Assembly: GCF_947496075.1 (NCBI RefSeq)
Contig: NZ_CANMBJ010000001.1
Span: 620,001-684,000, forward strand
Length of the DNA stretch: 64,000 nucleotides
Direction: 5' to 3'
DNA from: an uncultured Tateyamaria sp.
GTDB lineage: Bacteria; Pseudomonadota; Alphaproteobacteria; Rhodobacterales; Rhodobacteraceae
This document shows positions 1-64,000 of this stretch, in pieces. The translations under genes were made by a program, and so were the position numbers. A model generated the notes under the pieces. The model did no database searches. It had not been told where the DNA came from and saw only the letters and a program-made list of their open reading frames with translations. Every line of letters begins with the position of its first letter. The stretch's first letter is position 1.

Positions 1-296
1 CGGTTGGTGCCATCGGTCACAACGCTGTTGATGCGAAACTCAAGCTGCTCGGTCTTATCAGTCAGGCGCCGCAACTCGACCTCGATGGTGTTGACGCGGT
101 CCAGTACGGACCCACCCGCCGCACCGCCGCCGACACCACCGGTTGTCGACAGCTCACGCTTCAGACGCTGCACCTCGGTGTTGAGCACCACCAGCTCCTG
201 CCGGATGTCGGCCAGGGTCTGATCCTGCGCCAGCGCCGGGCCCGTCAGACCAACCGCCAGCGCCAATGCGACAAAATACCGTTTCACCAAAGACAT
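1..296 (-). CDS. cpoB: CpoB/YbgF, Tol-Pal system coiled-coil protein (3' part cut off by window edge)
   Basis: Periplasmic protein that, in the characterised family, coordinates peptidoglycan synthesis with Tol-Pal driven outer-membrane constriction. The first 98 codons are visible. Residues 1-23 form a signal peptide ending in a typical A-L-A/QD cleavage site. A heptad-like coiled coil follows (QELVVLNTEVQRLKREL), then a glycine-rich break, then a second coiled stretch (VNTIEVELRRLTDKTEQLEF). This matches the N-terminal trimerisation region of CpoB; the C-terminal TPR domain lies outside the window. It is the last gene of the tol operon, 16 bases after pal. Confidence 0.88.
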   Translation of the reverse strand, partial: MSLVKRYFVALALAVGLTGPALAQDQTLADIRQELVVLNTEVQRLKRELSTTGGVGGGAAGGSVLDRVNTIEVELRRLTDKTEQLEFRINSVVTDGTN

Positions 297-312
297 TCCC
301 CGTCGTGTTTTC

Positions 313-828
313 TTAGCTGGTCAAACCACCTGCCAACACCGTAACAGCCCGACGGTTCTTGGCATAGCAGGCTTCTTCGCTGCACACCTCGATCGGGCGC
401 TCTTTCCCGAAGCTCACAACCTGCAGACGGCCCGGCTGCACACCTTGGCTGACAAGGTAAGCACGGGCTGCATCAGCACGACGCGCACCAAGGGCAAGGT
501 TGTATTCGCGCGTGCCCTGCTCATCCGCGTGGCCTTCGATGACGGCGGTGAAATCAGCATTCTGCAACAACCAAACCGCCTGACCATCCAACGTGGCGCG
601 CCCTTCAGGCGTCAGCGTGGACTGGTCCACCGCAAACAACACTCGGTCACCGACAGCCTGTTGGAAATAGGCGGGCGATGCGGGGTCGGACGCGCTGCCC
701 GGCACCACACCACCGCTGTTTGCCAGCGGATCAGTTCCATCAGCCCCACCACCAAAGCGTGCCGGGTCGGTACATGCGGCCAGGCTCACGGCCGCACAGA
801 TCATCAGGATCGAAGATTTCAATTTCAT
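313..828 (-). CDS. pal: Pal, peptidoglycan-associated outer membrane lipoprotein
   Basis: Outer-membrane lipoprotein (171 aa) that binds peptidoglycan and TolB and anchors the constricting envelope. The start at 828 was chosen because it gives a lipoprotein signal with lipobox LAAC (lipidated Cys19); the longer upstream reading adds 36 residues that would bury the signal. Residues ~60-165 are an OmpA-like domain, with the peptidoglycan-binding motif seen as GHADEQGTREYNLALG followed by RRADAARAYL. It sits between tolB and cpoB in the usual order. Confidence 0.96.
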   Translation of the reverse strand: MKLKSSILMICAAVSLAACTDPARFGGGADGTDPLANSGGVVPGSASDPASPAYFQQAVGDRVLFAVDQSTLTPEGRATLDGQAVWLLQNADFTAVIEGHADEQGTREYNLALGARRADAARAYLVSQGVQPGRLQVVSFGKERPIEVCSEEACYAKNRRAVTVLAGGLTS

Positions 829-914
829 GGCCTGTGCCTCTCTGTTTATCGCGCCCACTGCTTGGCGTCTTTCTGGTTGTCTACCACGTTCCTGCGCACA
901 AGAAAACGTGGCCT

Positions 915-2231
915 TTATCGCTGCAATGGCCCCCAAGATGGGTCCGACCCGCCTTCAGGCGTGCGCACAGGGCGCAGGTTTCGGCCCGTGATGTCAACGG
1001 AATAGAGCGTCGACCGCCCCGCCGCCCCTTGGGTTTCTCGGGCAAACATGATGACGCGACCGTTGGGCGCCCATGTTGGCCCCTCATCCAGGAAGGATGC
1101 CGTCAAAAGTCGTTCCTCGCTGCCATCCGTGCGCATCACGCCAATATGAAAGCGGCCCTTCGACTGCTTGGTAAAAGCAATCAAGTCACCACGTGGCGAC
1201 CAGACAGGCGTGCCATAGCGCCCCTCGCCAAAGGAAATGCGCCGCGCTTCACCGCCGCCAGCCGGCATGACGTAAAGCTGCTGGGTGCCGGAGCGGTCAC
1301 TTTCAAATACGATCTGACTGCCGTCGGGGCTGAAGCTTGGCGCCGTCTCGATCGCCGGGGTCGAGGTCAGACGCTGCGATTGCCCCGACCCTACATTCAT
1401 GGCCCAGATGTCCGTGTTCGCCCCTTGGGTCAGCGAATAAACCACCGTTTGCCCATTGGGGGCAAACCGGGGCGCAAAGCTCATCGTGCCGGGCTGGCTT
1501 TCCAGCACACGACGCTGCACGCTGCCGACATCCAGCACATAGATGCGCGGGAAGCCAGTTTCGTAGCTGGTGTACAACACGCGGTCCCCGGTTCCGGAAA
1601 AACGCGGTGCCAGAACGATATCCTCGGACCCCGTCAGGTATTGGATATTTGCGCCGTCATAATCCATGACTGCCAAACGCTTGCGGCGGCTATCTTTTGG
1701 CCCCGTTTCGCTAACAAAGACCACGCGGCTGTCAAAATACCCCGTTTCACCCGTGATGCGGCTGTAAACAACATCTGCCATCTTATGCGCGATGCGGCGC
1801 CATGCGTCGGTGGTGCCCGCCAGTTGCAGGCCCTCCCCCAGCTCCGCGCCCGAGAATACGTCGTACAACCGGAACTTCACCGAAATCTGGTCGCCATTTA
1901 CGCTGACAGCACCGGCAACAAGCGCCTGCGCGTTGATCGCTTTCCAGTCGGCATATTGCACAGGTGCCGCGAAACTGCTGACCTGACTGATAAAGGCCGA
2001 AGACGGGATTTCCCGGAAAAGGCCGGTGCCCGTCAGGTCCTCGGCCACAACGCGGGCGATGCGCTGGCCCCAATCACCAGTGGCTCCGCCTTCGGGCACC
2101 AGATCGGGGATGGCGACGGGTAAGGGTTCAATGACACCCTCGGTGATCTCGATCCGCAGGGGGCCGCTTTGTGCTGCAGCCCATGCTGGGGCCAAGCACA
2201 TCAGCATCAAAAAAAGCGCTCGAACTATCAT
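915..2231 (-). CDS. tolB: TolB, periplasmic beta-propeller of the Tol-Pal system
   Basis: Periplasmic protein (438 aa) that cycles between Pal and the TolQRA motor. It has a signal peptide (about residues 1-20, ending AWAAAQ), an N-terminal alpha/beta domain, and a C-terminal six-bladed propeller with WD40-like TolB repeats (e.g. [39 protein letters not shown]). Start 2231 is preferred over an upstream in-frame ATG because it puts the signal peptide at the N-terminus and makes an ATGA overlap with the tolA stop, implying translational coupling. Confidence 0.96.
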
Positions 2232-3373
2232 TTGATACGCATCCTTTCGGGATTGAACGTCATCTCGATTTCCTTCCACTGCCCGTACTTCTCGGCGGGC
2301 AGGTCATATCCATCACGTGTACAGCGAATAATCGCCCGGCGCGCTGCTTCAAACGCCTGCTGCGCCGCGGTCTGGCTGCCGCCCGAGCTTGAGGCCAGGC
2401 GGATCGACGGAACCACTGGCTTGCCATCCTGCGACATATCTACTGTGACAACCACTGTGGTCTGCAATGCCTCGGACGACAGCGATCCGACATTCCAGCA
2501 ATTCGAAACCGCCACACGAAGGGCGTCTTTCTCTCCTGCTGACAAGGGCGGGCCTTGCGGCACCTCTTCTTGCTCTGCGCCGCCCAGCGCCTCGCGCAGG
2601 GCGTCATTCACGTCGTCCGCGGTATCTGCAGGCTCGGCCGTCTGGGTATCGGGCTGTGCTTCTGTCTCGGGTTCAGATGCGGGTTCTGGTTCGGACGCAG
2701 GCTCTGCCCTCTGTACAGGCGGGCTGGGTCGCCGCGCGGGAGGACGCAAGGACGCCGTGGGCGCGCGCGCCGGTTCCTCGGCTTCTGTGACAATCTCGGT
2801 CGTCGCCTCTTCCGGCGCCGTAGCCTCCTGCTCTTCGGCCTGTGTCTCGCCATTGTCCGCTTCGGTGACGGCATCCTGCTGCACATCATCCGGCGTCGCC
2901 TCTGGCTCCGGCGGAGCGACAGGCTCGGGCGCGACACGCTCGGAGGCGCGCGGAATGGGCCGTGGCGCGACCTCGGGTACAACCACGGCCTGATCCTGCG
3001 GCACCGGCTGCACGGGCGCATCATCAACAACTTCGGGCTCAGGGTCAGGTGCGGGCGGCTCTGGCGCAACATCAGGCTCTGGCGCCGGGGTCGGTTCAGG
3101 TGGTTCCGCCTCGACCGCCTGATCGGGCACAGGTGTTTCAACGGGATCGGGCTGCACGTCAGGCTCCGCTGGCAAAGCCACATCAGTTGCCGTATCCGGT
3201 GCAGGTCCACTGGGCAAAAGCGCCTCGAACGCGTCAGACGAGATGACAGACACCTCCGTCACCTCGAACGGCAACGGCTCGGACTGAAAGGACCCGCCAA
3301 ACAGCATCCACCCGATCAGGCCTGCATGCCCGATGCCCGATATGACCTGCCCCGTGTTCATCGAGACGTTCAA
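2228..3373 (-). CDS. tolA: TolA, energy-transducing envelope protein
   Basis: Links the inner-membrane TolQR motor to TolB/Pal (381 aa). It has one N-terminal membrane anchor (about residues 10-27). A long Pro/Glu/Ala-rich, strongly acidic spacer follows (about 45-270; PEP/PAP runs), in place of the Ala/Lys helix of enteric TolA. The C-terminal TolA/TonB-like domain includes VSNCWNVG, a dash of conserved Cys, and [13 protein letters not shown]. The proline-rich spacer is common in Rhodobacterales. It lies 3 bases after tolR and overlaps tolB by 4. Confidence 0.92.
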
Positions 3374-3376
3374 GGG

Positions 3377-3847
3377 TTACTCCCCCTCGCCATCCAGCGT
3401 CGGGCCGCCAATATCCGTCACAAGGCCGATGTTGGAAAAACCGCCCGCATTGAGGGCTCCCATAACCTGCATCACCTGCTCATACGGCACGGCACCGTCA
3501 GCGCGTAGGAACACCCGGTCGCTGTCGCGCTCGGCCGCGATGGCCCTCAGACGACCGACCAGATCGGCACGCTCAACTGCGGTGGTCTGGATTTGCACCT
3601 CGCCCGTTGAAGTCACCGTGATGGTCAGCGGCTCTTCCTGATCGCTGGGCAACGCATTGGCTGCCGTCTCGGGCAGGTTCACCGGCACACCCACGGTCAA
3701 CAAGGGCGCAGCCACCATGAAGATGATCAAAAGCACCAACATCACGTCCACAAAAGGCGTGACGTTGATCTCGGACATCGGACGCGCCCGGCTGTGCTTG
3801 CGCCGCCGGGACCCGCCGCCATCCTTTTGAATGACACCTGCTCCCAT
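3377..3847 (-). CDS. tolR: TolR, ExbD/TolR-family motor protein
   Basis: Inner-membrane subunit of the proton-driven TolQR stator (156 aa). After a basic cytoplasmic N-terminus there is one transmembrane helix at about residues 30-50. It carries the family's essential Asp in PFVDVMLVLLIIFM and is followed by a periplasmic ExbD domain. The residues ISEINVTPFVDVMLVL-type signature identify the family. The gene ends 3 bases before tolA and starts 3 bases after tolQ. Confidence 0.95.
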   Translation of the reverse strand: MGAGVIQKDGGGSRRRKHSRARPMSEINVTPFVDVMLVLLIIFMVAAPLLTVGVPVNLPETAANALPSDQEEPLTITVTSTGEVQIQTTAVERADLVGRLRAIAAERDSDRVFLRADGAVPYEQVMQVMGALNAGGFSNIGLVTDIGGPTLDGEGE

Positions 3848-3850
3848 GGC

Positions 3851-4546
3851 TTAGCCGTCCAACTGGCGGCTCAGGATGGTGGCAAACTCGTCCGAGAATG
3901 CCTCGTATCCCGCCACGATCCGGTCACTGTCCGCGCTCAGCTTGTTGTAGAAAATCACCGCCGGAATAGCGGCCAGCAGACCCAGACCGGTCGCCAGAAG
4001 CGCCTCGGCAATACCCGGGGCCACGACCGCAAGGTTGGTGTTCTGCTGCTCTGCAATCTCGATAAACGCGTTCATGATGCCGATCACAGTGCCGAAGAGA
4101 CCGATGAACGGGGCGGACGACCCCACGGTCGCCAGAACGGTCAACCCGCCCTGCAAACTCTCCGCCTCTTTCGCAATCGCAACGTCCATGCTGCGGTCAA
4201 TCCGGCTGGTGGCCCCTGCAATCAGCCCGCCATCCTCACGATGGGACCGCTGCCATTCGATCATGCCCGAGGCGAAGACCTTCTCTGAGGCCCCATCCGG
4301 CTCCGGCCCAATCTTCTCGAACAAGCCATCCAACGGCTCACCTGACCAGAACGCGCGATCAAATCGATCCGCTTCGGCCCGTGCACGACGGTAAACCAGC
4401 AATTTCTGAATGATGATGCCCCACGCCCAGAACGATGCAACGATCAGCACGATCATCACCAATTTCACCGTAAAGGTCGCGCGCAAGAAAAGCCCCCACA
4501 TCGAGAAATCAACCTCGTGCGCCAGGGCGAGCGTTTCTGCTTCCAT
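3851..4546 (-). CDS. tolQ: TolQ, MotA/TolQ/ExbB proton channel
   Basis: Proton-channel subunit of the Tol motor (231 aa). There are three hydrophobic helices: about 25-48 (LVMIVLIVASFWAWGIIIQ), about 140-160 and about 175-198. The conserved motif SSAPFIGLFGTVIGIMNAF precedes EALLATGLGLLAAIPAVIFYN, the channel helices of MotA/TolQ/ExbB proteins. Length matches the family. It lies 100 bases downstream of ybgC and leads tolR. Confidence 0.96.
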   Translation of the reverse strand: MEAETLALAHEVDFSMWGLFLRATFTVKLVMIVLIVASFWAWGIIIQKLLVYRRARAEADRFDRAFWSGEPLDGLFEKIGPEPDGASEKVFASGMIEWQRSHREDGGLIAGATSRIDRSMDVAIAKEAESLQGGLTVLATVGSSAPFIGLFGTVIGIMNAFIEIAEQQNTNLAVVAPGIAEALLATGLGLLAAIPAVIFYNKLSADSDRIVAGYEAFSDEFATILSRQLDG

Positions 4547-4646
4547 ACTGCCTGCTCTTTTTGTTTGGCCGCTATTCGGCTCTTTCTTGGGCAGATTTAT
4601 AGGGCAGACCCAAGGGGAAAGCTATCACTTCGGCGTCAGAACGCGT

Positions 4647-5039
4647 TTATTTCGCCTGCATTGCGCGGATTTCCGCGGGCAAACGGACGGGTTTTCCGGC
4701 TGTCGTCATGGTCACGGCAATGACATGCGCCCGAAAAAGCACCTGCCCGTCCCGCTGCACTTCCTGGTCAAATGTCCATCGTGCGGGGCTCACAGCCTGA
4801 TGCGTGGTGACCACCTCCAGCCGATCCGCCATGCGAGCGGGGCTGATGTAGTCGGCCTCAACACGCGTGATGACAAAGACTATGCCTCTTTCCCGCATCT
4901 CATTCTGGTCCAGCCCCATCTCCTCGACAATGGTTGATCGGGCGCGCTCAATGTAGCGCAGGTAGTTCGCATAATAGACGACACCGGCCAAGTCGGTGTC
5001 CTCGTAGTAGACAATTATGGGAAAGCGGTGCGGGGTCAT
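4647..5039 (-). CDS. ybgC: YbgC, Tol-Pal-associated acyl-CoA thioesterase
   Basis: Hot-dog-fold thioesterase (130 aa), first gene of the Tol operon. The YbgC active-site motif is clear: YYEDTDLAGVVYYANYLRYIERAR, whose Asp (EDTD) is the catalytic residue of 4-hydroxybenzoyl-CoA thioesterase relatives. Members act on short acyl-CoA or acyl-ACP and associate with phospholipid metabolism; the precise substrate here is unknown. In many related genomes ruvB lies directly upstream (from memory); here it does not. Confidence 0.93.
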   Translation of the reverse strand: MTPHRFPIIVYYEDTDLAGVVYYANYLRYIERARSTIVEEMGLDQNEMRERGIVFVITRVEADYISPARMADRLEVVTTHQAVSPARWTFDQEVQRDGQVLFRAHVIAVTMTTAGKPVRLPAEIRAMQAK

Positions 5040-5398
5040 AGGGCCTGCTCAAATTGGGTAACGCCATAGATACCGACCGACGAAAGGCGCGCAAGCCCAC
5101 CCGGGACCAAGGATGGGGCAGTTGCTTGGGCGGCAACCGAAGACGTGTTGTCGCTTTATCTCGAAGCGGACATCAGCACGCGCTGCAGGTTGCCCGCCCT
5201 GCTGGACCAAGCCACCATAGATCAATGTCCGCATTTCGAAAGTCTGAGCCCGCATGGGTCTCCAAGAAGCCAGGAAAACCCCAATGAAGTAGGGAGCGAT
5301 GTATTCACCTTCTGTCGAGTTGAGGAAACGGCCGCAAAGTGCATTGGGCCACCACCCACCAGACCCGGAGAGAGTATTTAGGGCGCAGTCTTGGCATA
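5040..5398. other. Gap without a recognisable gene upstream of ybgC
   Basis: About 360 bases with only short open frames in both directions. The longest plus-strand one (5145-5381, 78 codons) resembles nothing I know and has no obvious ribosome-binding site. The ybgC promoter should lie here, reading leftwards. Adjacent to a broken gene at 5399, the stretch looks like decayed or rearranged sequence. Confidence 0.4.
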
Positions 5399-5572
5399 GT
5401 GGTTCTCTTTCATTCCATCCCTGGGCTTAAGCAAGCAGAGCGCGACATCGCATCTTCTTACGAGGAAGACGGGCATATTGTGTCACTACCGGATCTCTTC
5501 GCTGGGGAAACCGCAAAAACCTATGAAGACGGTTTTGCGCTGAAAGATGCACTTGGAGACGACCTCATTTAA
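5399..5572 (+). pseudogene. Remnant of a dienelactone hydrolase family gene
   Basis: The 57-codon stretch VVLFHSIPGLKQAERDIA...GHIVSLPDLFAGETAKTYEDG matches the N-terminal beta-alpha-beta of the dienelactone hydrolase family (first strand VLFHS, then GHxVxxPDLFxGxT). Complete members are about 190-240 residues. Here the frame stops at 5572, before the GFSxGG/GxCxGG nucleophile region, and the next gene begins on the other strand 12 bases later. No good start is visible; a GTG at 5399 is possible. I read it as a 5' fragment left by a deletion or rearrangement. Confidence 0.6.
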
Positions 5573-5583
5573 GCGGGCATTCG

Positions 5584-6612
5584 CTAGCTGTGAACTGCCC
5601 ATCCGAAAACGTACCCTGCAGCAAGCGATCCTAGAACTGCAAGAAACAGATAAAGTAGAAATGGTTTCAGTTTGAGGACCGGGGCAATGGCCATGGCACC
5701 CCAAATACTGACCACACCACCCGAGATCAAAAACGCCATGGCAGCGCCCTCGGACATGCCATTGTCAATCAATCCACGCGTCAAGGGCAGCGCGGCATAT
5801 CCGTCGATGTACGCGGGTGCGCCAACAAATACCGCAGCGGGGATAGCCCACCACTGATCCTTGCCAACATACGCTGCAAGCGCCCCTGGGGTCAGTGCGG
5901 CGTTCAGGGCATATTCAGCGGCGAAGGCAGGGATCAGGCAAATCAGGATGAGCCGCCCAGTTGCCCGGAACTGTTTGCCGAAGGATTGCCGCCGCACCTT
6001 TGTTTGCCAGACCCATGGATCAAATGTCTTATCTCCGCCACAGCGTGCAGCGCTCAGTTGGCGTGCAAAGCCGTTGTCGCGAAGCGCGTCTCGTGCCCAA
6101 GGTGCCTTGGCAAATAGGACGGTCGCTGCGCCACCGAACAAACCCAACCCAATTGCTGCGATCGTCTTGCCGACAGCAAAACCTATGCCAAGCGTTGCAG
6201 CAGTCGTTGCGAGCATTGCAGGATCCGTGATCGGGGATGACAACCAGAACGCCATGATCGGGGCAAGAGGCACGCCAGCCGCCAACAACCCAGCCATCAA
6301 GGGCAGTACGGTAACACCGCAGACCGGCGTGATGGCCCCGATCAATGATGCGGCCACCACCGTTCGCAAAGTCCTGCCCTCAAACGCACTGGCAATATAC
6401 GTGTCCGCGCCGCTGGCGATGATCCAAGCCGCCAGAAGAATGCCCGGAATGACAATGGGGGCGACAACAACCAACCCCCACACCACGAACTTGGCCGCGT
6501 TCATGGTGTGTTGCGGCCAAACAAAAGCGATGACAACTGACAGAGAGAGGCACATCCCCCAAACCAGATATCTTTTGTTTGTTTGTCGGCGGGCAATTGT
6601 CTGATCGGTCAT
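5584..6612 (-). CDS. Permease of the DUF318/ArsP_1 family (PF03773)
   Basis: Polytopic inner-membrane protein (342 aa) with about eight hydrophobic helices. The family signature appears twice in pseudo-symmetry: TPVCGVTVLPLMAGLLAAGVP with WLSSPITDP (about residues 95-130) and AFLISGGVVSIWGAMAI (about 290-310). Family members include ArsP, which exports trivalent organoarsenicals, but most are uncharacterised, and the substrate here is unknown. It is transcribed divergently from a LysR regulator 85 bases away, the usual arrangement for a regulator and its target. The product may therefore be inducible. Confidence 0.75.
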   Translation of the reverse strand: MTDQTIARRQTNKRYLVWGMCLSLSVVIAFVWPQHTMNAAKFVVWGLVVVAPIVIPGILLAAWIIASGADTYIASAFEGRTLRTVVAASLIGAITPVCGVTVLPLMAGLLAAGVPLAPIMAFWLSSPITDPAMLATTAATLGIGFAVGKTIAAIGLGLFGGAATVLFAKAPWARDALRDNGFARQLSAARCGGDKTFDPWVWQTKVRRQSFGKQFRATGRLILICLIPAFAAEYALNAALTPGALAAYVGKDQWWAIPAAVFVGAPAYIDGYAALPLTRGLIDNGMSEGAAMAFLISGGVVSIWGAMAIAPVLKLKPFLLYLFLAVLGSLAAGYVFGWAVHS

Positions 6613-6697
6613 CGCACACTCCTTTGTCCTTGAAAGTTAGTGGCGGGAAAGGCATGTGTGAAACGAATAGTTTTAATATCTGACATTGGAAAAACAG

Positions 6698-7555
6698 ATG
6701 GATGATCTGGATAGCGACCTACTGCGCACCTTTGTCGCCGTGGCTGAAGCTGGAAGTGTCACGGAAGGCGCAGCGCGCATCTACCGTTCCCAATCTGCGA
6801 CCAGTCTTCAGGTCAAACGTCTCGAAACCATCCTGGGCCAATCCGTTTTTGAGCGCCACGGGCGCGGCGTTGTCCTGAGCGACACAGGTCGTCGCTTGTT
6901 GCCAGTTGCAAGAGAGGTGACTGCCCGCCTCGACGCAGTACTACGGGACATCTCCCAAGATGCGGTGGCAGGCAAACTACGCCTGGGTATTCCCGACGAT
7001 CACGGACGATCCAAGCTGGCGCAGATCATTGCAGCATTTGCGCACAACCATCCGAAGGTCGAACTGGACGTGACCTGTGCATTGAGCACAGATTTCCCTG
7101 AGGCGCTGGACAAGGGCGCGCTGGACCTTGCGATTTATGAGGTGGAACAGCCGAAAAAGCATGAAGAGGTGCTGTTTGAAGACCCAACCTGCTGGGCGTC
7201 GTCCGCACATCGCAGTTTCATAGCCGATAAAACCCTGCCAGTAGCCCTATTCGATCATGCCTGCTGGTGGCGCGACGTTGCAATCGCGTCCCTGAAAACT
7301 CTTGGGAAGCCATACCGTATTGTCTACTCTAGCCAAAGCGTGTCTGGCGTGATTTCAGCCGTTGAAGCCGGGATCGCAGTCGGCCTGCTGGGCCGGTCAT
7401 CGCTACATTCGGGCTTGTCGATAGTCGGAAATGAGCTTGGCCTCAGAAGCACGCCCACTTCGAAACTTGTGATGGTCGGAAATGAGCTCGCTGACGTGGA
7501 ACCGCTGAGCGCAATGAAAACAGCTATTCGCGCCGCATTTTCATCCAAGCTCTAA
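6698..7555 (+). CDS. LysR-family transcriptional regulator
   Basis: DNA-binding regulator (285 aa). The winged HTH is at residues 3-60 (LLRTFVAVAEAGSVTEGAARIYRSQSATSLQVKRLE), followed by a periplasmic-binding-like effector domain. ATG 6698 is preferred to a TTG at 6686 because GGA lies 7 bases before it and it removes a non-family extension. It diverges from the permease at 5584-6612 and probably controls it. The 3' end overlaps the convergent ATP-grasp gene by 15 bases. A 14-base direct repeat near the end duplicates the peptide VGNEL. Confidence 0.9.
   Translation: MDDLDSDLLRTFVAVAEAGSVTEGAARIYRSQSATSLQVKRLETILGQSVFERHGRGVVLSDTGRRLLPVAREVTARLDAVLRDISQDAVAGKLRLGIPDDHGRSKLAQIIAAFAHNHPKVELDVTCALSTDFPEALDKGALDLAIYEVEQPKKHEEVLFEDPTCWASSAHRSFIADKTLPVALFDHACWWRDVAIASLKTLGKPYRIVYSSQSVSGVISAVEAGIAVGLLGRSSLHSGLSIVGNELGLRSTPTSKLVMVGNELADVEPLSAMKTAIRAAFSSKL
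7424..7488 (+). repeat. 14-bp direct repeat inside the LysR gene
   Basis: GTCGGAAATGAGCT occurs at 7424-7437 and 7475-7488, both in the same reading frame. It encodes VGNEL twice, 17 codons apart, in the last part of the effector domain. It may be a small local duplication. Confidence 0.7.
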
Positions 7556-8338
7556 ACGTTCCAGAAGGTGATGAACAACGGCTGAATGGGCTTCATCAAT
7601 TCCCCTAAAGCCGGGGAACACATTGACGTCCACGATCTTTGGCCCTTGTGCTCCCAGAAGCACGTCAACTCCGAATATTTCCAGTCCTGTTTCTACTCCC
7701 ACGGCCATTGCCAGACCGACCAATTCTGGCAATGCATCGAACGACTGTGCAGGCACGTCCGGGTTCCGAGGCCAAGGTTTGATAAGACCGAAACAGCGCG
7801 ATCCGGCCACATACAACTTTCGATCCAGACCGTCGTTTTCAATGTATTCTTCTACAAGATACGGTCCAGAAAATGGGGCTGCCTTTGGCAAGGTGTTTCG
7901 TATGGCAATCACAACCTGTGTCCCCCGGCCGACTGTGCCATCTGCCGCTTTGACGACCACGGATCGCTCAGTCCCTATTCGAATGACATCCGCCCAGTCC
8001 GGCAGTCGCTGCCATTTCGGAACGGGCAGACCCGCGTTTCGCAAACGGCACATCAACGTGTTGCGATCTCCTGCCAGAACACTTGATGTCGGGCTGTTGC
8101 AGAAACGCCATCCGTCCGCCTCCTTCTGCGCGAGTTGGTCAAGCATTTCTTTGTTCAGGCCCCGATGAACAACCAAGGTATTTTCGGGCCATCGCTCGGT
8201 GCCAAGAGTGCGAGAATTATGTGGCAAAAGCACCTGCACCGCCACCTTCCTCGCGATCAGGCTATCGTGGACCAGATCGAAAATTGTGCCTGGTTTGGGC
8301 GATTTGCCAAGCAGGCAGGTTACAGAAGGACTCATCAT
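7541..8338 (-). CDS. Orphan ATP-grasp ligase (RimK-like fold)
   Basis: ATP-grasp enzyme (265 aa) that should join a carboxylate to an amine or thiol through an acyl phosphate; substrate unknown. After an N-terminal pre-ATP-grasp domain come an ATP-binding strand (SVVVKAADGTVGRGTQVV), the hinge (GPYLVEEYIEND) and metal-binding residues (EIFGVDVLLG...KIVDVNVFPGFRG). The Asp and Asn of VDVN are the usual Mg ligands. Nothing next to it suggests a biosynthetic partner. The start could be 8338 or the next codon (8335). It overlaps the convergent LysR gene by 15 bases. Confidence 0.75.
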   Translation of the reverse strand: MMSPSVTCLLGKSPKPGTIFDLVHDSLIARKVAVQVLLPHNSRTLGTERWPENTLVVHRGLNKEMLDQLAQKEADGWRFCNSPTSSVLAGDRNTLMCRLRNAGLPVPKWQRLPDWADVIRIGTERSVVVKAADGTVGRGTQVVIAIRNTLPKAAPFSGPYLVEEYIENDGLDRKLYVAGSRCFGLIKPWPRNPDVPAQSFDALPELVGLAMAVGVETGLEIFGVDVLLGAQGPKIVDVNVFPGFRGIDEAHSAVVHHLLERLELG

Positions 8339-8663
8339 TCCATCATAGATCCTCGGGCTCGGGACAACGCGGCTTGGGTATCAATTGGACGCAAACCAGA
8401 CCTGCAGCAGCGTAGCACAACTAACTGCAGCAAACGGGTCTTAACGTCGGGAGAGCGGACAATTCGGTCTTTCGCCAGATGCGTGCGAACGACCTAAGTT
8501 GAAAGTTGCGTCTGCCATTGCGTCGCGTGTGCGGTTGTTCCGCCGTGCTCGTGGAAGAAACTATCCATAGCGGCGACAGCCTAATCGACCTCATCTTCGC
8601 AGATATCCAAGAGCGCGGCTTTGCAAGGTCTCGGGCTCGGGCCACGGTTCTCGCCCGCTTGGC
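8339..8663. other. Gap without a recognisable gene
   Basis: About 325 bases between two minus-strand genes. A plus-strand frame stays open for about 58 codons and ends at 8684, inside the next gene's 3' end. It contains VEETIHSGDSLIDLIFAD, but has no identifiable family or start. The promoter of the ATP-grasp gene is expected at the left side. Confidence 0.35.
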
Positions 8664-9185
8664 TCAATGGCTGTCCATTGAGTGAACCCACACCTCCGCC
8701 TCCGGTTCATGCGGAGCCCGCGTTCCGTCCGTGACGGCGCCGAGCCTCTTCGCCACAGCCTGTGAACGCGTATTTTGCGTGTCTATGTAGCTGTATAGCC
8801 GATCTAACCCCAGATCCTCACGAGCCCATTTCTTGACGGCCCAAGCAGCTTCCGTGGCAAAGCCTTTTCCCTCCGCGCCTTCGAACAAATGCCATGCCAG
8901 CTCTATGTCCGGCCATCCCAAATGCTTGATCAGGCCCACGCGGCCGACGGGACGCTCCGTCTGCTGTTCTACAACCGTAAAAAAGCCGAAACCGTGCCAA
9001 TGCCAATGACCAATGCCAGATAGAAACCCGAACCAGGCCTGTTCCGCTGTGATCGTCTCGCCCTGCGCTTCCATCGACAGGGCACTGGTCATGAAACGGG
9101 TGAAATCCGGTAAATCATCCCGTTCGGGTCCACGCAAAACCAACCTTTGCGTCGTCAGCATGGGTGCAGTCGAGAGGCTTTGCAT
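8664..9185 (-). CDS. GNAT acetyltransferase, RimJ/RimL type
   Basis: N-acetyltransferase (173 aa) using acetyl-CoA. It opens with the RimJ/RimL-type strand LTTQRLVLRGPERDDLPDF. The acetyl-CoA site is degenerate (LFEGAEGKGFATEAAWAVKKW in place of RGxGxA), followed by the typical YIDTQNTRSQAVAKRLGAV. Acetyltransferases of this subfamily modify ribosomal-protein N-termini or small amines; the acceptor cannot be told from sequence. It appears monocistronic. Confidence 0.85.
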   Translation of the reverse strand: MQSLSTAPMLTTQRLVLRGPERDDLPDFTRFMTSALSMEAQGETITAEQAWFGFLSGIGHWHWHGFGFFTVVEQQTERPVGRVGLIKHLGWPDIELAWHLFEGAEGKGFATEAAWAVKKWAREDLGLDRLYSYIDTQNTRSQAVAKRLGAVTDGTRAPHEPEAEVWVHSMDSH

Positions 9186-9833
9186 GCGCCGCCTTTCCGT
9201 TCGCAGGCTTGGGTTTCAGCCAGGTTCAGCATACCGAACGGTCGCGCATAACTGAAAGTAGCCATTCAAACATACCGCAGTATTCTTCAGCAAGAGCCCA
9301 AAGCCCCATGTGCTGCAACTCGCACGGGTGTTCGCTTTTCGGAGATGCGTTGCCCGCAGACCACGGGCCGTCCCATTATCATCACCGCCCAAATAGCACA
9401 CGAATGCTATTTGAAGGAGCAAGCGTGGGATTTCTGGCGAAGCGTTCAGCCGTGCAGTTTTGTAGCCCTAACGTCCGGCTCGACGGGTTCTTACGCCACC
9501 TCTGACGTTTCAGATATGTTGCCGCGCAGCCAATTTAACAGAACGCGGTGCTCGGGTTGAACTTGTTCTGCCATGCCTCCACTAAATTCAAGGCATGCAT
9601 TCGTGTTCAATTCATTGAGGCCAACCGATACTGGCAGGTCAAGATCAACTGCGTCTGCGGCAACCGGACGAAACCCCCGCCCATATGCCAAAGGTCCAGA
9701 GTTGGGAATCAGCCGCACTGTCGTTCCGAGCTACCACGTGGAAACCGTATCCTAGCCCAGCTTATGAGGGCGTAATTCCGGCTGGGCGGGCTTGACGTCT
9801 AAATCGCCAAAAGTAACTGTAAACTAAGTTAAA
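9186..9833. other. Long gap without a recognisable gene, next to tRNA-Thr
   Basis: About 650 bases with only short open frames. The longest on the minus strand (9491-9718, 75 codons, with LAYGRGFRPVAADAVDLDLP) has no family I recognise. No integrase, repeat or transposase fragment is visible. Because it abuts a tRNA gene it may be a decayed insertion region, but nothing in the sequence proves this. Confidence 0.4.
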
Positions 9834-9909
9834 TGGTGCCCCCACACGGACTCGAACCGCGGACCTACTGATTACAAATCAGTTGCTCTACCAGCTGAGC
9901 TATAGGGGC
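9834..9909 (-). tRNA. tRNA-Thr (anticodon TGT)
   Basis: The minus strand gives a 76-base cloverleaf. The acceptor GCCCCTA pairs with TGGGGGC (one G-T pair), the D arm is AGCTCAGCTGGTAGAGC, the anticodon stem-loop is CTGATTTGTAATCAG, and the T loop is GGTTCGAGTCC. A genome-encoded CCA lies at 9834-9836. Anticodon TGT reads ACA and other ACN codons. Confidence 0.97.
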
Positions 9910-10040
9910 CGTGGGCGCAGCATGTACTCTGAGAGTCGCGCGGTGGCAAGCTTGTTTTTCGTTCCGCGTCAGAGGTTTTATCCGGACGCAAAACAGGTAT
10001 ATCTGAGCCACTGTAACTCACGCCCATCAGGTCGAACTAC

Positions 10041-10916
10041 ATGCAAATTGTCCTTCACGCTGGCGCGCATTTCACCGAAGAAGATAGGCTTATGCGCTGC
10101 CTATTGCGGAACAAGGAAGATTTTTCAAAACGCGGCGTCGCCGTGCCCGGTCCAGGCAAGTACCGGGCACTTCTGAAAGACACGGTTGCGGCACTGCAAG
10201 ACGCCCCACCTGCCGCGGATGCACGCGATGTCCTGATGGACCTGATCCTCGATGAAGAAAACGCGGATCGCATGATCCTGAGTCACATGTTCCTATTTGG
10301 GGCTCCTCGGGGTTGCGTGCGCGATGGCACAATCTATCGATCGGCGCCGGAACGGATGGCCCAGCTGTCTGCCCTGTTCGCCCATGACGAGGTTGAGCTT
10401 TTTCTTGCCATCCGAAACCCTGCCACGTTCTTACCGGCCCTCTTCGACAATGCGCCACAAAAGGACATGAATGCGTTTCTACGGGGCGTCGATCCCTACA
10501 GCATTCGCTGGTCCGATACCCTGTCGGCCATACGAACAGCCGCGCCTGACGTGACCATTACCACCTGGTGCTTTGAGGACATGCCGATGCTGTGGGCGCA
10601 GATCGTCCGAGAGCTTGCTGGTCTGGAACATGGCGAAAAGATCATCGGTGGTTTCGATCTGCTCGCGGACATCATGTCAAAAGAAGGGATGCAACGGTTT
10701 CGTGCCTATCTGAAATCGCACCCCACGATGACAGAAATGCAAAAGCGCCGGGTGATTGCTGCCTTCCTTGATAAGTTCGCGATCGAAGATCAGATCGAAG
10801 AAGAGCTTAATGCACCCGGCTGGACCGATGAGACGGTCGAGACAATGACCGAAATCTACGAAGAAGACATGGAACGCGTGGCCCGTATTCCCGGTGTCAC
10901 CGTTATTGCGCCCTAG
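10041..10916 (+). CDS. Conserved hypothetical protein, possibly sulfotransferase-like
   Basis: Soluble 291-aa protein. It starts with a beta strand and a glycine/histidine turn (IVLHAGAHFTEEDRL), has a mid-region FLAIRNPATFLPALF and a later ITTWCFEDMP. This layout resembles Rhodobacteraceae proteins that I associate with sulfotransferase-like folds: an N-terminal strand, then the 'RNP' strand seen in P-loop sulfotransferases. A canonical P-loop is not evident, so the function is unproven. Its stop shares four bases (CTAG) with the convergent GFA-family gene. Confidence 0.6.
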   Translation: MQIVLHAGAHFTEEDRLMRCLLRNKEDFSKRGVAVPGPGKYRALLKDTVAALQDAPPAADARDVLMDLILDEENADRMILSHMFLFGAPRGCVRDGTIYRSAPERMAQLSALFAHDEVELFLAIRNPATFLPALFDNAPQKDMNAFLRGVDPYSIRWSDTLSAIRTAAPDVTITTWCFEDMPMLWAQIVRELAGLEHGEKIIGGFDLLADIMSKEGMQRFRAYLKSHPTMTEMQKRRVIAAFLDKFAIEDQIEEELNAPGWTDETVETMTEIYEEDMERVARIPGVTVIAP

Positions 10917-11341
10917 ACGCCGGGCAGTCCGTCGAACACCTGAACCCCCTCAGGCACTGTGTGAAAACCCAAGGCATCCGCGTGGCAAATCGCAACACGC
11001 GGGACAAATCCGCCTGGGTTATCCAGGGTGCCGATCTTGACGATGTATCCTGATGTGTCCTGCCGCGTGGTCACAAGCTGCGTTCCGCATGTCTTGCAAA
11101 AGTATCTTGTGACCGCGTTTTTCAAATCTGGGTGTGTGAAATGTGCTGGCTTTCCCGCTGTCCACGCAAACCCATTTGGCGGTACGAGGATGAAGTATTG
11201 GGGCGCACCGCCTGACATTCGCTGGCATGGTTGGCAATGACATTGCCCCTTGACCAACGGCGGCTGCGAGACGACGTACCTGACCGCTCCGCAATAGCAA
11301 CCACCTGCGTTCACTGCGTTTTCAGTGGCTTGCGACGTCAT
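10913..11341 (-). CDS. GFA-family (glutathione-dependent formaldehyde-activating enzyme-like) zinc protein
   Basis: 142-aa protein of the GFA/CENP-V fold. The zinc-binding cysteines are all present: GGCYCGAVRY, CHCQPCQRMSGG and YFCKTCGTQL. The founding member was proposed to speed the reaction of formaldehyde with glutathione; most others are uncharacterised. Start 11341 was chosen because the longer upstream frame has no family similarity. It is divergent from an HxlR regulator 50 bases away, so it may be that regulator's target. Confidence 0.85.
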   Translation of the reverse strand: MTSQATENAVNAGGCYCGAVRYVVSQPPLVKGQCHCQPCQRMSGGAPQYFILVPPNGFAWTAGKPAHFTHPDLKNAVTRYFCKTCGTQLVTTRQDTSGYIVKIGTLDNPGGFVPRVAICHADALGFHTVPEGVQVFDGLPGV

Positions 11342-11391
11342 TTCGGTATATCCTGACTGCAACAATAAAACACTGGCAGAGCAGAGTTCAA

Positions 11392-11877
11392 ATGTCAAAC
11401 CCAGAAGATTCACCTGTGCGTGAAAGCCCTGTGCCGATGTCAGAATGCGGTGCGGCCCTTGCCATCGAACAAGTCCCAGATCGCTGGACATGGTTGATAT
11501 TGCGGGAAATGTTGTACGGGGTAAGCCGTTTTGCGGACATTCAGGCGGACATCGGAATACCGAAATCCGTATTGTCCGGGCGACTGGCTCAGATCGTTGA
11601 AAACGGGCTGGCCAAGAAAAAAGCGTATCGCGATGGGTCGTCGCGTACACGCCATGCCTATGTGCTGACCCAAAAAGGCCGCGAACTTGCGCCCGTGATC
11701 CTCGCGCTAATGCAATGGGGTGACAAGCATATCAAGAATGGCGAATCCGCGCTTGAATTGACAGATAAACGCTCAGGGAACCCCGTAAAAATCGGGATTG
11801 TGCCTAAGGGCGGCGCGTTGCCACTGCGCTGGCTACACTTTGCGCCAGCGCGTCAAGACAACGAAGGCAAGAGCTGA
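11392..11877 (+). CDS. HxlR-family transcriptional regulator
   Basis: Winged-helix regulator (161 aa) of the HxlR/MarR-like group. Conserved elements are CGAALAIEQVPDRWTWLILREM, GVSRFADIQADIGIPKSVLSGRL (recognition helix) and YVLTQKGREL (wing and dimer helix). HxlR proteins often sense aldehydes or quinones through cysteine; only one Cys (in SECG) is present here. It is divergent from the GFA protein and probably regulates it. Confidence 0.9.
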   Translation: MSNPEDSPVRESPVPMSECGAALAIEQVPDRWTWLILREMLYGVSRFADIQADIGIPKSVLSGRLAQIVENGLAKKKAYRDGSSRTRHAYVLTQKGRELAPVILALMQWGDKHIKNGESALELTDKRSGNPVKIGIVPKGGALPLRWLHFAPARQDNEGKS

Positions 11878-11894
11878 GGCTAACCGCTCAGCTC
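11871..11894. terminator. Stem-loop between convergent HxlR and gapR
   Basis: GAGCTGAG (11871-11878) pairs with CTCAGCTC (11887-11894) around an 8-base loop. It spans the stop codons of both convergent genes. There is no T-run on either side, so termination is plausible but unproven. Confidence 0.4.
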
Positions 11895-12151
11895 ATACCA
11901 AGCGCTTCCTTATACATCTCCAGAACGGCTTCCTCTTCGGCGATGTCATCGCTGTCTCGCTTGCGCAGTGCAATCACCTTGCGCATCACCCTGGTGTCGT
12001 ACCCGCGCGCCTTGGCCTCGGCCATCACCTCTTTTTGCTGGTCGGCGATGTCCTTCTTCTCCATCTCAAGCCGTTCAAACCGTTCGACGAACTGACGCAA
12101 CTCATCCGCCGTGACACGGTAGCTTTCGGCATTGGTGGCAGTCTCGGTCAT
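11888..12151 (-). CDS. gapR: GapR-like DUF2312 nucleoid-associated protein
   Basis: 87-aa mostly helical protein of the DUF2312/UPF0335 family, with hallmark residues ADELRQFVERFERLEMEKKDI and EAKARGYDTRVMRKVIALRKR. The characterised Caulobacter member GapR binds overtwisted AT-rich DNA and is needed for chromosome replication and segregation; the same role is inferred here. The gene stands alone, convergent with the HxlR gene. Confidence 0.88.
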   Translation of the reverse strand: MTETATNAESYRVTADELRQFVERFERLEMEKKDIADQQKEVMAEAKARGYDTRVMRKVIALRKRDSDDIAEEEAVLEMYKEALGMS

Positions 12152-12259
12152 TGCGCGCTCCTTAGGATCAGATCAGCCCGCTGGATAGCGGGGCGCGCGC
12201 GGTGCTGCAAGGGGCGTTGGCACCTTGCCATGACGGCAATGCTCGGATAGCCGGAAGGC

Positions 12260-12502
12260 ATGGAACAAGAGACAGCTTTCACCCTGTTGGATGGCTTGAT
12301 CTGGGGCGGGGCCGCATTGTCGGTCATCGGCCTGATCGGCCTTGTCTGGTGCATCATCAAAGTATGGCGGGCGCGTGCTGCAGGCCTGAACGATGCTGAC
12401 ATGCGCGCGGTCATGGCACGGGTGCTGCCACTGAATTTGGGAGCACTGTTCGTGTCGGTCATTGGCTTGATGCTTGTCATCGTTGGCATCTTCCTCAGCT
12501 GA
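12260..12502 (+). CDS. Small two-helix membrane protein
   Basis: 80 aa with two hydrophobic helices (about 12-32 and 56-78) joined by a charged loop (VWRARAAGLNDADMRAVMARVL). No family recognised beyond short integral-membrane proteins common in Roseobacter genomes. It ends 14 bases before the first YeeE/YedE gene, in the same direction and with an RBS (AAGGAG) in the gap. It is probably co-transcribed with the sulfur-related genes. Confidence 0.7.
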   Translation: MEQETAFTLLDGLIWGGAALSVIGLIGLVWCIIKVWRARAAGLNDADMRAVMARVLPLNLGALFVSVIGLMLVIVGIFLS

Positions 12503-12516
12503 TCAAGGAGAAACCT

Positions 12517-12936
12517 ATGTCTATTGACTGGATTTGGGGCCTCGTCGGCGGCGTAATGATCGGGACAGCGGCGGCGGTTCTGCTTCTGGGGACTGGTCGC
12601 ATCATGGGAGCCAGCGGGATCGTTGGCGGGTTGATTGACGGAACAGGTCAAGATCGTTCAACCACATTTGCCTTCCTGATCGGTTTGATCGGGATGCCCG
12701 CGTTGATGACACTTGGCGGCTGGGCGGCAGACACACATGCCACGTCCCTGCCATGGCTTTTGATCATAGGCGGATTGTGTGTCGGGATTGGAACACGCTT
12801 TGCCAACGGATGCACGTCCGGGCACGGCGTGTGTGGGATGTCACGCCTTTCGGTGCGCGGGTTCGTGGCAACGCTCGCCTATATTGGCGCAGGCGCTGCA
12901 ACCGTCACACTCGCGCGCGTGGGGTTGGGCCTGTGA
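12517..12936 (+). CDS. YeeE/YedE-type transporter, half-size subunit A
   Basis: 139-aa membrane protein of the sulf_transp family (DUF395), with four hydrophobic helices and the conserved cysteine motif NGCTSGHGVCGMSRLS. In characterised YeeE (full length) the equivalent cysteines relay thiosulfate through the channel. Half-size pairs (PmpA/PmpB type) occur in sulfide-detoxification operons. An AAGGAG ribosome-binding site precedes the start. The stop overlaps the start of the second half-protein by one base (TGATG). Confidence 0.88.
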   Translation: MSIDWIWGLVGGVMIGTAAAVLLLGTGRIMGASGIVGGLIDGTGQDRSTTFAFLIGLIGMPALMTLGGWAADTHATSLPWLLIIGGLCVGIGTRFANGCTSGHGVCGMSRLSVRGFVATLAYIGAGAATVTLARVGLGL

Positions 12937-13367
12937 TGCGGGGTTTCATCGCCCTGCTGAGTGGCGCTCTGTTCGGCGCGGGCCTGCATATATCGGGTAT
13001 GACCAATACTGCCAAAGTACGCGGCTTTCTTGATTTCGCCGGTGCCTGGGACCCAACACTGGCTTTTGTCATGGGAGGCGCCATGCTGCCCATGGTTTTT
13101 GCCTGGCGGTTGACCCGTGGCCGCACACCGCTGACGGGCGGCAGCTACCCTGCCCCGCCGCGTTCCGAAATCACCCGCCCCCTGATCGCGGGATCCATCC
13201 TGTTTGGTATCGGGTGGGGGCTGGTCGGTCTCTGTCCGGGCCCGGCACTCGCATCCATCACCTATGGCGGTTGGCAGGGTGTGCTGTTCCTCGTTGCCAT
13301 GCTGGCTGGCATGTGGGCGGTTCCACCACTGCGACTTGGTCTGGACAGACTGATGCCCACGACATAA
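12936..13367 (+). CDS. YeeE/YedE-type transporter, half-size subunit B
   Basis: 143-aa membrane protein complementing subunit A. Start 12936 makes a TGATG junction with the upstream gene and begins exactly at the family N-terminus (MRGFIALLSGALFGAGLHISGMT). The second half carries the partner cysteine motif GLVGLCPGPALAS. Together A and B would build one channel for a reduced sulfur compound. The DUF442 gene follows after 9 bases. Confidence 0.88.
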   Translation: MRGFIALLSGALFGAGLHISGMTNTAKVRGFLDFAGAWDPTLAFVMGGAMLPMVFAWRLTRGRTPLTGGSYPAPPRSEITRPLIAGSILFGIGWGLVGLCPGPALASITYGGWQGVLFLVAMLAGMWAVPPLRLGLDRLMPTT

Positions 13368-13376
13368 ATCGGTGGC

Positions 13377-13811
13377 ATGGATATTCGACAGATCACACCG
13401 ACCTATTTTGTGGCACCACAACTGGATCCAGCCGATCTGCCCGATATTGCGGCGGCCGGGATCAAGACTGTAATCTGCAATCGCCCTGATGGCGAAATCC
13501 CACCGGCCTTTCAGGCGGACGCAATCGAAACTGCGACTCTCGCGGCAGGGCTGACCTTTCACCGGTTGCCACTGACGCATCAGACAATGACGCCTGACAT
13601 TGTTGCCAAGCACATGGCGCTGGCCGAGGAAACGGAAACTCCGGTTCTGGCATATTGCGCATCCGGCACGCGGTCGACGGTGGTATGGTGTTTGGGCCAA
13701 GCCGGGCGCATGCCAACCGATGACATCCTGTGCACCGCGCGCGAGGGTGGCTACGATCTGGATGCCTTGCGTCCGACCCTGGACGCGATTGCTTCGCAAT
13801 CGGGTGGGTGA
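13377..13811 (+). CDS. DUF442 (TIGR01244) phosphatase/sulfurtransferase-like protein
   Basis: 144-aa cysteine-based phosphatase fold. The P-loop YCASGTRST (Cys-x5-Arg) is intact. The N-terminus (QITPTYFVAPQLDPADL) and AAGIKTVICNRPDGE match the TIGR01244 family. This is the N-terminal domain of Blh, found with YeeE/YedE pairs in BigR-regulated sulfide-response operons; here it stands without the beta-lactamase-like dioxygenase domain. Probable role: handling of persulfide or reduced sulfur, inferred from neighbours. Confidence 0.85.
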   Translation: MDIRQITPTYFVAPQLDPADLPDIAAAGIKTVICNRPDGEIPPAFQADAIETATLAAGLTFHRLPLTHQTMTPDIVAKHMALAEETETPVLAYCASGTRSTVVWCLGQAGRMPTDDILCTAREGGYDLDALRPTLDAIASQSGG

Positions 13812-13816
13812 CCAGA

Positions 13817-15010
13817 CTAAACAGCCGCCAAATCAGGCAATTCGGACAGGTCTGGAAGGTCTGAGAGATCGGGCAGCGCATCAAGATCAGGCAAATCGTC
13901 AAGAGCCGGCAGATTTGCATCTCCGGCCTTCGCATCCTCAAGCGGGCCCGTATCAACCGCTATGCCGTCCGATGCATCAGCAGGTGGCAATGCGGGCAGG
14001 CTTGCATCCACCCCTGTCGTTGGCACATTGGGCGCATCTTCTTCCCGCCGTGCTGGGCCAGAGATTTCCTCAACCTGGGGCATCTCGACAAGGGGCTCGT
14101 CCGACTCGCGGCGCAGTGGTTGCGTTGCGTGGGACGGCGCGCGTTGAGGTTTGACAGCGCGCACCCCGTCCACATGACCGACAACGCCGCGGCCGACCAC
14201 GCGGCCTGTATTGGTCGTGATTTGAACGTTTGGAAACGCGGCAGGCGTCAGTGGCAACTCGTCCCCAACGGCCAATGCTTGCAAAGCGTTCAACGGCAGA
14301 TGCAGGCTGCAGACAATCATGTTCAGATCAGTGTTCAGGCCCATGACCGTATCGGTCATAGTGGGTGCATCACCGCTTTCGTCCTCTGTCTCACCTTCAT
14401 CCAGGTCGGCATCGCGCGTATCTGACGGTGGAAGAACCAATGTGATTTCACCCTGCCGGGCGCCACGCGCGATATCGACCGTCAGGCGTATCAAAGTGTA
14501 ATCCTGAGCATCCAGCGCCATTGCAAGCGTGCGCGCGTCTTCTGCTTTTGCCCCAAATCGAAAGCCATCAAGCAGCGCGGCATCCTCTGGGTCCTCCAGT
14601 ACCGGGCACGTTTTCTCGAGCAACATGTCGATCAACGGCGCGCAAATGGCAGCATCCGTGCGGGTCATCGCCCGTGCCACGCCGCCATCGGCAAGCACAA
14701 CACCCATGGTTTGCTGTTGGATCAGGCCACCCACTACAATGGGGTCGAACACGGCTGCTCCGGCACGACCATCCGGTCCATCAAGCAGCATCAGCAAGGC
14801 GTCGTCGTTCAGTTGTGCCTCAACTGCTTCGCCGTCAACCTTGTCGACCACGGCACCGATGACAGCAATGGGCAGTTCCATGAGCGCATCGGCCACCCTG
14901 GCCAATGTAAGACGCAAGGCTTTTGCCAGCGTCATAACACGCGCCTGACGCTCTTCCCGGCCCGCGGTCGCCATCCGTCCCAAGATACTGTTTTTTGCGG
15001 TTTCGCTCAT
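13817..15010 (-). CDS. FliM/FliN-like protein with a SpoA domain and PDL-repeat tail
   Basis: 397 aa. An N-terminal helical region and a FliM-middle-like region (to about residue 210) precede a SpoA domain (about 225-300; LGLNTDLN-type start, LHLPLNALQALAVGDELPL, GRVVGRGVVGHVDG). This is the fold of flagellar C-ring FliM/FliN and type III secretion SctQ. The last ~90 residues are acidic and end in repeated LPDL units. No flagellar or secretion gene is nearby. Start 15010 has GGAG just upstream; an in-frame start 33 bases earlier is less likely. Confidence 0.75.
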   Translation of the reverse strand: MSETAKNSILGRMATAGREERQARVMTLAKALRLTLARVADALMELPIAVIGAVVDKVDGEAVEAQLNDDALLMLLDGPDGRAGAAVFDPIVVGGLIQQQTMGVVLADGGVARAMTRTDAAICAPLIDMLLEKTCPVLEDPEDAALLDGFRFGAKAEDARTLAMALDAQDYTLIRLTVDIARGARQGEITLVLPPSDTRDADLDEGETEDESGDAPTMTDTVMGLNTDLNMIVCSLHLPLNALQALAVGDELPLTPAAFPNVQITTNTGRVVGRGVVGHVDGVRAVKPQRAPSHATQPLRRESDEPLVEMPQVEEISGPARREEDAPNVPTTGVDASLPALPPADASDGIAVDTGPLEDAKAGDANLPALDDLPDLDALPDLSDLPDLSELPDLAAV

Positions 15011-15099
15011 AAACTCCGCCGTTTCTACGGCCTGAACATGCACGTCGGGTCTAAGGAAGATAGGTTACCAACCGCTTTATGAAGACAAAGCTTTTGGCA

Positions 15100-17781
15100 C
15101 TATTGCGCTGCCAGCGCAGCCCGGACAGGCAAGTGCACAACAAACGCATTGCCGTCAGCGCGCGGCTCGTGGGTGATATCGCCACCAAGACGCGCCATGA
15201 TCTCGCGACATATGGCAAGGCCCAGACCAGCACCTGATCCATCCTTGTCATTGATCCGAGAGAATTTTTCAAAGATCAGCGACCGCGCTTCAGAGGGTAT
15301 AGGCGTGCCGTTGTCGTGAAAAACAACCTGCAACCCGTCGCCGCGGTCCATCACATCGATGCGCAACTCGGGTTCTGGCGCATCGCAATACTTCTGGGCG
15401 TTGGTGATCAGGTTGATGAACACCTGCCGCAACCGGTCAAGGTCGGTTGTCAGCGGCCGATCGACCCCCGCTTGCTCATGCCTGACCGTCAGTCGCGTGC
15501 TCCGGTCCCCCCCGGCAGACAGCACTGCCTGCCCGATCACATCGTTCAGGTTGCCGGTATCCAGGTTCAGGCTCACCTGCCCGTTTTCAAGCACGCTCAG
15601 ATCAAGAAGGTCATCCAGCAGGCGCGTCAACCGGATCGTTTCCCCATGAATAATCGACGCGTATTTGGTCTTTTCCGACTGCTCCAATTCATCGGTGTCG
15701 CGCAAAATCTCTGAGAAAGACCGGATCGATGTCATCGGCGTCCGCAACTCGTGACTGATTTGCCCCAGAAACGCATCCTTCTGCACCGACAGCGCCGTCA
15801 GCTTTTCGTTGGCTTCCCGCAACTTGCGTGCGGTGCGACTCAGTTCCGCCGATTTCGCCTCAAGCCGGTTGGAGTATTCAAGGATCTGCGCAGACTCGTC
15901 TGCCACAGCCATAAGATCTTCGACCGATACCGAAGCTCCGCCAACCAACTGGCTGATCATCGCATGAGCCGTTGCCGATCCCACGGACCCTGCAAGTTCC
16001 CGTTCAAGCGCCTGAAGGAACCCTTGTGTCGGTTCAGGCAAATGGCCGGTCACCCCTTGCCGCTGCGCTTCCGCCCGAAACAACGCCAATGCATCATCCG
16101 GTCCAAGGATACGCTGCGCCATGACCATGAGGTCCTCGGACGTCGCAGGGGCAGCGTCCCAGCCGCGCGCCTGTGCGGAATGATCGAAGACGTTTACGAA
16201 TTGAGCACCCTGCAAGCGTTCAAGAGGCTGTGGAAAGGTGACAATCGACACGCCAAGGAAGGCAACCATGTTCAGGGTTATGGACCACACGATCGCATGC
16301 ACGGTTGGGTCGATCCCTTCAACTCCAAACAGCGCTTGCGGTCTCAGCCAGCCCATTCCGGCGATACCATTGTCAAAGACAGATGCACTCAGCACGGCGT
16401 CCGGCCCAAAGCTCGGCAGAAGCGAGCAAAAGACCCAGACAGTAAAACCCACCACCAGACCTGCAAGCGCCCCCCACCGCGTGGCACCCCGCCAAAAGAT
16501 ACCGCCCAGCATGGCGGGCAGAAACTGCGCCACCCCGACAAAGGAGATAAGGCCAATCGCCGCCAGCGCAGCGCCGCCCCCGGACAACCGGTAATACAGG
16601 TATCCGAAGAAAATGATCAGAAGGATCGAGGCGCGCCGCGCCAGTATCACGACATTCCGCACATCTCCCGACACCTGTGCCCCTTCGGCTTGAGTACTCA
16701 GCCAGATGGGCATCACGATATGGTTCGACACCATTGTGGAAAGGGCGAGCGTCGCAACGATCACCATGGATGTGGCCGACGAAAACCCACCAAGGAAGGA
16801 CAGTGTCGCAAGGCCACCCTGCCCCTCGGCCAATGGAACTGTCAGGACAAACAGATCCGGGTTGCTGCCCGGCGGCAAGATGTCGAGGCCGATCACGGCA
16901 ATCGGCACCACGAACAGGCTCATGAGCATAAGATAAAGCGGAAATGCCCAGCTTGCGATCTGCAAATGGCGCTCGTCATCGTTCTCGACCACCATGACCT
17001 GGAACATGCGGGGCAGCGCCAGAAAGGCTGCTGCGGACAAAGCCGTCAGGGCAACCCAGCGGCTACGATCCATGCTCCACTCTCCGATGGGAGATGAATC
17101 GATGCGCTCCAGCATCGGACCGATACCGCCTGCGATCCCCCAAACGACAAAGATGCCAACAGCCAGCAGGGCAATCAGCTTCACCACCGCCTCGACCGCA
17201 ATGGCAATCACCACCCCGTCATGGCGTTCGTTGGCATTCAGGTTCCGCGTCCCGAACAGGACGGTGAAGATGGCAAGACCACATGCCACCCAGAACGTCG
17301 CCGTGGATTGGCTCAGGCCATCGGTCTGGACCGGATCGGAAAAAATGGACACGGACAGTGTCACCGATTGCAGCTGCAGCGCGATGTAGGGCGTCACACC
17401 CACCACGGCCATCAGCGTCACAACGATGGCCAAAAGATTGGATTTACCGTACCTCGCTGAAATCAGGTCAGCCACCGAAGTGGCCCGTTGCGCGCGTCCG
17501 ATGCGGACCAGCTTGCGCAACACCCACCACCAGCCGATCATCACAAGACTTGGACCCAGATAGATGGTGACAAACTCCATCCCGGACCGCGCCGCATAGC
17601 CCACCGCCCCATAGAAAGTCCACGCCGTGCAATAGATGGATAGGGACAAGGTATAGACCAGCGGCGACCGCAGCCAGCCACTGCGCCCACGGACTGAGGC
17701 GCGCTCGGCAAAGAAGGCAATGGCAAACAGGAACGCCACATAGACCAGACTGACGGCAACCAGCTGGTTGACGGATATCAT
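15100..17781 (-). CDS. Sensor histidine kinase with a sodium:solute symporter N-terminal domain (CrbS/CbrA-like)
   Basis: 893-aa hybrid of transporter and kinase. Residues 1-~510 are a sodium:solute symporter domain with about 13 helices (WTFYGAVGYAARSGMEF, TSVADLISARYGKS). A linker and a coiled coil follow (residues ~610-670). Next come HisKA with phosphoacceptor His677 (ISHELRTPMTS) and HATPase_c with N-box NLITNAQKY (~790), HDNGTPI and GAGLGLAI (~850). Relatives such as CrbS (acetate switch) and CbrA link carbon-source sensing to transcription; here there is no obvious PAS domain. It overlaps the small membrane protein by ATGA and is the third gene after the response regulator. Confidence 0.9.
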   Translation of the reverse strand: MISVNQLVAVSLVYVAFLFAIAFFAERASVRGRSGWLRSPLVYTLSLSIYCTAWTFYGAVGYAARSGMEFVTIYLGPSLVMIGWWWVLRKLVRIGRAQRATSVADLISARYGKSNLLAIVVTLMAVVGVTPYIALQLQSVTLSVSIFSDPVQTDGLSQSTATFWVACGLAIFTVLFGTRNLNANERHDGVVIAIAVEAVVKLIALLAVGIFVVWGIAGGIGPMLERIDSSPIGEWSMDRSRWVALTALSAAAFLALPRMFQVMVVENDDERHLQIASWAFPLYLMLMSLFVVPIAVIGLDILPPGSNPDLFVLTVPLAEGQGGLATLSFLGGFSSATSMVIVATLALSTMVSNHIVMPIWLSTQAEGAQVSGDVRNVVILARRASILLIIFFGYLYYRLSGGGAALAAIGLISFVGVAQFLPAMLGGIFWRGATRWGALAGLVVGFTVWVFCSLLPSFGPDAVLSASVFDNGIAGMGWLRPQALFGVEGIDPTVHAIVWSITLNMVAFLGVSIVTFPQPLERLQGAQFVNVFDHSAQARGWDAAPATSEDLMVMAQRILGPDDALALFRAEAQRQGVTGHLPEPTQGFLQALERELAGSVGSATAHAMISQLVGGASVSVEDLMAVADESAQILEYSNRLEAKSAELSRTARKLREANEKLTALSVQKDAFLGQISHELRTPMTSIRSFSEILRDTDELEQSEKTKYASIIHGETIRLTRLLDDLLDLSVLENGQVSLNLDTGNLNDVIGQAVLSAGGDRSTRLTVRHEQAGVDRPLTTDLDRLRQVFINLITNAQKYCDAPEPELRIDVMDRGDGLQVVFHDNGTPIPSEARSLIFEKFSRINDKDGSGAGLGLAICREIMARLGGDITHEPRADGNAFVVHLPVRAALAAQ

Positions 17782-18074
17782 CGGCCCTGCTCCGGCGGCT
17801 CAGTCCCCTCACCGGCTCTTTTGGACAAACCCCACCACAGCGCCAAGGCCGACAGGATCAACACCCCCCAGACCAAAAACACGTATGTGACTGCACCAGA
17901 CATGGACACGGATGCGGGTGCATCCGGGCCATCTTTTGCATTCGGCCAGAACACCGGGAACAACCACAACAACAGTCCCACAATCGGCAAAAGGCGCAAT
18001 GCGTCCATCAACCGGCGACGGCGATAACTGCGCCGTTCTAGAAACAGTGTCGTGTTTGTGTTGTGGTCCGTCAT
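17778..18074 (-). CDS. Small membrane protein between response regulator and SSS-kinase
   Basis: 98 aa with a basic N-terminus (RRSYRRRRLMDALR) and two hydrophobic helices, about 25-42 and 62-83 (VTYVFLVWGVLILSALALWW). It overlaps both neighbours by ATGA, so the three products are translationally coupled. Small two-helix partners (DUF4212/YjcH type) accompany many sodium:solute symporters. I infer an analogous accessory role for the symporter domain of the kinase, but sequence homology to those families is not clear to me. Confidence 0.75.
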   Translation of the reverse strand: MTDHNTNTTLFLERRSYRRRRLMDALRLLPIVGLLLWLFPVFWPNAKDGPDAPASVSMSGAVTYVFLVWGVLILSALALWWGLSKRAGEGTEPPEQGR

Positions 18075-18445
18075 TGCGCCAATTGCACAAGATCGCGAAC
18101 AGCCGTCACCACCTCTGTATTGGAAAACGGCTTGGTCATGAAACGGCTGACCCCTGCCCGCTCGGCCAAATCCCGATCCCTGCTTTGACCACGTGCGGTC
18201 AGCATCAGAACCGGCAACCGTTCAAAGTCAGGATCGGCCCGCAACTCGGTCAGAATGTCGATGCCATTCTTGCCCGGCAACATGTAATCCAGCACGACCA
18301 GATCGGGGCGCATATTGCGCACCTTGTCGACGGCCGTGGCCCCGTCCGAATGCGTATCAACCTGCCAACCCTCACGGCTGAGCAGGAACTGGATTGCCTC
18401 TATGATGTTAGTCTCGTCTTCAACGAGCAGAACATGCTTACCCAT
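18071..18445 (-). CDS. Single-domain (CheY-like) response regulator
   Basis: 124-aa receiver domain without an output domain. The acidic pair is in LLVEDE, the phosphoacceptor is Asp53 (VVLDYMLPGKNG), the Thr switch is in LMLTARG, and Lys105 is in FMTKPF. Start 18445 is chosen for its GGAGG ribosome-binding site about 9 bases away; a longer reading adds ten residues without support. First gene of the set response regulator / small membrane protein / kinase, so the kinase is its likely partner. With no DNA-binding domain it may relay phosphate or act by protein contact. Confidence 0.92.
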   Translation of the reverse strand: MGKHVLLVEDETNIIEAIQFLLSREGWQVDTHSDGATAVDKVRNMRPDLVVLDYMLPGKNGIDILTELRADPDFERLPVLMLTARGQSRDRDLAERAGVSRFMTKPFSNTEVVTAVRDLVQLAQ

Positions 18446-18535
18446 GTCTGCGACTCCTCCCCAAAATCGCACCAACCCGCGGCAGTTTCACCTCTTGGTC
18501 GGCGCGCCCAACTATGTGCGTATTTGGTCAGGCTG

Positions 18536-19843
18536 TCAAAAACCTCCGAACCCATCACTCAGGATCGACGGCTCGCGCCGTCCTGCACAACCACCGCGCG
18601 GACAGATGCGACATGCGGGACCGATATCTTGGACCGGAACGTCACCTGCCGTGGGACTATCCGGCACCGGCAAAATAAGCATTGCAGCTTCCAAAAGCCG
18701 CGGGGCGTTGAAAACCATCGGGCCCACAGGTTCGGCTGCGGCAAAGCAATCAAATACGACACCGTCGCGCGTCGGCATCTGAACCCGCGCACGGATCACT
18801 TGCCCCGGTTGCCCCATCACCTGAAACAGCGGCCACAACGGACAAGCTGCCCCGTGGCGCGGGATGGTGAAACCTTCGATATCCTTGCGAAACAGCAGAC
18901 TGCCCGCGCGGTCAGACACGACCAGCCCGGCATCAAGCCCCGGGACAGCAGCAAGGCGGCGCATCATATGCGGGACAGAAACGCCAAAGCGATCAGACAG
19001 CGCAATCACATCCACCCCATCTTCGGCAAGTGCTGCCTGCAAGTCGGTCATCCCGACCTGCGCACTGTCCTGAACCACACGGTTAAGCACCGTGCGGGCA
19101 AGATGACGGGATTGGACCGACACCAATTCGGGCGCCCCCGACACAAGGTTGTCAACGCTCCCCGACCCATCCTCAAGGGATACAAAGCCGTAGTCATGCG
19201 CCGCCAGAAACTGCGCCACCTCTTCTTGGGGCGATCCAGAGGGCGCGGCCTCACCGGTTTCGGTATCCAGAAAGCCCACAAGCGCCTTCGAGCTGTCGGC
19301 AAGGCGGCGACTGTCGGCGTCGATATTGGTGTGGAACCTGTTGCGCCACTCCTCCGTGATCGTCTTATCTTCAGCCAGGATGGAGGCCGTTGACCGGATC
19401 GACGCCGCCGTCGACAGAACTTCATGGACCGACGCCGCCAGCTCCGGGTCATGCGCGAGGCGGTCACTCAGGGTTTCAACCGTGCGCTCCAGATCTGCAA
19501 TCTTGCGGTGAGCCGCCGCCAGCACATCGGCCCAGCCGGGAAAACGACCAGCGAATTCCTCCGCCCGCCCGCTTTCGGAATCAGACATGTTCGCGCGTTG
19601 GGCAGCTTCTTGCAGCGAGGCGATCAGGGCAGCCTCGGCGCCCTCGCTTAATACGGTAGGTTCAACACCCAAAGCCGCCGCAATATCCAGCAACAGCTTG
19701 CCACCGATTCTGCGACGATTGTGTTCAATCAGGTTCAGATAAGACGCCGAGATGCCGATCTGACGCGCCAAATCAGACTGCTTGAGCCTTCCCATTGTCC
19801 TGCGCTCGCGTATCCGTGTTCCTGTGAGTGCGTCTCGCGCCAT
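18536..19843 (-). CDS. ScfR-type XRE regulator (short-chain acyl-CoA family, DUF2083)
   Basis: 435-aa regulator. The N-terminal XRE helix-turn-helix (residues 5-60; RRTMGRLKQSDLARQIGISASYLNLIEHNRR) is followed by a helical region, a DUF955-like part, and the family's C-terminal cysteine-rich motif (ACRICPRGGCAGRREPSIL). Relatives (RamB, PccR, MccR, ScfRs) bind short-chain acyl-CoAs and control acetate or propionate assimilation. Start 19843 gives the best spacing to GGGCGGGA. It is divergent from the HAAT transporter at 20074 and just upstream of the response regulator. Confidence 0.88.
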   Translation of the reverse strand: MARDALTGTRIRERRTMGRLKQSDLARQIGISASYLNLIEHNRRRIGGKLLLDIAAALGVEPTVLSEGAEAALIASLQEAAQRANMSDSESGRAEEFAGRFPGWADVLAAAHRKIADLERTVETLSDRLAHDPELAASVHEVLSTAASIRSTASILAEDKTITEEWRNRFHTNIDADSRRLADSSKALVGFLDTETGEAAPSGSPQEEVAQFLAAHDYGFVSLEDGSGSVDNLVSGAPELVSVQSRHLARTVLNRVVQDSAQVGMTDLQAALAEDGVDVIALSDRFGVSVPHMMRRLAAVPGLDAGLVVSDRAGSLLFRKDIEGFTIPRHGAACPLWPLFQVMGQPGQVIRARVQMPTRDGVVFDCFAAAEPVGPMVFNAPRLLEAAMLILPVPDSPTAGDVPVQDIGPACRICPRGGCAGRREPSILSDGFGGF

Positions 19844-19924
19844 GACCATTCCCGCCCGTTTGCAAGTCATTTCAACGCGTTTCTGCGCTGCGACATAACA
19901 AAGTTTACAAAGCATACCGTCGTA

Positions 19925-19977
19925 TTGTGCAAATGTTTACAAAATAATTCTGCAAAACAAAGGGTTTATTGCGCAAT
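19925..19977. promoter_or_regulatory. Candidate ScfR operator region with repeated TGCAAA-like sites
   Basis: The AT-rich intergenic region between the ScfR gene and the transporter holds TTGTGCAAA (19925-19933), GTTTACAAAA (19935-19944), TTCTGCAAAA (19948-19956) and TTGCGCAAT (around 19969-19977). RamB/ScfR-type regulators recognise TTTGCAAA-like half-sites, so this cluster is a plausible shared operator. The specific assignment is an inference. Confidence 0.45.
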
Positions 19978-20073
19978 TTTCCAACCATGCGCGATAGTAC
20001 CTTTGCACGAAAAGTGCATGCGCGATCCGGTTGAGGAGCAGGATCGCGCTTTTCAACAATTGGGAGGATATTC

Positions 20074-21411
20074 ATGTCCAAAATGAATCTGACGCGTCGT
20101 GGCGTGCTCAAGACCGGTGCCATCGCAGGCGCCGGCGTTGCTGCGCCAACGATCTTTACGGCGCAGTCGGCCGCTGCTTTCACGAACGAACCCACAGGGT
20201 CCAGCGTGACGCTTGGCTTCAACGTGCCGCAAACCGGTCCCTACGCTGACGAAGGTGCAGACGAACTGCGCGCCTACGAACTTGCTGTCGAGCACCTGAA
20301 CGGTGGCGGCGACGGCGGCCTGATGAACACGTTCTCGTCCAAAGCCCTGCAAGGCAACGGCATCATGGGCAAGAAGGTCGAATACGTCACCGGCGATACG
20401 CAGACCAAATCTGACGCGGCCCGTGCATCGGCCCGGTCGATGATCGAAAAAGACGGTGCCGTGATGATCACCGGCGGTTCGTCCTCGGGTGTGGCTGTGG
20501 CCGTGCAAGCACTCTGCCAAGAGGCAGGCGTGATCTTCATGGCGGGTCTGACCCACTCCAACGACACCACCGGCAAGGACAAGAAGGCCAATGGCTTCCG
20601 CCACTTCTTCAACTCCTACATGTCCGGTGCGGCCCTCGCGCCGATCCTGGCCAACAACTACGGCACGGATCGTAAAGCGTACCACCTGACAGCCGACTAC
20701 AACTGGGGCTACACGACCGAAGAAGCCGTGCGCACCTCGACCGAAGCCATGGGTTGGGAAACTGTCGCAGCCGTGAAAACGCCTCTGACACAGACCGACT
20801 TCTCGTCCTACATCGCGCCGGTTCTACAATCGGGTGCGGACGTTCTGGTTCTGAACCACTACGGCGGCAACATGGTGAACTCGCTGACCAACGCGGTTCA
20901 GTTCGGTCTGCGCGACAAGCTGGTGAACAACAAGAACTTCGAGATCGTTGTGCCGCTCTACTCCCGCCTGATGGCGAAGGGTGCGGGTGCCAACGTGAAG
21001 GGGATCTTCGGGTCCACCAACTGGCACTGGTCGCTGCAGGACGAAGGCTCCAAAGCATTCGTCAAATCCTTCGGCACCAAATACGGCTTCCCGCCCAGCC
21101 AGGCCGCACACACCTGCTACGTTCAGGCCCTGCTCTATGCAGACGCTGTGGAACGTGCTGGGTCGTTCAACCCATGTGCTGTTGCCGAAGCTCTCGAAGG
21201 CTTCGAATTCGACGGCATGGGCAACGGCAAGACGCTGTACCGCGCCGAAGACCACCAGTGCTTCAAGGACGTGCTGGTCGTGAAAGGGAAAGAGAACCCG
21301 ACATCCGAGTTCGACCTTCTCGAGATCGTGGAAGTCACGCCGACAAGCCAGGTCACCTACGACGCGTCGATCTTCGGTGGCGAACTGGGGTCCTGCAACC
21401 CCGGCGCCTAA
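20074..21411 (+). CDS. HAAT-family ABC transporter substrate-binding protein, Tat-exported
   Basis: Periplasmic binding protein (445 aa) of the type I (LivJ/UrtA-like) fold. The N-terminus carries a twin-arginine signal (NLTRRGVLKTG, cleaved near AQSAAAF), which suggests export after folding. Typical elements are VTLGFNVPQTGPYADEG, GKKVEYVTGDTQTKSDAA, the ligand-pocket stretch MITGGSSSGVAVAVQALCQEAGV, and DYNWGYTTEEA. It is longer than LivJ, like the UrtA/FmdD subgroup. Substrate unknown. The ScfR-type regulator upstream hints at a short carboxylate or an acyl-CoA precursor. Confidence 0.88.
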   Translation: MSKMNLTRRGVLKTGAIAGAGVAAPTIFTAQSAAAFTNEPTGSSVTLGFNVPQTGPYADEGADELRAYELAVEHLNGGGDGGLMNTFSSKALQGNGIMGKKVEYVTGDTQTKSDAARASARSMIEKDGAVMITGGSSSGVAVAVQALCQEAGVIFMAGLTHSNDTTGKDKKANGFRHFFNSYMSGAALAPILANNYGTDRKAYHLTADYNWGYTTEEAVRTSTEAMGWETVAAVKTPLTQTDFSSYIAPVLQSGADVLVLNHYGGNMVNSLTNAVQFGLRDKLVNNKNFEIVVPLYSRLMAKGAGANVKGIFGSTNWHWSLQDEGSKAFVKSFGTKYGFPPSQAAHTCYVQALLYADAVERAGSFNPCAVAEALEGFEFDGMGNGKTLYRAEDHQCFKDVLVVKGKENPTSEFDLLEIVEVTPTSQVTYDASIFGGELGSCNPGA

Positions 21412-21424
21412 GCCACAAGACGTT

Positions 21425-21448
21425 GGGTGGGCCCGCCGTGGCCCACCC
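21425..21448 (+). terminator. Stem-loop between binding protein and permease genes
   Basis: GGGTGGGCC (21425-21433) pairs perfectly with GGCCCACCC (21440-21448) around a 6-base loop, with only TT afterwards. A hairpin here typically stabilises the binding-protein mRNA and partly terminates before the permease genes, giving more binding protein. Confidence 0.7.
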
Positions 21449-21492
21449 TTCCCTGGCACCTGATCCCAGGCATCCCGATATTTAACATAATG

Positions 21493-21509
21493 TGTCCCAT
21501 CATGGGACA
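21493..21509. promoter_or_regulatory. Perfect 17-bp palindrome before the LivH-type permease
   Basis: TGTCCCATCATGGGACA has two perfect 8-base arms around a single C, 28 bases before the permease start. It could be a DNA operator or, in RNA, a hairpin too tight to fold well, which favours a protein-binding site. No regulator can be named. Confidence 0.5.
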
Positions 21510-21536
21510 GATGCCCCCCAACCAGAGGTTCGGCCG

Positions 21537-22568
21537 ATGGAAGCGATCATCCTTCAAATTCTAAACGGGCTCGACAAGGGCTCGGCCTATGCGCTGATCG
21601 CGCTGGGTCTCACGCTGATTTTCGGCACCCTGGGCGTGGTGAACTTTGCCCACGGCGCCCTGTTCATGATCGGCGCGTTCTGCGCCGTCACACTGAGCCG
21701 AATCCTGACCATCAGCCACACGGTTGTAGACGAAACCCAAAAGGACTTTCTGGGCAATCCCCTCAAGGTGGATGTTCCTTATGTCTATGATTGGTTCGGA
21801 GAGGCTGCAGGCAACACGATCATCGACTGGGCCGTCCCGCTCTCGATCCTGTTTGCCATCCCGGTGATGATCGCCATCGGGGTCATCATGGAACGCGGCC
21901 TGATCAAGCATTTCTACAAGCGCCCGCACGCGGACCAGATCCTCGTGACCTTCGGTCTTGCCATCGTTCTTCAAGAGATCATCAAGTACTACTACGGCGC
22001 CAACCCGATCCCGACCCCTGCCCCTGCCGCCTTCAAAGGGTCGTTCGATTTCGGCGCCATGATGGGCTTTGATCCCAACACGATTATTTACCCGTATTGG
22101 CGCATCATCTATTTCGCCTTTGCCGCCGTCATCATCGGTGCCGTGTTTGCCTTCCTCCAGTTCACCACCTTCGGGATGGTTGTGCGGGCAGGTATGGCCG
22201 ACCGCGAGACGGTGCAGCTGCTTGGCATCAACATCGACCGCCGCTTCACGCTGATGTTCGGTATCGCCGCCGCCGTCGCGGGGCTTGCCGGTGTGATGTA
22301 CACGCCGATCAACTCACCAAACTACCACATGGGCATGGACTTCCTCGTCCTTAGCTTCGTGGTGGTCGTGGTGGGCGGCATGGGCTCCCTGCCCGGTGCT
22401 GTCGCTGCGGGCTTCCTGCTTGGCATCCTCGAAAGCTTTGCCTCCATGCGCGAGGTCCTCGCGGTGCTGCCCGGCCTGAACCAGATCATCATTTACCTGG
22501 TGGCCATCATCATTCTGTTGACCCGTCCTCGGGGCCTTATGGGCCGCAAGGGCGTGATGGAGGACTGA
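21537..22568 (+). CDS. HAAT ABC transporter permease, LivH type
   Basis: 343-aa inner-membrane permease with about eight helices. It opens with the LivH/UrtB signature LNGLDKGSAYALIALGLTLIFGTLGVVNFAHGALFMIG. It has a long periplasmic insert (about residues 55-95) and the coupling helix region GMADRETVQLLGINIDRRF. Start 21537 is chosen because AGAGG sits 8-9 bases upstream and the signature begins right there. The next gene follows after 3 bases. Confidence 0.9.
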   Translation: MEAIILQILNGLDKGSAYALIALGLTLIFGTLGVVNFAHGALFMIGAFCAVTLSRILTISHTVVDETQKDFLGNPLKVDVPYVYDWFGEAAGNTIIDWAVPLSILFAIPVMIAIGVIMERGLIKHFYKRPHADQILVTFGLAIVLQEIIKYYYGANPIPTPAPAAFKGSFDFGAMMGFDPNTIIYPYWRIIYFAFAAVIIGAVFAFLQFTTFGMVVRAGMADRETVQLLGINIDRRFTLMFGIAAAVAGLAGVMYTPINSPNYHMGMDFLVLSFVVVVVGGMGSLPGAVAAGFLLGILESFASMREVLAVLPGLNQIIIYLVAIIILLTRPRGLMGRKGVMED

Positions 22569-22571
22569 TCC

Positions 22572-23771
22572 ATGTTTGGACTGGACAAAAAAGACTTCCG
22601 CCTGCTGCTTCTAGTCGCTGTACTTGTCGCACTGGCCCCCTTCATCCTGAACCCCTTCCCTGAAGGGTCCGGAATGGCGCAGTTCAACGCAGGTTATCCT
22701 GACCTGATGCAACGCTTCGTGATCTTTGGCATCTTCGCCATCGGGTTCAACATCCTCTTTGGCCTCACCGGCTACCTGTCCTTCGGACACGCCGCCTTCC
22801 TTGGGGTCGGCTCCTACGCCGCGATCTGGATGATGAAGCTGCTGACCATGAACGTGATCCCGGCCATCATCGTATCGGTCATCGTCGCAGGCATCTTCAG
22901 CCTCGCCGTGGGATGGATCAGCCTGCGCCGCTCCGGCATCTACTTCTCGATCCTGACGCTGGCCTTTGCTCAGATGTCCTACTCGCTTGCCTATTCGGTG
23001 CTGACACCAATCACGGGCGGCGAGACGGGCCTGCAGCCAAAGGTCAACGACCCCCGCATTCTGGACGGCACGCTGGCCAATGGCGCAACACCCAAGGCCA
23101 ACCTATTCGGGCTTGAGATGGGGTCTAGCTTCAACCTCGATGTCGGGGCATGGGTCTTCACGTTCAACGTTGGGTACTACCTGGCCGGTATCGTGATGCT
23201 GCTGGCATTCTACCTGTCGATCCGCATCTTCCGCTCGCCCTTTGGCATGATGCTGCGGGCGGTGAAATCCAACCAGCAGCGCCTGAACTACACCGGCCTG
23301 AACGCTAAGCCGTATACCCTCGCGGCCTTTGTCATCTCGGGTATGTATGCCGGTCTGGCCGGTGGCCTGATGGTTGCCATGGACACGCAAGTGGGCGCGG
23401 AACGCATGTTCTGGACCGCCTCGGGTGAAGTGGTTTTGATGTCCATTCTGGGCGGTGTTGGCACTCTGATTGGCCCGGTGCTGGGTGCTGGTGCAATCAA
23501 GTACATGGAAAACATCCTGTCCAAGATCAACTCAGACATCCTGCACACGTGGTTCGCCTTTCTGCCCGACGGACTTGAGGATTTCGTGGTTACGCTGATC
23601 TATCCCTTTATTGGGAAAGGCTGGCACCTGACACTTGGTCTGATCTTCATGCTGGTTGTGATCTTCCTGCCCGGTGGCCTTGTTGAAGGAGGTCAACGCG
23701 TTGCGCGCCTGTTTGGCCGCAAGAAGAAGTCTACCGACACGCCTGACGGCAAAACAACGCCTGCGGAATAA
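22572..23771 (+). CDS. HAAT ABC transporter permease, LivM type
   Basis: 399-aa inner-membrane permease. LivM hallmarks are [44 protein letters not shown] and the coupling motif [25 protein letters not shown]. There is an extra hydrophilic loop around residues 150-190. A charged tail ([12 protein letters not shown]) ends the protein. It pairs with the LivH-type protein to form the pore. Confidence 0.92.
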
Positions 23772-23783
23772 GGAGAGAAACCA

Positions 23784-24545
23784 ATGGGTATTCTTGAAGT
23801 CAAAAACGTGGGCAAGCGGTTCGGTGGTTTGCAGGCGCTGGGGGACGTGAACCTGTCCGTCGCCGAGAACACGGTCCATGCCATCATCGGACCAAACGGT
23901 GCAGGCAAGTCCACCTTGCTGAACTGTCTGGTGGGCAAGCTGATCCCCGACACCGGGTCGGTCATGTTCGACGGGCAGTCCGTGCTGGGCCGAAAGCCGT
24001 TCGAGATCAACCAGATGGGCATCAGTCGCGTGTTCCAGACGCCCGAGATCTTTGGTGATCTGAGCGTCATGGAAAACATGATGATCCCCTGCTTTGCCAA
24101 GCGCGACGGGGCGTTCACCGCCAACGCTTATGCCGCGATGATGAGGGACAAGGAAATCATCGAACGGGCTGAACACGTGCTTGAGGACATGAACATGGCC
24201 GACAAACGGCACATGAACGCGGCCTCAATGTCCCGCGGTGACAAGCGGCGGCTTGAGATTGGCATGTGCCTGTCCCAAGAACCGCGCCTTCTTTTGTTGG
24301 ACGAACCCACAGCCGGGATGGCCCGGGCCGATACCAACAACACCATCGACCTGCTGAAACAGATCAAGGAGGAGCGGGACATCACCATTTCGATCATCGA
24401 ACACGACATGCACGTTGTGTTCTCGCTCGCCGAGCGGATCACCGTTCTAGCACAAGGCACCCCGCTGGTCGAAGACACGCCAGACAATATCAAAGGCCAC
24501 CCGAAAGTGCGCGAAGCCTATCTGGGCGAAGCGGCTGCGGCGTAA
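23784..24545 (+). CDS. HAAT ABC transporter ATPase, LivG type
   Basis: 253-aa cytoplasmic ATPase: Walker A GPNGAGKST (~residues 34-42), Q-loop in FQTPEIFGDL, a signature shifted to MSRGDKRRLEIG (LSxG replaced by MSRGD), Walker B LLLLDEPTAGM, and H-loop IEHDMHVVF. The altered signature is typical of the LivG/UrtD branch. AGGAG precedes the start in the 12-base gap. Confidence 0.93.
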   Translation: MGILEVKNVGKRFGGLQALGDVNLSVAENTVHAIIGPNGAGKSTLLNCLVGKLIPDTGSVMFDGQSVLGRKPFEINQMGISRVFQTPEIFGDLSVMENMMIPCFAKRDGAFTANAYAAMMRDKEIIERAEHVLEDMNMADKRHMNAASMSRGDKRRLEIGMCLSQEPRLLLLDEPTAGMARADTNNTIDLLKQIKEERDITISIIEHDMHVVFSLAERITVLAQGTPLVEDTPDNIKGHPKVREAYLGEAAAA

Positions 24546-24557
24546 GGAGGCAAGACC

Positions 24558-25313
24558 ATGAACGTCAAACCCGACTTTTCCAAAGGCGTCAGCCACGCCG
24601 CCACCGCACCCGCTTTTCTGAGCGTGTGGGACATGCACGCTTACTATGGCGAAAGCTATATCGTGCAAGGTATCAGCTTCAACGTGCACGAAGGCGAAAT
24701 CCTCGCGCTTCTGGGCCGCAATGGCGCCGGCAAGACATCAACCCTGCGATCCATTGCCCGGATTGGCGACCCCGAAGTCACCCATGGCGAGATTTGGCTG
24801 GACCACCAGCCATTGCACAAGATGTCGAGCCACGAGGCCAGCCAGGCCGGTCTGGGCCTGGTGCCCGAGGATCGGCGTATCATCCCTGGCCTCACGGTTG
24901 AAGAGAACTTGAAGCTTGCCCAGATTGCGCCGCCCATTGGGTGGTCCATCGAGCGGCTCTATAACCTGTTCCCCCGCCTCGGCGAACGGCGCACCCAAGA
25001 GGGCACGACACTGTCGGGCGGTGAGCAACAGATGCTGGCCATCGCCCGTGCGCTGGCCCGGGACATCAAGGTTCTGCTTCTGGACGAACCCTATGAAGGG
25101 CTGGCGCCGGTCATCGTGGACGAGATCGAAAAGACCCTGACCGTGATCAAGGAACAGGGAATCACGACAGTGATTGTGGAACAGAACGCGGTGCGTGCCC
25201 TGCAGCTGGCTGACAGGGCCGTGATCCTTGATACTGGCGGGATCGTGTTCGATGGCACCGCATCCGAGGTGCTTGAAAACGAAGAGTTGCGGGCGGAATA
25301 CCTCGCCATCTGA
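24558..25313 (+). CDS. HAAT ABC transporter ATPase, LivF type
   Basis: 251-aa ATPase completing the transporter. Walker A is GRNGAGKTST, signature TLSGGEQQMLAIARAL, Walker B VLLLDEPYEGLAPV, and H-switch IVEQNAVRAL. It has a longer N-terminus than most LivF (about 20 residues before LSVWDMHAYYGESYIVQGISF). Last gene of the set, with a strong terminator 29 bases downstream. Confidence 0.93.
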   Translation: MNVKPDFSKGVSHAATAPAFLSVWDMHAYYGESYIVQGISFNVHEGEILALLGRNGAGKTSTLRSIARIGDPEVTHGEIWLDHQPLHKMSSHEASQAGLGLVPEDRRIIPGLTVEENLKLAQIAPPIGWSIERLYNLFPRLGERRTQEGTTLSGGEQQMLAIARALARDIKVLLLDEPYEGLAPVIVDEIEKTLTVIKEQGITTVIVEQNAVRALQLADRAVILDTGGIVFDGTASEVLENEELRAEYLAI

Positions 25314-25341
25314 CTGAACCTGGGAAGGTCGGATGTCACAG

Positions 25342-25368
25342 CCGGTCCCCTCGTGGGGCCGGTTTTTT
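25342..25368 (+). terminator. Rho-independent terminator of the HAAT transporter operon
   Basis: CCGGTCCCC (25342-25350), loop, GGGGCCGG (25355-25362) and six T residues (25363-25368). The G-C rich stem plus T-run is a classical intrinsic terminator, ending the set begun at 20074. Confidence 0.92.
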
Positions 25369-25524
25369 CGTTGAAGGCCGCGTCCGGTCCACAAGTCTGC
25401 GGCACCGGCATCACCGAAATGTCACAGCGCTTTCCTCTGCGTCATTGCAAGGCTATAAGCGGCGAAGAGCACTACGGGCCGCGTATTGGACTGCGCGGCA
25501 ACGACCAAACGGTTGAGGACAAGA

Positions 25525-26013
25525 ATGACAAAGAGCAACCATGACGCGGATGTGGCCTTTATCCAGGCACTGGCCGAACTGCTGCGCGAAAATGATCTGA
25601 CGGAACTGCAGGTCAAACGGGAATATGGCGAAGATGACAGCCTGAACGTGCGCGTGTCGCGCCAAATGGCGCAACAGGTTGTCGCCCAAGTTGCGGCCCC
25701 GGCGCCTGTCGCCGCGGCAACGCCCGCAGCGGCAGCTGCCGCGCCGGCATCGGAACCGGCGGCCGATCCAGCAAATGATCCGGGCGCCGTCACATCCCCC
25801 ATGGTCGGTACCGTGTACATGCAGGCAGAACCGGGTGCGCCGTCCTTCATCAAAGTCGGACAGCAGGTCAGCGAAGGCGACACCCTGCTCATCGTCGAAG
25901 CGATGAAAACCATGAACCACATCCCTGCCCCACGCGCAGGCACGATCAAACGTATCCTGGTTGATGACGGCGCCGCTGTTGAATTTGGCGCTCCGCTTGT
26001 GATCCTCGAATAA
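25525..26013 (+). CDS. accB: AccB, biotin carboxyl carrier protein of acetyl-CoA carboxylase
   Basis: 162 aa. An N-terminal helical part (about 1-45) binds AccC. An Ala/Pro-rich linker (about 52-88) leads to the biotinyl domain, where biotin is attached to Lys128 in VEAMKTMNH. The usual motif is EAMKMMN; here the residue after Lys is Thr. Start 25525 has GAGG upstream; an earlier in-frame start adds 13 unlikely residues. It catalyses the carrier step of malonyl-CoA formation for fatty-acid synthesis and is coupled with accC 10 bases later. Confidence 0.96.
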
Positions 26014-26023
26014 GGGTCGGCGC

Positions 26024-27370
26024 ATGTTCAACAAAATCCTGATTGCCAACCGCGGAGAGATTGCCCTGCGCGTCATCCGCGCCGCGCGCGAGATGGGCAT
26101 TGCCACCGTGGCCGTGCACTCCACGGCGGATGCCGACGCGATGCATGTGCGCATGGCCGACGAATCCGTCTGCATTGGCCCGCCCGCATCGCCGCAATCC
26201 TACCTGAGCTTTCCAGCCATCATCTCGGCTTGCGAGATCACGGGCGCCGAGGCGATCCACCCCGGCTATGGTTTCCTGTCTGAAAATGCGCAATTCGTGC
26301 AGATCGTCGAAGATCACGGCCTGACCTTTATCGGCCCAACTGCGGAACATATCCGCGTCATGGGCGACAAGATCACTGCCAAGGACACGATGAAGGACCT
26401 TGGCGTACCCTGCGTGCCCGGTTCTGACGGCGGCGTGGCCACGCTGGACGAAGCAAAAGCCATCGGCGAAGAATTCGGCTATCCGGTCATCATCAAGGCC
26501 ACGGCTGGTGGTGGCGGACGCGGCATGAAAGTGGCGCAGACAGCCGCTGACATGGAAAGCGCGTTCATGACGGCGCGGGCCGAAGGCAAAGCCGCTTTCG
26601 GCAACGACGAAGTCTATATCGAGAAATACCTGACCACGCCGCGCCATATCGAGATTCAGGTCTTTGGCGATGGCAAGGGCCGTGCCGTGCATCTGGGTGA
26701 GCGGGATTGTTCCCTGCAACGCCGTCACCAAAAGGTGTTTGAAGAGGCACCCGGCCCCGCGATCAGTGCAGCAGAGCGAGCCGAAATCGGACGCGTCTGT
26801 GCCGATGCCGTTGCCAAGATTAATTACATCGGCGCGGGGACCATCGAGTTCCTCTATGAGAACGGCGAATTCTATTTCATCGAAATGAACACCCGACTGC
26901 AGGTCGAACACCCAGTGACAGAGGCCATCTTTGGCGTTGATCTCGTCCGCGAGCAAATTCGCGTCGCGTCTGGCATGGATATGTCCTTCCAACAGGACGA
27001 TCTGCAGATCAACGGCCACTCGATCGAAGTACGACTGAATGCTGAAAAGCTCCCCGACTTCACGCCCTCACCAGGTCGTATCACGCAGTACCATGCGCCG
27101 GGCGGTCTTGGGGTGCGCATCGATTCAGCACTTTATGACGGCTACTCGATCCCGCCCTACTACGACAGCCTGATCGGAAAACTGATCGTGCATGGCCGCG
27201 ACCGGGCCGAGGCACTGGCACGGCTCAATCGCGCATTGGGTGAGTTGATCATCGACGGCATCGACACAACCGTGCCGCTGTTCCACGCACTGCTGGCGGA
27301 AAAGGACATCCATACAGGGGATTACAATATCCACTGGCTGGAAAAGTGGCTTGAAGCACAAGCTGACTAA
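26024..27370 (+). CDS. accC: AccC, biotin carboxylase of acetyl-CoA carboxylase
   Basis: 448-aa ATP-grasp enzyme that carboxylates AccB-biotin with bicarbonate and ATP. It begins [20 protein letters not shown]. The glycine-rich ATP loop [13 protein letters not shown] is intact, as are [27 protein letters not shown] (metal and bicarbonate site) and the conserved C-terminal [11 protein letters not shown]. Length is typical. It ends with an intrinsic terminator. Confidence 0.97.
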
Positions 27371-27391
27371 GGCACGTTCGATGAATTTTGA

Positions 27392-27420
27392 GGGGACCGC
27401 GGCCTGCGGTCCCCTTTTTT
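27392..27420 (+). terminator. Rho-independent terminator after accC
   Basis: GGGGACCGC (27392-27400) pairs with GCGGTCCCC (27406-27414) around GGCCT, followed by six T residues. Strong intrinsic terminator separating accBC from aat. Confidence 0.95.
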
Positions 27421-27470
27421 ATATGCGACCGGCAGAGTAGTCTGAGCGCAAGCCTGACGGACACCCGGAC

Positions 27471-28118
27471 ATGAAAGACGACATTCGACTGACCCCCAAC
27501 CTGTTGTTGCAGGGCTATGCCGCGGGCATTTTTCCGATGGCAGAATCGCGTGATGATCCGGAAGTGTTCTGGGTCGATCCGCGGATGCGCGGGGTATTGC
27601 CGTTGGATGGGTTTCACATGTCCCGGTCCCTCGCGCGAGCCATGCGAAAAAGCGATTGGACACTTCGGATTGATGCCGATTTCGAAGGTGTCGTCGATGG
27701 CTGTGCGGATCGGATCGATACCTGGATCAACCCGGAAATCCGAGGTCTTTACAACGCACTCCATGAACAAAAACAGGCGCGGTCCATTGAAATCTGGGAA
27801 GGATCGCACCTGGTTGGCGGAGTGTACGGCGTTGTTTTGAAAGGGGCGTTTTTCGGCGAAAGCATGTTTTCGCGTCGCACAAATGCGTCAAAAATGGCAC
27901 TGGCCGCGGCTGTTGATCATCTGCGCCGCGCAGGCTTTGCCCTGTTCGATACACAGTTTCTGACAACACATCTGGCAAGCCTTGGCGCAATCGAAATCGC
28001 AAGGGATACATATCACGCCCGTCTTGACCGCGCGCTGAACATACATGGCGCCAATTTTGATGCCGTTCCCGTTGGAACGCTTCAGGACGTGGTGCAGCGC
28101 ATGACCCAGACGTCGTAG
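27471..28118 (+). CDS. aat: Aat, leucyl/phenylalanyl-tRNA-protein transferase
   Basis: 215-aa cytoplasmic enzyme that adds Leu or Phe to N-terminal Arg/Lys of proteins, creating N-degrons for ClpS/ClpAP. Characteristic stretches are LLLQGYAAGIFPMAES, FWVDPRMRGVLPL, WINPEIRGLYNALHE, GGVYGVVLKGAFFGESMFSR and DTQFLTTHLASLGA. Its 3' end overlaps the convergent DUF2155 gene by 37 bases. Confidence 0.96.
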   Translation: MKDDIRLTPNLLLQGYAAGIFPMAESRDDPEVFWVDPRMRGVLPLDGFHMSRSLARAMRKSDWTLRIDADFEGVVDGCADRIDTWINPEIRGLYNALHEQKQARSIEIWEGSHLVGGVYGVVLKGAFFGESMFSRRTNASKMALAAAVDHLRRAGFALFDTQFLTTHLASLGAIEIARDTYHARLDRALNIHGANFDAVPVGTLQDVVQRMTQTS

Positions 28119-28453
28119 CGCGCATGCTCCATCGCATTGAGCGCCGGAGCCGACGCAATCATCCAGCCTGAGAAGACCACACCATCGCGGCCAGCTTCCG
28201 TAATTTGCAACCCGGCATAGGCGTTGCCTGACGGGTTACCTGCAGGATACCGGCATTCGGTCAGGGTGATGCTGAGCCGTTCGAACCGAACGGTTCGGCC
28301 CGCCAGCATCTGAATGTCAACAACCTGACCGCTGAATTTGTCCAGCCCGCGCAGTACGGCCCCCGGTGCGGATTCGGTTTCATCCTGCGCCGCGACCCCG
28401 GTGCCCAGCACCGCAATCGCGAGCGCCGCAACCTGTGCGGCGCGCCGGATCAT
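28082..28453 (-). CDS. DUF2155 secreted protein
   Basis: 123 aa with a signal peptide (about 1-22, ending GVAAQ) and a DUF2155 domain (VLRGLDKFSGQVVDIQM, LSITLTECRYPAGNPSGNAYAGLQI, VFSGWMIASAPALNAMEHARYDVWVMRC). Function unknown. The family is regularly found beside the complex I accessory gene and mlaD in alphaproteobacteria. It overlaps mlaD's stop (ATGA), which couples the two. Confidence 0.88.
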   Translation of the reverse strand: MIRRAAQVAALAIAVLGTGVAAQDETESAPGAVLRGLDKFSGQVVDIQMLAGRTVRFERLSITLTECRYPAGNPSGNAYAGLQITEAGRDGVVFSGWMIASAPALNAMEHARYDVWVMRCTTS

Positions 28454-28902
28454 TCGCCTTCACCCCCAGACACGAATTTAAGCAACAATGAAATCAGGCT
28501 TACGGATCCTTGAGTGTCAGTGATTTCATCCCCGGCTTCGAAGAAAAAGGGCGATCCGCCCGGCATGATTTCAACGAAATTGCCCCCCAACAGCCCTTCG
28601 GAGCTGATGACGATAGCACTGTCATCAGGGATTTGCGTGTCGGTCCGCAGGGACACAACCGTGTCGGCGCGATACGTTTCGGGGTTCAAGGCGACATCTG
28701 TGACCGTTCCGACCTTAACGCCAGCAAGGCGCACATCGGTGCCGACATTCACGCCCTCAAGACTACGGAAGCTGGCGGTCAGCGGATAGGCGGAGCCGTT
28801 GTTGTTGCCAAGACCAGCGACTTGCGCGCCATAGACGGCAAATCCAATGGCCGCTGCCAGCACAACACCGCCAACCAGAACCTCGGTCGTGTTCTCAGCC
28901 AT
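28450..28902 (-). CDS. mlaD: MlaD, MCE-domain outer-membrane lipid transport protein
   Basis: 150-aa single MCE-domain protein with an N-terminal membrane anchor (about residues 8-28, LVGGVVLAAAIGFAVYG). The MCE strand motif (YPLTASFRSLEGVNVGTDVRLAGVKVGTV) and the pore-forming end (LLGGNFVEIMPGG) are clear. In the Mla system MlaD hexamers pass phospholipids between MlaFEB and MlaC. No other mla gene is in the window. The start directly abuts the stop of the NDUFA12 gene. Confidence 0.92.
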   Translation of the reverse strand: MAENTTEVLVGGVVLAAAIGFAVYGAQVAGLGNNNGSAYPLTASFRSLEGVNVGTDVRLAGVKVGTVTDVALNPETYRADTVVSLRTDTQIPDDSAIVISSEGLLGGNFVEIMPGGSPFFFEAGDEITDTQGSVSLISLLLKFVSGGEGE

Positions 28903-29286
28903 TTATTCGGGCGTCCACGCTTCGTAGTCCGAACGGTCAGCAGGCGCTGAACGTCGAATAGAACCTGTCGGGGCATAGGCCATGGCCGTACCAGTCAGAT
29001 TCGGTTGATGCGGCTTTTCCCAGTCCTTGCGCTTGAGGGGTTTGTCGGTGGGCGGTTCATCCCATGTGCGATGCAACCAGCCGTGCCATTCGGGGTCCAC
29101 GCGGCTTGCCTCGGCCTCGCCATTGTAGATGACCCAACGACGGTTATCGTCCTGCGTTTTGTAAAAGACGTTGCCCTGACTGTCTTCACCCACTTTCACG
29201 CCCTTGCGGGCCGTAAAAATCTGCGTGTTGAGCGTTTGGCCGTTCCACCAAGTCACCGCGCGCAACAGCGTGTTGAGAATGCCCAT
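28903..29286 (-). CDS. NDUFA12-like accessory subunit of NADH:ubiquinone oxidoreductase
   Basis: 127-aa protein of the NDUFA12 (17.2 kDa) family. Signature residues are [52 protein letters not shown] and [12 protein letters not shown]. It is one of the supernumerary complex I subunits shared by alphaproteobacteria and mitochondria. Start 29286 is at the family N-terminus; upstream codons are not conserved. First gene of a three-gene minus-strand set with mlaD and the DUF2155 gene. Confidence 0.94.
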
Positions 29287-29452
29287 GTTTCGCCTCCGAC
29301 GTTTGGACGAGTCTATGCCGCAATACCGCACAGAGGTCCAGTGGCACAGGCGCCGCAGGTCTTTATCACCTGAAAACTCGCTCAAATTTCAGTGGGAACC
29401 CGCTACCTCAACGTGTATCTGAATATCAACAACTCATAACTTGAGGCACGTC

Positions 29453-31243
29453 ATGAGGGACAGCATCGACGCGAGTGAACCATCGTCGGAAATCGCGGCC
29501 ACTTGTTTCGGGGTGAATGTCCCCGCATCCCCATTCCTGAACGAAACCCGCATCCGCCGCATGAATGAGGGGCGGTACGAGGGTGAGGAAATCAAGGGAG
29601 CGTTGGACGTTGTCCAACCCGGTGATCGTGTGCTTGAGCTGGGCGCCGGTCTGGGTGTGGTTGGGGCAGTCATTGCCAAAAACGCGCAGCCGGATGCGGT
29701 TCTTTCCTTTGAGGCAAATCCGAACCTGATCCCGCACATCAGAGCGTTGCATCGCTTGAACGGGCTTGAGGACGTAATGGAGGTGCGCCACCAGGTTGTC
29801 ACTGTCGGCGCAGATCAGCCGGATCATGTCACCTTTCATTTGCGGACGTCTTTCCTTGGGTCATCCCTGATCCAGAATGAGCGACGCCGCACGACGCCGG
29901 TCGAAGTTGAAACGGTTTCATACGACACGACCATCAAGAGCTTTCGTCCAGACGTATTGATCATGGATATAGAAGGGGGGGAGTTGGAGCTGCTGCGCCA
30001 TGCCAACCTGCGCGGTATTCGTGCCATAGTGCTGGAATTCCACCCCGACGCATATGGCAAAGCCGGCACACGCGAGTGCAAGGCCATCCTTCGGAAGTCG
30101 AAGTTCACGAAGAACGAAGAGCTTTCGACACGCTTTGTCTGGACCTGCACCCGGGATGAGGTTTGGTCACACCCCGATGCCAGCTGGCCCGACCCCGCCG
30201 GAGGCTGGTCGGAGCGGATGCAGACCTGCGAAAATGCGATAGTCAAACCGAGTGAGACAAGTGGGTTCATCAGCTTGTCCGGCGTGCAGACGGCGCAAGG
30301 CCATGATGTTCCGATGGCCGCCCATTGGAGAAATCGAGGTCGCACGACCTTGCCGTTCGGTCCTCTGAACGACACGCCCAAGCCCTTGGCCGGGCGTTGG
30401 ATCTGGGGGGGTGTGCTGTATCGCAACTTCGCCCATTTCGTGGCTGAATCGCTTGGTCGCTTGTGGGCGTTGGATGCCGTTCAGGGTGATATCGACGGGA
30501 TATTGTTTACACCCAGACGCCCCGACAGTCCGCTTTCACTGAAGTCATTTCAGAGTGATATGTTCGCCGCCATGGGCGTCAACGTCCCGATCAAAGTGCT
30601 TGGCAAACCGCGGCGTGTGGAGCAATTAATCGTCCCAGGCCAGGGGTTTGGTCTGGGGGCCATTGTCACGGGTACACCATCGTTTCGACGGTACCACGAA
30701 AACAACTTTGCCAAGGACATTGCTCCGGACGGCGGTGAAAAACTCTATATCTCGCGGTCAAAGCTGTCTCTAGAAAAGGGTGGTTTGCTTGGCGAAAAGC
30801 AGATTGAAGAGCATCTAAGCGCCCAAGGATACGAGATTTTCCACCCGCAATATCACTCGGTCCGCGACCAGATCGCCCGTTACAAGGCCGCAAAACAGGT
30901 GATTGCCTGCGAAGGTTCCGCATTGCATTTGACGGCGTTCTGCGGTGTGACAGACCAACGGGTTGCCGTGATCGCGCGTCGGAAATCCAGCGCAACAGGT
31001 ATGATCACGCGGCATATTGAAGCTTTCTCGGGCAACAAGGCGTTGGTCATCTCCCACCTGAAGTCCATATGGGAACGTCCTGACACACCGCGCGGACGTT
31101 TGGCCATGGGAGAACCGGAGATGGGGCAAATCCAGACAGCTCTCGTCGAGGCCGGCTTTATCACCTCGGGCACGCCTTGGCCTGAGCTCGATCCCGATGA
31201 CGTTCAAGCCGTTTTGAACAAGCGTTTCAAGAGCGTAGCTTAG
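29453..31243 (+). CDS. FkbM methyltransferase fused to a GT61-type glycosyltransferase
   Basis: 596-aa two-domain protein. Residues ~30-250 are an FkbM-family SAM methyltransferase (VLELGAGLGVVGAVIAK, then the FkbM signature LIMDIEGGELELL). Residues ~290-540 are a DUF563/GT61 glycosyltransferase (NFAHFVAESLGRLWAL, GEKLYISRSKLS, AAKQVIACEGSALHLTAFC). Start 29453 is preferred because GAGG is 8 bases upstream; a TTG at 29441 is unlikely. It may glycosylate and methylate a surface polysaccharide, but it has no polysaccharide neighbours. It converges on ridA with a 4-base overlap. Confidence 0.85.
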   Translation: MRDSIDASEPSSEIAATCFGVNVPASPFLNETRIRRMNEGRYEGEEIKGALDVVQPGDRVLELGAGLGVVGAVIAKNAQPDAVLSFEANPNLIPHIRALHRLNGLEDVMEVRHQVVTVGADQPDHVTFHLRTSFLGSSLIQNERRRTTPVEVETVSYDTTIKSFRPDVLIMDIEGGELELLRHANLRGIRAIVLEFHPDAYGKAGTRECKAILRKSKFTKNEELSTRFVWTCTRDEVWSHPDASWPDPAGGWSERMQTCENAIVKPSETSGFISLSGVQTAQGHDVPMAAHWRNRGRTTLPFGPLNDTPKPLAGRWIWGGVLYRNFAHFVAESLGRLWALDAVQGDIDGILFTPRRPDSPLSLKSFQSDMFAAMGVNVPIKVLGKPRRVEQLIVPGQGFGLGAIVTGTPSFRRYHENNFAKDIAPDGGEKLYISRSKLSLEKGGLLGEKQIEEHLSAQGYEIFHPQYHSVRDQIARYKAAKQVIACEGSALHLTAFCGVTDQRVAVIARRKSSATGMITRHIEAFSGNKALVISHLKSIWERPDTPRGRLAMGEPEMGQIQTALVEAGFITSGTPWPELDPDDVQAVLNKRFKSVA

Positions 31244-31608
31244 CTCTGATTTGGTGCCAACGCGGTGACTTCAATTTCGATCCTGTATTTTGGATCGATC
31301 AAACCGCATTCAATCATTGTGGCCGCAGGGGGATGCGCACCAAAGGTGTCTTTCAAGATGGGCCAGCATGGTTCGAACTCGTGTCGGTCCGGCAGCATGT
31401 AAGTCACGCGTACAACGTCTTTCCAATCCGCACCGGCCTCGGTCAAAGCAGTGTGTATTATGTCCAGCGCGTTCTTGCACTGCTCAGTTACGGAGTCACC
31501 CGGCCCCACCGTGCCTGCAACATGAATCCATCCGCCGGCAACAACTGCGCGGCAATACCCGATCTTTGGTTCAAACGCACCGCCAGAATGAATACGTGAA
31601 ATCATCAT
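31240..31608 (-). CDS. RidA (YjgF/YER057c/UK114) family protein
   Basis: 122 aa. The RidA fold is seen in [50 protein letters not shown] and the C-terminal [24 protein letters not shown]. The canonical Arg of the imine-deaminating subgroup (Arg105 in E. coli) is not evident: the corresponding stretch reads [13 protein letters not shown], so it may belong to a Rid1-7 subgroup with another activity. The start is at 31608 or 31605 (two ATGs after GGGGAG). Confidence 0.85.
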
Positions 31609-31677
31609 TGCGCTCCCCTTCAATGGCGCACGCACAAGTGCGTCTTACGGTTTCAGTCGAGTGTCCCCGAACAACGT

Positions 31678-31707
31678 TCAAAAAAAGGCGGGTTTGAAAC
31701 CCGCCTT
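31678..31707 (-). terminator. Rho-independent terminator of clpX
   Basis: On the minus strand AAGGCGGGTT pairs with AACCCGCCTT, followed by a T-run (the A-run 31678-31686 on plus). It lies about 24 bases after the clpX stop. Confidence 0.9.
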
Positions 31708-31731
31708 ACTCTTTGTCCCGCCATGTCAAAA

Positions 31732-32997
31732 TCAGCTCGCTGAAGCTGGTTCTTTCTCTGCCTCGGCATGGATCATGAGGGGCGCCGCGTCGGACATTGC
31801 CGCTTCCTCATTCACAACAACTTCCGTGACGGACTCAAGGCCCGGCAATTCAAACATGGTATCGAGCAGGATGTCTTCAAGGATCGAACGCAGCCCCCGA
31901 GCCCCTGTCTTGCGTTCGATTGCACGTTTGGCAATCGCGCTCAACGCATCTTCGGTGAAAGTCAGCGTCGTGTCTTCCAGCTCGAACAGCCGCTGGTATT
32001 GCTTGACCAGCGCGTTCTTGGGCTGCGTCAGGATGGTGACAAGCGCGTCCTCGTCCAAATCTTCGAGCGTGGCCAGAACAGGCAAACGACCGACGAATTC
32101 CGGGATCAGGCCGAATTTCAGCAAGTCTTCGGGTTCAAGATCGGTAAAGATTTCGCCGACACCGCGTTCATCATTGCCGCGCACGTCAGCCCCAAAGCCC
32201 ATGGCCGAGCCCTTGCCGCGCTGCGCGATGATCTTATCAAGGCCCGCAAACGCGCCACCGCAGATGAACAGGATGTTCGTGGTATCGACCTGCAGGAACT
32301 CCTGCTGCGGGTGTTTGCGCCCACCTTGCGGCGGGACCGAAGCCACGGTGCCTTCCATCAATTTCAGAAGCGCCTGCTGCACACCTTCGCCCGACACGTC
32401 GCGGGTGATCGAAGGGTTTTCGGACTTGCGCGTGATTTTGTCGACCTCGTCGATATAGACGATGCCGCGCTGCGCGCGTTCGACGTTATATTCAGATGAC
32501 TGCAGCAGCTTGAGAATGATGTTCTCGACATCCTCACCCACATATCCAGCCTCGGTCAGCGTGGTTGCGTCTGCCATTGTGAACGGTACGTCCAGAATGC
32601 GCGCAAGAGTCTGGGCCAACAAGGTCTTGCCGCAGCCAGTGGGACCGATCAGCAGGATGTTGGATTTCGCCAGTTCGATATCACCGCCCTTCTGAGCGTG
32701 ATTCAGGCGTTTGTAGTGGTTGTGCACGGCCACCGACAACACGCGCTTGGCCATGGCCTGACCAATCACGTAGTCGTCGAGAACTTCGCAAATGTCCTTG
32801 GGCGTGGGTACGCCATCGGTGGACTTCAGACCCGAAGCCTTCGTCTCTTCCCGAATGATATCCATGCAAAGTTCGACACACTCGTCGCAAATGAAAACTG
32901 TTGGTCCCGCAATCAGCTTGCGGACCTCATGCTGGCTCTTGCCGCAGAAGCTGCAGTAGAGGGTATTCTTGCTGTCGCCGCCCGAGTTCGTGGCCAT
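31732..32997 (-). CDS. clpX: ClpX, ATPase subunit of the ClpXP protease
   Basis: 421-aa AAA+ unfoldase. The N-terminal C4 zinc-binding domain (YCSFCGKSQ and [10 protein letters not shown]) is followed by Walker A ([12 protein letters not shown]), pore loop GYVGEDVE, Walker B YIDEVDKI, sensor and C-terminal small domain, with the ClpP-docking loop in the expected region ([16 protein letters not shown] follows the [11 protein letters not shown] stretch). It unfolds SsrA-tagged and other regulatory substrates for ClpP. It is downstream of clpP (165-base gap), which favours co-transcription or its own promoter in the gap. Confidence 0.98.
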
Positions 32998-33162
32998 GTC
33001 GCGTCCTTCCCGGCAGATGCCGCCAATCCAGGTGCCGGAAATCTCCGGCGCGCCCCGCGTTGACCGTCAGCTTAGGACAGGCCCGCGGGGTCCACAATCG
33101 TCTTTTTACCTGACCTCGCGGCCAAATCACGCACCCCGTGAGGTGCGCGATCAGTTGATCAA

Positions 33163-33801
33163 TTACTCGTCATCACCAGACTTGGCCCGCTCTTCGACGA
33201 TCTCGTCGATGTGGCCCCAATCCTTGGCTTCTTCCGGTGTCATCCATGTATCACGGTCCAGCGCCTGCTGCACCGTTTCATAGTCCTGACCGGAATGCTT
33301 CACATACATCTGGTACATACGCTCGCGTGTGCGTTCGATGTGGCGGGCCGAGATCAGGATATCAGCCGCCATGCCCTGCGATCCGCCCGATGGCTGGTGC
33401 ACCATCACTTCCGAATTTGGCAGAGCAAAGCGCATGCCCGGCTCGCCACCGATGGCAATGGCCGACCCCATGGACGCCGCCATGCCACAGATCAGTGTCG
33501 ATACCTTCGGCTTGATGTATTGCATCGTGTCATAGATCGAAAAACCGGCCGTCACCTCGCCGCCGGGCGAGTTGATGTACATGCTGATTTCCTTGGACGG
33601 GTTTTCCGCTTCAAGGTGCAACAGCTGGGCCACGATCAGATGGCTCATGCCACTGTGGACCGGACCGTTGATGAATACGATCCGCTCCTTCAGGAGGCGC
33701 GAAAAGATGTCATAGGCCCGCTCGCCCCGGCTGGTCTGTTCAACCACCATGGGCACCAGGTTGTTGGTGAAATGTGCATATTGGTCGATGGGATCGCGCA
33801 T
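33163..33801 (-). CDS. clpP: ClpP, proteolytic subunit of Clp proteases
   Basis: 212-aa serine peptidase that forms a 14-mer with ClpX or ClpA. Catalytic Ser110 is in MAASMGS and His135 in VMVHQPSGG; the Asp is in the [11 protein letters not shown] segment. The N-terminus ([37 protein letters not shown]) is the standard start of processed ClpP. Start 33801 matches this; upstream residues are not ClpP-like. It diverges from the photolyase-like gene across 133 bases. Confidence 0.97.
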
Positions 33802-33934
33802 AGTATTCTGCCTCGTCAGACTTCCGCGAGACCATACCCGCAGAGAAGTTACCCGAGTCTTAGTATCGGCGTTCGGGGGCTGCAAGGGCACGCGGACGCT
33901 TGAAGCTGTCGCACTGCCGCCTAGCTGGGCTTGC

Positions 33935-35164
33935 ATGACCGAGGCTCTGACACGATTCCCCCCGACACGCACCGCGGCACTTGAGCGCTTGAACAGGTTC
34001 CTGCCCCACGCAGGACGTGATTATGCAGCGCGCCGAAACTATGATCTGGGCCGCAATGGGCACGACGCTGTGTCGACCCTGTCGCCCTACATTCGTGCGC
34101 GCCTTGTGACCGAGGCAGACGTGTTGGAAGCGACACTGGCTCGCCACAGCGCAAAATCCGCGGAAAAGTTCATTCAGGAAGTGTACTGGCGCAGCTATTG
34201 GAAAGGGTGGCTAGAGCAGCGGCCTGCCGTTTGGACACAGTACAAGACGGCTCTCAAAGGGGCGCTCGACAACGTGCAGACGCAGGTAGGCTTACGCGAC
34301 AGGTGGGAAGCCGCGTGCAAACGTGAAACGGACATCGATTGCTTCAACACCTGGGCGCAAGAGCTTGTTAGCACTGGATTTTTGCACAATCACGCACGGA
34401 TGTGGTTCGCATCCATCTGGATATTCACCCTGCGTTTGCCATGGGAATTGGGTGCCGACTTCTTTCTCCGGCATCTGCTTGATGGTGATCCGGCGTCCAA
34501 CACGCTCAGTTGGCGGTGGGTGGCTGGCATCCAAACACCCGGCAAGACATATCTGGCCCGCACCTCGAACATCTCAAAATATACCGAAGGTCGTTTTGCC
34601 CCGAAATGGCAATTGGCTGGCGAAGCACCTGCCCTCTCCGGACCACCCAAACCTGACATCATGCCCCTGTCTGATGACGACCTACCAACCTCGACAGCAC
34701 GAACCGGCCTGATCCTCCATGACGACGATCTGAGCCCAGGCTTTATTCTGGATGCTGGCATCGCGCCGGTTGCGACAGCTGTCATTTCCACGCGGTCCGG
34801 CCTGTCCCCATTGTCGGTAGCGGATCATGTCACTGCGTTTGCGCACAGTGCTGCACAAGATACTGCAAATCGTTTTGACGCGCGTCTTGGTGCTGTTTCG
34901 CACCCCGCGCCTACGGCGGTTGCGCTCGCTTCTTGGGCAAAGGACGCTGGTTTGGATCAGATCGTGACGGCATACGCGCCGGTAGGACCGACTGCAGATA
35001 TTCTGTCCCGATTGACTGCGACGGAGGACACGCCGCCCCTACGCACGGTGCGGCGCGCATATGATAGTTCTGCCTGGCCTCATGCGACCCACGGGTTCTT
35101 TCGATTCAAGGACAAGATCCCCCAACTACTGGGGGATCTTCGAGGGGTGCGAGCGGCAGAATGA
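33935..35164 (+). CDS. Photolyase/cryptochrome-like FAD protein with swapped domain order
   Basis: 409 aa. Residues ~10-230 carry the FAD-binding helical domain ([57 protein letters not shown]). Normal photolyases have an alpha/beta antenna domain at the N-terminus; here there is none. Residues ~250-405 instead look like such a Rossmann-like domain ([47 protein letters not shown]). Start 33935 is the family-like beginning. DNA repair or light sensing is possible; activity unproven. It converges on znuA with a gap of one base. Confidence 0.75.
35114..35140. terminator. Perfect 10-bp stem-loop at the photolyase/znuA junction
   Basis: AAGATCCCCC (35114-35123) and GGGGGATCTT (35131-35140) flank a 7-base loop. 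It lies within the 3' end of the photolyase-like gene and 26 bases beyond the znuA stop on the minus strand. No T-run, but it could terminate or stabilise the znuA transcript. Confidence 0.55.
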
Positions 35165-35165
35165 T

Positions 35166-36296
35166 CTATTTCAGGCAGGCTGCCAGTGACGTCGCCATGT
35201 TGCGGATCAGGGTTGCATAAAGGTCGGGACCAGGTTCAACCGACACACCGATGGGGTCGATCTCACCCACGCGCACATCGCCCAGCGCGTTGATGATGCC
35301 CGGATTGAATTGTGGCTCAGTCAACGCGCAGACAGCGTCGAGCGCCTCGATCTCTTCGCCCAGCTCGGCAAGGCGCCGGGGGCTTGGGTCCTCGGCATCC
35401 GAAGCAGAAACCGCTCCGACCGCAGCGACCCCAAAGCGCGCTTCAAAGTATTGATAGGCGTCGTGGAACACGATGAACGGTTTGTCAGAAACAGGTTGCA
35501 ACTCTTGTTCAATCTCTGCGGTCAGCGCTTTGATTTCGCTTCCGAAAGCTGCGGCGTTGTTTGCGTAAGCCTGCGCATTGTCGCGGTCGAGATGCCCAAG
35601 CTCTTCGGCAATCGCGGCCGCCCAGATCACTGCGTTTTGCGGATCGAGCCAAGCATGCGGGTCCACACCGTCAGCATGTGCATGGCCGTGACCATCATGG
35701 CCTGCTTCGTCATGCGATGCCTCTTCATGATCATCGTGCTTGTGTTCACCGTGCGCATGCTCATCTTCATGCGCGTGGTCGTCGTGAGCATGTTCATCGT
35801 GATCTGCGTGCTCATCGTGGCTGGCGTGCTCATCGTGGCTGGCGTGCTCATCACCATGATCGTCGTGCTTATCATCGTCGTGATCTTCATGATCATGATC
35901 ATCATGCTCTTCTTCACCATGCCCGTGATCATGCGCAGCGAAGGTCGCACCTTCCCGCAATTCCATGAGCCGGGTTGCAGGCAGTTTCAGCAGTTCGATC
36001 TTTTCAGCCCCCTCACCAAGGCTGTCCAACGGCCCTTCCAACCAAGGCGTAAGGCCATGCCCAACCCACACAATCAATTCCGCTTCATCCAGCGCACGCG
36101 CCTCAGAGGGTCGCAGGCTGTGGTCGTGCGGCGAGGCCCCGGTGGGCACGATCAGATCAGGCGTGCCGACCCCTTCCATTACAGCTGCTACGATGCTGTG
36201 CACGGGTGCAATGTCCACCGCCACGCGGGGCGCATCGGCCAGTGCTGTTGTGCCAAGCAGAACAGCCAAAGTTGTCGGAAGAAGAGTGCGCATCAT
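35166..36296 (-). CDS. znuA: ZnuA, zinc ABC transporter substrate-binding protein
   Basis: 376-aa periplasmic metal-binding protein, signal peptide about 1-20. Metal ligands of the cluster A-I fold are present: His in DIAPVHSIVAAV, the TGASPHDHSLRPSEA loop, DPHAWLDPQNA and the later FHDAYQYFEARF. A very long His/Asp-rich loop (residues ~115-215) contains tandem HDEHAS units and should buffer zinc. The start is one of two adjacent ATGs (36296 or 36293) after a GGGGGG stretch. It is divergent from zur across a Zur-operator region. Confidence 0.94.
   Translation of the reverse strand: MMRTLLPTTLAVLLGTTALADAPRVAVDIAPVHSIVAAVMEGVGTPDLIVPTGASPHDHSLRPSEARALDEAELIVWVGHGLTPWLEGPLDSLGEGAEKIELLKLPATRLMELREGATFAAHDHGHGEEEHDDHDHEDHDDDKHDDHGDEHASHDEHASHDEHADHDEHAHDDHAHEDEHAHGEHKHDDHEEASHDEAGHDGHGHAHADGVDPHAWLDPQNAVIWAAAIAEELGHLDRDNAQAYANNAAAFGSEIKALTAEIEQELQPVSDKPFIVFHDAYQYFEARFGVAAVGAVSASDAEDPSPRRLAELGEEIEALDAVCALTEPQFNPGIINALGDVRVGEIDPIGVSVEPGPDLYATLIRNMATSLAACLK
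35808..35852 (-). repeat. 18-bp tandem repeat in the ZnuA His loop
   Basis: GTGCTCATCGTGGCTGGC occurs twice head-to-tail (35808-35825, 35826-35843) plus nine further bases. It encodes HDEHAS-type units on the minus strand. Such repeats can expand or contract and change the length of the metal-binding loop. Confidence 0.85.
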
Positions 36297-36308
36297 TGCC
36301 CCCAAATT

Positions 36309-36360
36309 GATATGTTATAACATTCAATCAGGGTTGCTATACGTCATAGTATAACATATC
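36309..36360. promoter_or_regulatory. Paired Zur-box-like operators between znuA and zur
   Basis: GATATGTTATAAC (from 36309) and its near inverse GTATAACATATC (36349-36360) form a long inverted repeat. The first contains the perfect palindrome TGTTATAACA (36313-36322), matching the Zur/Fur-like GTTATA-ATAAC pattern of alphaproteobacteria. One operator is positioned toward each divergent gene, so Zur with bound zinc should repress both. Confidence 0.8.
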
Positions 36361-36395
36361 AACCCCCAAATCTGACGGCGCAGCCCCGAGGCCCC

Positions 36396-36881
36396 ATGCC
36401 CACCCTTGGTTTTCACAAACACGACCATGCAAGTTGCATCAGTTCGACCCTTGAACGGGCCGAGGCGCATTGTGTTGCGCACAACCTCAAGTTCACGCCT
36501 GTCCGAAAGCGCACATTGGAAATCCTGCTGGCCGAACACCGGGCACTTGGCGCCTATGACTTACTGGCTATGCTGTCGGAAGAGGGATTGGGCACAGCGC
36601 CCCCCGTCGCCTATCGCGCATTGGACTTTCTGACCGGCGCCGGTTTTGCCCACAAGATCGAAGGGCTGAACGCCTATATCGCCTGCGCGCATCTGGGCGA
36701 GGATCACGCACCCGCGTTTCTGGTCTGTACCCGCTGCAAGACCGTGGCCGAGGCCGATACCGCCGCCGACAAGGGCCGTCTGGGACAGGCTGCCGCCGCA
36801 ACCGGGTTCCAGATTGAAAAGACAGTGATCGAGGCCATGGGCATCTGCCCCGCCTGTGTGGAGGACGCCCCATGCGCCTGA
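36396..36881 (+). CDS. zur: Zur, zinc-responsive Fur-family repressor
   Basis: 161 aa. The DNA-binding domain (LKFTPVRKRTLEILLAEHRALGAYDLL, APPVAYRALDFLTGAGFAHKIEG) is followed by the zinc-site region: CAHLGEDHAPAFLVCTRCKTVAE has a Cys pair in the CTRC motif, with another pair at CPACVED. With Zn it binds operators and shuts off uptake. It is first in zur-znuC-znuB, whose starts overlap (10 bases with znuC), so repression is autogenous. Confidence 0.93.
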   Translation: MPTLGFHKHDHASCISSTLERAEAHCVAHNLKFTPVRKRTLEILLAEHRALGAYDLLAMLSEEGLGTAPPVAYRALDFLTGAGFAHKIEGLNAYIACAHLGEDHAPAFLVCTRCKTVAEADTAADKGRLGQAAAATGFQIEKTVIEAMGICPACVEDAPCA

Positions 36882-37621
36882 TGACCGCCGATGGGCTGAC
36901 CCTGGGGCATGGCACCACGCCAGTGCTCCGCGATGTCGATTTTCACATCGACCGGGGAGAGATCGTCACATTGGTCGGCCCCAACGGATCGGGCAAATCC
37001 ACACTGGTCAAAGGGCTGATCGGTGCGATCCGCCCCATCAAAGGCCGAGTGGATCAAGTGCGTGGGCTGCGCATCGGTTACGTGCCGCAAAGCCTTCAAA
37101 TGGACGGGTTTCTTCCGCTGACCGTCTCGCGCTTTCTATGCCTGCCACACAGGCATTCCAGCGACGCCATGGCGCGCGCCTTGCAAGAGGCGGGCGTGCC
37201 CGATCTGGCCAAACGTCAGATGCGCGACCTGTCCGGCGGGCAGTTCCAGCGTGTTTTGCTGGCACGGGCCCTTCTAATGGAACCTGACATATTAATCCTG
37301 GATGAGGCCACCCAAGGCCTCGATCAACCCGGGGCCGCTGCATTTTATCGCCAGATCGCAGATGTGCGTGACCAGTTGGGTTGCGCAGTGCTGATGGTCA
37401 GCCACGATCTGCACGTGGTCATGGCCGCTTCCGACCGGGTACTTTGCCTGAACGGCCACGTGTGCTGTCAGGGCACGCCGGACGTTGTGCAGGACGCACC
37501 GGAGTATCGCGCCCTGTTCGGAACAGGTACGCAAGGAGCCTTTGCCCTCTATCGCCACCAGCACGATCACCACCATCATCATCACGACCAAGACCACGGG
37601 CACGACCACGAAGATGCTTGA
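36872..37621 (+). CDS. znuC: ZnuC, zinc ABC transporter ATPase
   Basis: 249 aa: Walker A GPNGSGKST, signature LSGGQFQRVLLARAL, Walker B ILILDEATQGLD and H-loop MVSHDLHVVMA. A C-terminal His-rich tail (RHQHDHHHHHHDQD...) is unusual for an ATPase and may bind zinc in the cytoplasm. The start overlaps zur by 10 bases and the stop overlaps znuB by 8. Confidence 0.95.
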   Translation: MRLMTADGLTLGHGTTPVLRDVDFHIDRGEIVTLVGPNGSGKSTLVKGLIGAIRPIKGRVDQVRGLRIGYVPQSLQMDGFLPLTVSRFLCLPHRHSSDAMARALQEAGVPDLAKRQMRDLSGGQFQRVLLARALLMEPDILILDEATQGLDQPGAAAFYRQIADVRDQLGCAVLMVSHDLHVVMAASDRVLCLNGHVCCQGTPDVVQDAPEYRALFGTGTQGAFALYRHQHDHHHHHHDQDHGHDHEDA

Positions 37622-38405
37622 CGATTTCCTTGTGCGCGCGGGCCTTGCCGGTGTCGGCACGGCCCTCGCCGCCGCCCCTCTTGGTTGCTTTGTCGTGTGG
37701 CGCCGCATGGCCTATTTCGGCGATGCAACGGCCCATGCCGCCCTGTTGGGTGTCGCACTGTCCCTCGCCTTCCAGGGGCCGATCATGATCGGCGTGCTGG
37801 CAACGGCCCTCATCATGGCGACGCTGGTGCAATCCCTGTCGGGTCGTGGATTGGCCGAAGACACGCTGCTGGGCGTGATGGCACATGCAGCGCTGGCCGT
37901 CGGCCTCGTCGCCGTGTCCCTGTTGTCGGGCGTGCGGGTGGACCTGATGAGCTACCTGTTCGGCGACATCCTTGCCGTGTCGAAGACCGACCTGGCTCTA
38001 ATCTGGACCGGCGCCGCCGCCGTGGTCGGCCTGATCCTGTGGCGCTGGCAAAGACTGCTCACAGCCACGCTGAATCCGGATCTTGCACAAGCCAGCGGAA
38101 TCTCGGCCAAGACCGAACAACTGGTCCTGACGGTTGCCCTTGCCGTGACCGTCGCAGTGGCAATCAAGGTGGTCGGAGCGCTTCTGATCGGCGCCCTTCT
38201 GGTTATCCCGCCCGCCGTGGCACGCCCTCTCGCGCGCACGCCCGAGGTTATGGCACTGCTGACAGCGGGTATCGGCAGCTTGTCGGCGCTTGGTGGTTTG
38301 GGCGCGGCCTACCAGTTCGATACCCCGACCGGACCAACAATCGTCTGCGTCGCAGCCGGGCTGTTCATCATCACGACCTTGTTTGGCGCACGCACCCTTC
38401 GGTGA
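37614..38405 (+). CDS. znuB: ZnuB, zinc ABC transporter permease
   Basis: 263-aa membrane protein of the ABC-3 family with about eight helices. Start 37614 overlaps the znuC stop by 8 bases and matches the family N-terminus (LDDFLVRAGLAGVGTALAAAPLGCFVVWRRMAYFGDATAH). Conserved features include GVMAHAALA, YLFGDILAV, LIGALLVIPPAVAR and a final LFGART. It forms the channel fed by ZnuA and powered by ZnuC. Confidence 0.94.
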   Translation: MLDDFLVRAGLAGVGTALAAAPLGCFVVWRRMAYFGDATAHAALLGVALSLAFQGPIMIGVLATALIMATLVQSLSGRGLAEDTLLGVMAHAALAVGLVAVSLLSGVRVDLMSYLFGDILAVSKTDLALIWTGAAAVVGLILWRWQRLLTATLNPDLAQASGISAKTEQLVLTVALAVTVAVAIKVVGALLIGALLVIPPAVARPLARTPEVMALLTAGIGSLSALGGLGAAYQFDTPTGPTIVCVAAGLFIITTLFGARTLR

Positions 38406-38413
38406 CGCAACGA

Positions 38414-39103
38414 TCAAACACCCAGATAGGTGTTTGCAACGTCCCCGGACACGTCGGCCATCGCCCCGTGCCAGACCGAGCGGCCACGTTCTAGGATCAC
38501 AGCATGATCCGCAATCCGGCCCAATTCGGCCAGCGACTTGTCCACCACCAGCAGCGAAAGCCCGGTGTCCAGGCGCACGGCATCCAGCGCCGCCCAGATC
38601 TCTTGACGCACAACCGGGGCCAGCCCTTCGGTCGCTTCGTCCAGAAGCATCAGGCGCGGATTGGTCATCAGCGCGCGACCTATGGCAAGCATCTGCTGCT
38701 CTCCACCCGACAAATGCCCCGCTAGTTGGCCTGACCGTTCCGCCAACCGGGGAAACAGACCCGTCACCTTGCGCAGATCCCATGCCCCCGGACGGGCCGC
38801 AGCGATCAGGTTCTCACGGACCGTCAGTCGGGCAAACACGCGCCGCCCTTCAGGCACCAGCCCCAACCCGGCACGAGCGGCCAAATGCGATGGAATGCGG
38901 GCCATGTCCCGCCCATCAAATTGCACGGAACCTCGTGATTGCTTCATCATCCGACAGATCACCCGGATCGTCGTGGACTTGCCCATGCCGTTGCGGCCCA
39001 TGAGAGCCAGCACCTCGCCCTCCTCCACGGCCAGATCAACGCCAAACAGCGCTTGCGCCGCGCCATAGGCCGCTTCGATCCCCTCCAGACGCAACAGGCT
39101 CAT
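38414..39103 (-). CDS. HAAT ABC transporter ATPase, LivF type (kyn operon)
   Basis: 229-aa ATPase: Walker A GRNGMGKSTT, signature HLSGGEQQMLAIGRAL, Walker B LMLLDEATEGLAPV, H-switch segment LVVDKSLAELGRIAD (a His is replaced by Lys-Ser). Last gene of the kynA-kynU transporter operon and coupled to livG by a 4-base overlap. Length is typical of LivF. Drives uptake through the LivH/LivM pair. Confidence 0.93.
   Translation of the reverse strand: MSLLRLEGIEAAYGAAQALFGVDLAVEEGEVLALMGRNGMGKSTTIRVICRMMKQSRGSVQFDGRDMARIPSHLAARAGLGLVPEGRRVFARLTVRENLIAAARPGAWDLRKVTGLFPRLAERSGQLAGHLSGGEQQMLAIGRALMTNPRLMLLDEATEGLAPVVRQEIWAALDAVRLDTGLSLLVVDKSLAELGRIADHAVILERGRSVWHGAMADVSGDVANTYLGV
38415..38436. terminator. 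Perfect 8-bp stem-loop at the znuB/livF-type convergence
   Basis: CAAACACC (38415-38422) pairs with GGTGTTTG (38429-38436) around a 6-base loop. It sits at the stop of the minus-strand LivF-type gene and ten bases past the znuB stop. It has no T-run, so it may act as a weak bidirectional terminator. Confidence 0.5.
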
Positions 39104-39855
39104 GGCGCGTGTTCCTCGCCCAGATAGGCGGTGCGCACGTCCGCGTTGCTGCGGATGTCGGCGGGCGTACCCGTTGCGATCACCTTGCCGGACACCAGGA
39201 CCGAAATGCGATCCGCGAGGGCAAAGACAGCATCCATGTCGTGCTCGACCAGCAGAATGGGTGCTTCGCTGCGCAAACCATCCAGAAACCCGGTCATGCG
39301 GGCCGACCCCTCCGCACCCAGTCCTGCCATCGGCTCATCCATCAGGAATACCTTGGGGCGTAGGGTCAGTGCGATGGCCACCTCCAGCAGGCGGCGTTGC
39401 CCGTGGCTCAACTCTCCAACACGCATGTCGACGACGTCAGACAGGCCGACGCGGTCCAAGGCCGCCTCGGCTTGGGCGCGCACGCCGCCATCCCGCATGA
39501 CCGATCGCGCAAAGCGCCACACACGGCGCGACGCACCAACGACACCTAGAACAGTGTTCTGCAACACCGTGTTCTCCATTGCGAGCGCGCTGATCTGAAA
39601 GGTGCGACCCAAACCCGCACGGGCCCGCTCAGCCGTGCCAAGGGTGGTCATATCACGCCCATCGAACAGGATGCGGCCCGCGTCAGGGACAAGGCCACCA
39701 GCAACTTGCTGGATCAAGGTCGACTTGCCCGCCCCGTTTGGTCCGATCAGCGCATGAATCTCCCCCGACAAAAGGGTCAGCGACACATCGTCCGTCGCAC
39801 GCAACGCGCCAAAGGACTTGGATACCCCCTGTATGTCCAGAAGCGGATCAGCCAT
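39100..39855 (-). CDS. HAAT ABC transporter ATPase, LivG type (kyn operon)
   Basis: 251-aa ATPase: Walker A GPNGAGKSTLIQQV, signature ELSHGQRRLLEVAIAL (branch-specific SHGQ), Walker B VFLMDEPMAGLG, H-loop LVEHDMDAVFALA. Start 39855 is the family N-terminus (ADPLLDIQGVSKSFGALRA); upstream residues would belong to the previous gene's 3' end. It overlaps LivM by 8 bases and LivF by 4. Confidence 0.93.
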   Translation of the reverse strand: MADPLLDIQGVSKSFGALRATDDVSLTLLSGEIHALIGPNGAGKSTLIQQVAGGLVPDAGRILFDGRDMTTLGTAERARAGLGRTFQISALAMENTVLQNTVLGVVGASRRVWRFARSVMRDGGVRAQAEAALDRVGLSDVVDMRVGELSHGQRRLLEVAIALTLRPKVFLMDEPMAGLGAEGSARMTGFLDGLRSEAPILLVEHDMDAVFALADRISVLVSGKVIATGTPADIRSNADVRTAYLGEEHAP

Positions 39856-40834
39856 GGTGCGCGCCCCGCCCGGCCAAGGCACCAATGACGCCGCCTCGTG
39901 CAAAAAGGACAACAAACAACAGGATGGCGCCGAGGTAGATCAGCCAGAACTCACTGACCCCGCTCAGCAGATGCTCCAGCAGCACAAACAGACAGGCCCC
40001 TACCACCGGCCCAAACAACCGACCAATGCCACCCAGCACGATGAAGACAATGAACTCCCCCGACATCTGCCAACTGAACATGGTCGGCGACACAAAGCGG
40101 TTGAGGTCTGCAAACAGCGCCCCCGCCAGCCCCGTCACCGCACCGGAAATGACAAAGGCCACAAGGCGCAGATGAAACGGGCTGAGGCCTACGGTTTCAA
40201 CCCGTGCTGCGTTCTGCCGTGCGGTGCCAAGCGCCAGACCAAACGGGGACCGCTCAAGGCGCCCCATGATAAGCAGCACAGCGGCCAGAACGGCGAACAC
40301 AAGACCAAAGAACTGGATGGGATCAAGCGTATTGAAACCCGGAAAACTGTTGCGCACATAGATGCTCAACCCGTCTTCACCGCCGTAGGCCGGCCAGGAA
40401 ATGGTGAAGTAATAAAACATCTGCCCGAAGGCGAGCGTGATCATGATAAAGTAAACACCCGCCGTGCGCAGCGCCAGCAAACCAATCAGCAACGCCGCCA
40501 ACGCACTGACAAAAACAGCCGTCAGCCAGATCACCGGCATGGACTTGGTGCCCTCGATCACGAACAATCCAAGGTCCAGCGGCGCATAGCTTTGCGCGTG
40601 GCTCGCCAGAATGCCCATGGCATAGCCGCCCAGCCCGAAGAACACCGCGTGTCCAAGGCTCACCAGCCCGCCCAGACCAAGGGCAAGGTTCAGACCCACA
40701 GCCGCAAGGGCAAGGATCGCCGCACGAGTCGCAAGCGTGATCGTGAACGGCTCGTCCAACACAAGCGCAATGACAGCGACCGCAGGCAGCGCCAGAAAGA
40801 CAAGGGTGTTCAGAACCGCCTCGCGCTGCATCAT
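39848..40834 (-). CDS. HAAT ABC transporter permease, LivM type (kyn operon)
   Basis: 328-aa inner-membrane permease, about 8-9 helices. The LivM signature is LNLALGLGGLVSLGHAVFFGLGGYAMG, with LRTAGVYFIMITLAFGQMF. The coupling segment is LGTARQNAARVETVGLSPF. It overlaps LivH (ATGA) and LivG (8 bases). Confidence 0.92.
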   Translation of the reverse strand: MMQREAVLNTLVFLALPAVAVIALVLDEPFTITLATRAAILALAAVGLNLALGLGGLVSLGHAVFFGLGGYAMGILASHAQSYAPLDLGLFVIEGTKSMPVIWLTAVFVSALAALLIGLLALRTAGVYFIMITLAFGQMFYYFTISWPAYGGEDGLSIYVRNSFPGFNTLDPIQFFGLVFAVLAAVLLIMGRLERSPFGLALGTARQNAARVETVGLSPFHLRLVAFVISGAVTGLAGALFADLNRFVSPTMFSWQMSGEFIVFIVLGGIGRLFGPVVGACLFVLLEHLLSGVSEFWLIYLGAILLFVVLFARGGVIGALAGRGAHHG

Positions 40835-41748
40835 GCCGTCCCGTACAGGCCAGTTGGGCGAAAGATCAGGACCACCGCCATCAGGATGTAAATAGACATC
40901 GACGCCAGCGCGGACCCGACCGAGGTTGCCGCGGACGCGTTCATCATGCCACTCAGTGCAAGGGGCAACAGAACGCCGCCCAACGTATCGGTCAAACCGA
41001 CCAGAAGCGCGCCAACCAATGCGCCCTTGATCGACCCGATGCCACCAATGACGATCACGACAAAGGCAAGGATCAGGACAGGCTCACCCATACCGACCTG
41101 TACCGATTGGATCGCTCCAACCAAGGCTCCGGCCAGCCCAGCCAGCGCCGCGCCCAACGCGAAGATCAACGTGTAAAGCTTTGATATATCAACGCCAAGG
41201 GCTGCGATCATCTCACGATCACTCTCTCCTGCGCGGATTTGGATGCCGATGCGGGTCCGTGCGATCAACAGGAATAACCCTACCGCAATCGCCAGTCCGA
41301 CACCGATGATCAGCAATCGGTATGCGGGGTATTGAATCCCGCCGGGCAATGTAACCGGCCCCGCCAGTGCCGCAGGTACGTCCAGATAGAGCGGAAAGGA
41401 CCCAAACGCCCAACGTGTCCCTTCGGACAAGATCAGGATCAGCGCAAAGGTGGCCAATACCTGATCCAGATGATCGCGATCATAGAGGCGGCGGATCACT
41501 CCGATTTCAATGATCGCCCCCGCCGCAGCAGCTGCAATCAGGCTTGCGCCCAAGGCCAGCACAAAGGACCCGGTGGCCCCAGCAACCGCAGCCGCCGCAA
41601 AGGCCCCGATCATGTACAGCGAGCCGTGCGCCAGATTGATCAGGCCCATGACGCCAAAAATCAGAGTCAAACCAGCCGCCATCAGGAACAGCATGATCCC
41701 CGATTGCAGCCCGTTCAGCACCTGCTCGATCAACAGAAGCGTCGTCAT
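40831..41748 (-). CDS. HAAT ABC transporter permease, LivH type (kyn operon)
   Basis: 305-aa permease starting LLLIEQVLNGLQSGIMLFLMAAGLTLIFGVMGLINLAHGSLYMIGAF, the LivH signature. About eight helices; the coupling loop reads RAGESDREMIAALGVDISKLY. It is 88 bases after the binding-protein gene, with a strong stem-loop in that gap that probably lowers permease expression relative to the binding protein. Confidence 0.92.
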   Translation of the reverse strand: MTTLLLIEQVLNGLQSGIMLFLMAAGLTLIFGVMGLINLAHGSLYMIGAFAAAAVAGATGSFVLALGASLIAAAAAGAIIEIGVIRRLYDRDHLDQVLATFALILILSEGTRWAFGSFPLYLDVPAALAGPVTLPGGIQYPAYRLLIIGVGLAIAVGLFLLIARTRIGIQIRAGESDREMIAALGVDISKLYTLIFALGAALAGLAGALVGAIQSVQVGMGEPVLILAFVVIVIGGIGSIKGALVGALLVGLTDTLGGVLLPLALSGMMNASAATSVGSALASMSIYILMAVVLIFRPTGLYGTA

Positions 41749-41807
41749 TCGCCCCGTCTTGCGAGATCACCTTTGCCTCGCAAGCCTCTCATTTTTATGG
41801 AAGGTAT

Positions 41808-41829
41808 GGCCTCGGGCATAACCGAGGCC
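41808..41829 (-). terminator. Stem-loop between binding protein and permease genes (kyn operon)
   Basis: GGCCTCGG (41808-41815) pairs with CCGAGGCC (41822-41829) around a 6-base loop, 7 bases after the binding-protein stop. No T-run follows, as expected for a transcript-stabilising or attenuating hairpin in an ABC operon. Confidence 0.7.
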
Positions 41830-41836
41830 AATCAGA

Positions 41837-42964
41837 TCAAAGCTTGCAATCCGCCGCATAAGGATCGCTGTGATCCGTCGCAGCCGTGCCGACGATCCGG
41901 TTGGTGACCAGATCACCTTCCTTGATCACTTCGCGCATGTAGATGTCCTGTACGGGGTGGTTGTTTGCCCCGAACGAGAATTTGCCGCGCACAGACTGAA
42001 AATCCGCCTCTTTCAACGCAGCACGGAAGGCATCGGCATCATCCACATCTGCCTTGGCCGCAGCCGAGGCCAGCAAAAGACCGGTATCAAAGCCCTGCGC
42101 CGCGTAGATCGACGGCAGACGACCATACTCCGCCTCGAATGCCGCAACAAACTCGGCGTTGCCGGGGACATCCAGATCCTTGGACCAGTGCGCCGTGTTC
42201 TTGGCCCCCACGGCGGCGTCGCCAATGGCACCCAAAATGCCCTGGTCAAAGCTGAACGCTGGACCCGACACAGGCTTGTCCACGCCGGACCCCGCGTATT
42301 GCTTCATGAATGAGATCCCCATGCCTCCCGGCAGGAAGAAATAGATCTGGTCGGCATCACTCGCCCGCATCTGCGCAATCTCGGCCGCATAGTCGGTCTG
42401 ACCCAGCTTGGTATAGACCTCGGCCGCAATCTCGCCTTGGAAGGTGCGCTTGAAACCGGCCATGATGTCCTGCCCCGCAGGATAATTCGGGGCCATCAGG
42501 AACACTTTGCCTGCCTCACCACTCAGCGCCGTGCCCGCCGCTTCCGAGAACGCATCGTTCTGCCAGCTCACATTGAAATAGTTCTGGTGGCATCCCTTGC
42601 CCGCCAATGCGGACGGGCCAGCGTTGGGCGACAGGTAGAACTTGCCCTGCGCCGTCGCGGCAGGCACCACCGCTATCGCCAGGTTCGACCAGATGATCCC
42701 GGTCATCACGTCGACCTTTTCGGACTGGATCATCTTGTCAGCCAGTTGCACGGCGATGTCCGGTTTGCGTTGGTCATCCTCGATCACCAGCTCGATGTCG
42801 TCATTGCCCTTCACTGCCAGCAGGAACCCGTCGCGCACGTCGATGCCAAGGCCCGCGCCACCGCCCGAAAGCGTTGTGATCATGCCAACCTTCACCCCAT
42901 CGGCTTGCGCGCCCGCACCCAGGGCCGCGACGCAGGTCGCAGCCAGAAGCTGTTTGAATGTCAT
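41837..42964 (-). CDS. HAAT ABC transporter substrate-binding protein (kyn operon)
   Basis: 375-aa periplasmic binding protein with a signal peptide (about 1-21, ending GAGAQAD). The N-terminal strand VKVGMITTLSGGGAGLGIDVRDGFLLA and ITGIIWSNLAIAVVPAAT resemble binding proteins for aromatic acids in the type I fold. Lying directly after kynU, it probably binds an aromatic compound tied to tryptophan breakdown, such as kynurenine or anthranilate. This is an inference from context; no ligand residues can be assigned. Confidence 0.85.
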   Translation of the reverse strand: MTFKQLLAATCVAALGAGAQADGVKVGMITTLSGGGAGLGIDVRDGFLLAVKGNDDIELVIEDDQRKPDIAVQLADKMIQSEKVDVMTGIIWSNLAIAVVPAATAQGKFYLSPNAGPSALAGKGCHQNYFNVSWQNDAFSEAAGTALSGEAGKVFLMAPNYPAGQDIMAGFKRTFQGEIAAEVYTKLGQTDYAAEIAQMRASDADQIYFFLPGGMGISFMKQYAGSGVDKPVSGPAFSFDQGILGAIGDAAVGAKNTAHWSKDLDVPGNAEFVAAFEAEYGRLPSIYAAQGFDTGLLLASAAAKADVDDADAFRAALKEADFQSVRGKFSFGANNHPVQDIYMREVIKEGDLVTNRIVGTAATDHSDPYAADCKL

Positions 42965-43048
42965 TGAAATCTCTCCCTTGTCTGCCGGACTCTGACGGCC
43001 CGTCTTTCGTCGCTATCAGGCGCTTATACGCCCCCATTCTGTCAAGCC

Positions 43049-44233
43049 CTAGGTCACTCTCTGGCGAGCCATAAAGACAGGATCGTCCCACAACCGGTCT
43101 CTCATGACGGTTTCGATGTGGTCCACAGCCGCCAAAACATCTGCCTTATCCAGATACAGCGGAGTGAAGCCGAACCGCATGATGTCCGGCGCGCGGAAAT
43201 CCCCGATCACGCCCCGCGCAATCAGTGCCTGCATCGCCGCATAGCCATTCTCGAAGCCGAACGACACCTGGCTGCCGCGCTGCGCTGCATCGCGCGGGCT
43301 GGCAAGAGTCAGCTCGGGCACGCGCGCCTCAACCTCGCGGATGAACACCTCCTGCAAAGCCACTGATGCGACACGCAAATCCTGCATGTCGATGCCTTCC
43401 CACACCTCCAGGGCCGCCTCCAACGCGGTCAATTGGATCACCGGCGGTGTGCCGACCCGCATCCGCTCGATACCCGGCGCCGGGCGATAGTCGAGGTCGA
43501 AAGCAAAGGGTGCGTCATGCCCCAGCCACCCGGCCAATGCAGGATCGACGCTGTCCGCGAGGTCGGGCCGCACATAGATAAAGGCAGGCGCACCCGGCCC
43601 ACCGTTCAGATACTTGTAGGTACAGCCCACCGCGAATTCGCAAGCGCAAGCAGCCAGATCAACGGGCAACGCACCCGCGCTGTGGGCCAAATCCCAGATC
43701 ATCACGGCCCCGGAACTGTGCGCCAGTTCGGTGATGGCCCCCATGTCATGCACCCGGCCCGTGCGGTAATCGACCTGCGTCAGCATCACCGCAGCCACAT
43801 CGTCATCAATAGCATCAGCAACCGCCTCGGGCGCGACCACGCGCAACTCGTATCCGCCGTCCAGCATCTGGATCAGGCCTTGCGCCATGTAAAGATCGGT
43901 AGGGAAGTTACCGGAATCACTCAGAATAACCTTGCGATCCGGCCGCATCTTAAGAGCGGCAGCCAGTGCCTGATAAACCTTGATCGACAGCGTATCGCCC
44001 ATCACGACCGAGCCTGCGGGCGCACCGATCAACCGACCCACCATATCTCCGACCCGGCTCGGTTGTGCCATCCAACCGGCACTGTTCCACCCCTTGATCA
44101 GTTGCGCGCCCCATTCATCCTGCATCATCTCGGCCACGCGCGCCTTGGCATTCCGCGGCAGCGGGCCAAGAGAGTTGCCATCAAGATAGATGACACCCTC
44201 AGGCAGATCGAAAAACTCTTTTCTCAAAACCAT
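43049..44233 (-). CDS. kynU: Kynureninase (KynU)
   Basis: 394-aa PLP enzyme, cleaving kynurenine to anthranilate and alanine. It starts FFDLPEGVIYLDGNSLGPLP. The PLP Lys lies in GCTYKYLNGGPGAPAF, with the phosphate and ring contacts in LSDSGNFPTDLYM and VIWDLAHSAGALPVD. Length is typical. The start codon directly abuts the stop of kynA (no gap), so the two are translationally coupled. The kynurenine formamidase (KynB) that links them is not in this operon. Confidence 0.95.
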   Translation of the reverse strand: MVLRKEFFDLPEGVIYLDGNSLGPLPRNAKARVAEMMQDEWGAQLIKGWNSAGWMAQPSRVGDMVGRLIGAPAGSVVMGDTLSIKVYQALAAALKMRPDRKVILSDSGNFPTDLYMAQGLIQMLDGGYELRVVAPEAVADAIDDDVAAVMLTQVDYRTGRVHDMGAITELAHSSGAVMIWDLAHSAGALPVDLAACACEFAVGCTYKYLNGGPGAPAFIYVRPDLADSVDPALAGWLGHDAPFAFDLDYRPAPGIERMRVGTPPVIQLTALEAALEVWEGIDMQDLRVASVALQEVFIREVEARVPELTLASPRDAAQRGSQVSFGFENGYAAMQALIARGVIGDFRAPDIMRFGFTPLYLDKADVLAAVDHIETVMRDRLWDDPVFMARQRVT

Positions 44234-45058
44234 CTACAGGGCCCCTCTCACATTCCAAAGCTCAGGAAACAGAACAACGTCCAGCATCTTGCGCAAATAG
44301 CTGACCCCGTCCGTTCCGCCAGTGCCGCGCTTGAAGCCGATAATGCGCTCGACCGTGGTGACATGGTTGAACCGCCAGCGGCGGAAATAGTCCTCAAGAT
44401 CCACAAGCTTCTCAGCAAGTTCATAAAGCTCCCAATGGGTTGCCGGATCTTCATAAACCTTTTGCCACAAATCCTGTACGAGATCGCGCGCAGCCCACGG
44501 CCCGGTGTGCGGCTCCCCCGACAGATCGGTCGCGTCGAAATGACTGCCCAATCGGGCCAATGCCACCTGATACAGGCTCGGGCGCACCAACTCCGCGGAC
44601 AAGATGGCGAACGCCTCGGGCCGATGTTCATGCACCTTGGACACGGCAAGCTGCCGGTTGCCCAACACGTACTCAATCAGCCGGTACTGATGCGACTGAA
44701 AGCCCGATGAATTACCAAGGCTGGGCCGAAAAGTCGTGTATTCACTGGGAGTCATCGTGCGCAGCACATCCCACGCCCCATTGAGTTGCTCAAATATGCG
44801 CGCCACCCGCGTCAGCATCTTGAAGGCTGGGGCCAGATCCCCCACCGCGATCGCATCCCGGGCCGAGTTCAACTCGTGGATGGCCAACCGCATCCACAGC
44901 TCGGATGTCTGGTGCTGGATGATGAACAGCATCTCGTCATGGGCGTCCGAACGCGGATGCTGAGCGGTCAGCAGCGCATCCAGTTCGAGATAATCGCCGT
45001 AAGACATGTCGCCTTTGAAATCGAGCTTGGCACCATGGTGTTCGTCATTGCCGGTCAT
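44234..45058 (-). CDS. kynA: Tryptophan 2,3-dioxygenase (KynA)
   Basis: 274-aa heme dioxygenase opening the indole ring of L-tryptophan to N-formylkynurenine. It starts near [18 protein letters not shown]. The substrate loop is [18 protein letters not shown], with [10 protein letters not shown] containing the active-site His-Gln-Thr-Ser-Glu-Leu-Trp. Heme and substrate contacts are in [18 protein letters not shown]; the proximal His is in [14 protein letters not shown]. Start 45058 is chosen because the upstream extension is not conserved. First gene of the operon. Confidence 0.95.
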
Positions 45059-45314
45059 TGCGTGTCTCCCCCGCACGATAATGTTCAGGCACGCGGCGAT
45101 GTCCATAGCAGCACATGACGGAAAGCCCCGAACGCGACCGATGTGATGCAACCGGTTTTCAACATCCGGCCCCATCAGCAGCCACGCCATTGAAGTCCAA
45201 CCACGCAGTATTCACAGCCCAAAGGCACGCGCGCTGATAAAACCCGCCCTATTTGACATGGGACAAGTCAACGTGGCGTCGAGTGGCCTAATATCTCCAA
45301 CGAGAGGTAAAGCC

Positions 45315-45872
45315 ATGACCATTTTGATCGCATTTGGAACGGTCGAAGGACAAACGCGCAAAATCGCGCAATTTGTGGACGACCAGCTTCGCAAAGCCGG
45401 ACAGGAAACGGTCCTGTTTGATACGGATGAAAGGACCGAAGGGTTGGCGTTTGATGGCGTCGACAAGGTCATACTTGCGGCATCAGTCCATGAGAGACGC
45501 CATCCAAAGCCGTTTGAGATCTTCGTCGCAAGCAGTCGCCAGGATCTGGCCAAACGACCAACACTGCTTTTGTCTATAAGCTTGAAAGCCGCATTCCCGG
45601 ACGGTCGGGAAGAAGCGCAGGACTACGTGGATGAAATGAAGCTTCGCACCGGTCTCACCACCACCCGTGAACTTTTGGTGGCCGGAGCCATTCGCTCGGA
45701 CAGCTACGACTTTTACGCGTCGCAGGTCTTGCACCACGTTGTTTTGTCGGATCAGACGTTCGATCCCTCGGCACGTGATTACGAGTTCACGGACTGGGAC
45801 GAACTCGGTTCATGTGTTGCCGACTTTTTGTTGAACGATGCAGCGGGCCTACACGACGAAACCGCAACCTAG
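45315..45872 (+). CDS. Flavodoxin-domain protein (HemG-like)
   Basis: 185-aa flavodoxin fold. Residues 1-15 (TILIAFGTVEGQTRKIAQFV) give the FMN phosphate loop, GTVEGQTRK. The family includes menaquinone-dependent protoporphyrinogen IX dehydrogenase (HemG); the motif SVHERRHPKPFEIFVASS parallels the HemG region after the second strand. Assignment to HemG itself is uncertain. Start 45315 is chosen because the longer frame adds residues without similarity. It diverges from kynA. Confidence 0.8.
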   Translation: MTILIAFGTVEGQTRKIAQFVDDQLRKAGQETVLFDTDERTEGLAFDGVDKVILAASVHERRHPKPFEIFVASSRQDLAKRPTLLLSISLKAAFPDGREEAQDYVDEMKLRTGLTTTRELLVAGAIRSDSYDFYASQVLHHVVLSDQTFDPSARDYEFTDWDELGSCVADFLLNDAAGLHDETAT

Positions 45873-46017
45873 TCCGCAGCAGTCCAAAACAACACTTTTC
45901 AAGGCTTGCGGCTGCCTTGGCTTCAAACGGGTCATTGGTGCCCATCGCGCCACAGGCCCTCTCGGTCAGTCACTGACGCAAGCGGCAAACGCGTCTGAAC
46001 TCTTGCAGTGGGACCAG

Positions 46018-46107
46018 TGGCGGAGGCTGTGGGATTCGAACCCACGGGACGCTCTCACGCCCAACGGTTTTCAAGACCGCCGCATTCGACCACTCTGCCA
46101 AACCTCC
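46018..46107 (-). tRNA. tRNA-Ser (anticodon TGA)
   Basis: On the minus strand a 90-base type II tRNA is seen. The acceptor GGAGGTT pairs with AGCCTCC, the anticodon loop is CTTGAAA with anticodon TGA, a long variable arm follows (GGGCGTGAGAGCGTCC), the T loop is GGTTCGAATCC, and CCA is encoded at 46018-46020. It reads UCA and other UCN codons. Confidence 0.97.
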
Positions 46108-46321
46108 GGTGGACCCGCTTTATGCGGGCACACGTGATTCGGCAAACCCCACATCCAAGGGAAAAATCGCCGACAAACGAATCACATGCTTTTCAGATCG
46201 GGCGGATCAGGCTATGGTTGCGCCAGAACCCTGCCATAGTGGGGCAAATCGCTGTGTCGGACGCGACACCAATAGAGCCCAAAAATGGGCATACAGGCAA
46301 CAGCAGGCAAGGACTTGGTCC

Positions 46322-47245
46322 ATGAGCAGATATTCTTCCCGTTTCACATTTCGCAGCAGCACCGCCCTCCTCCTCGCCATTGGCCTGTTGGCCGGATGCG
46401 ACGAAAGCGGTCAGTTTGTGGCGATGGACGCGTTCAAACGCTCCAACACCTCGGTCGAGGGCACGGCACAGGACGCCACGTCGATCAAGACCGTCGAACG
46501 GGACGTGGAAGCGCCCGACGTCTTCTCTGCAACTGAGGCCGGCCTTTGGGACGGACGCCCGTCACTGGGCGGTGTCTGGGTCGCACACCCGGACGTGACC
46601 GAGCCTGAGCGCGTCATCATCCGCAACACCGAAAACGACAAGTTTGTCGTCGGCGCACTGTTCCGCCGGGAACGCGATATTCCCGGCCCGCGCCTGCAGA
46701 TCAGCTCGGACGCGGCCGAAGCGCTGAGCATGCTGGCCGGTGCCCCCTCACAGCTGAACGTGACAGCCCTGCGCAAGGAAGAAGTTGCAGTAGAACCCGA
46801 ATTGACCGAAGCCGAAGCCACCGTGGCGGCCCCTGCGGATATCACCGAAACGACCCTCGACCCAATCGAAAGTGCGGCTGCTGTCCTTGATGCGCCTGCC
46901 CAGGCCGAAGTCACACCTGCTGCAGCGCCCACAGCCGCGCAGGGCATCCAGCCCGCTCCGACACCCACCGCGATCCCTGCGGCTGCAACAACGCGGCCCA
47001 CCGCTTCCAAACTGGACAAGCCGTTCATCCAGATCGGCATCTTCTCGGTTCAGGCCAATGCCGACCGGACCGCCACGCAAATGCGCAATGCAGGGGTCAT
47101 CCCCACCGTGAAAACCTTTGAGCGCGACGGCAAATCGTTCTGGCGCGTTGTTGTTGGCCCCGCCGGCACATCCTCGGAACGCAGCCAGCTGCTGACCAAG
47201 ATCAAGGACGAAGGGTTCACGGACGCATACGCCGTCACCAACTGA
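46322..47245 (+). CDS. SPOR-domain lipoprotein
   Basis: 307 aa. The lipoprotein signal ends with LLAGC (Cys26 lipidated). A charged middle with acidic and Ala/Pro-rich stretches leads to a C-terminal SPOR domain (about 228-306: FIQIGIFSVQANADRTATQM, GKSFWRVVVGPA) that binds denuded septal peptidoglycan. Start 46322 is the signal-peptide start; the upstream codons are not part of it. Next gene, a D,D-carboxypeptidase, follows after 17 bases, suggesting a joint role in cell-wall trimming at the septum. Confidence 0.85.
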   Translation: MSRYSSRFTFRSSTALLLAIGLLAGCDESGQFVAMDAFKRSNTSVEGTAQDATSIKTVERDVEAPDVFSATEAGLWDGRPSLGGVWVAHPDVTEPERVIIRNTENDKFVVGALFRRERDIPGPRLQISSDAAEALSMLAGAPSQLNVTALRKEEVAVEPELTEAEATVAAPADITETTLDPIESAAAVLDAPAQAEVTPAAAPTAAQGIQPAPTPTAIPAAATTRPTASKLDKPFIQIGIFSVQANADRTATQMRNAGVIPTVKTFERDGKSFWRVVVGPAGTSSERSQLLTKIKDEGFTDAYAVTN

Positions 47246-47262
47246 CCAGGAGCATACCCCCC

Positions 47263-48429
47263 GTGATCCGCCCTCTTGCTGCCGCCGCCCTTTTGATTGC
47301 AACCACCGCGCTGCCTGTCACCGCGTTTGAGACGCGAGCGTCAGCGGCCTATGTCATCGATCATACGACCGGCACGGTGCTGCTGAACAAGAACGCGGAT
47401 GATCCGCTGCCGCCTGCGTCCATGTCCAAGCTGATGACGCTCTATATGGCGTTCGAGGCGATCGAACGTGGGCAAATGTCCATGACGGACGAATTGGTCG
47501 TGTCGGCACACGCCAACAGCTTTGGCGGCTCAACCCTGTTTTTGAAACAGGGCGAACGGGTCACGGTCGAGGATTTGATCCGCGGCATCATCGTCCTGTC
47601 GGGCAATGATGCCTGCGTCGTGATCGCCGAAGCCCTCAGCCCGGACGGGACCGAAGCGGGCTTTGCCCGCCTGATGACCCGCCGCGCGCAAGAGATGGGG
47701 ATGACGAACTCGACCTTCGCCAATTCAAGCGGCTGGCCTGCCGCAGGCCACCTTATGTCCATGCGGGACCTGGGCCTTCTGTCGCAGCGTCTGATTGCGG
47801 ACTATCCCGAATATTACCCTATGTTTTCGGAAACCGAGTTCCTGTTTGACGAAGAAGAAAGCTCGAACCGGTACAACCGGAACCCACTGCTCACGCTTGG
47901 CATCGGCGCGGACGGCCTGAAAACCGGCCATACGCAAGAGGCTGGCTACGGCCTCACCGGCTCGGCCAAGCAAGGGGACCGCCGCGTTGTGTTCGTGATC
48001 TCGGGCCTCGATACGGCCGCAGGACGGGCTCAGGAATCCGAAGCCATCGTAAACTGGGCCTTCCGTCAATTTGCTGAACGCACCGTCGTCGAAAGCGGGT
48101 CTCGCGTTGCCACCGCACGGGTCTGGGAAGGGGCTGAACCCGAAGTCGGGCTTGTCCCGCAAGAGGACGTGACCATCCTCCTGCCCATTCTTGCTGGCAA
48201 AACCGTGGATGCTGAAGTGGTCTATACCGGCCCGATCCAGGCCCCCATTTCCGAAGGGACAGAACTGGCCGAGCTGGTCATCCAACCCGAAGGTTTGCCC
48301 GAAGTACGTATTCCCTTGGTGGCCGAAGCCGACATCGCGCATGGCGGCTTCCTGGCCAAGCTTTCTACCGCAGCCCTGTCGCTGATTGAACGGATGAATT
48401 CAGGCAACACAGCCGAAGGTGACGTGTGA
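47263..48429 (+). CDS. D-alanyl-D-alanine carboxypeptidase (PBP5/6 family)
   Basis: 388-aa penicillin-binding protein of the S11 peptidase family that removes the terminal D-Ala of stem peptides. It has a GTG start (47263) and a signal peptide (about 1-21). The three active-site motifs are present: SxxK in PASMSKLMT, SxN in LSGNDACVV, and KTG in LKTGHTQEAGYG. A C-terminal beta domain and a membrane-associating helix end the protein. It is coupled to tmk by a GTGA overlap. Confidence 0.94.
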   Translation: MIRPLAAAALLIATTALPVTAFETRASAAYVIDHTTGTVLLNKNADDPLPPASMSKLMTLYMAFEAIERGQMSMTDELVVSAHANSFGGSTLFLKQGERVTVEDLIRGIIVLSGNDACVVIAEALSPDGTEAGFARLMTRRAQEMGMTNSTFANSSGWPAAGHLMSMRDLGLLSQRLIADYPEYYPMFSETEFLFDEEESSNRYNRNPLLTLGIGADGLKTGHTQEAGYGLTGSAKQGDRRVVFVISGLDTAAGRAQESEAIVNWAFRQFAERTVVESGSRVATARVWEGAEPEVGLVPQEDVTILLPILAGKTVDAEVVYTGPIQAPISEGTELAELVIQPEGLPEVRIPLVAEADIAHGGFLAKLSTAALSLIERMNSGNTAEGDV

Positions 48430-49061
48430 CGTCCAAAGGGCACTTTATCACCTTCGAAGGCATTGATGGTTCCGGCAAATCCACGCAAGCGCGGATGCTG
48501 GCGGATCGTTTGCGTGAAGAAGGCCACGATGTTGTTCTGACACGCGAACCCGGCGGCAGCCCAGGGGCCGAAGAAATCCGCGCGCTGGTCCTGCAAGGGG
48601 ACCCCGACCGCTGGTCCGCCGAAACCGAACTTTTGCTGTTCACAGCCGCCCGCCGGGACCACATGGAACGGTTGATCCAACCTGCGATCGACGCCGGTCA
48701 AATCGTCATCTGCGACCGCTTTGCCGACAGCACACGCATGTATCAGGGCCTCAGCCGGGGCGACCTGCGCTCAAAGGTCGATGTGCTGCACGACCTGATG
48801 ATTGCGCGCGAACCCGACCTGACCATCCTGATCGACATGGACCCCGCACAGGGGCTGGCCCGCGCAAAGGGGCGTCAGGGAGTAGAGGAACGGTTCGAGG
48901 ATTTCGGCGCCGACCTGCAAAAGAAAATGCGCGCAGGCTTTCTCGCCCTTGCCACTGAGTTTTCGGATCGCTTCCGCACCATTGATGGCGCGCGCGCCAT
49001 CAACAACGTGGCCACCGACGTGCACGCCACGACCATGGCCCATCTGGCTTCTTCTGACTGA
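48426..49061 (+). CDS. tmk: Thymidylate kinase
   Basis: 211 aa. Phosphorylates dTMP to dTDP. P-loop EGIDGSGKST, then the dTMP-binding LTREPGGSPGAEEIR, base contact DRFADSTRMYQG (DRY-type), and the LID-like RAKGRQGVEERFE. GTG start with 4-base overlap of the dac stop. Nucleotide supply for replication fits the next gene, holB. Confidence 0.96.
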   Translation: MTSKGHFITFEGIDGSGKSTQARMLADRLREEGHDVVLTREPGGSPGAEEIRALVLQGDPDRWSAETELLLFTAARRDHMERLIQPAIDAGQIVICDRFADSTRMYQGLSRGDLRSKVDVLHDLMIAREPDLTILIDMDPAQGLARAKGRQGVEERFEDFGADLQKKMRAGFLALATEFSDRFRTIDGARAINNVATDVHATTMAHLASSD

Positions 49062-49134
49062 AAATACGACGGGGGACGGCGCGGATGCGCCGGGGGGCTG
49101 GCCCCCCTCCCCGCTCCGATGCTAGAGCAATCCC

Positions 49135-50253
49135 ATGGCTGACGAGACCCAAGACCCAACCCGCGTTCCCGGCGCACCGCACCCGCGCGAGACGCAGACG
49201 CTGATTGGTCAGGACGCGGCACAACAGACATTCCTGGACGCGTTCAACACCGGCCGCCTGCACCATGCGTGGCTGCTCACCGGCCCGCGCGGCGTGGGCA
49301 AGGCCACACTGGCATGGCGCATCGCCCGCTTTCTGCTCGCCACACCCGACCCGGACCCCGACGATATGTTTGGCGCCCCCGTACCCGCGACGCTCGATGT
49401 CTCGCCAGATCACCCCGTCGCACACCGCATCGCGGCAGGCGCAGACCCGGGCCTCAAATCCGTACACCGGACCGAAAACGAAAAGACCAAGCGGCTGCGC
49501 GACCAGATCACCATCGACGATATACGCGCACTTGGCTCGTTCTTCCAACTGTCCTCGACCGATGGGGGCCGCCGGGTGGTCATCATCGACGCCGCTGACG
49601 ACATGAACGTGAACGCGGCCAACGCGCTCCTGAAGATGCTGGAAGAGCCGCCAGCCCGCACCACGCTCCTGCTGATCTGCCACCAACCCAGCCGCCTTTT
49701 GCCGACAATCCGGTCGCGCTGCCGTACACTCAGGCTCGGCACGCTCAGCTCCACCCAGATGGAACAGGCGATGGCGCAAGCGGGCATTGACCCGGGCGCT
49801 GATGCCGCCGCACTTGCCGAACTCAGCGCCGGATCGGTGGGCGACGCGCTGCGCCTGTCCCTGCTCGACGGGCTCAAGCTCTACCGCGAAGTCATCCACC
49901 TGCTGGGCACCCTTCCAAATCTCGACCGCGCCCGCGCGCTGGCCCTTGCCGAAGCCGCGGCAGGCCGTGGGGCCGAAGAAAAGCTCGACCTGCTCTACAC
50001 ACTGATCGACGTGGCCCTTGGCCGCCTCGCCCGCACCGGCGCCCTCGGCCAGCCCCCGCAGGTCGAGGCCGCCCCGGACGAGGCGGCGATCCTCACCCGG
50101 CTGGCCCCGAACGCGGCCCAAGCCCGCGCCTGGGCCGACACCGCGCAACAGGCTCTCGCCCGCGCACGCCATGGTCGGGCGGTCAACCTTGACCCTGCCG
50201 CCCTCGTCCTAGATACGCTGTTCAAGCTTACCGACACGGCCCCTGCCCGATGA
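49135..50253 (+). CDS. holB: DNA polymerase III subunit delta' (HolB)
   Basis: 372-aa clamp-loader subunit. AAA+ module: Walker A TGPRGVGKATLAWRIA, sensor/SRC-region VIIDAADDMNVNAANALLKMLEEPP, then STFLLIC-like TTLLLICHQPSRLLPTIRSRC. The rest is the C-terminal collar domain. It starts 73 bases after tmk (with a GC-rich stem-loop at 49092-49107) and is coupled to tatD by ATGA. Confidence 0.94.
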   Translation: MADETQDPTRVPGAPHPRETQTLIGQDAAQQTFLDAFNTGRLHHAWLLTGPRGVGKATLAWRIARFLLATPDPDPDDMFGAPVPATLDVSPDHPVAHRIAAGADPGLKSVHRTENEKTKRLRDQITIDDIRALGSFFQLSSTDGGRRVVIIDAADDMNVNAANALLKMLEEPPARTTLLLICHQPSRLLPTIRSRCRTLRLGTLSSTQMEQAMAQAGIDPGADAAALAELSAGSVGDALRLSLLDGLKLYREVIHLLGTLPNLDRARALALAEAAAGRGAEEKLDLLYTLIDVALGRLARTGALGQPPQVEAAPDEAAILTRLAPNAAQARAWADTAQQALARARHGRAVNLDPAALVLDTLFKLTDTAPAR

Positions 50254-51050
50254 CGCCAGAAATCACCGACAGCCACTGCCACCTCGACTTCCCTGATTTC
50301 GACGGACAGCTGCCCCAGATCATCCAGAACGCCGCCGACGCGGGCGTCACCCGCATGGTCACGATCTGCACCAAGCTGCGGCTTGAACCGCAGGTGCGCG
50401 CCATTGCCGAAGCACATGCGCCGGTTTTTTATGCGGCAGGCACCCACCCGATGAGCGCAGCGGACGAGCCGCTGGCCACCACAGATCAGCTGATCGCGCT
50501 GACAGACCACCCCAAATTCGTCGGCATCGGTGAGTCTGGCCTCGATTACCACTACACATCCGACAGCGCGGACATTCAGAAAACGTCCCTGCGCATCCAT
50601 ATCGATGCCGCACGGCAAACCGGCCTACCCCTGATCATCCACGCCCGCGCAGCGGATGACGACATGGCCCAAATCCTGACCGAGGAATACAGGCAAGGCG
50701 CCTATACCTGCGTCATGCACTGCTTTTCATCATCGAAGACACTGGCCCACGCAGCACTCGATCTGGGCTTTTATCTCAGCATGTCCGGCATCACGGCCTT
50801 CCCCAAATCGCAAGAGCTGCGGGACATCTTTGCCGAAGCGCCGATGGACCGCATCCTGGTGGAAACAGACGCCCCATACCTCGCGCCGCCACCCCACCGC
50901 GGCAAGCGCAACGAACCGGCCTACACCGCGCATACCGCGCGCAAAGGGGCTGAAACCATGGGCCTCGACTACGCCGACTTCGCCGCGCAAACACAAAAGA
51001 ACTTCGACCGCTTGTTCTCCAAGGCGGCGGCCTACACAGTGCCCGCATGA
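50250..51050 (+). CDS. tatD: TatD-family metal-dependent deoxyribonuclease
   Basis: 266-aa TIM-barrel hydrolase. Metal ligands are in TDSHCHLDFPD, GESGLDYHYT (Glu), IIHARAADDD (His), MHCFSSS (His), and ETDAPYLAPPPHRGKRNEP (Asp). The family cleaves DNA 3'-5' and is tied to repair. Its start overlaps holB by ATGA and its stop overlaps the MBL gene by 4 bases, so all three are translated together. Confidence 0.95.
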   Translation: MTPEITDSHCHLDFPDFDGQLPQIIQNAADAGVTRMVTICTKLRLEPQVRAIAEAHAPVFYAAGTHPMSAADEPLATTDQLIALTDHPKFVGIGESGLDYHYTSDSADIQKTSLRIHIDAARQTGLPLIIHARAADDDMAQILTEEYRQGAYTCVMHCFSSSKTLAHAALDLGFYLSMSGITAFPKSQELRDIFAEAPMDRILVETDAPYLAPPPHRGKRNEPAYTAHTARKGAETMGLDYADFAAQTQKNFDRLFSKAAAYTVPA

Positions 51051-51850
51051 GCGACACTATAACCTTCACGATCCTGGGCTGCGGCTCCTCCGGCGGCGTG
51101 CCCCGGCTGGGCGGCCACTGGGGAGCCTGCGACCCCGAAAACCCCAAGAACAGAAGGCAGCGCTGCTCGCTGCTGGTCGAACGAAAAAGCGATGCAGGCA
51201 CCACAACCGTCCTCGTCGACACATCCCCCGACCTGCGCAACCAACTGCTGAACACCAACACCGGCAGGCTCGATGGCGTGATCTACACCCACGCCCATGC
51301 GGACCATGTCCACGGGATAGACGACCTGCGCATGATCGTCTTCAACATGCGCGAGCGGTTGCAGGTCTGGGCGGATGGCGACACGCAACATGACCTGATC
51401 AGCCGCTTCGGCTACGCCTTCGTACAACCCAAGGGCTCACCGTACCCCCCGATCCTCGAGCTTAACACAATCAACGGCGACACAGTGATTGAAGGCCCCG
51501 GCGGGCCCATCACCTTCACCCCGTTCAAGGTGAACCACGGCAGCATCGACGCGCTTGGTTTCCGGATCGGCGACATCGCCTACCTCCCGGACGTGGCAAC
51601 GATCCCCGATGCTGCATGGGAGCATCTGGAAAACCTCGACACATGGATCGTCGACGCGCTGCGCCGAGACCCGCACCCGACGCATAGCCACCTCGAAAAC
51701 ACACTCCAGTGGATCGAGCAGGTCAAACCACGCCACGCCATTCTCACCAACATGCATATCGACCTCGATTACGACACAGTGCTGGCCGAAACCGCAGACC
51801 ACATCGAACCCGCTTATGACGGGTTGACGGTGACGCGCCACGTGTCCTGA
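51047..51850 (+). CDS. Metallo-beta-lactamase fold hydrolase (PhnP/YcbI-like)
   Basis: 267-aa MBL-fold enzyme. The zinc motif is THAHADHVHGID; additional His residues lie at KVNHGSIDALGF and LTNMHIDLDYD. GCGSSGGVPRLGGHWGACDPENPKNRR is typical of the PhnP-like phosphodiesterase subgroup. Substrate not determined; possibly a cyclic phosphodiester. It is the third gene of the coupled holB-tatD-MBL set. Confidence 0.9.
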   Translation: MSDTITFTILGCGSSGGVPRLGGHWGACDPENPKNRRQRCSLLVERKSDAGTTTVLVDTSPDLRNQLLNTNTGRLDGVIYTHAHADHVHGIDDLRMIVFNMRERLQVWADGDTQHDLISRFGYAFVQPKGSPYPPILELNTINGDTVIEGPGGPITFTPFKVNHGSIDALGFRIGDIAYLPDVATIPDAAWEHLENLDTWIVDALRRDPHPTHSHLENTLQWIEQVKPRHAILTNMHIDLDYDTVLAETADHIEPAYDGLTVTRHVS

Positions 51851-51918
51851 CCTTCCCTGTTTCAAAAAAATCCCCGCCGGAGGCTCCCGCCCTCTGACAC
51901 CGCCGCAAAGGCCTAATC

Positions 51919-52848
51919 ATGCAAGCGCTCCTCGACGTCATCCTGCCCGTCTTCCTCGTGATCGGGTTCGGTTACGTTGCAGTCTGGCGCGGTTTTTTCA
52001 CCGCACAGGGCATCGACGCTTTGATGAAGTTCAGCCAGAACTTCGCCATCCCCTGCCTGCTCTTTTCGGCCATCGCCACTCTCGACCTGTCCACCAGCCT
52101 CGACATCCGCCTGCTTGGCAGTTTCTACGCCGGTGCAGCGACAGGCTTTGCACTTGGCACGGCCGGGGCGTACTTTATCTTCAAACGGGATATCGAAGAC
52201 AGCATCGCCATTGGCTTCTGCTGCCTTTTCTCCAACTCGGTCCTCTTGGGGCTGGCCATCAACGAACGGGCCTATGGTGCGGATGCCCTCGCCGGAGCCT
52301 ACGCGATCATCGCCTTCCACTCACCCTTTTGCTACGGGCTGGGCATCACCGCGATGGAGATTGCGCGCAACCGCGGTCAAAGCCCACTTGTCATGGCACG
52401 CGGCGTGGTCCGTGCCATGTTCCGCAATGTGCTGGTGCTGGCGATCATCGCAGGCTTCGTCGTGAACCTCAGCGGGATCACCCTGCCCGGCGTGCTCAGC
52501 GACGGGCTCGACCTCGTGATCCGGGCGGCCCTGCCCACCGCGCTCTTTGCCCTTGGCGGTGTGCTGATCCAATACAAGCCCGAGGGCGACGCGCGGGTGA
52601 TCGCGATGGTCTGCGCAATCTCGCTGCTCATCCATCCCGCCATCACCTTCACGCTGGGCAACGCCCTCGCCGTGCCGACAGACGCCTACAAGGCTGCCGT
52701 CCTGACAGCCGCGATGGCCCCGGGGGTCAACGGCTATATCTTCGCAAACATGTACGGACGGGCCAAGCGTGTGGCCGCCACCTCCGTTCTGGTGGCAACC
52801 GCGCTCACGATCCTGACGGCGTGGATGTGGCTGGTGGCTCTGGGATAG
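51919..52848 (+). CDS. AEC-family auxin/malonate-type transporter
   Basis: 309-aa membrane protein with about ten helices in two inverted repeats (first FLVIGFGYVAVWRGFFTAQGIDALMKFSQNFAIPCLLFSAIA). The family (auxin efflux carrier) includes malonate and other small-acid permeases; the substrate is unknown. It ends inside the convergent YihY gene (44-base overlap). Confidence 0.88.
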   Translation: MQALLDVILPVFLVIGFGYVAVWRGFFTAQGIDALMKFSQNFAIPCLLFSAIATLDLSTSLDIRLLGSFYAGAATGFALGTAGAYFIFKRDIEDSIAIGFCCLFSNSVLLGLAINERAYGADALAGAYAIIAFHSPFCYGLGITAMEIARNRGQSPLVMARGVVRAMFRNVLVLAIIAGFVVNLSGITLPGVLSDGLDLVIRAALPTALFALGGVLIQYKPEGDARVIAMVCAISLLIHPAITFTLGNALAVPTDAYKAAVLTAAMAPGVNGYIFANMYGRAKRVAATSVLVATALTILTAWMWLVALG

Positions 52849-53713
52849 CCAACTTGGCGCGACGTGCCCGGGCCAGTTCGGCATTCAAAGCCCCCCCGAG
52901 CAGCACCAGATAGGCGCTGATGAACAACCACATCAGCATCACGATCACCGCCCCGATCGAACCATAGATTTCATTGTACCGGCCAAAGTTCTGCAAATAG
53001 ATGGAAAATCCGCTCGACGCGGCAATCCAACAGATGACGGCAAAGACAACGCCGGGTGAAATCAGGCGCGGGCGCCTCCCCTCCAAGTTCGGACCCAGCC
53101 GATAGATCACGGCAAACCCCACCAGAAGAACCCCGATACCCACGCCCCAGCGCAACAGCTCAACCCCAAGGTTGGCCCAAGGTCCCAAGGGCAGAAACGC
53201 AAGGACAACCGGCACCACCACGATGCATGCCATCGCGATAAGGACAACGCCGATCAGGCTAAGCGTCAGCAGAAAAGCCCGCAGATACTGCGACAGCCCC
53301 GACCGGTTCGGCGCATCGTAAATAGCGTTCAATCCCTGCATGAGCGCGGCAACCCCCGCACGCGCCGACCACAGGGCAAACCCAAAGGACAACAGGGACG
53401 CCCACCCAAGGGTCAGACCATCCGTCGTTGCCAGTTTGGTCAATTGGGCCGTGAGCAGGACATAAACATCCGACGGAATCAGCGCCCGAAATTCTTCAAT
53501 CTGCTCCAGCGCAAGGGCCGGATCGCCGATCATCCCCCACAAGGCAATGGTCGCCGCAATGCCCGGAAACACCGCAAGGATGGCATAGAACGCAACGCCC
53601 GCCGCGATCAGGCCCAGATGCTTTTCATCGTTCAACCGCGCCACATGGGTTATGGCCCGCCACCACAGGGCGACGTCCTTGGGCGGTCTGTCTGTTGTTT
53701 CCGGATGCATCAT
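52805..53713 (-). CDS. YihY/BrkB family inner-membrane protein
   Basis: 302 aa with six helices. Family motifs include LGLIAAGVAFYAILAVFPGIAATIALW, SFGFALWSARAGVAALMQGLNAIYD and YNEIYGSIGAVIVMLMWLFISAYLVLLGGALNAEL. The family was once called ribonuclease BN by mistake; its function is unclear and may involve lipid transport or efflux. The start is at 53713 or 53710 (two ATGs; no clear RBS). Confidence 0.88.
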   Translation of the reverse strand: MMHPETTDRPPKDVALWWRAITHVARLNDEKHLGLIAAGVAFYAILAVFPGIAATIALWGMIGDPALALEQIEEFRALIPSDVYVLLTAQLTKLATTDGLTLGWASLLSFGFALWSARAGVAALMQGLNAIYDAPNRSGLSQYLRAFLLTLSLIGVVLIAMACIVVVPVVLAFLPLGPWANLGVELLRWGVGIGVLLVGFAVIYRLGPNLEGRRPRLISPGVVFAVICWIAASSGFSIYLQNFGRYNEIYGSIGAVIVMLMWLFISAYLVLLGGALNAELARARRAKLAIPEPPATSTPSGS

Positions 53714-53833
53714 ACCGGGCCGAAGGTATGGAACCCGCACGCGTTTCTCAACACTCCTGATGCGGCCCGCAGCGGTATGGCGGCGATCCAAGTCATACCG
53801 GACAGGCGATGCCGATTGTCCAATTCACCTGTT

Positions 53834-55135
53834 TCAGTCAGACTCCGCTGCGCTGGGTTGCAAAACGTCTTCAATCGCGGCAACCGCAACGGAAACACCA
53901 TCCTCCCCCCTGAGCGTTTGACCCAGAGCACGGGCATTCTCCCGCAAGGTGGGATCACCGACGGCCAAACGCAACGAAGACGCGAGCGCATCAGAGGTCA
54001 GGTTTCGACGGGGAACAGGCGGCGCGCCAACGCCCAGCGCGACGCTTTTTTCCGCCCAACCGGGCTGATCCCCGAAGAATGGGCAAATCACGCAAGGCAC
54101 GCCCGCACGAAACCCTTGCGCCGTGGTCCCTGCCCCTCCGTGATGGACCACCGCCGCCATCCTTGGGAACAACCATTCATGCGGCACCGGCGGGATGGTG
54201 ATAAGCGCGTCAGACTCCGCCGCTTCCAAACCTGCCCAGCCTGACGCGACTACACAGCGCAGACCAGTGTCGTCCAAAGCCCCGCTGATGATACGCAACA
54301 GCAAAGCAGGATCTTCTGACATCATGCTGCCAAAGCCGATGTATATGGGCGCCGGACCGGCATCAAGAAACCGCGCAAGACGGTCCGGTGGCTCATAGTC
54401 AAGCCTTAGCGGAAGGAACCAATAGCCGGTCACACTGGCTTCTGGCGGCCAATCTGCCGGTCGCGGCAAAACCGTTGGGCTGATTGCATGAAGGATACGG
54501 ACGATCCTTGCGCCGGGCGGCGTCAGCACCTCGCAGCCGCCTCGCACCGGTCTCAAGCCAAGCTGATCAACTCGAAAACGGTTGATGGATCGTCTGAACG
54601 CACCATAGGAAACAGTGATCAACCAATAGGCAATCCTGGTGTAGCCCGGTATCGGCAGCTTGGGCAGGCCGGTCGGTGGGAAAGCCTTGGTTGGAACGAT
54701 CATGGGCTGCAACAACCCCATGATCGCAGGAACGCCAAGGGCTTCGGCGATGTGTGGCGCGGCCATGACTTTGGGATGGTAGACAACAAGGTCCGGTTTG
54801 GCGGCCTTTGCCGCCTCCCACGCGTCACGGCATAGCAGCGCATTGATCGAACCCGATTTGCGCGCCAACCGCATCCCAGCCACGATACGCGCCAACCTGC
54901 CAGAGCTTCCCTCCAGCAACGTCTTGCCGTCTTTCGTGTCCATCTGGTCAAGGGACACATCCGAAATAGGCGCAAACGGAATGCTAAATTCCTTGATCCA
55001 GTCTTCAAAGCGCCGTGCTGTGCACAGGGTCACGGTATACCCGCGCGCCATCAGGCCATGTGCAAGAGCGAGAAAGGGCTCAACGTCTCCGCGCGTTCCG
55101 TAAGTGAAAAGGAGTATCCTGGAGCTGGCCGCCAT
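53834..55135 (-). CDS. UGT-like glycosyltransferase (GT1/GT28)
   Basis: 433-aa GT-B fold transferase. N-terminal acceptor domain begins [23 protein letters not shown], typical of sterol/macrolide glucosyltransferases. The C-terminal donor site carries [21 protein letters not shown], the UGT signature, with His and Gly contacts to the nucleotide sugar. It probably glycosylates a lipid or a secondary metabolite; the acceptor is unknown. Start 55135 is at the family N-terminus; the preceding 63 codons are not conserved. It stands alone, possibly acquired. Confidence 0.88.
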
Positions 55136-55366
55136 AGCGAAATACTTAAGACCCGCTCGATCAAATTGAAGGTTTGCACGCCGAAGACAATCACGCACAT
55201 ATCTGTGCCCATGCCCGCTCTTGTGGTCGTCGGTACGACCCGATACCCAAGAACGCACTGCAGAAGGAGATTTATGCACAGAAGCCTCAGTTGAACCGCA
55301 TGACGCGGTAAACCGCAGCGTCAATCTGGCGCTGTCTTTCTATGCATAAATATCTCTGGAACCATC

Positions 55367-55819
55367 ATGAAAAACATGGACACACGCATCCGTGCCTACC
55401 AAGCGGCAACGGACCTCAACACGCTGTCGACCATCTGGTTTGACGCATCCAGTCTCGCGCATGACTTTGTCGGCCGCGAGCATCTGCACGCACAGCGCAC
55501 CTTGATCGAAACGCAATACCTGCCCAATGCGGAAACCTGGGTGGCCGTGCAAGACGAACTGCCGGTTGGCTTCATCAGCTTGCTCGACACGTTCATCGGC
55601 GGGCTGTTTGTCGCCCCACATCATCAGGGGCAAGGGGTCGGTCGCCAATTGATTGCGCATGCCTTGGACCTGAAAGGGGAACTGTCGCTAGAGGTGTATA
55701 CTCAAAACGTTCAAGCGCTGACCTTCTACGAAGCCCTTGGGTTCAAAGAGCTTTCAAGGCGCGCAACGGATGACGAGGGCATGCCATTTGAAAACGCCAA
55801 AATGCGCCTGAAGCGCTGA
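55367..55819 (+). CDS. GNAT acetyltransferase (YjaB-like)
   Basis: 150-aa acetyltransferase. The acetyl-CoA loop is well kept (LFVAPHHQGQGVGRQLI), followed by LEVYTQNVQALTFYEALGFKEL. N-terminus MDTRIRAYQAATDLNTLSTIWFDAS resembles the YjaB/PhnO-like group. The acceptor amine is unknown. It converges on the ankyrin gene across a stem-loop. Confidence 0.85.
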   Translation: MKNMDTRIRAYQAATDLNTLSTIWFDASSLAHDFVGREHLHAQRTLIETQYLPNAETWVAVQDELPVGFISLLDTFIGGLFVAPHHQGQGVGRQLIAHALDLKGELSLEVYTQNVQALTFYEALGFKELSRRATDDEGMPFENAKMRLKR

Positions 55820-55826
55820 ACCTGTG

Positions 55827-55855
55827 GTCAGGCCGCCCAGAACACGCGGCCTGAC
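55827..55855. terminator. Stem-loop between convergent acetyltransferase and ankyrin genes
   Basis: GTCAGGCCGC (55827-55836) pairs perfectly with GCGGCCTGAC (55846-55855) around a 9-base loop, in the 63-base convergent gap. No T-run, but the placement suggests bidirectional termination. Confidence 0.6.
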
Positions 55856-55882
55856 CTGACCCGGCACAGCCTTCAAAGCGGA

Positions 55883-57424
55883 CTATCCGACACCACCGTC
55901 AACCACCTGTTCAGGGTGCTGCTCTGACCAGTCCAGCAGGAACTCCACGATCTCATTCGGCCCCGCCAACTCGATGGCGCGGCGGGGCAACGCCACGCCC
56001 TCGTTCAACGCAAGGCGCAGGCAGGTCACGTAATCACGTTCTTCCCGCTGCGGGCAGTTTTCCGATCCATGCAGGATCGTGGACAGAAGTGTGCCGCCAT
56101 AACCGTTCACGTGGGTCAGGTCCGGCTTCAAGGACAGCAGGTACTCCAACACGTCCGGCAATCCCTCCCATCCCGCGACATGAACCGGGGTCAAACCCTC
56201 CGTGTCAGGAAGGTCATAGGCAACACCAACCGAAACCAGCCTTTTGACATGATCCAGCTTGCCCGGGATATGGATGATCATGCGAATGATGTTGCGGTAG
56301 GCGTCCGGAATCTCATCCGGGTCCAAAACGCCGGCATTTGGCGCTGCATCCGCAGCTGCCGCCAGACCTCGCTCAATCGCGCTCAACCTCGTATCGGCAC
56401 CGCGGTCGGCAAGCAAGTGGGCCAATCGCTCATTCCCGAACACACGGGCATAGGCATACGGTGTCGCGCCCTCAAAGCGGCGGTTCAGATCGGCACCATT
56501 CCTCACGATCAGGTCGATCATGTCCGGGTCGGCCATCCGTCGCGCGGCCTGGTGCAGGGCTGGCACGACCCAGGGCGCTTCGCCGCCAACATGTGCGCCG
56601 TTGAACTCATCCACCTTTGCACCATGGTCGAGCAGCATCTGCACAGCCGTCGTGTCGTGAAAATCCATCGCGCGCAGCAGCGCATTGGTCCCCTTCGGAT
56701 CGGCCCCATGCTCAAGCAGCATCCGCAAACCTTCGTGATGGCCCAGCTCGGTCGCATGATACAGGCTCTCGTCATCGTTGGGGTTGGCACCATTTTCAAG
56801 CAACCAGCGGCCAAGCGGCATGTTATTTGCATGCCCAATCGCAAAATAGAGCGGCGACAGCTTATGGGGATTGCCGTCATACATCGGCGACCCAAGATCA
56901 ATGTCCGCGCCATTGGCAAGAAGTGCGCGCGCGATGTCCAGCATGTCATCCGCCAATTCGGGCGCATGATGAATCCACTTCGACCGTGCCAAAACGGTCA
57001 AAGGGGGCGCGATGTTGCCAATCAACTGCGCCGCCAGGTCCGGGCTTTCCTGCAAAAACGCCAACACATCCGCCTTGCGATACAGGCCCAGGCAAAGGCT
57101 AAAGTCGCCTTCCGCAAGTGTTGGCGTATCCGCAAGCAACTGGTCCGCCACGCTGAACTGACCATTATAAAGCGCCGCCTTCAGACGCTGCCGCTTGGCC
57201 GCTGTCTCCATCCCAACCATATCGGCGGCAAATTTGAGTGCGGGCCATGACAGAAAGCCATTTTCGCGGGCGATCACATGCAGGTAGTCCGCGTGTTTGA
57301 GGGCAACACCTTCGGGGCGCGGAGGATAGTTTGCAATGCGCTGACCGGCGCGTATCTCACCGGCCTCGTGGGCTGTGCGAAGCGCCTTGGCGTCACGGCG
57401 CAATTGTTCAAGGGATTTTGTCAT
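55883..57424 (-). CDS. Ankyrin-repeat protein
   Basis: 513 aa, no signal or membrane segments. An N-terminal helical part (SLEQLRRDAKALRTAHEAGEI) precedes many ankyrin repeats (about 160-500), such as ALLANGADIDLGSPMYDGNPHKLSPLYFAIGH, LRMLLEHGADPKGTNALLRAMDF, EGLTPVHVAGWEGLPDVLEYLLS. Likely a cytoplasmic protein-binding scaffold; partner unknown. Start 57424 lies at the beginning of the coherent N-terminal helix. Confidence 0.85.
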   Translation of the reverse strand: MTKSLEQLRRDAKALRTAHEAGEIRAGQRIANYPPRPEGVALKHADYLHVIARENGFLSWPALKFAADMVGMETAAKRQRLKAALYNGQFSVADQLLADTPTLAEGDFSLCLGLYRKADVLAFLQESPDLAAQLIGNIAPPLTVLARSKWIHHAPELADDMLDIARALLANGADIDLGSPMYDGNPHKLSPLYFAIGHANNMPLGRWLLENGANPNDDESLYHATELGHHEGLRMLLEHGADPKGTNALLRAMDFHDTTAVQMLLDHGAKVDEFNGAHVGGEAPWVVPALHQAARRMADPDMIDLIVRNGADLNRRFEGATPYAYARVFGNERLAHLLADRGADTRLSAIERGLAAAADAAPNAGVLDPDEIPDAYRNIIRMIIHIPGKLDHVKRLVSVGVAYDLPDTEGLTPVHVAGWEGLPDVLEYLLSLKPDLTHVNGYGGTLLSTILHGSENCPQREERDYVTCLRLALNEGVALPRRAIELAGPNEIVEFLLDWSEQHPEQVVDGGVG

Positions 57425-57643
57425 CGGAGTTCTCACTTTTGGCTCGACGGTCCGCTGGGCACGAGCATGAGACATACCGAGATGAATGTGTCGGTCTCTG
57501 TACTGGGGTGCCGATGACAGCTTTCCGCGGACCTGGATGCTTTCCCAAAAGCCCCTTCATGGTAGACAGCCACTTTTTCACCGGCAAGGTTTTTCTCGGG
57601 GTCCCTCAGCCACTCAAGACAAGTGATACGGCAGTGCAGATGG

Positions 57644-58489
57644 TTAAGATGAGAGGCCCAGCAACGCTCCCAATGCCAGATCAAACCATGTTGTACTGTC
57701 CTTCAATCGTCTGTTGTAGGTCAGAAACACGGCACGGCTGAACGCCGGAGCGTCCGGCAATCGGAACAGACGCCCCTCCTCCACCAGCCCCTCAACCGAT
57801 CTCCACGGCAAATATGCACTGCCACCATTTCGCAAAATGTGCTCTTGCGCAATCGACGCGTTGCCAAAGCTGATGCGTGCAGTGTCCGCATCAGCATAGT
57901 GGATTGCATGCTCCCGGCCAAAGGCCTCCCCGGCATCAACAAGGACGTATTTGGGATCAAACCGGACAGGACCATTCGGATCAGTTGACACCAACACCAA
58001 TTCGTCAGGCTTCAGGGTCATCTGCTCATGCGCCGACGGGCACGCCGACCTGTAGGTAAACGCAAGGTCAGACTTCCCCTCATCCAGCCATTTCATCACA
58101 TCCGACTGGCTGCCCAGCCAGACTGAAATGCCCAGATCCGGAAACTGATCCATCAAGGTCTGGGCGCGGCGATCCCCCAACCCAAGCCACAGATCGAATT
58201 CGCAGGCGAGGTTGCACACACCCGACATCCCGTCGGGCAGCGCCGTCTCTTGCCGCGCCTGCTGCCAAAGCTTCACGATGGTGTCGGCATAGCGATGCAG
58301 ACTGAGCCCTGCCGCCGTCAGCGTCGCGCCAGACTTGTTGCGGATAAGCAGGGTCTGCCCAAGGTCATCCTCCAGCGTTTTCAAACGGGCGGTCACGGTG
58401 GACTGCGTGACGTTCAGCCTCTCCGAGGCCCGCACAAGGCTGCCTGTTTCGACAATTGCAAGGAATGTACGGAGCGCTTGAAGGTTCAT
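57644..58489 (-). CDS. LysR-family regulator of the adjacent degradation operon
   Basis: 281-aa LysR protein. HTH at residues 2-60 (LQALRTFLAIVETGSLVRASERLNVTQSTVTARLKTLEDDLGQ), then the effector domain. It diverges from the aldehyde dehydrogenase across 94 bases, so it is the likely regulator of the operon to the right, activated by a pathway intermediate. Confidence 0.92.
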   Translation of the reverse strand: MNLQALRTFLAIVETGSLVRASERLNVTQSTVTARLKTLEDDLGQTLLIRNKSGATLTAAGLSLHRYADTIVKLWQQARQETALPDGMSGVCNLACEFDLWLGLGDRRAQTLMDQFPDLGISVWLGSQSDVMKWLDEGKSDLAFTYRSACPSAHEQMTLKPDELVLVSTDPNGPVRFDPKYVLVDAGEAFGREHAIHYADADTARISFGNASIAQEHILRNGGSAYLPWRSVEGLVEEGRLFRLPDAPAFSRAVFLTYNRRLKDSTTWFDLALGALLGLSS

Positions 58490-58583
58490 GGATAAGTTCG
58501 ACTATCTCGAATTTAACATGCAATATTATTCAATATCCTGCTTTTAAGCTTCGCGCTAGCCTGCCGCAAGGGAGGATATGCCG
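58490..58583. promoter_or_regulatory. LysR/operon divergent promoter region with CAATAT direct repeats
   Basis: AT-rich 94-base gap. The direct repeat CAATAT occurs at 58521-58526 and 58531-58536 (10-base period), a spacing that would put the two sites on the same helix face. GGGAGG (58571-58576) is the ribosome-binding site for the dehydrogenase. Operator assignment is an inference. Confidence 0.5.
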
Positions 58584-60053
58584 ATGACTGCAGAACGGTA
58601 TCAGATGCTGATCAATGGTGCCTGGGTCGATGCATCGGATGGCGCCCGGTTTGACAGCCTCTGCCCGGCAACGGGCCATGTCTGGGCCACGGTGCCAGAG
58701 GCCACCCCGCAGGACGTGGATCGCGCGGTACAGGCAGCAGCGGATGCCATGTCAGGTCCATGGGGGCAGATGACGCCTACAGCGCGCGGTAAGTGTCTGA
58801 CAAAGCTCGCTGATCTACTGGCTGCGAATTCAGAAGCCATTGGCCGGATCGAAACCACAGACACAGGCAAGATGTTCAAGGAAACCGCGTGGCAGGCGAC
58901 ATATATCGCCGAATACCTGCATTTCTACGCAGGGGCTGCGGACAAGATACAAGGGGAAACCCTGCCCATCGACAAACCGGACATGTTTGTCTTCACCGAC
59001 CGTGAACCGATTGGCGTAGTGGCCGCCGTTGTCCCGTGGAACAGCCAGATGTTCCTGAGCGCGGTCAAGATCGGCCCGGCCCTCGCCGCAGGCAACACCA
59101 TCGTACTCAAGGCATCCGAACACGCATCAGCCCCCCTGCTGGAATTCGGCAAGCTGGTGGCACAGGCCGGTATCCCCGACGGCGTCGTCAACATCGTCAC
59201 CGGCGGCCCGGTTTGTGGAACTGCACTCACCACGCATCCCCTGGTTGCCAAGATCGCCTTCACCGGTGGCCCAGACGCAGCCCGCCACATCGTGCGCAAC
59301 TCGGCTGAAAACTTCGCCGAGGTCTCGCTTGAACTTGGCGGGAAGTCCCCGTTCATCGTCTTTGACGACGCGGATCTCGAAAGCGCGGTCAATGGTTCTG
59401 TTGCCGGGATTTTCGCCGCCACCGGGCAAAGCTGCGTCGCAGGCTCGCGGCTCTATCTGCACGAAGACATCGCAGACGCCTTTCTGGAAAGGATGGTCGC
59501 GATTGCCAAGAATATTCGCATTGGTGACCCGCAAGCAGACGAGACCGAAATGGGCCCCCTCTGCACCCCGGGACAATTGCAACACATCGAAGCGCAAGTC
59601 GCCCTCGCAACAGAAGAAGGCGGCACAGTGCTGGCCGGTGGCCAGCGGGCCGACCTGGACGGGCTGTATTACCAGCCGACCATTATCGAGTGCCCGCGTC
59701 AGGGCATGACGATCGTGGACACGGAGCTCTTTGGCCCCGTCCTCGCCGTGCAACGCTTCCGAACCGAGGAAGAAGTTGTCGCGCTTGCCAACGACACCAA
59801 ACACGGCCTTGCCGCGGGCATTTTCACCCGTGACGCCGCGCGATCCCTGCGCATGTCCAAGCGCGTCAAGGCGGGCATCATCTGGGTCAACACCTACCGC
59901 GCCATCAGTCCGATTGCAGCTTTCGGTGGCCTGAAGTCCAGCGGCTATGGGCGCGAGGCGGGCTTACAAGCCGTCTATGACTACACCCGCCCCAAGACGG
60001 TTTGGATGAACCTCTCGGACGCACCCATCGCAAATCCTTTCAAGCCAAGGTGA
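58584..60053 (+). CDS. NAD(P)-dependent aldehyde dehydrogenase
   Basis: 489-aa oxidoreductase converting an aldehyde to the acid. Catalytic Cys284 is in ATGQSCVAGSRLYL, the general base Glu in SLELGGKSPFIVFDD, and the NAD fold in GVVAAVVPWNSQMF. Start 58584 is preferred over 58578 because GGAGG then has the normal 8-base spacing. It resembles betaine/succinate-semialdehyde types, but the substrate is unknown. First gene of the operon, 4 bases before the monooxygenase. Confidence 0.93.
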   Translation: MTAERYQMLINGAWVDASDGARFDSLCPATGHVWATVPEATPQDVDRAVQAAADAMSGPWGQMTPTARGKCLTKLADLLAANSEAIGRIETTDTGKMFKETAWQATYIAEYLHFYAGAADKIQGETLPIDKPDMFVFTDREPIGVVAAVVPWNSQMFLSAVKIGPALAAGNTIVLKASEHASAPLLEFGKLVAQAGIPDGVVNIVTGGPVCGTALTTHPLVAKIAFTGGPDAARHIVRNSAENFAEVSLELGGKSPFIVFDDADLESAVNGSVAGIFAATGQSCVAGSRLYLHEDIADAFLERMVAIAKNIRIGDPQADETEMGPLCTPGQLQHIEAQVALATEEGGTVLAGGQRADLDGLYYQPTIIECPRQGMTIVDTELFGPVLAVQRFRTEEEVVALANDTKHGLAAGIFTRDAARSLRMSKRVKAGIIWVNTYRAISPIAAFGGLKSSGYGREAGLQAVYDYTRPKTVWMNLSDAPIANPFKPR

Positions 60054-60057
60054 AATC

Positions 60058-61089
60058 ATGAAATTTCAACTCGCCATCAACCTGGAGCGCATGAACGATA
60101 CCACCGCGATGACGGATGTACGCGACCATACGCTTGAGATGGTAAAGACAGCCGATCACGCCGGGTTCGAGGTGGTGTGGGCGGCCGAACATCACGCGCT
60201 TGAAATGACCATCGCGCCGAACCCGTTCCAACTGATGACATGGTGGGCGAACCACACCCAAAACATCCGTATCGGCTGTGGGGTCGCCAACGCATCCTAT
60301 TGGCACCCGATCAACCTGGCCGGAGAGGCGGCGATGGTCGATCTGTTGTCCGACGGACGCTTGGAACTGGGACTGGGATCAGGTGCCTACCAGCGTGAGT
60401 TTGACCGGATGCACCCGGGCCTTGATCAAAAGGACAGCCATCATTTCATGCAGGAAATGATGCCACTGGTGCGCAAGCTGTGGAAAGGCGATGTCGAACA
60501 CAACGGCGAAAAATGGCAGTTCCCGAAATCCACCGCCTGCCCCAAACCGTTGCAGGACGAAGTTCCGATGTGGGTCGCCGCGCGGTCGCCCATCACCTTT
60601 GACTATGCCGTTGCCAATGATTGCAACGTGATGTGCTGGCCTTTGACGATGCCCATGTCCGAAGCGGAGAAGTACAAACAGCAACTGGATGAAGCCGTGG
60701 CCAAGGCGGGTGGCTGGAACCGCACTTTCGCCCTGATGCGCCACACAGCGGTTTATGAGACAGAGGCCGACAGGGCCTCCGTTTTGACCGCCGTGCGCAG
60801 CGCCCTCGGCCGGTTTGGCAATCTGATGATGAAAAAGGGGGACGTCATCAATGGCTTCCCCGAAATCGTGCCGTTGGATGAATTGGAAGGCAATGTCAGG
60901 GTGGACCCGGACATGCTGGAAGAGAACCTTGTATTCGGATCCCCCGAACAGGTCATCGCCAAACTGAAAGCCTACGAAGCCTTGGGCGTTGACGCCTTTA
61001 TCTACTACGCCTCGATGGGGCTCGATATGGAGGTACAGAAACGCTCCATGGACCTGTTCATCACCAAAGTCATGCCGGAGTTTGCCTAA
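60058..61089 (+). CDS. Luciferase-like flavin-dependent monooxygenase (LLM)
   Basis: 343-aa TIM-barrel enzyme using reduced flavin and O2. It has the family's VVWAAEHHALEM, IRIGCGVANASYWHPINLAGEAAMVDLLSDGRLELGLGSG and the C-terminal MEVQKRSMDLFI. It needs a flavin reductase, which is not in this window. LLMs open rings or cleave carbon-sulfur or carbon-nitrogen bonds. Its stop overlaps the AA_synth start by one base (TAATG). Confidence 0.92.
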   Translation: MKFQLAINLERMNDTTAMTDVRDHTLEMVKTADHAGFEVVWAAEHHALEMTIAPNPFQLMTWWANHTQNIRIGCGVANASYWHPINLAGEAAMVDLLSDGRLELGLGSGAYQREFDRMHPGLDQKDSHHFMQEMMPLVRKLWKGDVEHNGEKWQFPKSTACPKPLQDEVPMWVAARSPITFDYAVANDCNVMCWPLTMPMSEAEKYKQQLDEAVAKAGGWNRTFALMRHTAVYETEADRASVLTAVRSALGRFGNLMMKKGDVINGFPEIVPLDELEGNVRVDPDMLEENLVFGSPEQVIAKLKAYEALGVDAFIYYASMGLDMEVQKRSMDLFITKVMPEFA

Positions 61090-61685
61090 TGCCTGCCGAA
61101 ATTCGCAGAACGATCCTCAACATTCAGGACACCCATATCGAGGGTTGGAAGAAGGTCGAAACGCCCACACGCCTTGTCGCAGCAATGGCCATCATCAAAA
61201 ACCCATGGTTCGGGCGCGGTCATGTCGAAAACCTGCGCCCCGAGATCCGCGAGATCGGGCCGGAAATTGGTGCGCTGCTGACCAAGATGATCCTGGATGT
61301 GACCGGCGACAAACTCGAAGGCTACGGCAAGGCGTCTGTTGTCGGAATGGGCGGTGAGATTGAGCACGCCCAGGCACTGACGCACACGCTTTGGTTTGGC
61401 AACAAGTACCGCGAAGCCGTGAACGCGCAGTCCTACCTGGTCTTTGCAAACACACGTGGCGCTGCCGGAACATCACTGATGATACCGCTGATGAACAAGG
61501 ACGATGGCGGCATGCGATCACATTACCAGACCATCCACCTGTCGGTCCAAGACGCCCCGGCCGAAGATGAGATCATCGTGGCATTGGGCGCATCGATCGG
61601 CGGGCACCCGAACCACCGGATCGGCAACCGTTATGAGGATCTCAAGGAAATGGGACACGACGTGGATAACCCGGCCGGTGTCTGA
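61089..61685 (+). CDS. AA_synth (DUF1185, PF06684) protein
   Basis: 198 aa. Family features: RRTILNIQDTHIEGWKKVETPTRLVAAMAIIKNPWFGRG, GMGGEIEHAQALTHTLWFGNKYREA and IIVALGASIGGHPNHRIGNRYEDL. Structures of PF06684 members show a chorismate-mutase-like (AroH) fold and their role was proposed in amino-acid metabolism, but no reaction has been shown. Here it is locked between a flavin monooxygenase and a hydrolase, which suggests a catabolic step. It overlaps the hydrolase by 8 bases. Confidence 0.9.
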   Translation: MPAEIRRTILNIQDTHIEGWKKVETPTRLVAAMAIIKNPWFGRGHVENLRPEIREIGPEIGALLTKMILDVTGDKLEGYGKASVVGMGGEIEHAQALTHTLWFGNKYREAVNAQSYLVFANTRGAAGTSLMIPLMNKDDGGMRSHYQTIHLSVQDAPAEDEIIVALGASIGGHPNHRIGNRYEDLKEMGHDVDNPAGV

Positions 61686-62469
61686 GGTTGCGCCAGACGG
61701 CACGGCGTATGACCTGACAGGCCCAGCGGATGCGCCCTGCGCGGTGCTGATCCATGGGCTGGGCCTGTCACGTGGGTTGTGGGACCCACATCTGGCCGCG
61801 TTCAAGGGCTGGCGCGTGCTCCGCTATGACCTGTACGGCCACGGCGACAGCGCCCCGGCACCTGCGCCCGCCACATTGACCTTGTTCGCCGACCAGATCG
61901 CCACGTTGATGGACAGCCTTGGCATCGATCAGGCGCACATCGTCGGCTTCTCCATTGGCGGCATGATCAATCGCCGCTTCGCGCTCGATCATCCGGACAA
62001 GTGCCTGTCGCTCGCCATACTCAACTCACCCCACGACCGTGGGACCAAGGCACAGGCCGAGGTCGAAGAACGCGCGCGTGCAGTCCGCGATCAGGGCGCC
62101 TTTTCCACCTTCGACGCCGCGCTCAAGCGATGGTTCACCCCTGCTTACCTTGCCACAGGCGATGGCCCAGCGCAGGTTCGCGCATGGCGCGAGATCGTCG
62201 ATGCAGAAAGTTATGCACAAACCGCCTGGGTTCTGGCCCATGGGGTCCGAGAGCTCACCGGACGCCCAAATGAGATTGCCGTACCTACCCTTGTGATGAC
62301 ATCCGAAAATGACAGCGGTTCAACGCCTGCCATGGCCTATGACATTGCCGCCGAAATTCTGGGCGCTCAGACGATCATCATCCCGCACCTGCAACATCTG
62401 GGCCTGATGGAAGACCCCGACGCCTTCACAAAACCCCTTCTGCAATTCCTGGGAACCCAAGCCACATGA
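61678..62469 (+). CDS. Alpha/beta-fold hydrolase
   Basis: 263-aa hydrolase. Oxyanion loop VLIHGLGLSRGLW, nucleophile Ser92 in VGFSIGGM, acid in TSENDSGS, and His in PHLQHLGLM. The GTG start at 61678 is chosen because it lies 8 bases inside the preceding gene and gives a full hydrolase; an ATG-starting frame 174 bases further upstream would be in the wrong register. Resembles 3-oxoadipate enol-lactonase and related ring-product hydrolases. The stop overlaps the ThDP enzyme's ATG. Confidence 0.85.
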   Translation: MSEVAPDGTAYDLTGPADAPCAVLIHGLGLSRGLWDPHLAAFKGWRVLRYDLYGHGDSAPAPAPATLTLFADQIATLMDSLGIDQAHIVGFSIGGMINRRFALDHPDKCLSLAILNSPHDRGTKAQAEVEERARAVRDQGAFSTFDAALKRWFTPAYLATGDGPAQVRAWREIVDAESYAQTAWVLAHGVRELTGRPNEIAVPTLVMTSENDSGSTPAMAYDIAAEILGAQTIIIPHLQHLGLMEDPDAFTKPLLQFLGTQAT

Positions 62470-64000
62470 CCACCCAAATGAGCGGCGGACAGGCTGCAAT
62501 CGAAGCCCTGAAAGCCGAAGAAACCAGCCATGTCTTTGGCCTGATCGGATCGGCCACGATGGAGATGTTCGACGCACTTTACGACGCGAAGGACATCGCC
62601 TTCATTGGTGTGCACGACGAACGAACCGGGACGCATATGGCAGACGGATTTGCCCGTGCTTCAGGCAAGGCCGGTGTGGTGTTGGCCGGTCAAAACGGCC
62701 CGGGCGCAACAAATCTGGTGACCGGGCTCAGCCAGGCCAAGGCGGCCTTCTCGCCCGTAGTGTCCATCGCGGGAATGCTGGCGCAGGGTCACATCTACCG
62801 CGATGCGTTTCAGGAGGTGGATCAGCAATCGCTTTTCACGCCGGTGACCAAGAAAACATGGACGGTCCCCTCTGCCGATCGCGTGCCGGAACTGTTCCGC
62901 GAAGCCTTTCGGACGGCCCTGTCACCGCGACAGGGTCCGGTGCAGCTCAACCTGCCCCGCGATGTGTTGTCAGCGCAGGCAGAGGTCCCACCGTTTCAAG
63001 AGCCCAAGGGATACAGAAACATGTCTGTCCCCGCAGGCCACCCAGAGAGCATTGCGCATGCGGCCAAGATGCTCGCCGGGGCGACACAACCGGTCATCAT
63101 CGCCGGTGGCGGCATCAAAAACACGCGCGGGCACGAGGAGTCGATTGAACTGGCTGAAACGTTGAACTGCCCCATCGTGACTTCGCCCGGGCATGGTGAT
63201 GCGATCCCCTTCGGACATCCCCTGAACGCCGGGCAGATGGGTCCACGCGGCAATGCCGTCGCCTCGCGTCTGGTCAAGGAAGCGGATGTGATCCTTGCGC
63301 TGGGCACACGGCTGGGGTTCAATGCGACGTTCTACACTTACGACAATATCAACCGCGATGCGGCGATCATCCAGATCGAACTTGAGCCAACCGCCATCGG
63401 GCGCTTCTTTCCTGTCGATCTTGGCATCTGGGCCGATGCGCCCACCGCCGCCCGGCAACTCACAGATGCGCTCAAAGGATTGCAAAACCGCGCCAAGGCC
63501 GACGCCTGGACGAAGGCATTCCAGTCAGAGCGCGCAGCCTTTCTGGCCCAGCGCGACACGGACGCCATCGAAACCAACCCGACCCAGCCGTCCGGCCTGT
63601 TCAAGGCCTTGCGCGGAGTCCTGCCCCGCGACGCGGCCATCACGATGGACGCAGGCACATTGTGCCTGCAAGCCACCGATGCGCTGAACTACTGGACCCC
63701 CGGCAGCCTGTTCACACCGCTCGATTTCGGTCTGGTCGGCTTTTCCATGGCCTGCGGTATGGGGGTGAAATGCGCGCAACCTGACCGGCCGGTCGTCAGC
63801 CTCATGGGCGACGGCGGGTTCGGTATGACAGTCAGCGAACTGTCCACTGCGGTCGACCACAACATCAACACGGTCACGGTCGTGATGAACAACCAATGCT
63901 GGGGGGCTGAAAAAGCCTACCAACGCGATTTCTTCAACGGGCGCTACATCGGGGCTGATGTCTCCAGTCCGCGCTTTGATGAACTGGCGGCACTTTACGG
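62466..64000 (+). CDS. ThDP-dependent enzyme, acetolactate synthase / sulfoacetaldehyde acetyltransferase-like (3' end outside window)
   Basis: 511 residues visible, frame open to the edge. The catalytic Glu52 lies in VHDERTGTHMADGFARASG; AGQNGPGATNLVTGL and SPVVSIAGM follow; the ThDP/Mg motif starts at Gly448 (MGDGGFGMTVSEL) and ends around NNQCWGAEK. The N-terminal third is closest in my recollection to sulfoacetaldehyde acetyltransferase (Xsc), which makes acetyl phosphate from sulfoacetaldehyde, but biosynthetic acetolactate synthase and oxalyl-CoA-type decarboxylases share these motifs. The start overlaps the hydrolase stop by 4 bases. Confidence 0.88.
   Translation, partial: MTTQMSGGQAAIEALKAEETSHVFGLIGSATMEMFDALYDAKDIAFIGVHDERTGTHMADGFARASGKAGVVLAGQNGPGATNLVTGLSQAKAAFSPVVSIAGMLAQGHIYRDAFQEVDQQSLFTPVTKKTWTVPSADRVPELFREAFRTALSPRQGPVQLNLPRDVLSAQAEVPPFQEPKGYRNMSVPAGHPESIAHAAKMLAGATQPVIIAGGGIKNTRGHEESIELAETLNCPIVTSPGHGDAIPFGHPLNAGQMGPRGNAVASRLVKEADVILALGTRLGFNATFYTYDNINRDAAIIQIELEPTAIGRFFPVDLGIWADAPTAARQLTDALKGLQNRAKADAWTKAFQSERAAFLAQRDTDAIETNPTQPSGLFKALRGVLPRDAAITMDAGTLCLQATDALNYWTPGSLFTPLDFGLVGFSMACGMGVKCAQPDRPVVSLMGDGGFGMTVSELSTAVDHNINTVTVVMNNQCWGAEKAYQRDFFNGRYIGADVSSPRFDELAALY

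Follow-up and report, generated by a model that had tools for sequence, protein, structure and literature searches.

The trigonelline (Tgn) pathway, reportedly described by Perchat et al. in 2018, is the closest relative we recognize of the operon analysed here. The Rut pathway likewise pairs an LLM flavin monooxygenase with an alpha/beta hydrolase, although to our knowledge it has no counterpart of a ThDP-dependent enzyme, an AA_synth protein or an aldehyde dehydrogenase (ALDH). A homarine paper of 2026 is said to present a conserved operon of environmental bacteria, named homABCDER and linked to Mgd. In the available portions of the literature, the trigonelline pathway includes TgnF, a DUF1185/AA_synth homologue (PMC7913881), homarine figures as an abundant but understudied metabolite of the sea (PMC8269262) and Mgd is reported to participate in homarine catabolism (PMC13390433).

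Within the window (the whole 64,000-nucleotide stretch analysed), the ORF calls place genes for an ALDH, an LLM monooxygenase, an AA_synth protein, a hydrolase and a ThDP enzyme in one run behind a divergent LysR gene (Table 1). ORF calls and Pfam agree with the original prediction of a five-gene run with gaps of -8 to +4 bases: the junctions are +4 (ALDH/LLM), -1 (LLM/AA_synth), -8 (AA_synth/hydrolase) and -4 (hydrolase/ThDP), followed by +1 between the ThDP gene and a sixth gene. The hydrolase frame opens at 61504, and its GTG start yields the -8 overlap. That prediction had also proposed following the operon to the right, and we read this end from the window's own genome (C1:676001-696000; window position = position there + 56000). 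The ThDP gene occupies 6466-8154 of this 20-kb piece (L002), which completes it beyond the window's edge and adds the sixth gene, whose product has the predicted fold of a dimeric alpha/beta-barrel protein and gave no match in a Pfam search. The gene 3' of it encodes ABC-transporter domains. We found ELGGKSP and GQSC in the ALDH, GFSIG and HLQHLG in the hydrolase, and GDGG...NN and DER in the ThDP enzyme, all of which we take to be catalytic motifs. Relatives of the AA_synth protein have solved structures (2qtp, 3byq). No flavin reductase, the TgnA-type part of the Tgn pathway, was seen in the window's own operon.

Table 1. Features of the operon and its borders, in window numbering.
Feature	Position	Strand	Evidence
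LysR-family regulator, 281 aa, divergent	57644-58489	-	ORF; Pfam HTH_1 + LysR_substrate
LysR-ALDH intergenic region, 88 bases; presumed control region	58490-58577	.	Sequence read; control role presumed
Aldehyde dehydrogenase (ALDH), 491 aa	58578-60053	+	ORF; Pfam Aldedh
LLM flavin-dependent monooxygenase, 343 aa	60058-61089	+	ORF; Pfam Bac_luciferase
AA_synth / DUF1185 protein, TgnF-like, 198 aa	61089-61685	+	Pfam AA_synth, 196.7 bits (cut-off 27)
Alpha/beta hydrolase, PcaD-like, 263 aa from GTG 61678	61678-62469	+	ORF; Pfam Abhydrolase_1
ThDP-dependent enzyme, 562 aa	62466-64154 (window ends 64000)	+	ORF; three Pfam TPP domains
Sixth gene, just outside the window	64156-64491	same run	Genome sequence

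The expectation that no known LLM pathway has this gene set gives way once Tgn-type clusters are considered, since these share the LLM, ALDH, AA_synth and hydrolase, and TgnF is itself a DUF1185 protein. Such clusters, which also carry a flavin reductase, occur on S. meliloti pSymA, in Leisingera, Thioclava, Pantoea and Arthrobacter, and in an A. baumannii record, with GntR and flavin reductase matches in 6/6. The parts nearest to their Tgn-type counterparts (n=6) are the AA_synth (42-68% identical) and the ALDH (47-58%, which qualifies it as TgnD-like), whereas the LLM is only 37-40% identical and the hydrolase, which has an alpha/beta hydrolase fold by Pfam and would correspond to TgnC, only 28-31%. 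In a tree of 48 chosen rows, with the Tgn-type set defined by gene context and without the A. baylyi ADP1 sequence, the operon's LLM falls outside a single 100/100 clade made up of eight Tgn-type LLMs; it lies in the sister clade and, judged by this placement, is not an orthologue of TgnB. The operon contains no SSADH (TgnE), for which a best hit was found in 1 of 80 related loci. The Rut set does differ, as had been proposed: the hydrolase scores 68.5 bits against a RutD cut-off of 238.5. Rut and alkanesulfonate pathways were set aside, as none of the NCBIfam models listed, at most 25 per protein, reached its cut-off for any operon protein.

A search for the gene order in other genomes, suggested with the original prediction, came out positive. 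All five genes stand in order in 34 of the 61 named ThDP loci that have at least 4.5 kb upstream of the ThDP gene (the other 19 of 80 were set aside; at least 3 kb downstream is likewise available in 61/80), and a divergent LysR gene accompanies 33 of these 34 complete operons. Counts by locus rest on tblastn best hits because some genes were overlooked or wrongly labelled in ORF calling, and the named loci overlap our genome set (for example L063/G032, L075/G001 and L131/G224), so that neither set is independent of the other. Among the hosts are SAR116, Roseovarius, Planktomarina, Granulosicoccaceae, Acidimicrobiales and one Chloroflexi MAG; recurrence in such distant taxa makes the arrangement more than chance. 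These data confirm that the operon is real and common to many marine bacteria. Its ThDP gene is optional, being absent from G045, G133, G163 and G187 despite an ALDH-LLM-AA_synth-hydrolase run and broken by an in-frame stop in G184. A short flavin reductase is present in 18 of the 80 related loci.

The operon's relatives are also associated with methylamine-assimilation genes. An mgsABC-like trio lies directly behind the ThDP gene of L044, and five further loci (L087, L089, L093, L099 and L119) carry CMD, HTH-cupin, mgsABC and GmaS, the GmaS of L087 scoring 649 on gln_synth_III (cut-off 469.6). Four of these five also hold a TauD-like gene and three an OpuAC-type betaine-binding protein. In a set of 295 genomes of the family, sampled at close to one per genus, mgsC is present in 12 of 14 genomes with the ThDP gene (the window's own among them; G036 and G099 are the exceptions) versus 82 of 281 others (p=3.2e-5, in a test that ignores phylogeny), and is thus also common without the operon. 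Genomes with a Tgn-type LLM are likewise tied to mgsC (32/48, p=5.7e-8).

Gene content, gene order, the LLM clade, the separation from Xsc and the methylamine-gene association are computed results. The operon looks catabolic, as originally predicted, with the LLM probably making the first attack, and we consider on balance that it serves the breakdown of an N-methylated pyridinium carboxylate betaine, a compound of the N-methylpyridinium class from which methylamine would be released. Our favourite substrate is homarine (N-methylpicolinate), a choice we hold tentatively, trigonelline or a close relative being possible too. In the proposed scheme, a reductase encoded elsewhere (in-operon in some relatives) would supply reduced flavin to the LLM, the probable ring-opening oxygenase, which would attack the electron-poor carbon beside the ring nitrogen and open the ring to an aldehyde-bearing N-methylformamide. 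This ring-cleavage aldehyde would then probably be oxidized by the ALDH, and the hydrolase, proposed to be an amide (formamide) hydrolase by analogy with the Tgn pathway, would take off the formyl group. With help from the TgnF-like AA_synth protein, the resulting enamine would split into methylamine and a carbonyl acid; the methylamine would enter the N-methylglutamate pathway and the ThDP enzyme would cleave the leftover acid. That this cleavage is the decarboxylation of a 2-oxo acid is the most conjectural step, and we give it distinctly less than an even chance. The schemes considered on paper were 2-aminomuconate-like, malonate-semialdehyde-like and vinylogous elimination. Several observations run against the scheme: the LLM and the hydrolase show low identity to their Tgn-type counterparts, the window's own operon shows no flavin reductase, the ThDP gene is optional, mgsC is frequent without the operon, homarine chemistry on paper leads to 2-oxoglutarate, so that no ThDP enzyme would be needed, and the carnitine-like genes of the related type B clusters described below are left unexplained.

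The ThDP enzyme's likeness to Xsc had been taken as a hint of a C2 sulfonate or phosphonate end product, and Xsc models are indeed its best matches among the NCBIfam models listed, at most 25 per protein. An Xsc-like desulfonating (or dephosphonating) acetyltransferase would also fit the WGAEK motif, common with Xsc and present in 80/80 named ThDP loci, and the TauD-like gene in 6/80. We nevertheless regard this reading as very improbable. The enzyme scores 411.4 bits against a cut-off of 676.4 on TIGR03457 and 426.7 against 620 on PRK07525, whereas three Xsc proteins, of which two are annotated as such and the third comes from the genome of the window, reach 906.8-1075.9 bits on TIGR03457; the last of these, a bona fide Xsc at 906.8 bits, is encoded elsewhere in the genome. 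Xsc proteins, of the same ThDP fold family, are 31-35% identical to it. The phylogeny that had been proposed as a check supported kinship and spoke against membership: in a tree of 20 chosen proteins, with just three Xsc rows and a long-branch warning, the ThDP clade is sister to Xsc (95/97), but Xsc forms a 100/100 clade without the operon enzyme. The 80 related loci gave no match of 35% identity or more to the single Pta and the single YeiH query used, whereas pta adjoins, or lies one gene away from, two annotated xsc genes; the neighbours here are methylamine genes instead. Membership of Xsc was rejected on these scores, clades and neighbourhoods. The nearest solved ThDP enzymes are BbmA/CsmA. 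That the operon's ThDP enzymes form a new family, which as the sister of Xsc would carry out an undescribed reaction in the breakdown of aromatic betaines, is a possibility to which we give a little less than an even chance; such enzymes would supply one of several exchangeable endings (ThDP, CoA route or none) to a common marine ring-opening core, with relatives that serve alcohols (GMC cluster) and further betaines (MttB/aminotransferase clusters).

The type B clusters bear on the identity of the substrate. Their LLM is 59-66% and their ALDH 67-74% identical to the operon's, and a hydrolase and an AA_synth of another subfamily are also there, but instead of the ThDP enzyme they carry RidA, a flavin reductase/CoA-transferase fusion and a carnitine-like CoA route. 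GmaS lies nearby in L177, L180 and L190, with mgsABC also in L180. The operon could accordingly act on a longer betaine, one that resembles carnitine or gamma-butyrobetaine in bearing an acid side chain and of which the LLM set would treat only the head group: type B clusters add crotonobetainyl-CoA hydratase-, carnitine dehydrogenase-, BKACE-, acyl-CoA dehydrogenase- and CoA ligase-like genes, families measured on L029 only, and G224 is a hybrid with a ThDP gene. Near ThDP genes, however, we count ACS in 4/80 loci, ECH in 3/80, ACAD in 2/80, and BKACE and HADH in 1/80 each, the last two being the hybrid; moreover, the verified R. pomeroyi carnitine transporter is SPO2995-2998 in the accessible part of its source (PMC10130141), which, from the locus tags, appears to sit away from the type B cluster. 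We therefore hold a longer betaine to be improbable. The genome that corresponds to R. pomeroyi DSS-3 has a single LLM match at E<=1e-40, with 65% identity to the operon's LLM, and it lies in a sister type B cluster that, from gene order, would correspond to SPO2699-2712; in the available portions of the sources, SPO2699-2702 are listed as an ABC transporter whose expression was increased (PMC9870897) and SPO2708 as a 'carnitine dehydratase' with a fitness effect (PMC10041152), and a literature search for six neighbouring SPO tags found no paper. According to the accessible text of PMC12817926, R. pomeroyi draws homarine down, a phenotype that links this LLM to the favoured class of substrates. 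In genome G036 a window-type cluster occurs alongside a type B one, and their substrates may therefore not be the same.

More serious, if still rather unlikely, is that the substrate is trigonelline or another N-methylpyridinium instead of homarine, the operon being a sister solution to Tgn with a different ring-cleavage position. If trigonelline were cleaved beside its carboxylated carbon, a 2-oxo acid would result, and with it a natural place for the monooxygenase, a ThDP decarboxylase, the ALDH, a deformylase and the AA_synth protein. The AA_synth and ALDH being closest to Tgn-type parts fits this, as does the overlap of 0/14 between ThDP genomes and those with a Tgn-type LLM, which is not significant (p=0.08). 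According to the accessible text of the source, DSS-3 grows on trigonelline, better than on homarine (PMC8269262); since a Tgn-type LLM was not found in the genome matching DSS-3, only the type B one, the operon's LLM clade may serve trigonelline. On the other side, the broad distribution in marine plankton suits homarine at least as well, and TgnA/TgnB are argued, in the same partial source, to be unlikely to act on homarine (PMC8269262), so that a different LLM clade is to be expected for it. In genome G043 a type B LLM coexists with a Tgn-type one, which favours a difference in substrate between these two clades.

With homarine as the favoured substrate, the presence of the operon in hosts from SAR116, Roseovarius and Planktomarina to Granulosicoccaceae and Acidimicrobiales would provide a handle on the consumers of such compounds and on the flow of methylamine, and the orphan AA_synth (DUF1185) family and the ThDP clade would gain a concrete pathway in which to test their reactions. 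The operon of the 2026 homarine paper may be the one described here; if so, the work that it probably leaves to be done concerns what the ThDP and AA_synth proteins catalyse and how the endings vary. Like the Tgn clusters, the operon has a flavin reductase in some of its relatives and co-occurs with mgsC; unlike them, it is accompanied by a LysR in place of a GntR regulator and has an extra ThDP enzyme and barrel protein. Judged by its genes, it resembles the trigonelline pathway but adds a thiamine-dependent enzyme, the very component that the Tgn clusters lack.

The window, G000:C1:620001-684000, ends within the operon, inside the ThDP gene. The sequence of its own genome supplies what lies to the right: the 3' end of that gene, a sixth gene encoding 111 residues and, after it, a gene with ABC-transporter domains. 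ORF coordinates and Pfam assignments agree with the original prediction of five genes running with gaps of −8 to +4 bases behind a divergent LysR gene; the junctions from the ALDH to the ThDP gene are +4, −1, −8 and −4 bases.

Genes of the operon, in window numbering (values above 64000 lie beyond the window end in the same genome), and a related run in locus L031
Feature	Position	Strand	Remarks
LysR	57644-58489	-	Divergent from ALDH; Pfam-confirmed
ALDH	58578-60053	+	Pfam-confirmed
LLM	60058-61089	+	Pfam-confirmed
AA_synth	61089-61685	+	Pfam-confirmed
Alpha/beta hydrolase	61678-62469	+	Pfam-confirmed
ThDP gene	62466-64154	+	Pfam-confirmed; 3' end from own genome's sequence
Sixth gene (111 residues)	64156-64491		One base after ThDP gene
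MttB/aminotransferase/DMGDH-like/ThDP run	L031:2357-11677		R. pomeroyi megaplasmid

The 111-residue protein has no Pfam match. Its predicted model (pLDDT 89.7) resembles dimeric alpha/beta-barrel proteins in structure comparison (best E value 6.5e-06), with 4-methylmuconolactone methylisomerase, NIPSNAP, EthD and Dabb entries among the matches; S. meliloti and Agrobacterium have NIPSNAP genes in clusters comparable to this one. Farther along the same contig, L002:13909-16398 (window-numbered 69909-72398) encodes a large protein whose repeats are acidic and rich in Asp and Gly; by eye, a stretch at its C-terminus looked Hint-like.

We surveyed 295 family genomes, nearly one per genus, and found a ThDP match at E≤1e-120 in 22 of them, split into 14 at ≥64% identity to the window's protein and 8 at 45–46%, with none between. 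An alignment of 13 ThDP proteins indicates that the subfamily is very conserved. Scanning genome contigs with a pattern of this subfamily gave at least 592 matches, at least 479 of them encoding relatives; the best 80 of these, 72–91% identical to the window's protein, were taken as named loci, and their hosts include SAR116, Planktomarina, Roseovarius, Rhodobacteraceae HTCC2150, Granulosicoccaceae, Acidimicrobiales, Hyphomicrobiales and a Chloroflexi MAG. Gene order was counted in the 61 of these 80 loci with at least 4.5 kb upstream of the ThDP gene. ALDH, LLM, AA_synth and hydrolase precede it in order in 34, with a divergent LysR gene in 33 of the 34; taken singly, the hydrolase lies near the ThDP gene in 57/61, the LLM in 50/61, and ALDH and AA_synth in 44/61 each. 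Other neighbours among the best 80 of at least 479 loci are the sixth gene (26/80), a carboxymuconolactone decarboxylase-like (CMD) gene (24/80) and a short flavin reductase (18/80). The order is thus kept in distant hosts, so the lack of conservation on which the original prediction would have fallen did not occur; the operon is real and widespread. An agmatinase/arginase-family gene is present in 8/80 ThDP loci (L086:12067-13050, L087, L089, L093, L102, L112, L119 and L124), directly behind the CMD gene in L086 and L112.

The ThDP enzyme had been likened to Xsc, hinting at a sulfonate or phosphonate. The likeness held: the ThDP clade adjoins Xsc in the tree (95/97, with a long-branch warning), and the motif WGAEK, common to Xsc and the ThDP enzyme, is found in 80/80 named loci (best 80 of at least 479). 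Membership did not, as the clade falls outside Xsc itself. Scored as Xsc, the protein is under both cut-offs (411.4 versus 676.4; 426.7 versus 620). The true Xsc of the same genome (L196, G000:C4:280644-282359) reaches 906.8 bits and is encoded away from the operon.

In six loci (L031, L047–L051), ThDP relatives of 44–46% identity follow genes for MttB, a class III aminotransferase and two DMGDH-like oxidases; we read these MttB/aminotransferase/ThDP runs as a putative betaine pathway. A relative of about 45% in L046 is behind MttB with an OYE-type oxidoreductase, and the most divergent subfamily member (64%; L045:7354-10674) has a choline-dehydrogenase-like GMC gene as its partner in place of the LLM set. 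By fold comparison, the closest solved enzymes are BbmA HKA synthases, 29–30% identical. Across these contexts the ThDP enzymes plausibly act on a carbonyl compound. Decarboxylation of a 2-oxo acid is the likeliest single reaction, an assignment we make tentatively; an Xsc-like internal redox reaction and carboligation are both possible.

Three endings occur in the clade of the window's LLM: type A, with the ThDP gene; type A-, the same run without it; and type B, with CoA-route clusters. The ALDH, LLM, AA_synth and hydrolase run with no ThDP gene behind it was found in four genomes (G045, G133, G163 and G187), and a fifth such run, in G021, is cut by a contig end; a family search at E≤1e-120 detected no ThDP gene in any of the five. 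In genome G184, an in-frame stop interrupts the ThDP frame (L037:8995-10680) and the other operon frames are open. Given the A- runs and this stop, the ThDP step is dispensable for the core. Type B clusters carry RidA, hydrolase, a flavin reductase/CoA-transferase fusion and AA_synth on one arm and, with variations, ALDH, LLM, ECH, HADH, BKACE, an ABC transporter, ACAD and ACS on the facing arm. In a tree of 48 LLMs, most type A proteins form a 100/100 group nested in a larger set that includes type B rows as well. The Chloroflexi row L133, itself type A, and two A- rows do not belong to the main type A group, and genome G224 has a hybrid cluster. Because G036 carries one type A and one type B cluster, and G043 one LLM of the trigonelline-pathway (Tgn) type and one of type B, the clusters are not simply interchangeable. 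The type B loci (L205 on the R. pomeroyi DSS-3 chromosome, G299; L029, L030, L177–L184, L187, L189 and L192) carry RidA, the fusion and AA_synth together with a carnitine-like CoA route, though some loci lack one part or another; GmaS lies near the clusters of L177, L180 and L190, and mgsABC near that of L180.

In L044, a GATase/GXGXG/glutamate-synthase trio of the N-methylglutamate-synthase kind follows the ThDP gene on the same strand; we take it to be Mgs, a name absent from the curated models. An Mgs-like trio with CMD, HTH-cupin and GmaS-like genes occurs in five named loci (L087, L089, L093, L099 and L119; four Roseovarius, with L087 from Roseovarius aestuarii, and Rhodobacteraceae EL129). 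Four of the five also have a TauD-like gene, and three encode an OpuAC-type betaine-binding protein. Family membership was measured on one copy each: GmaS of L087 (649 bits against a cut-off of 469.6), the TauD-like protein of L093 (292.5, below its cut-off of 313) and OpuAC of L087. Of the 295 family genomes, 94 have mgsC (E≤1e-150), comprising 12/14 ThDP genomes (all except G036 and G099) versus 82/281 others (Fisher p=3.2e-5, kinship uncorrected). Without G253, which has the ThDP gene and no LLM match, the count is 11/13 (p=9.4e-5), and among genomes with a Tgn-type LLM it is 32/48 (p=5.7e-8), both again uncorrected for kinship. A passage in PMC13390433 cites a report of Mgd participation in homarine catabolism.

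Heal et al. (PMC8269262) regard TgnA/TgnB as unlikely to act on homarine and describe homarine as less effective than trigonelline for growth of Ruegeria pomeroyi DSS-3; PMC12817926 reports that R. pomeroyi depleted a set of metabolites, homarine included, to ≤2% within 10 h. Searching the DSS-3 genome with the window's LLM at E≤1e-40 returned one match, 65% identical and in a type B cluster, and no Tgn-type LLM. In comparable searches Tgn-type LLMs give E values around 1e-74 to 1e-77 (G043, G228), so a DSS-3 copy would have shown. A user of both compounds thus has an LLM of the window's clade and no Tgn-type LLM seen, which supports the N-methylpyridinium class without deciding between homarine and trigonelline.

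PMC7913881 describes HcdD, a DUF1185 protein, as a homologue of TgnF, which in Acinetobacter baylyi stimulates the oxidation of succinate semialdehyde that depends on TgnE. We set the window's proteins against six Tgn-type clusters (Thioclava, Leisingera, Pantoea, S. meliloti, Arthrobacter and an A. baumannii record). Identity was 42–68% for AA_synth, 47–58% for ALDH, 37–40% for the LLM and 28–31% for the hydrolase, and none of the six had a ThDP match. The S. meliloti pSymA run includes GntR, AA_synth, hydrolase, flavin reductase, LLM, ALDH, NIPSNAP, an ABC transporter and SSADH. Two tandem genes annotated AA_synth (L055:4353-5512, Arthrobacter dokdonellae plasmid), which share a Tgn-like cluster with a gene of the tautomerase family, possibly encode a heteromeric AA_synth. 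The Acinetobacter baumannii record behind L056 (NZ_CP104448.1, 4.09 Mb, named 'plasmid unnamed1') is probably a mislabelled chromosome. All eight Tgn-type rows of the 48-LLM tree group in a single 100/100 clade, and the window's LLM lies outside it. A literature search did not find a description of this gene set. We infer that the pathway class is one already known, Tgn-like ring opening of N-methylpyridinium betaines, and that the operon is a variant of it, new as far as searched here.
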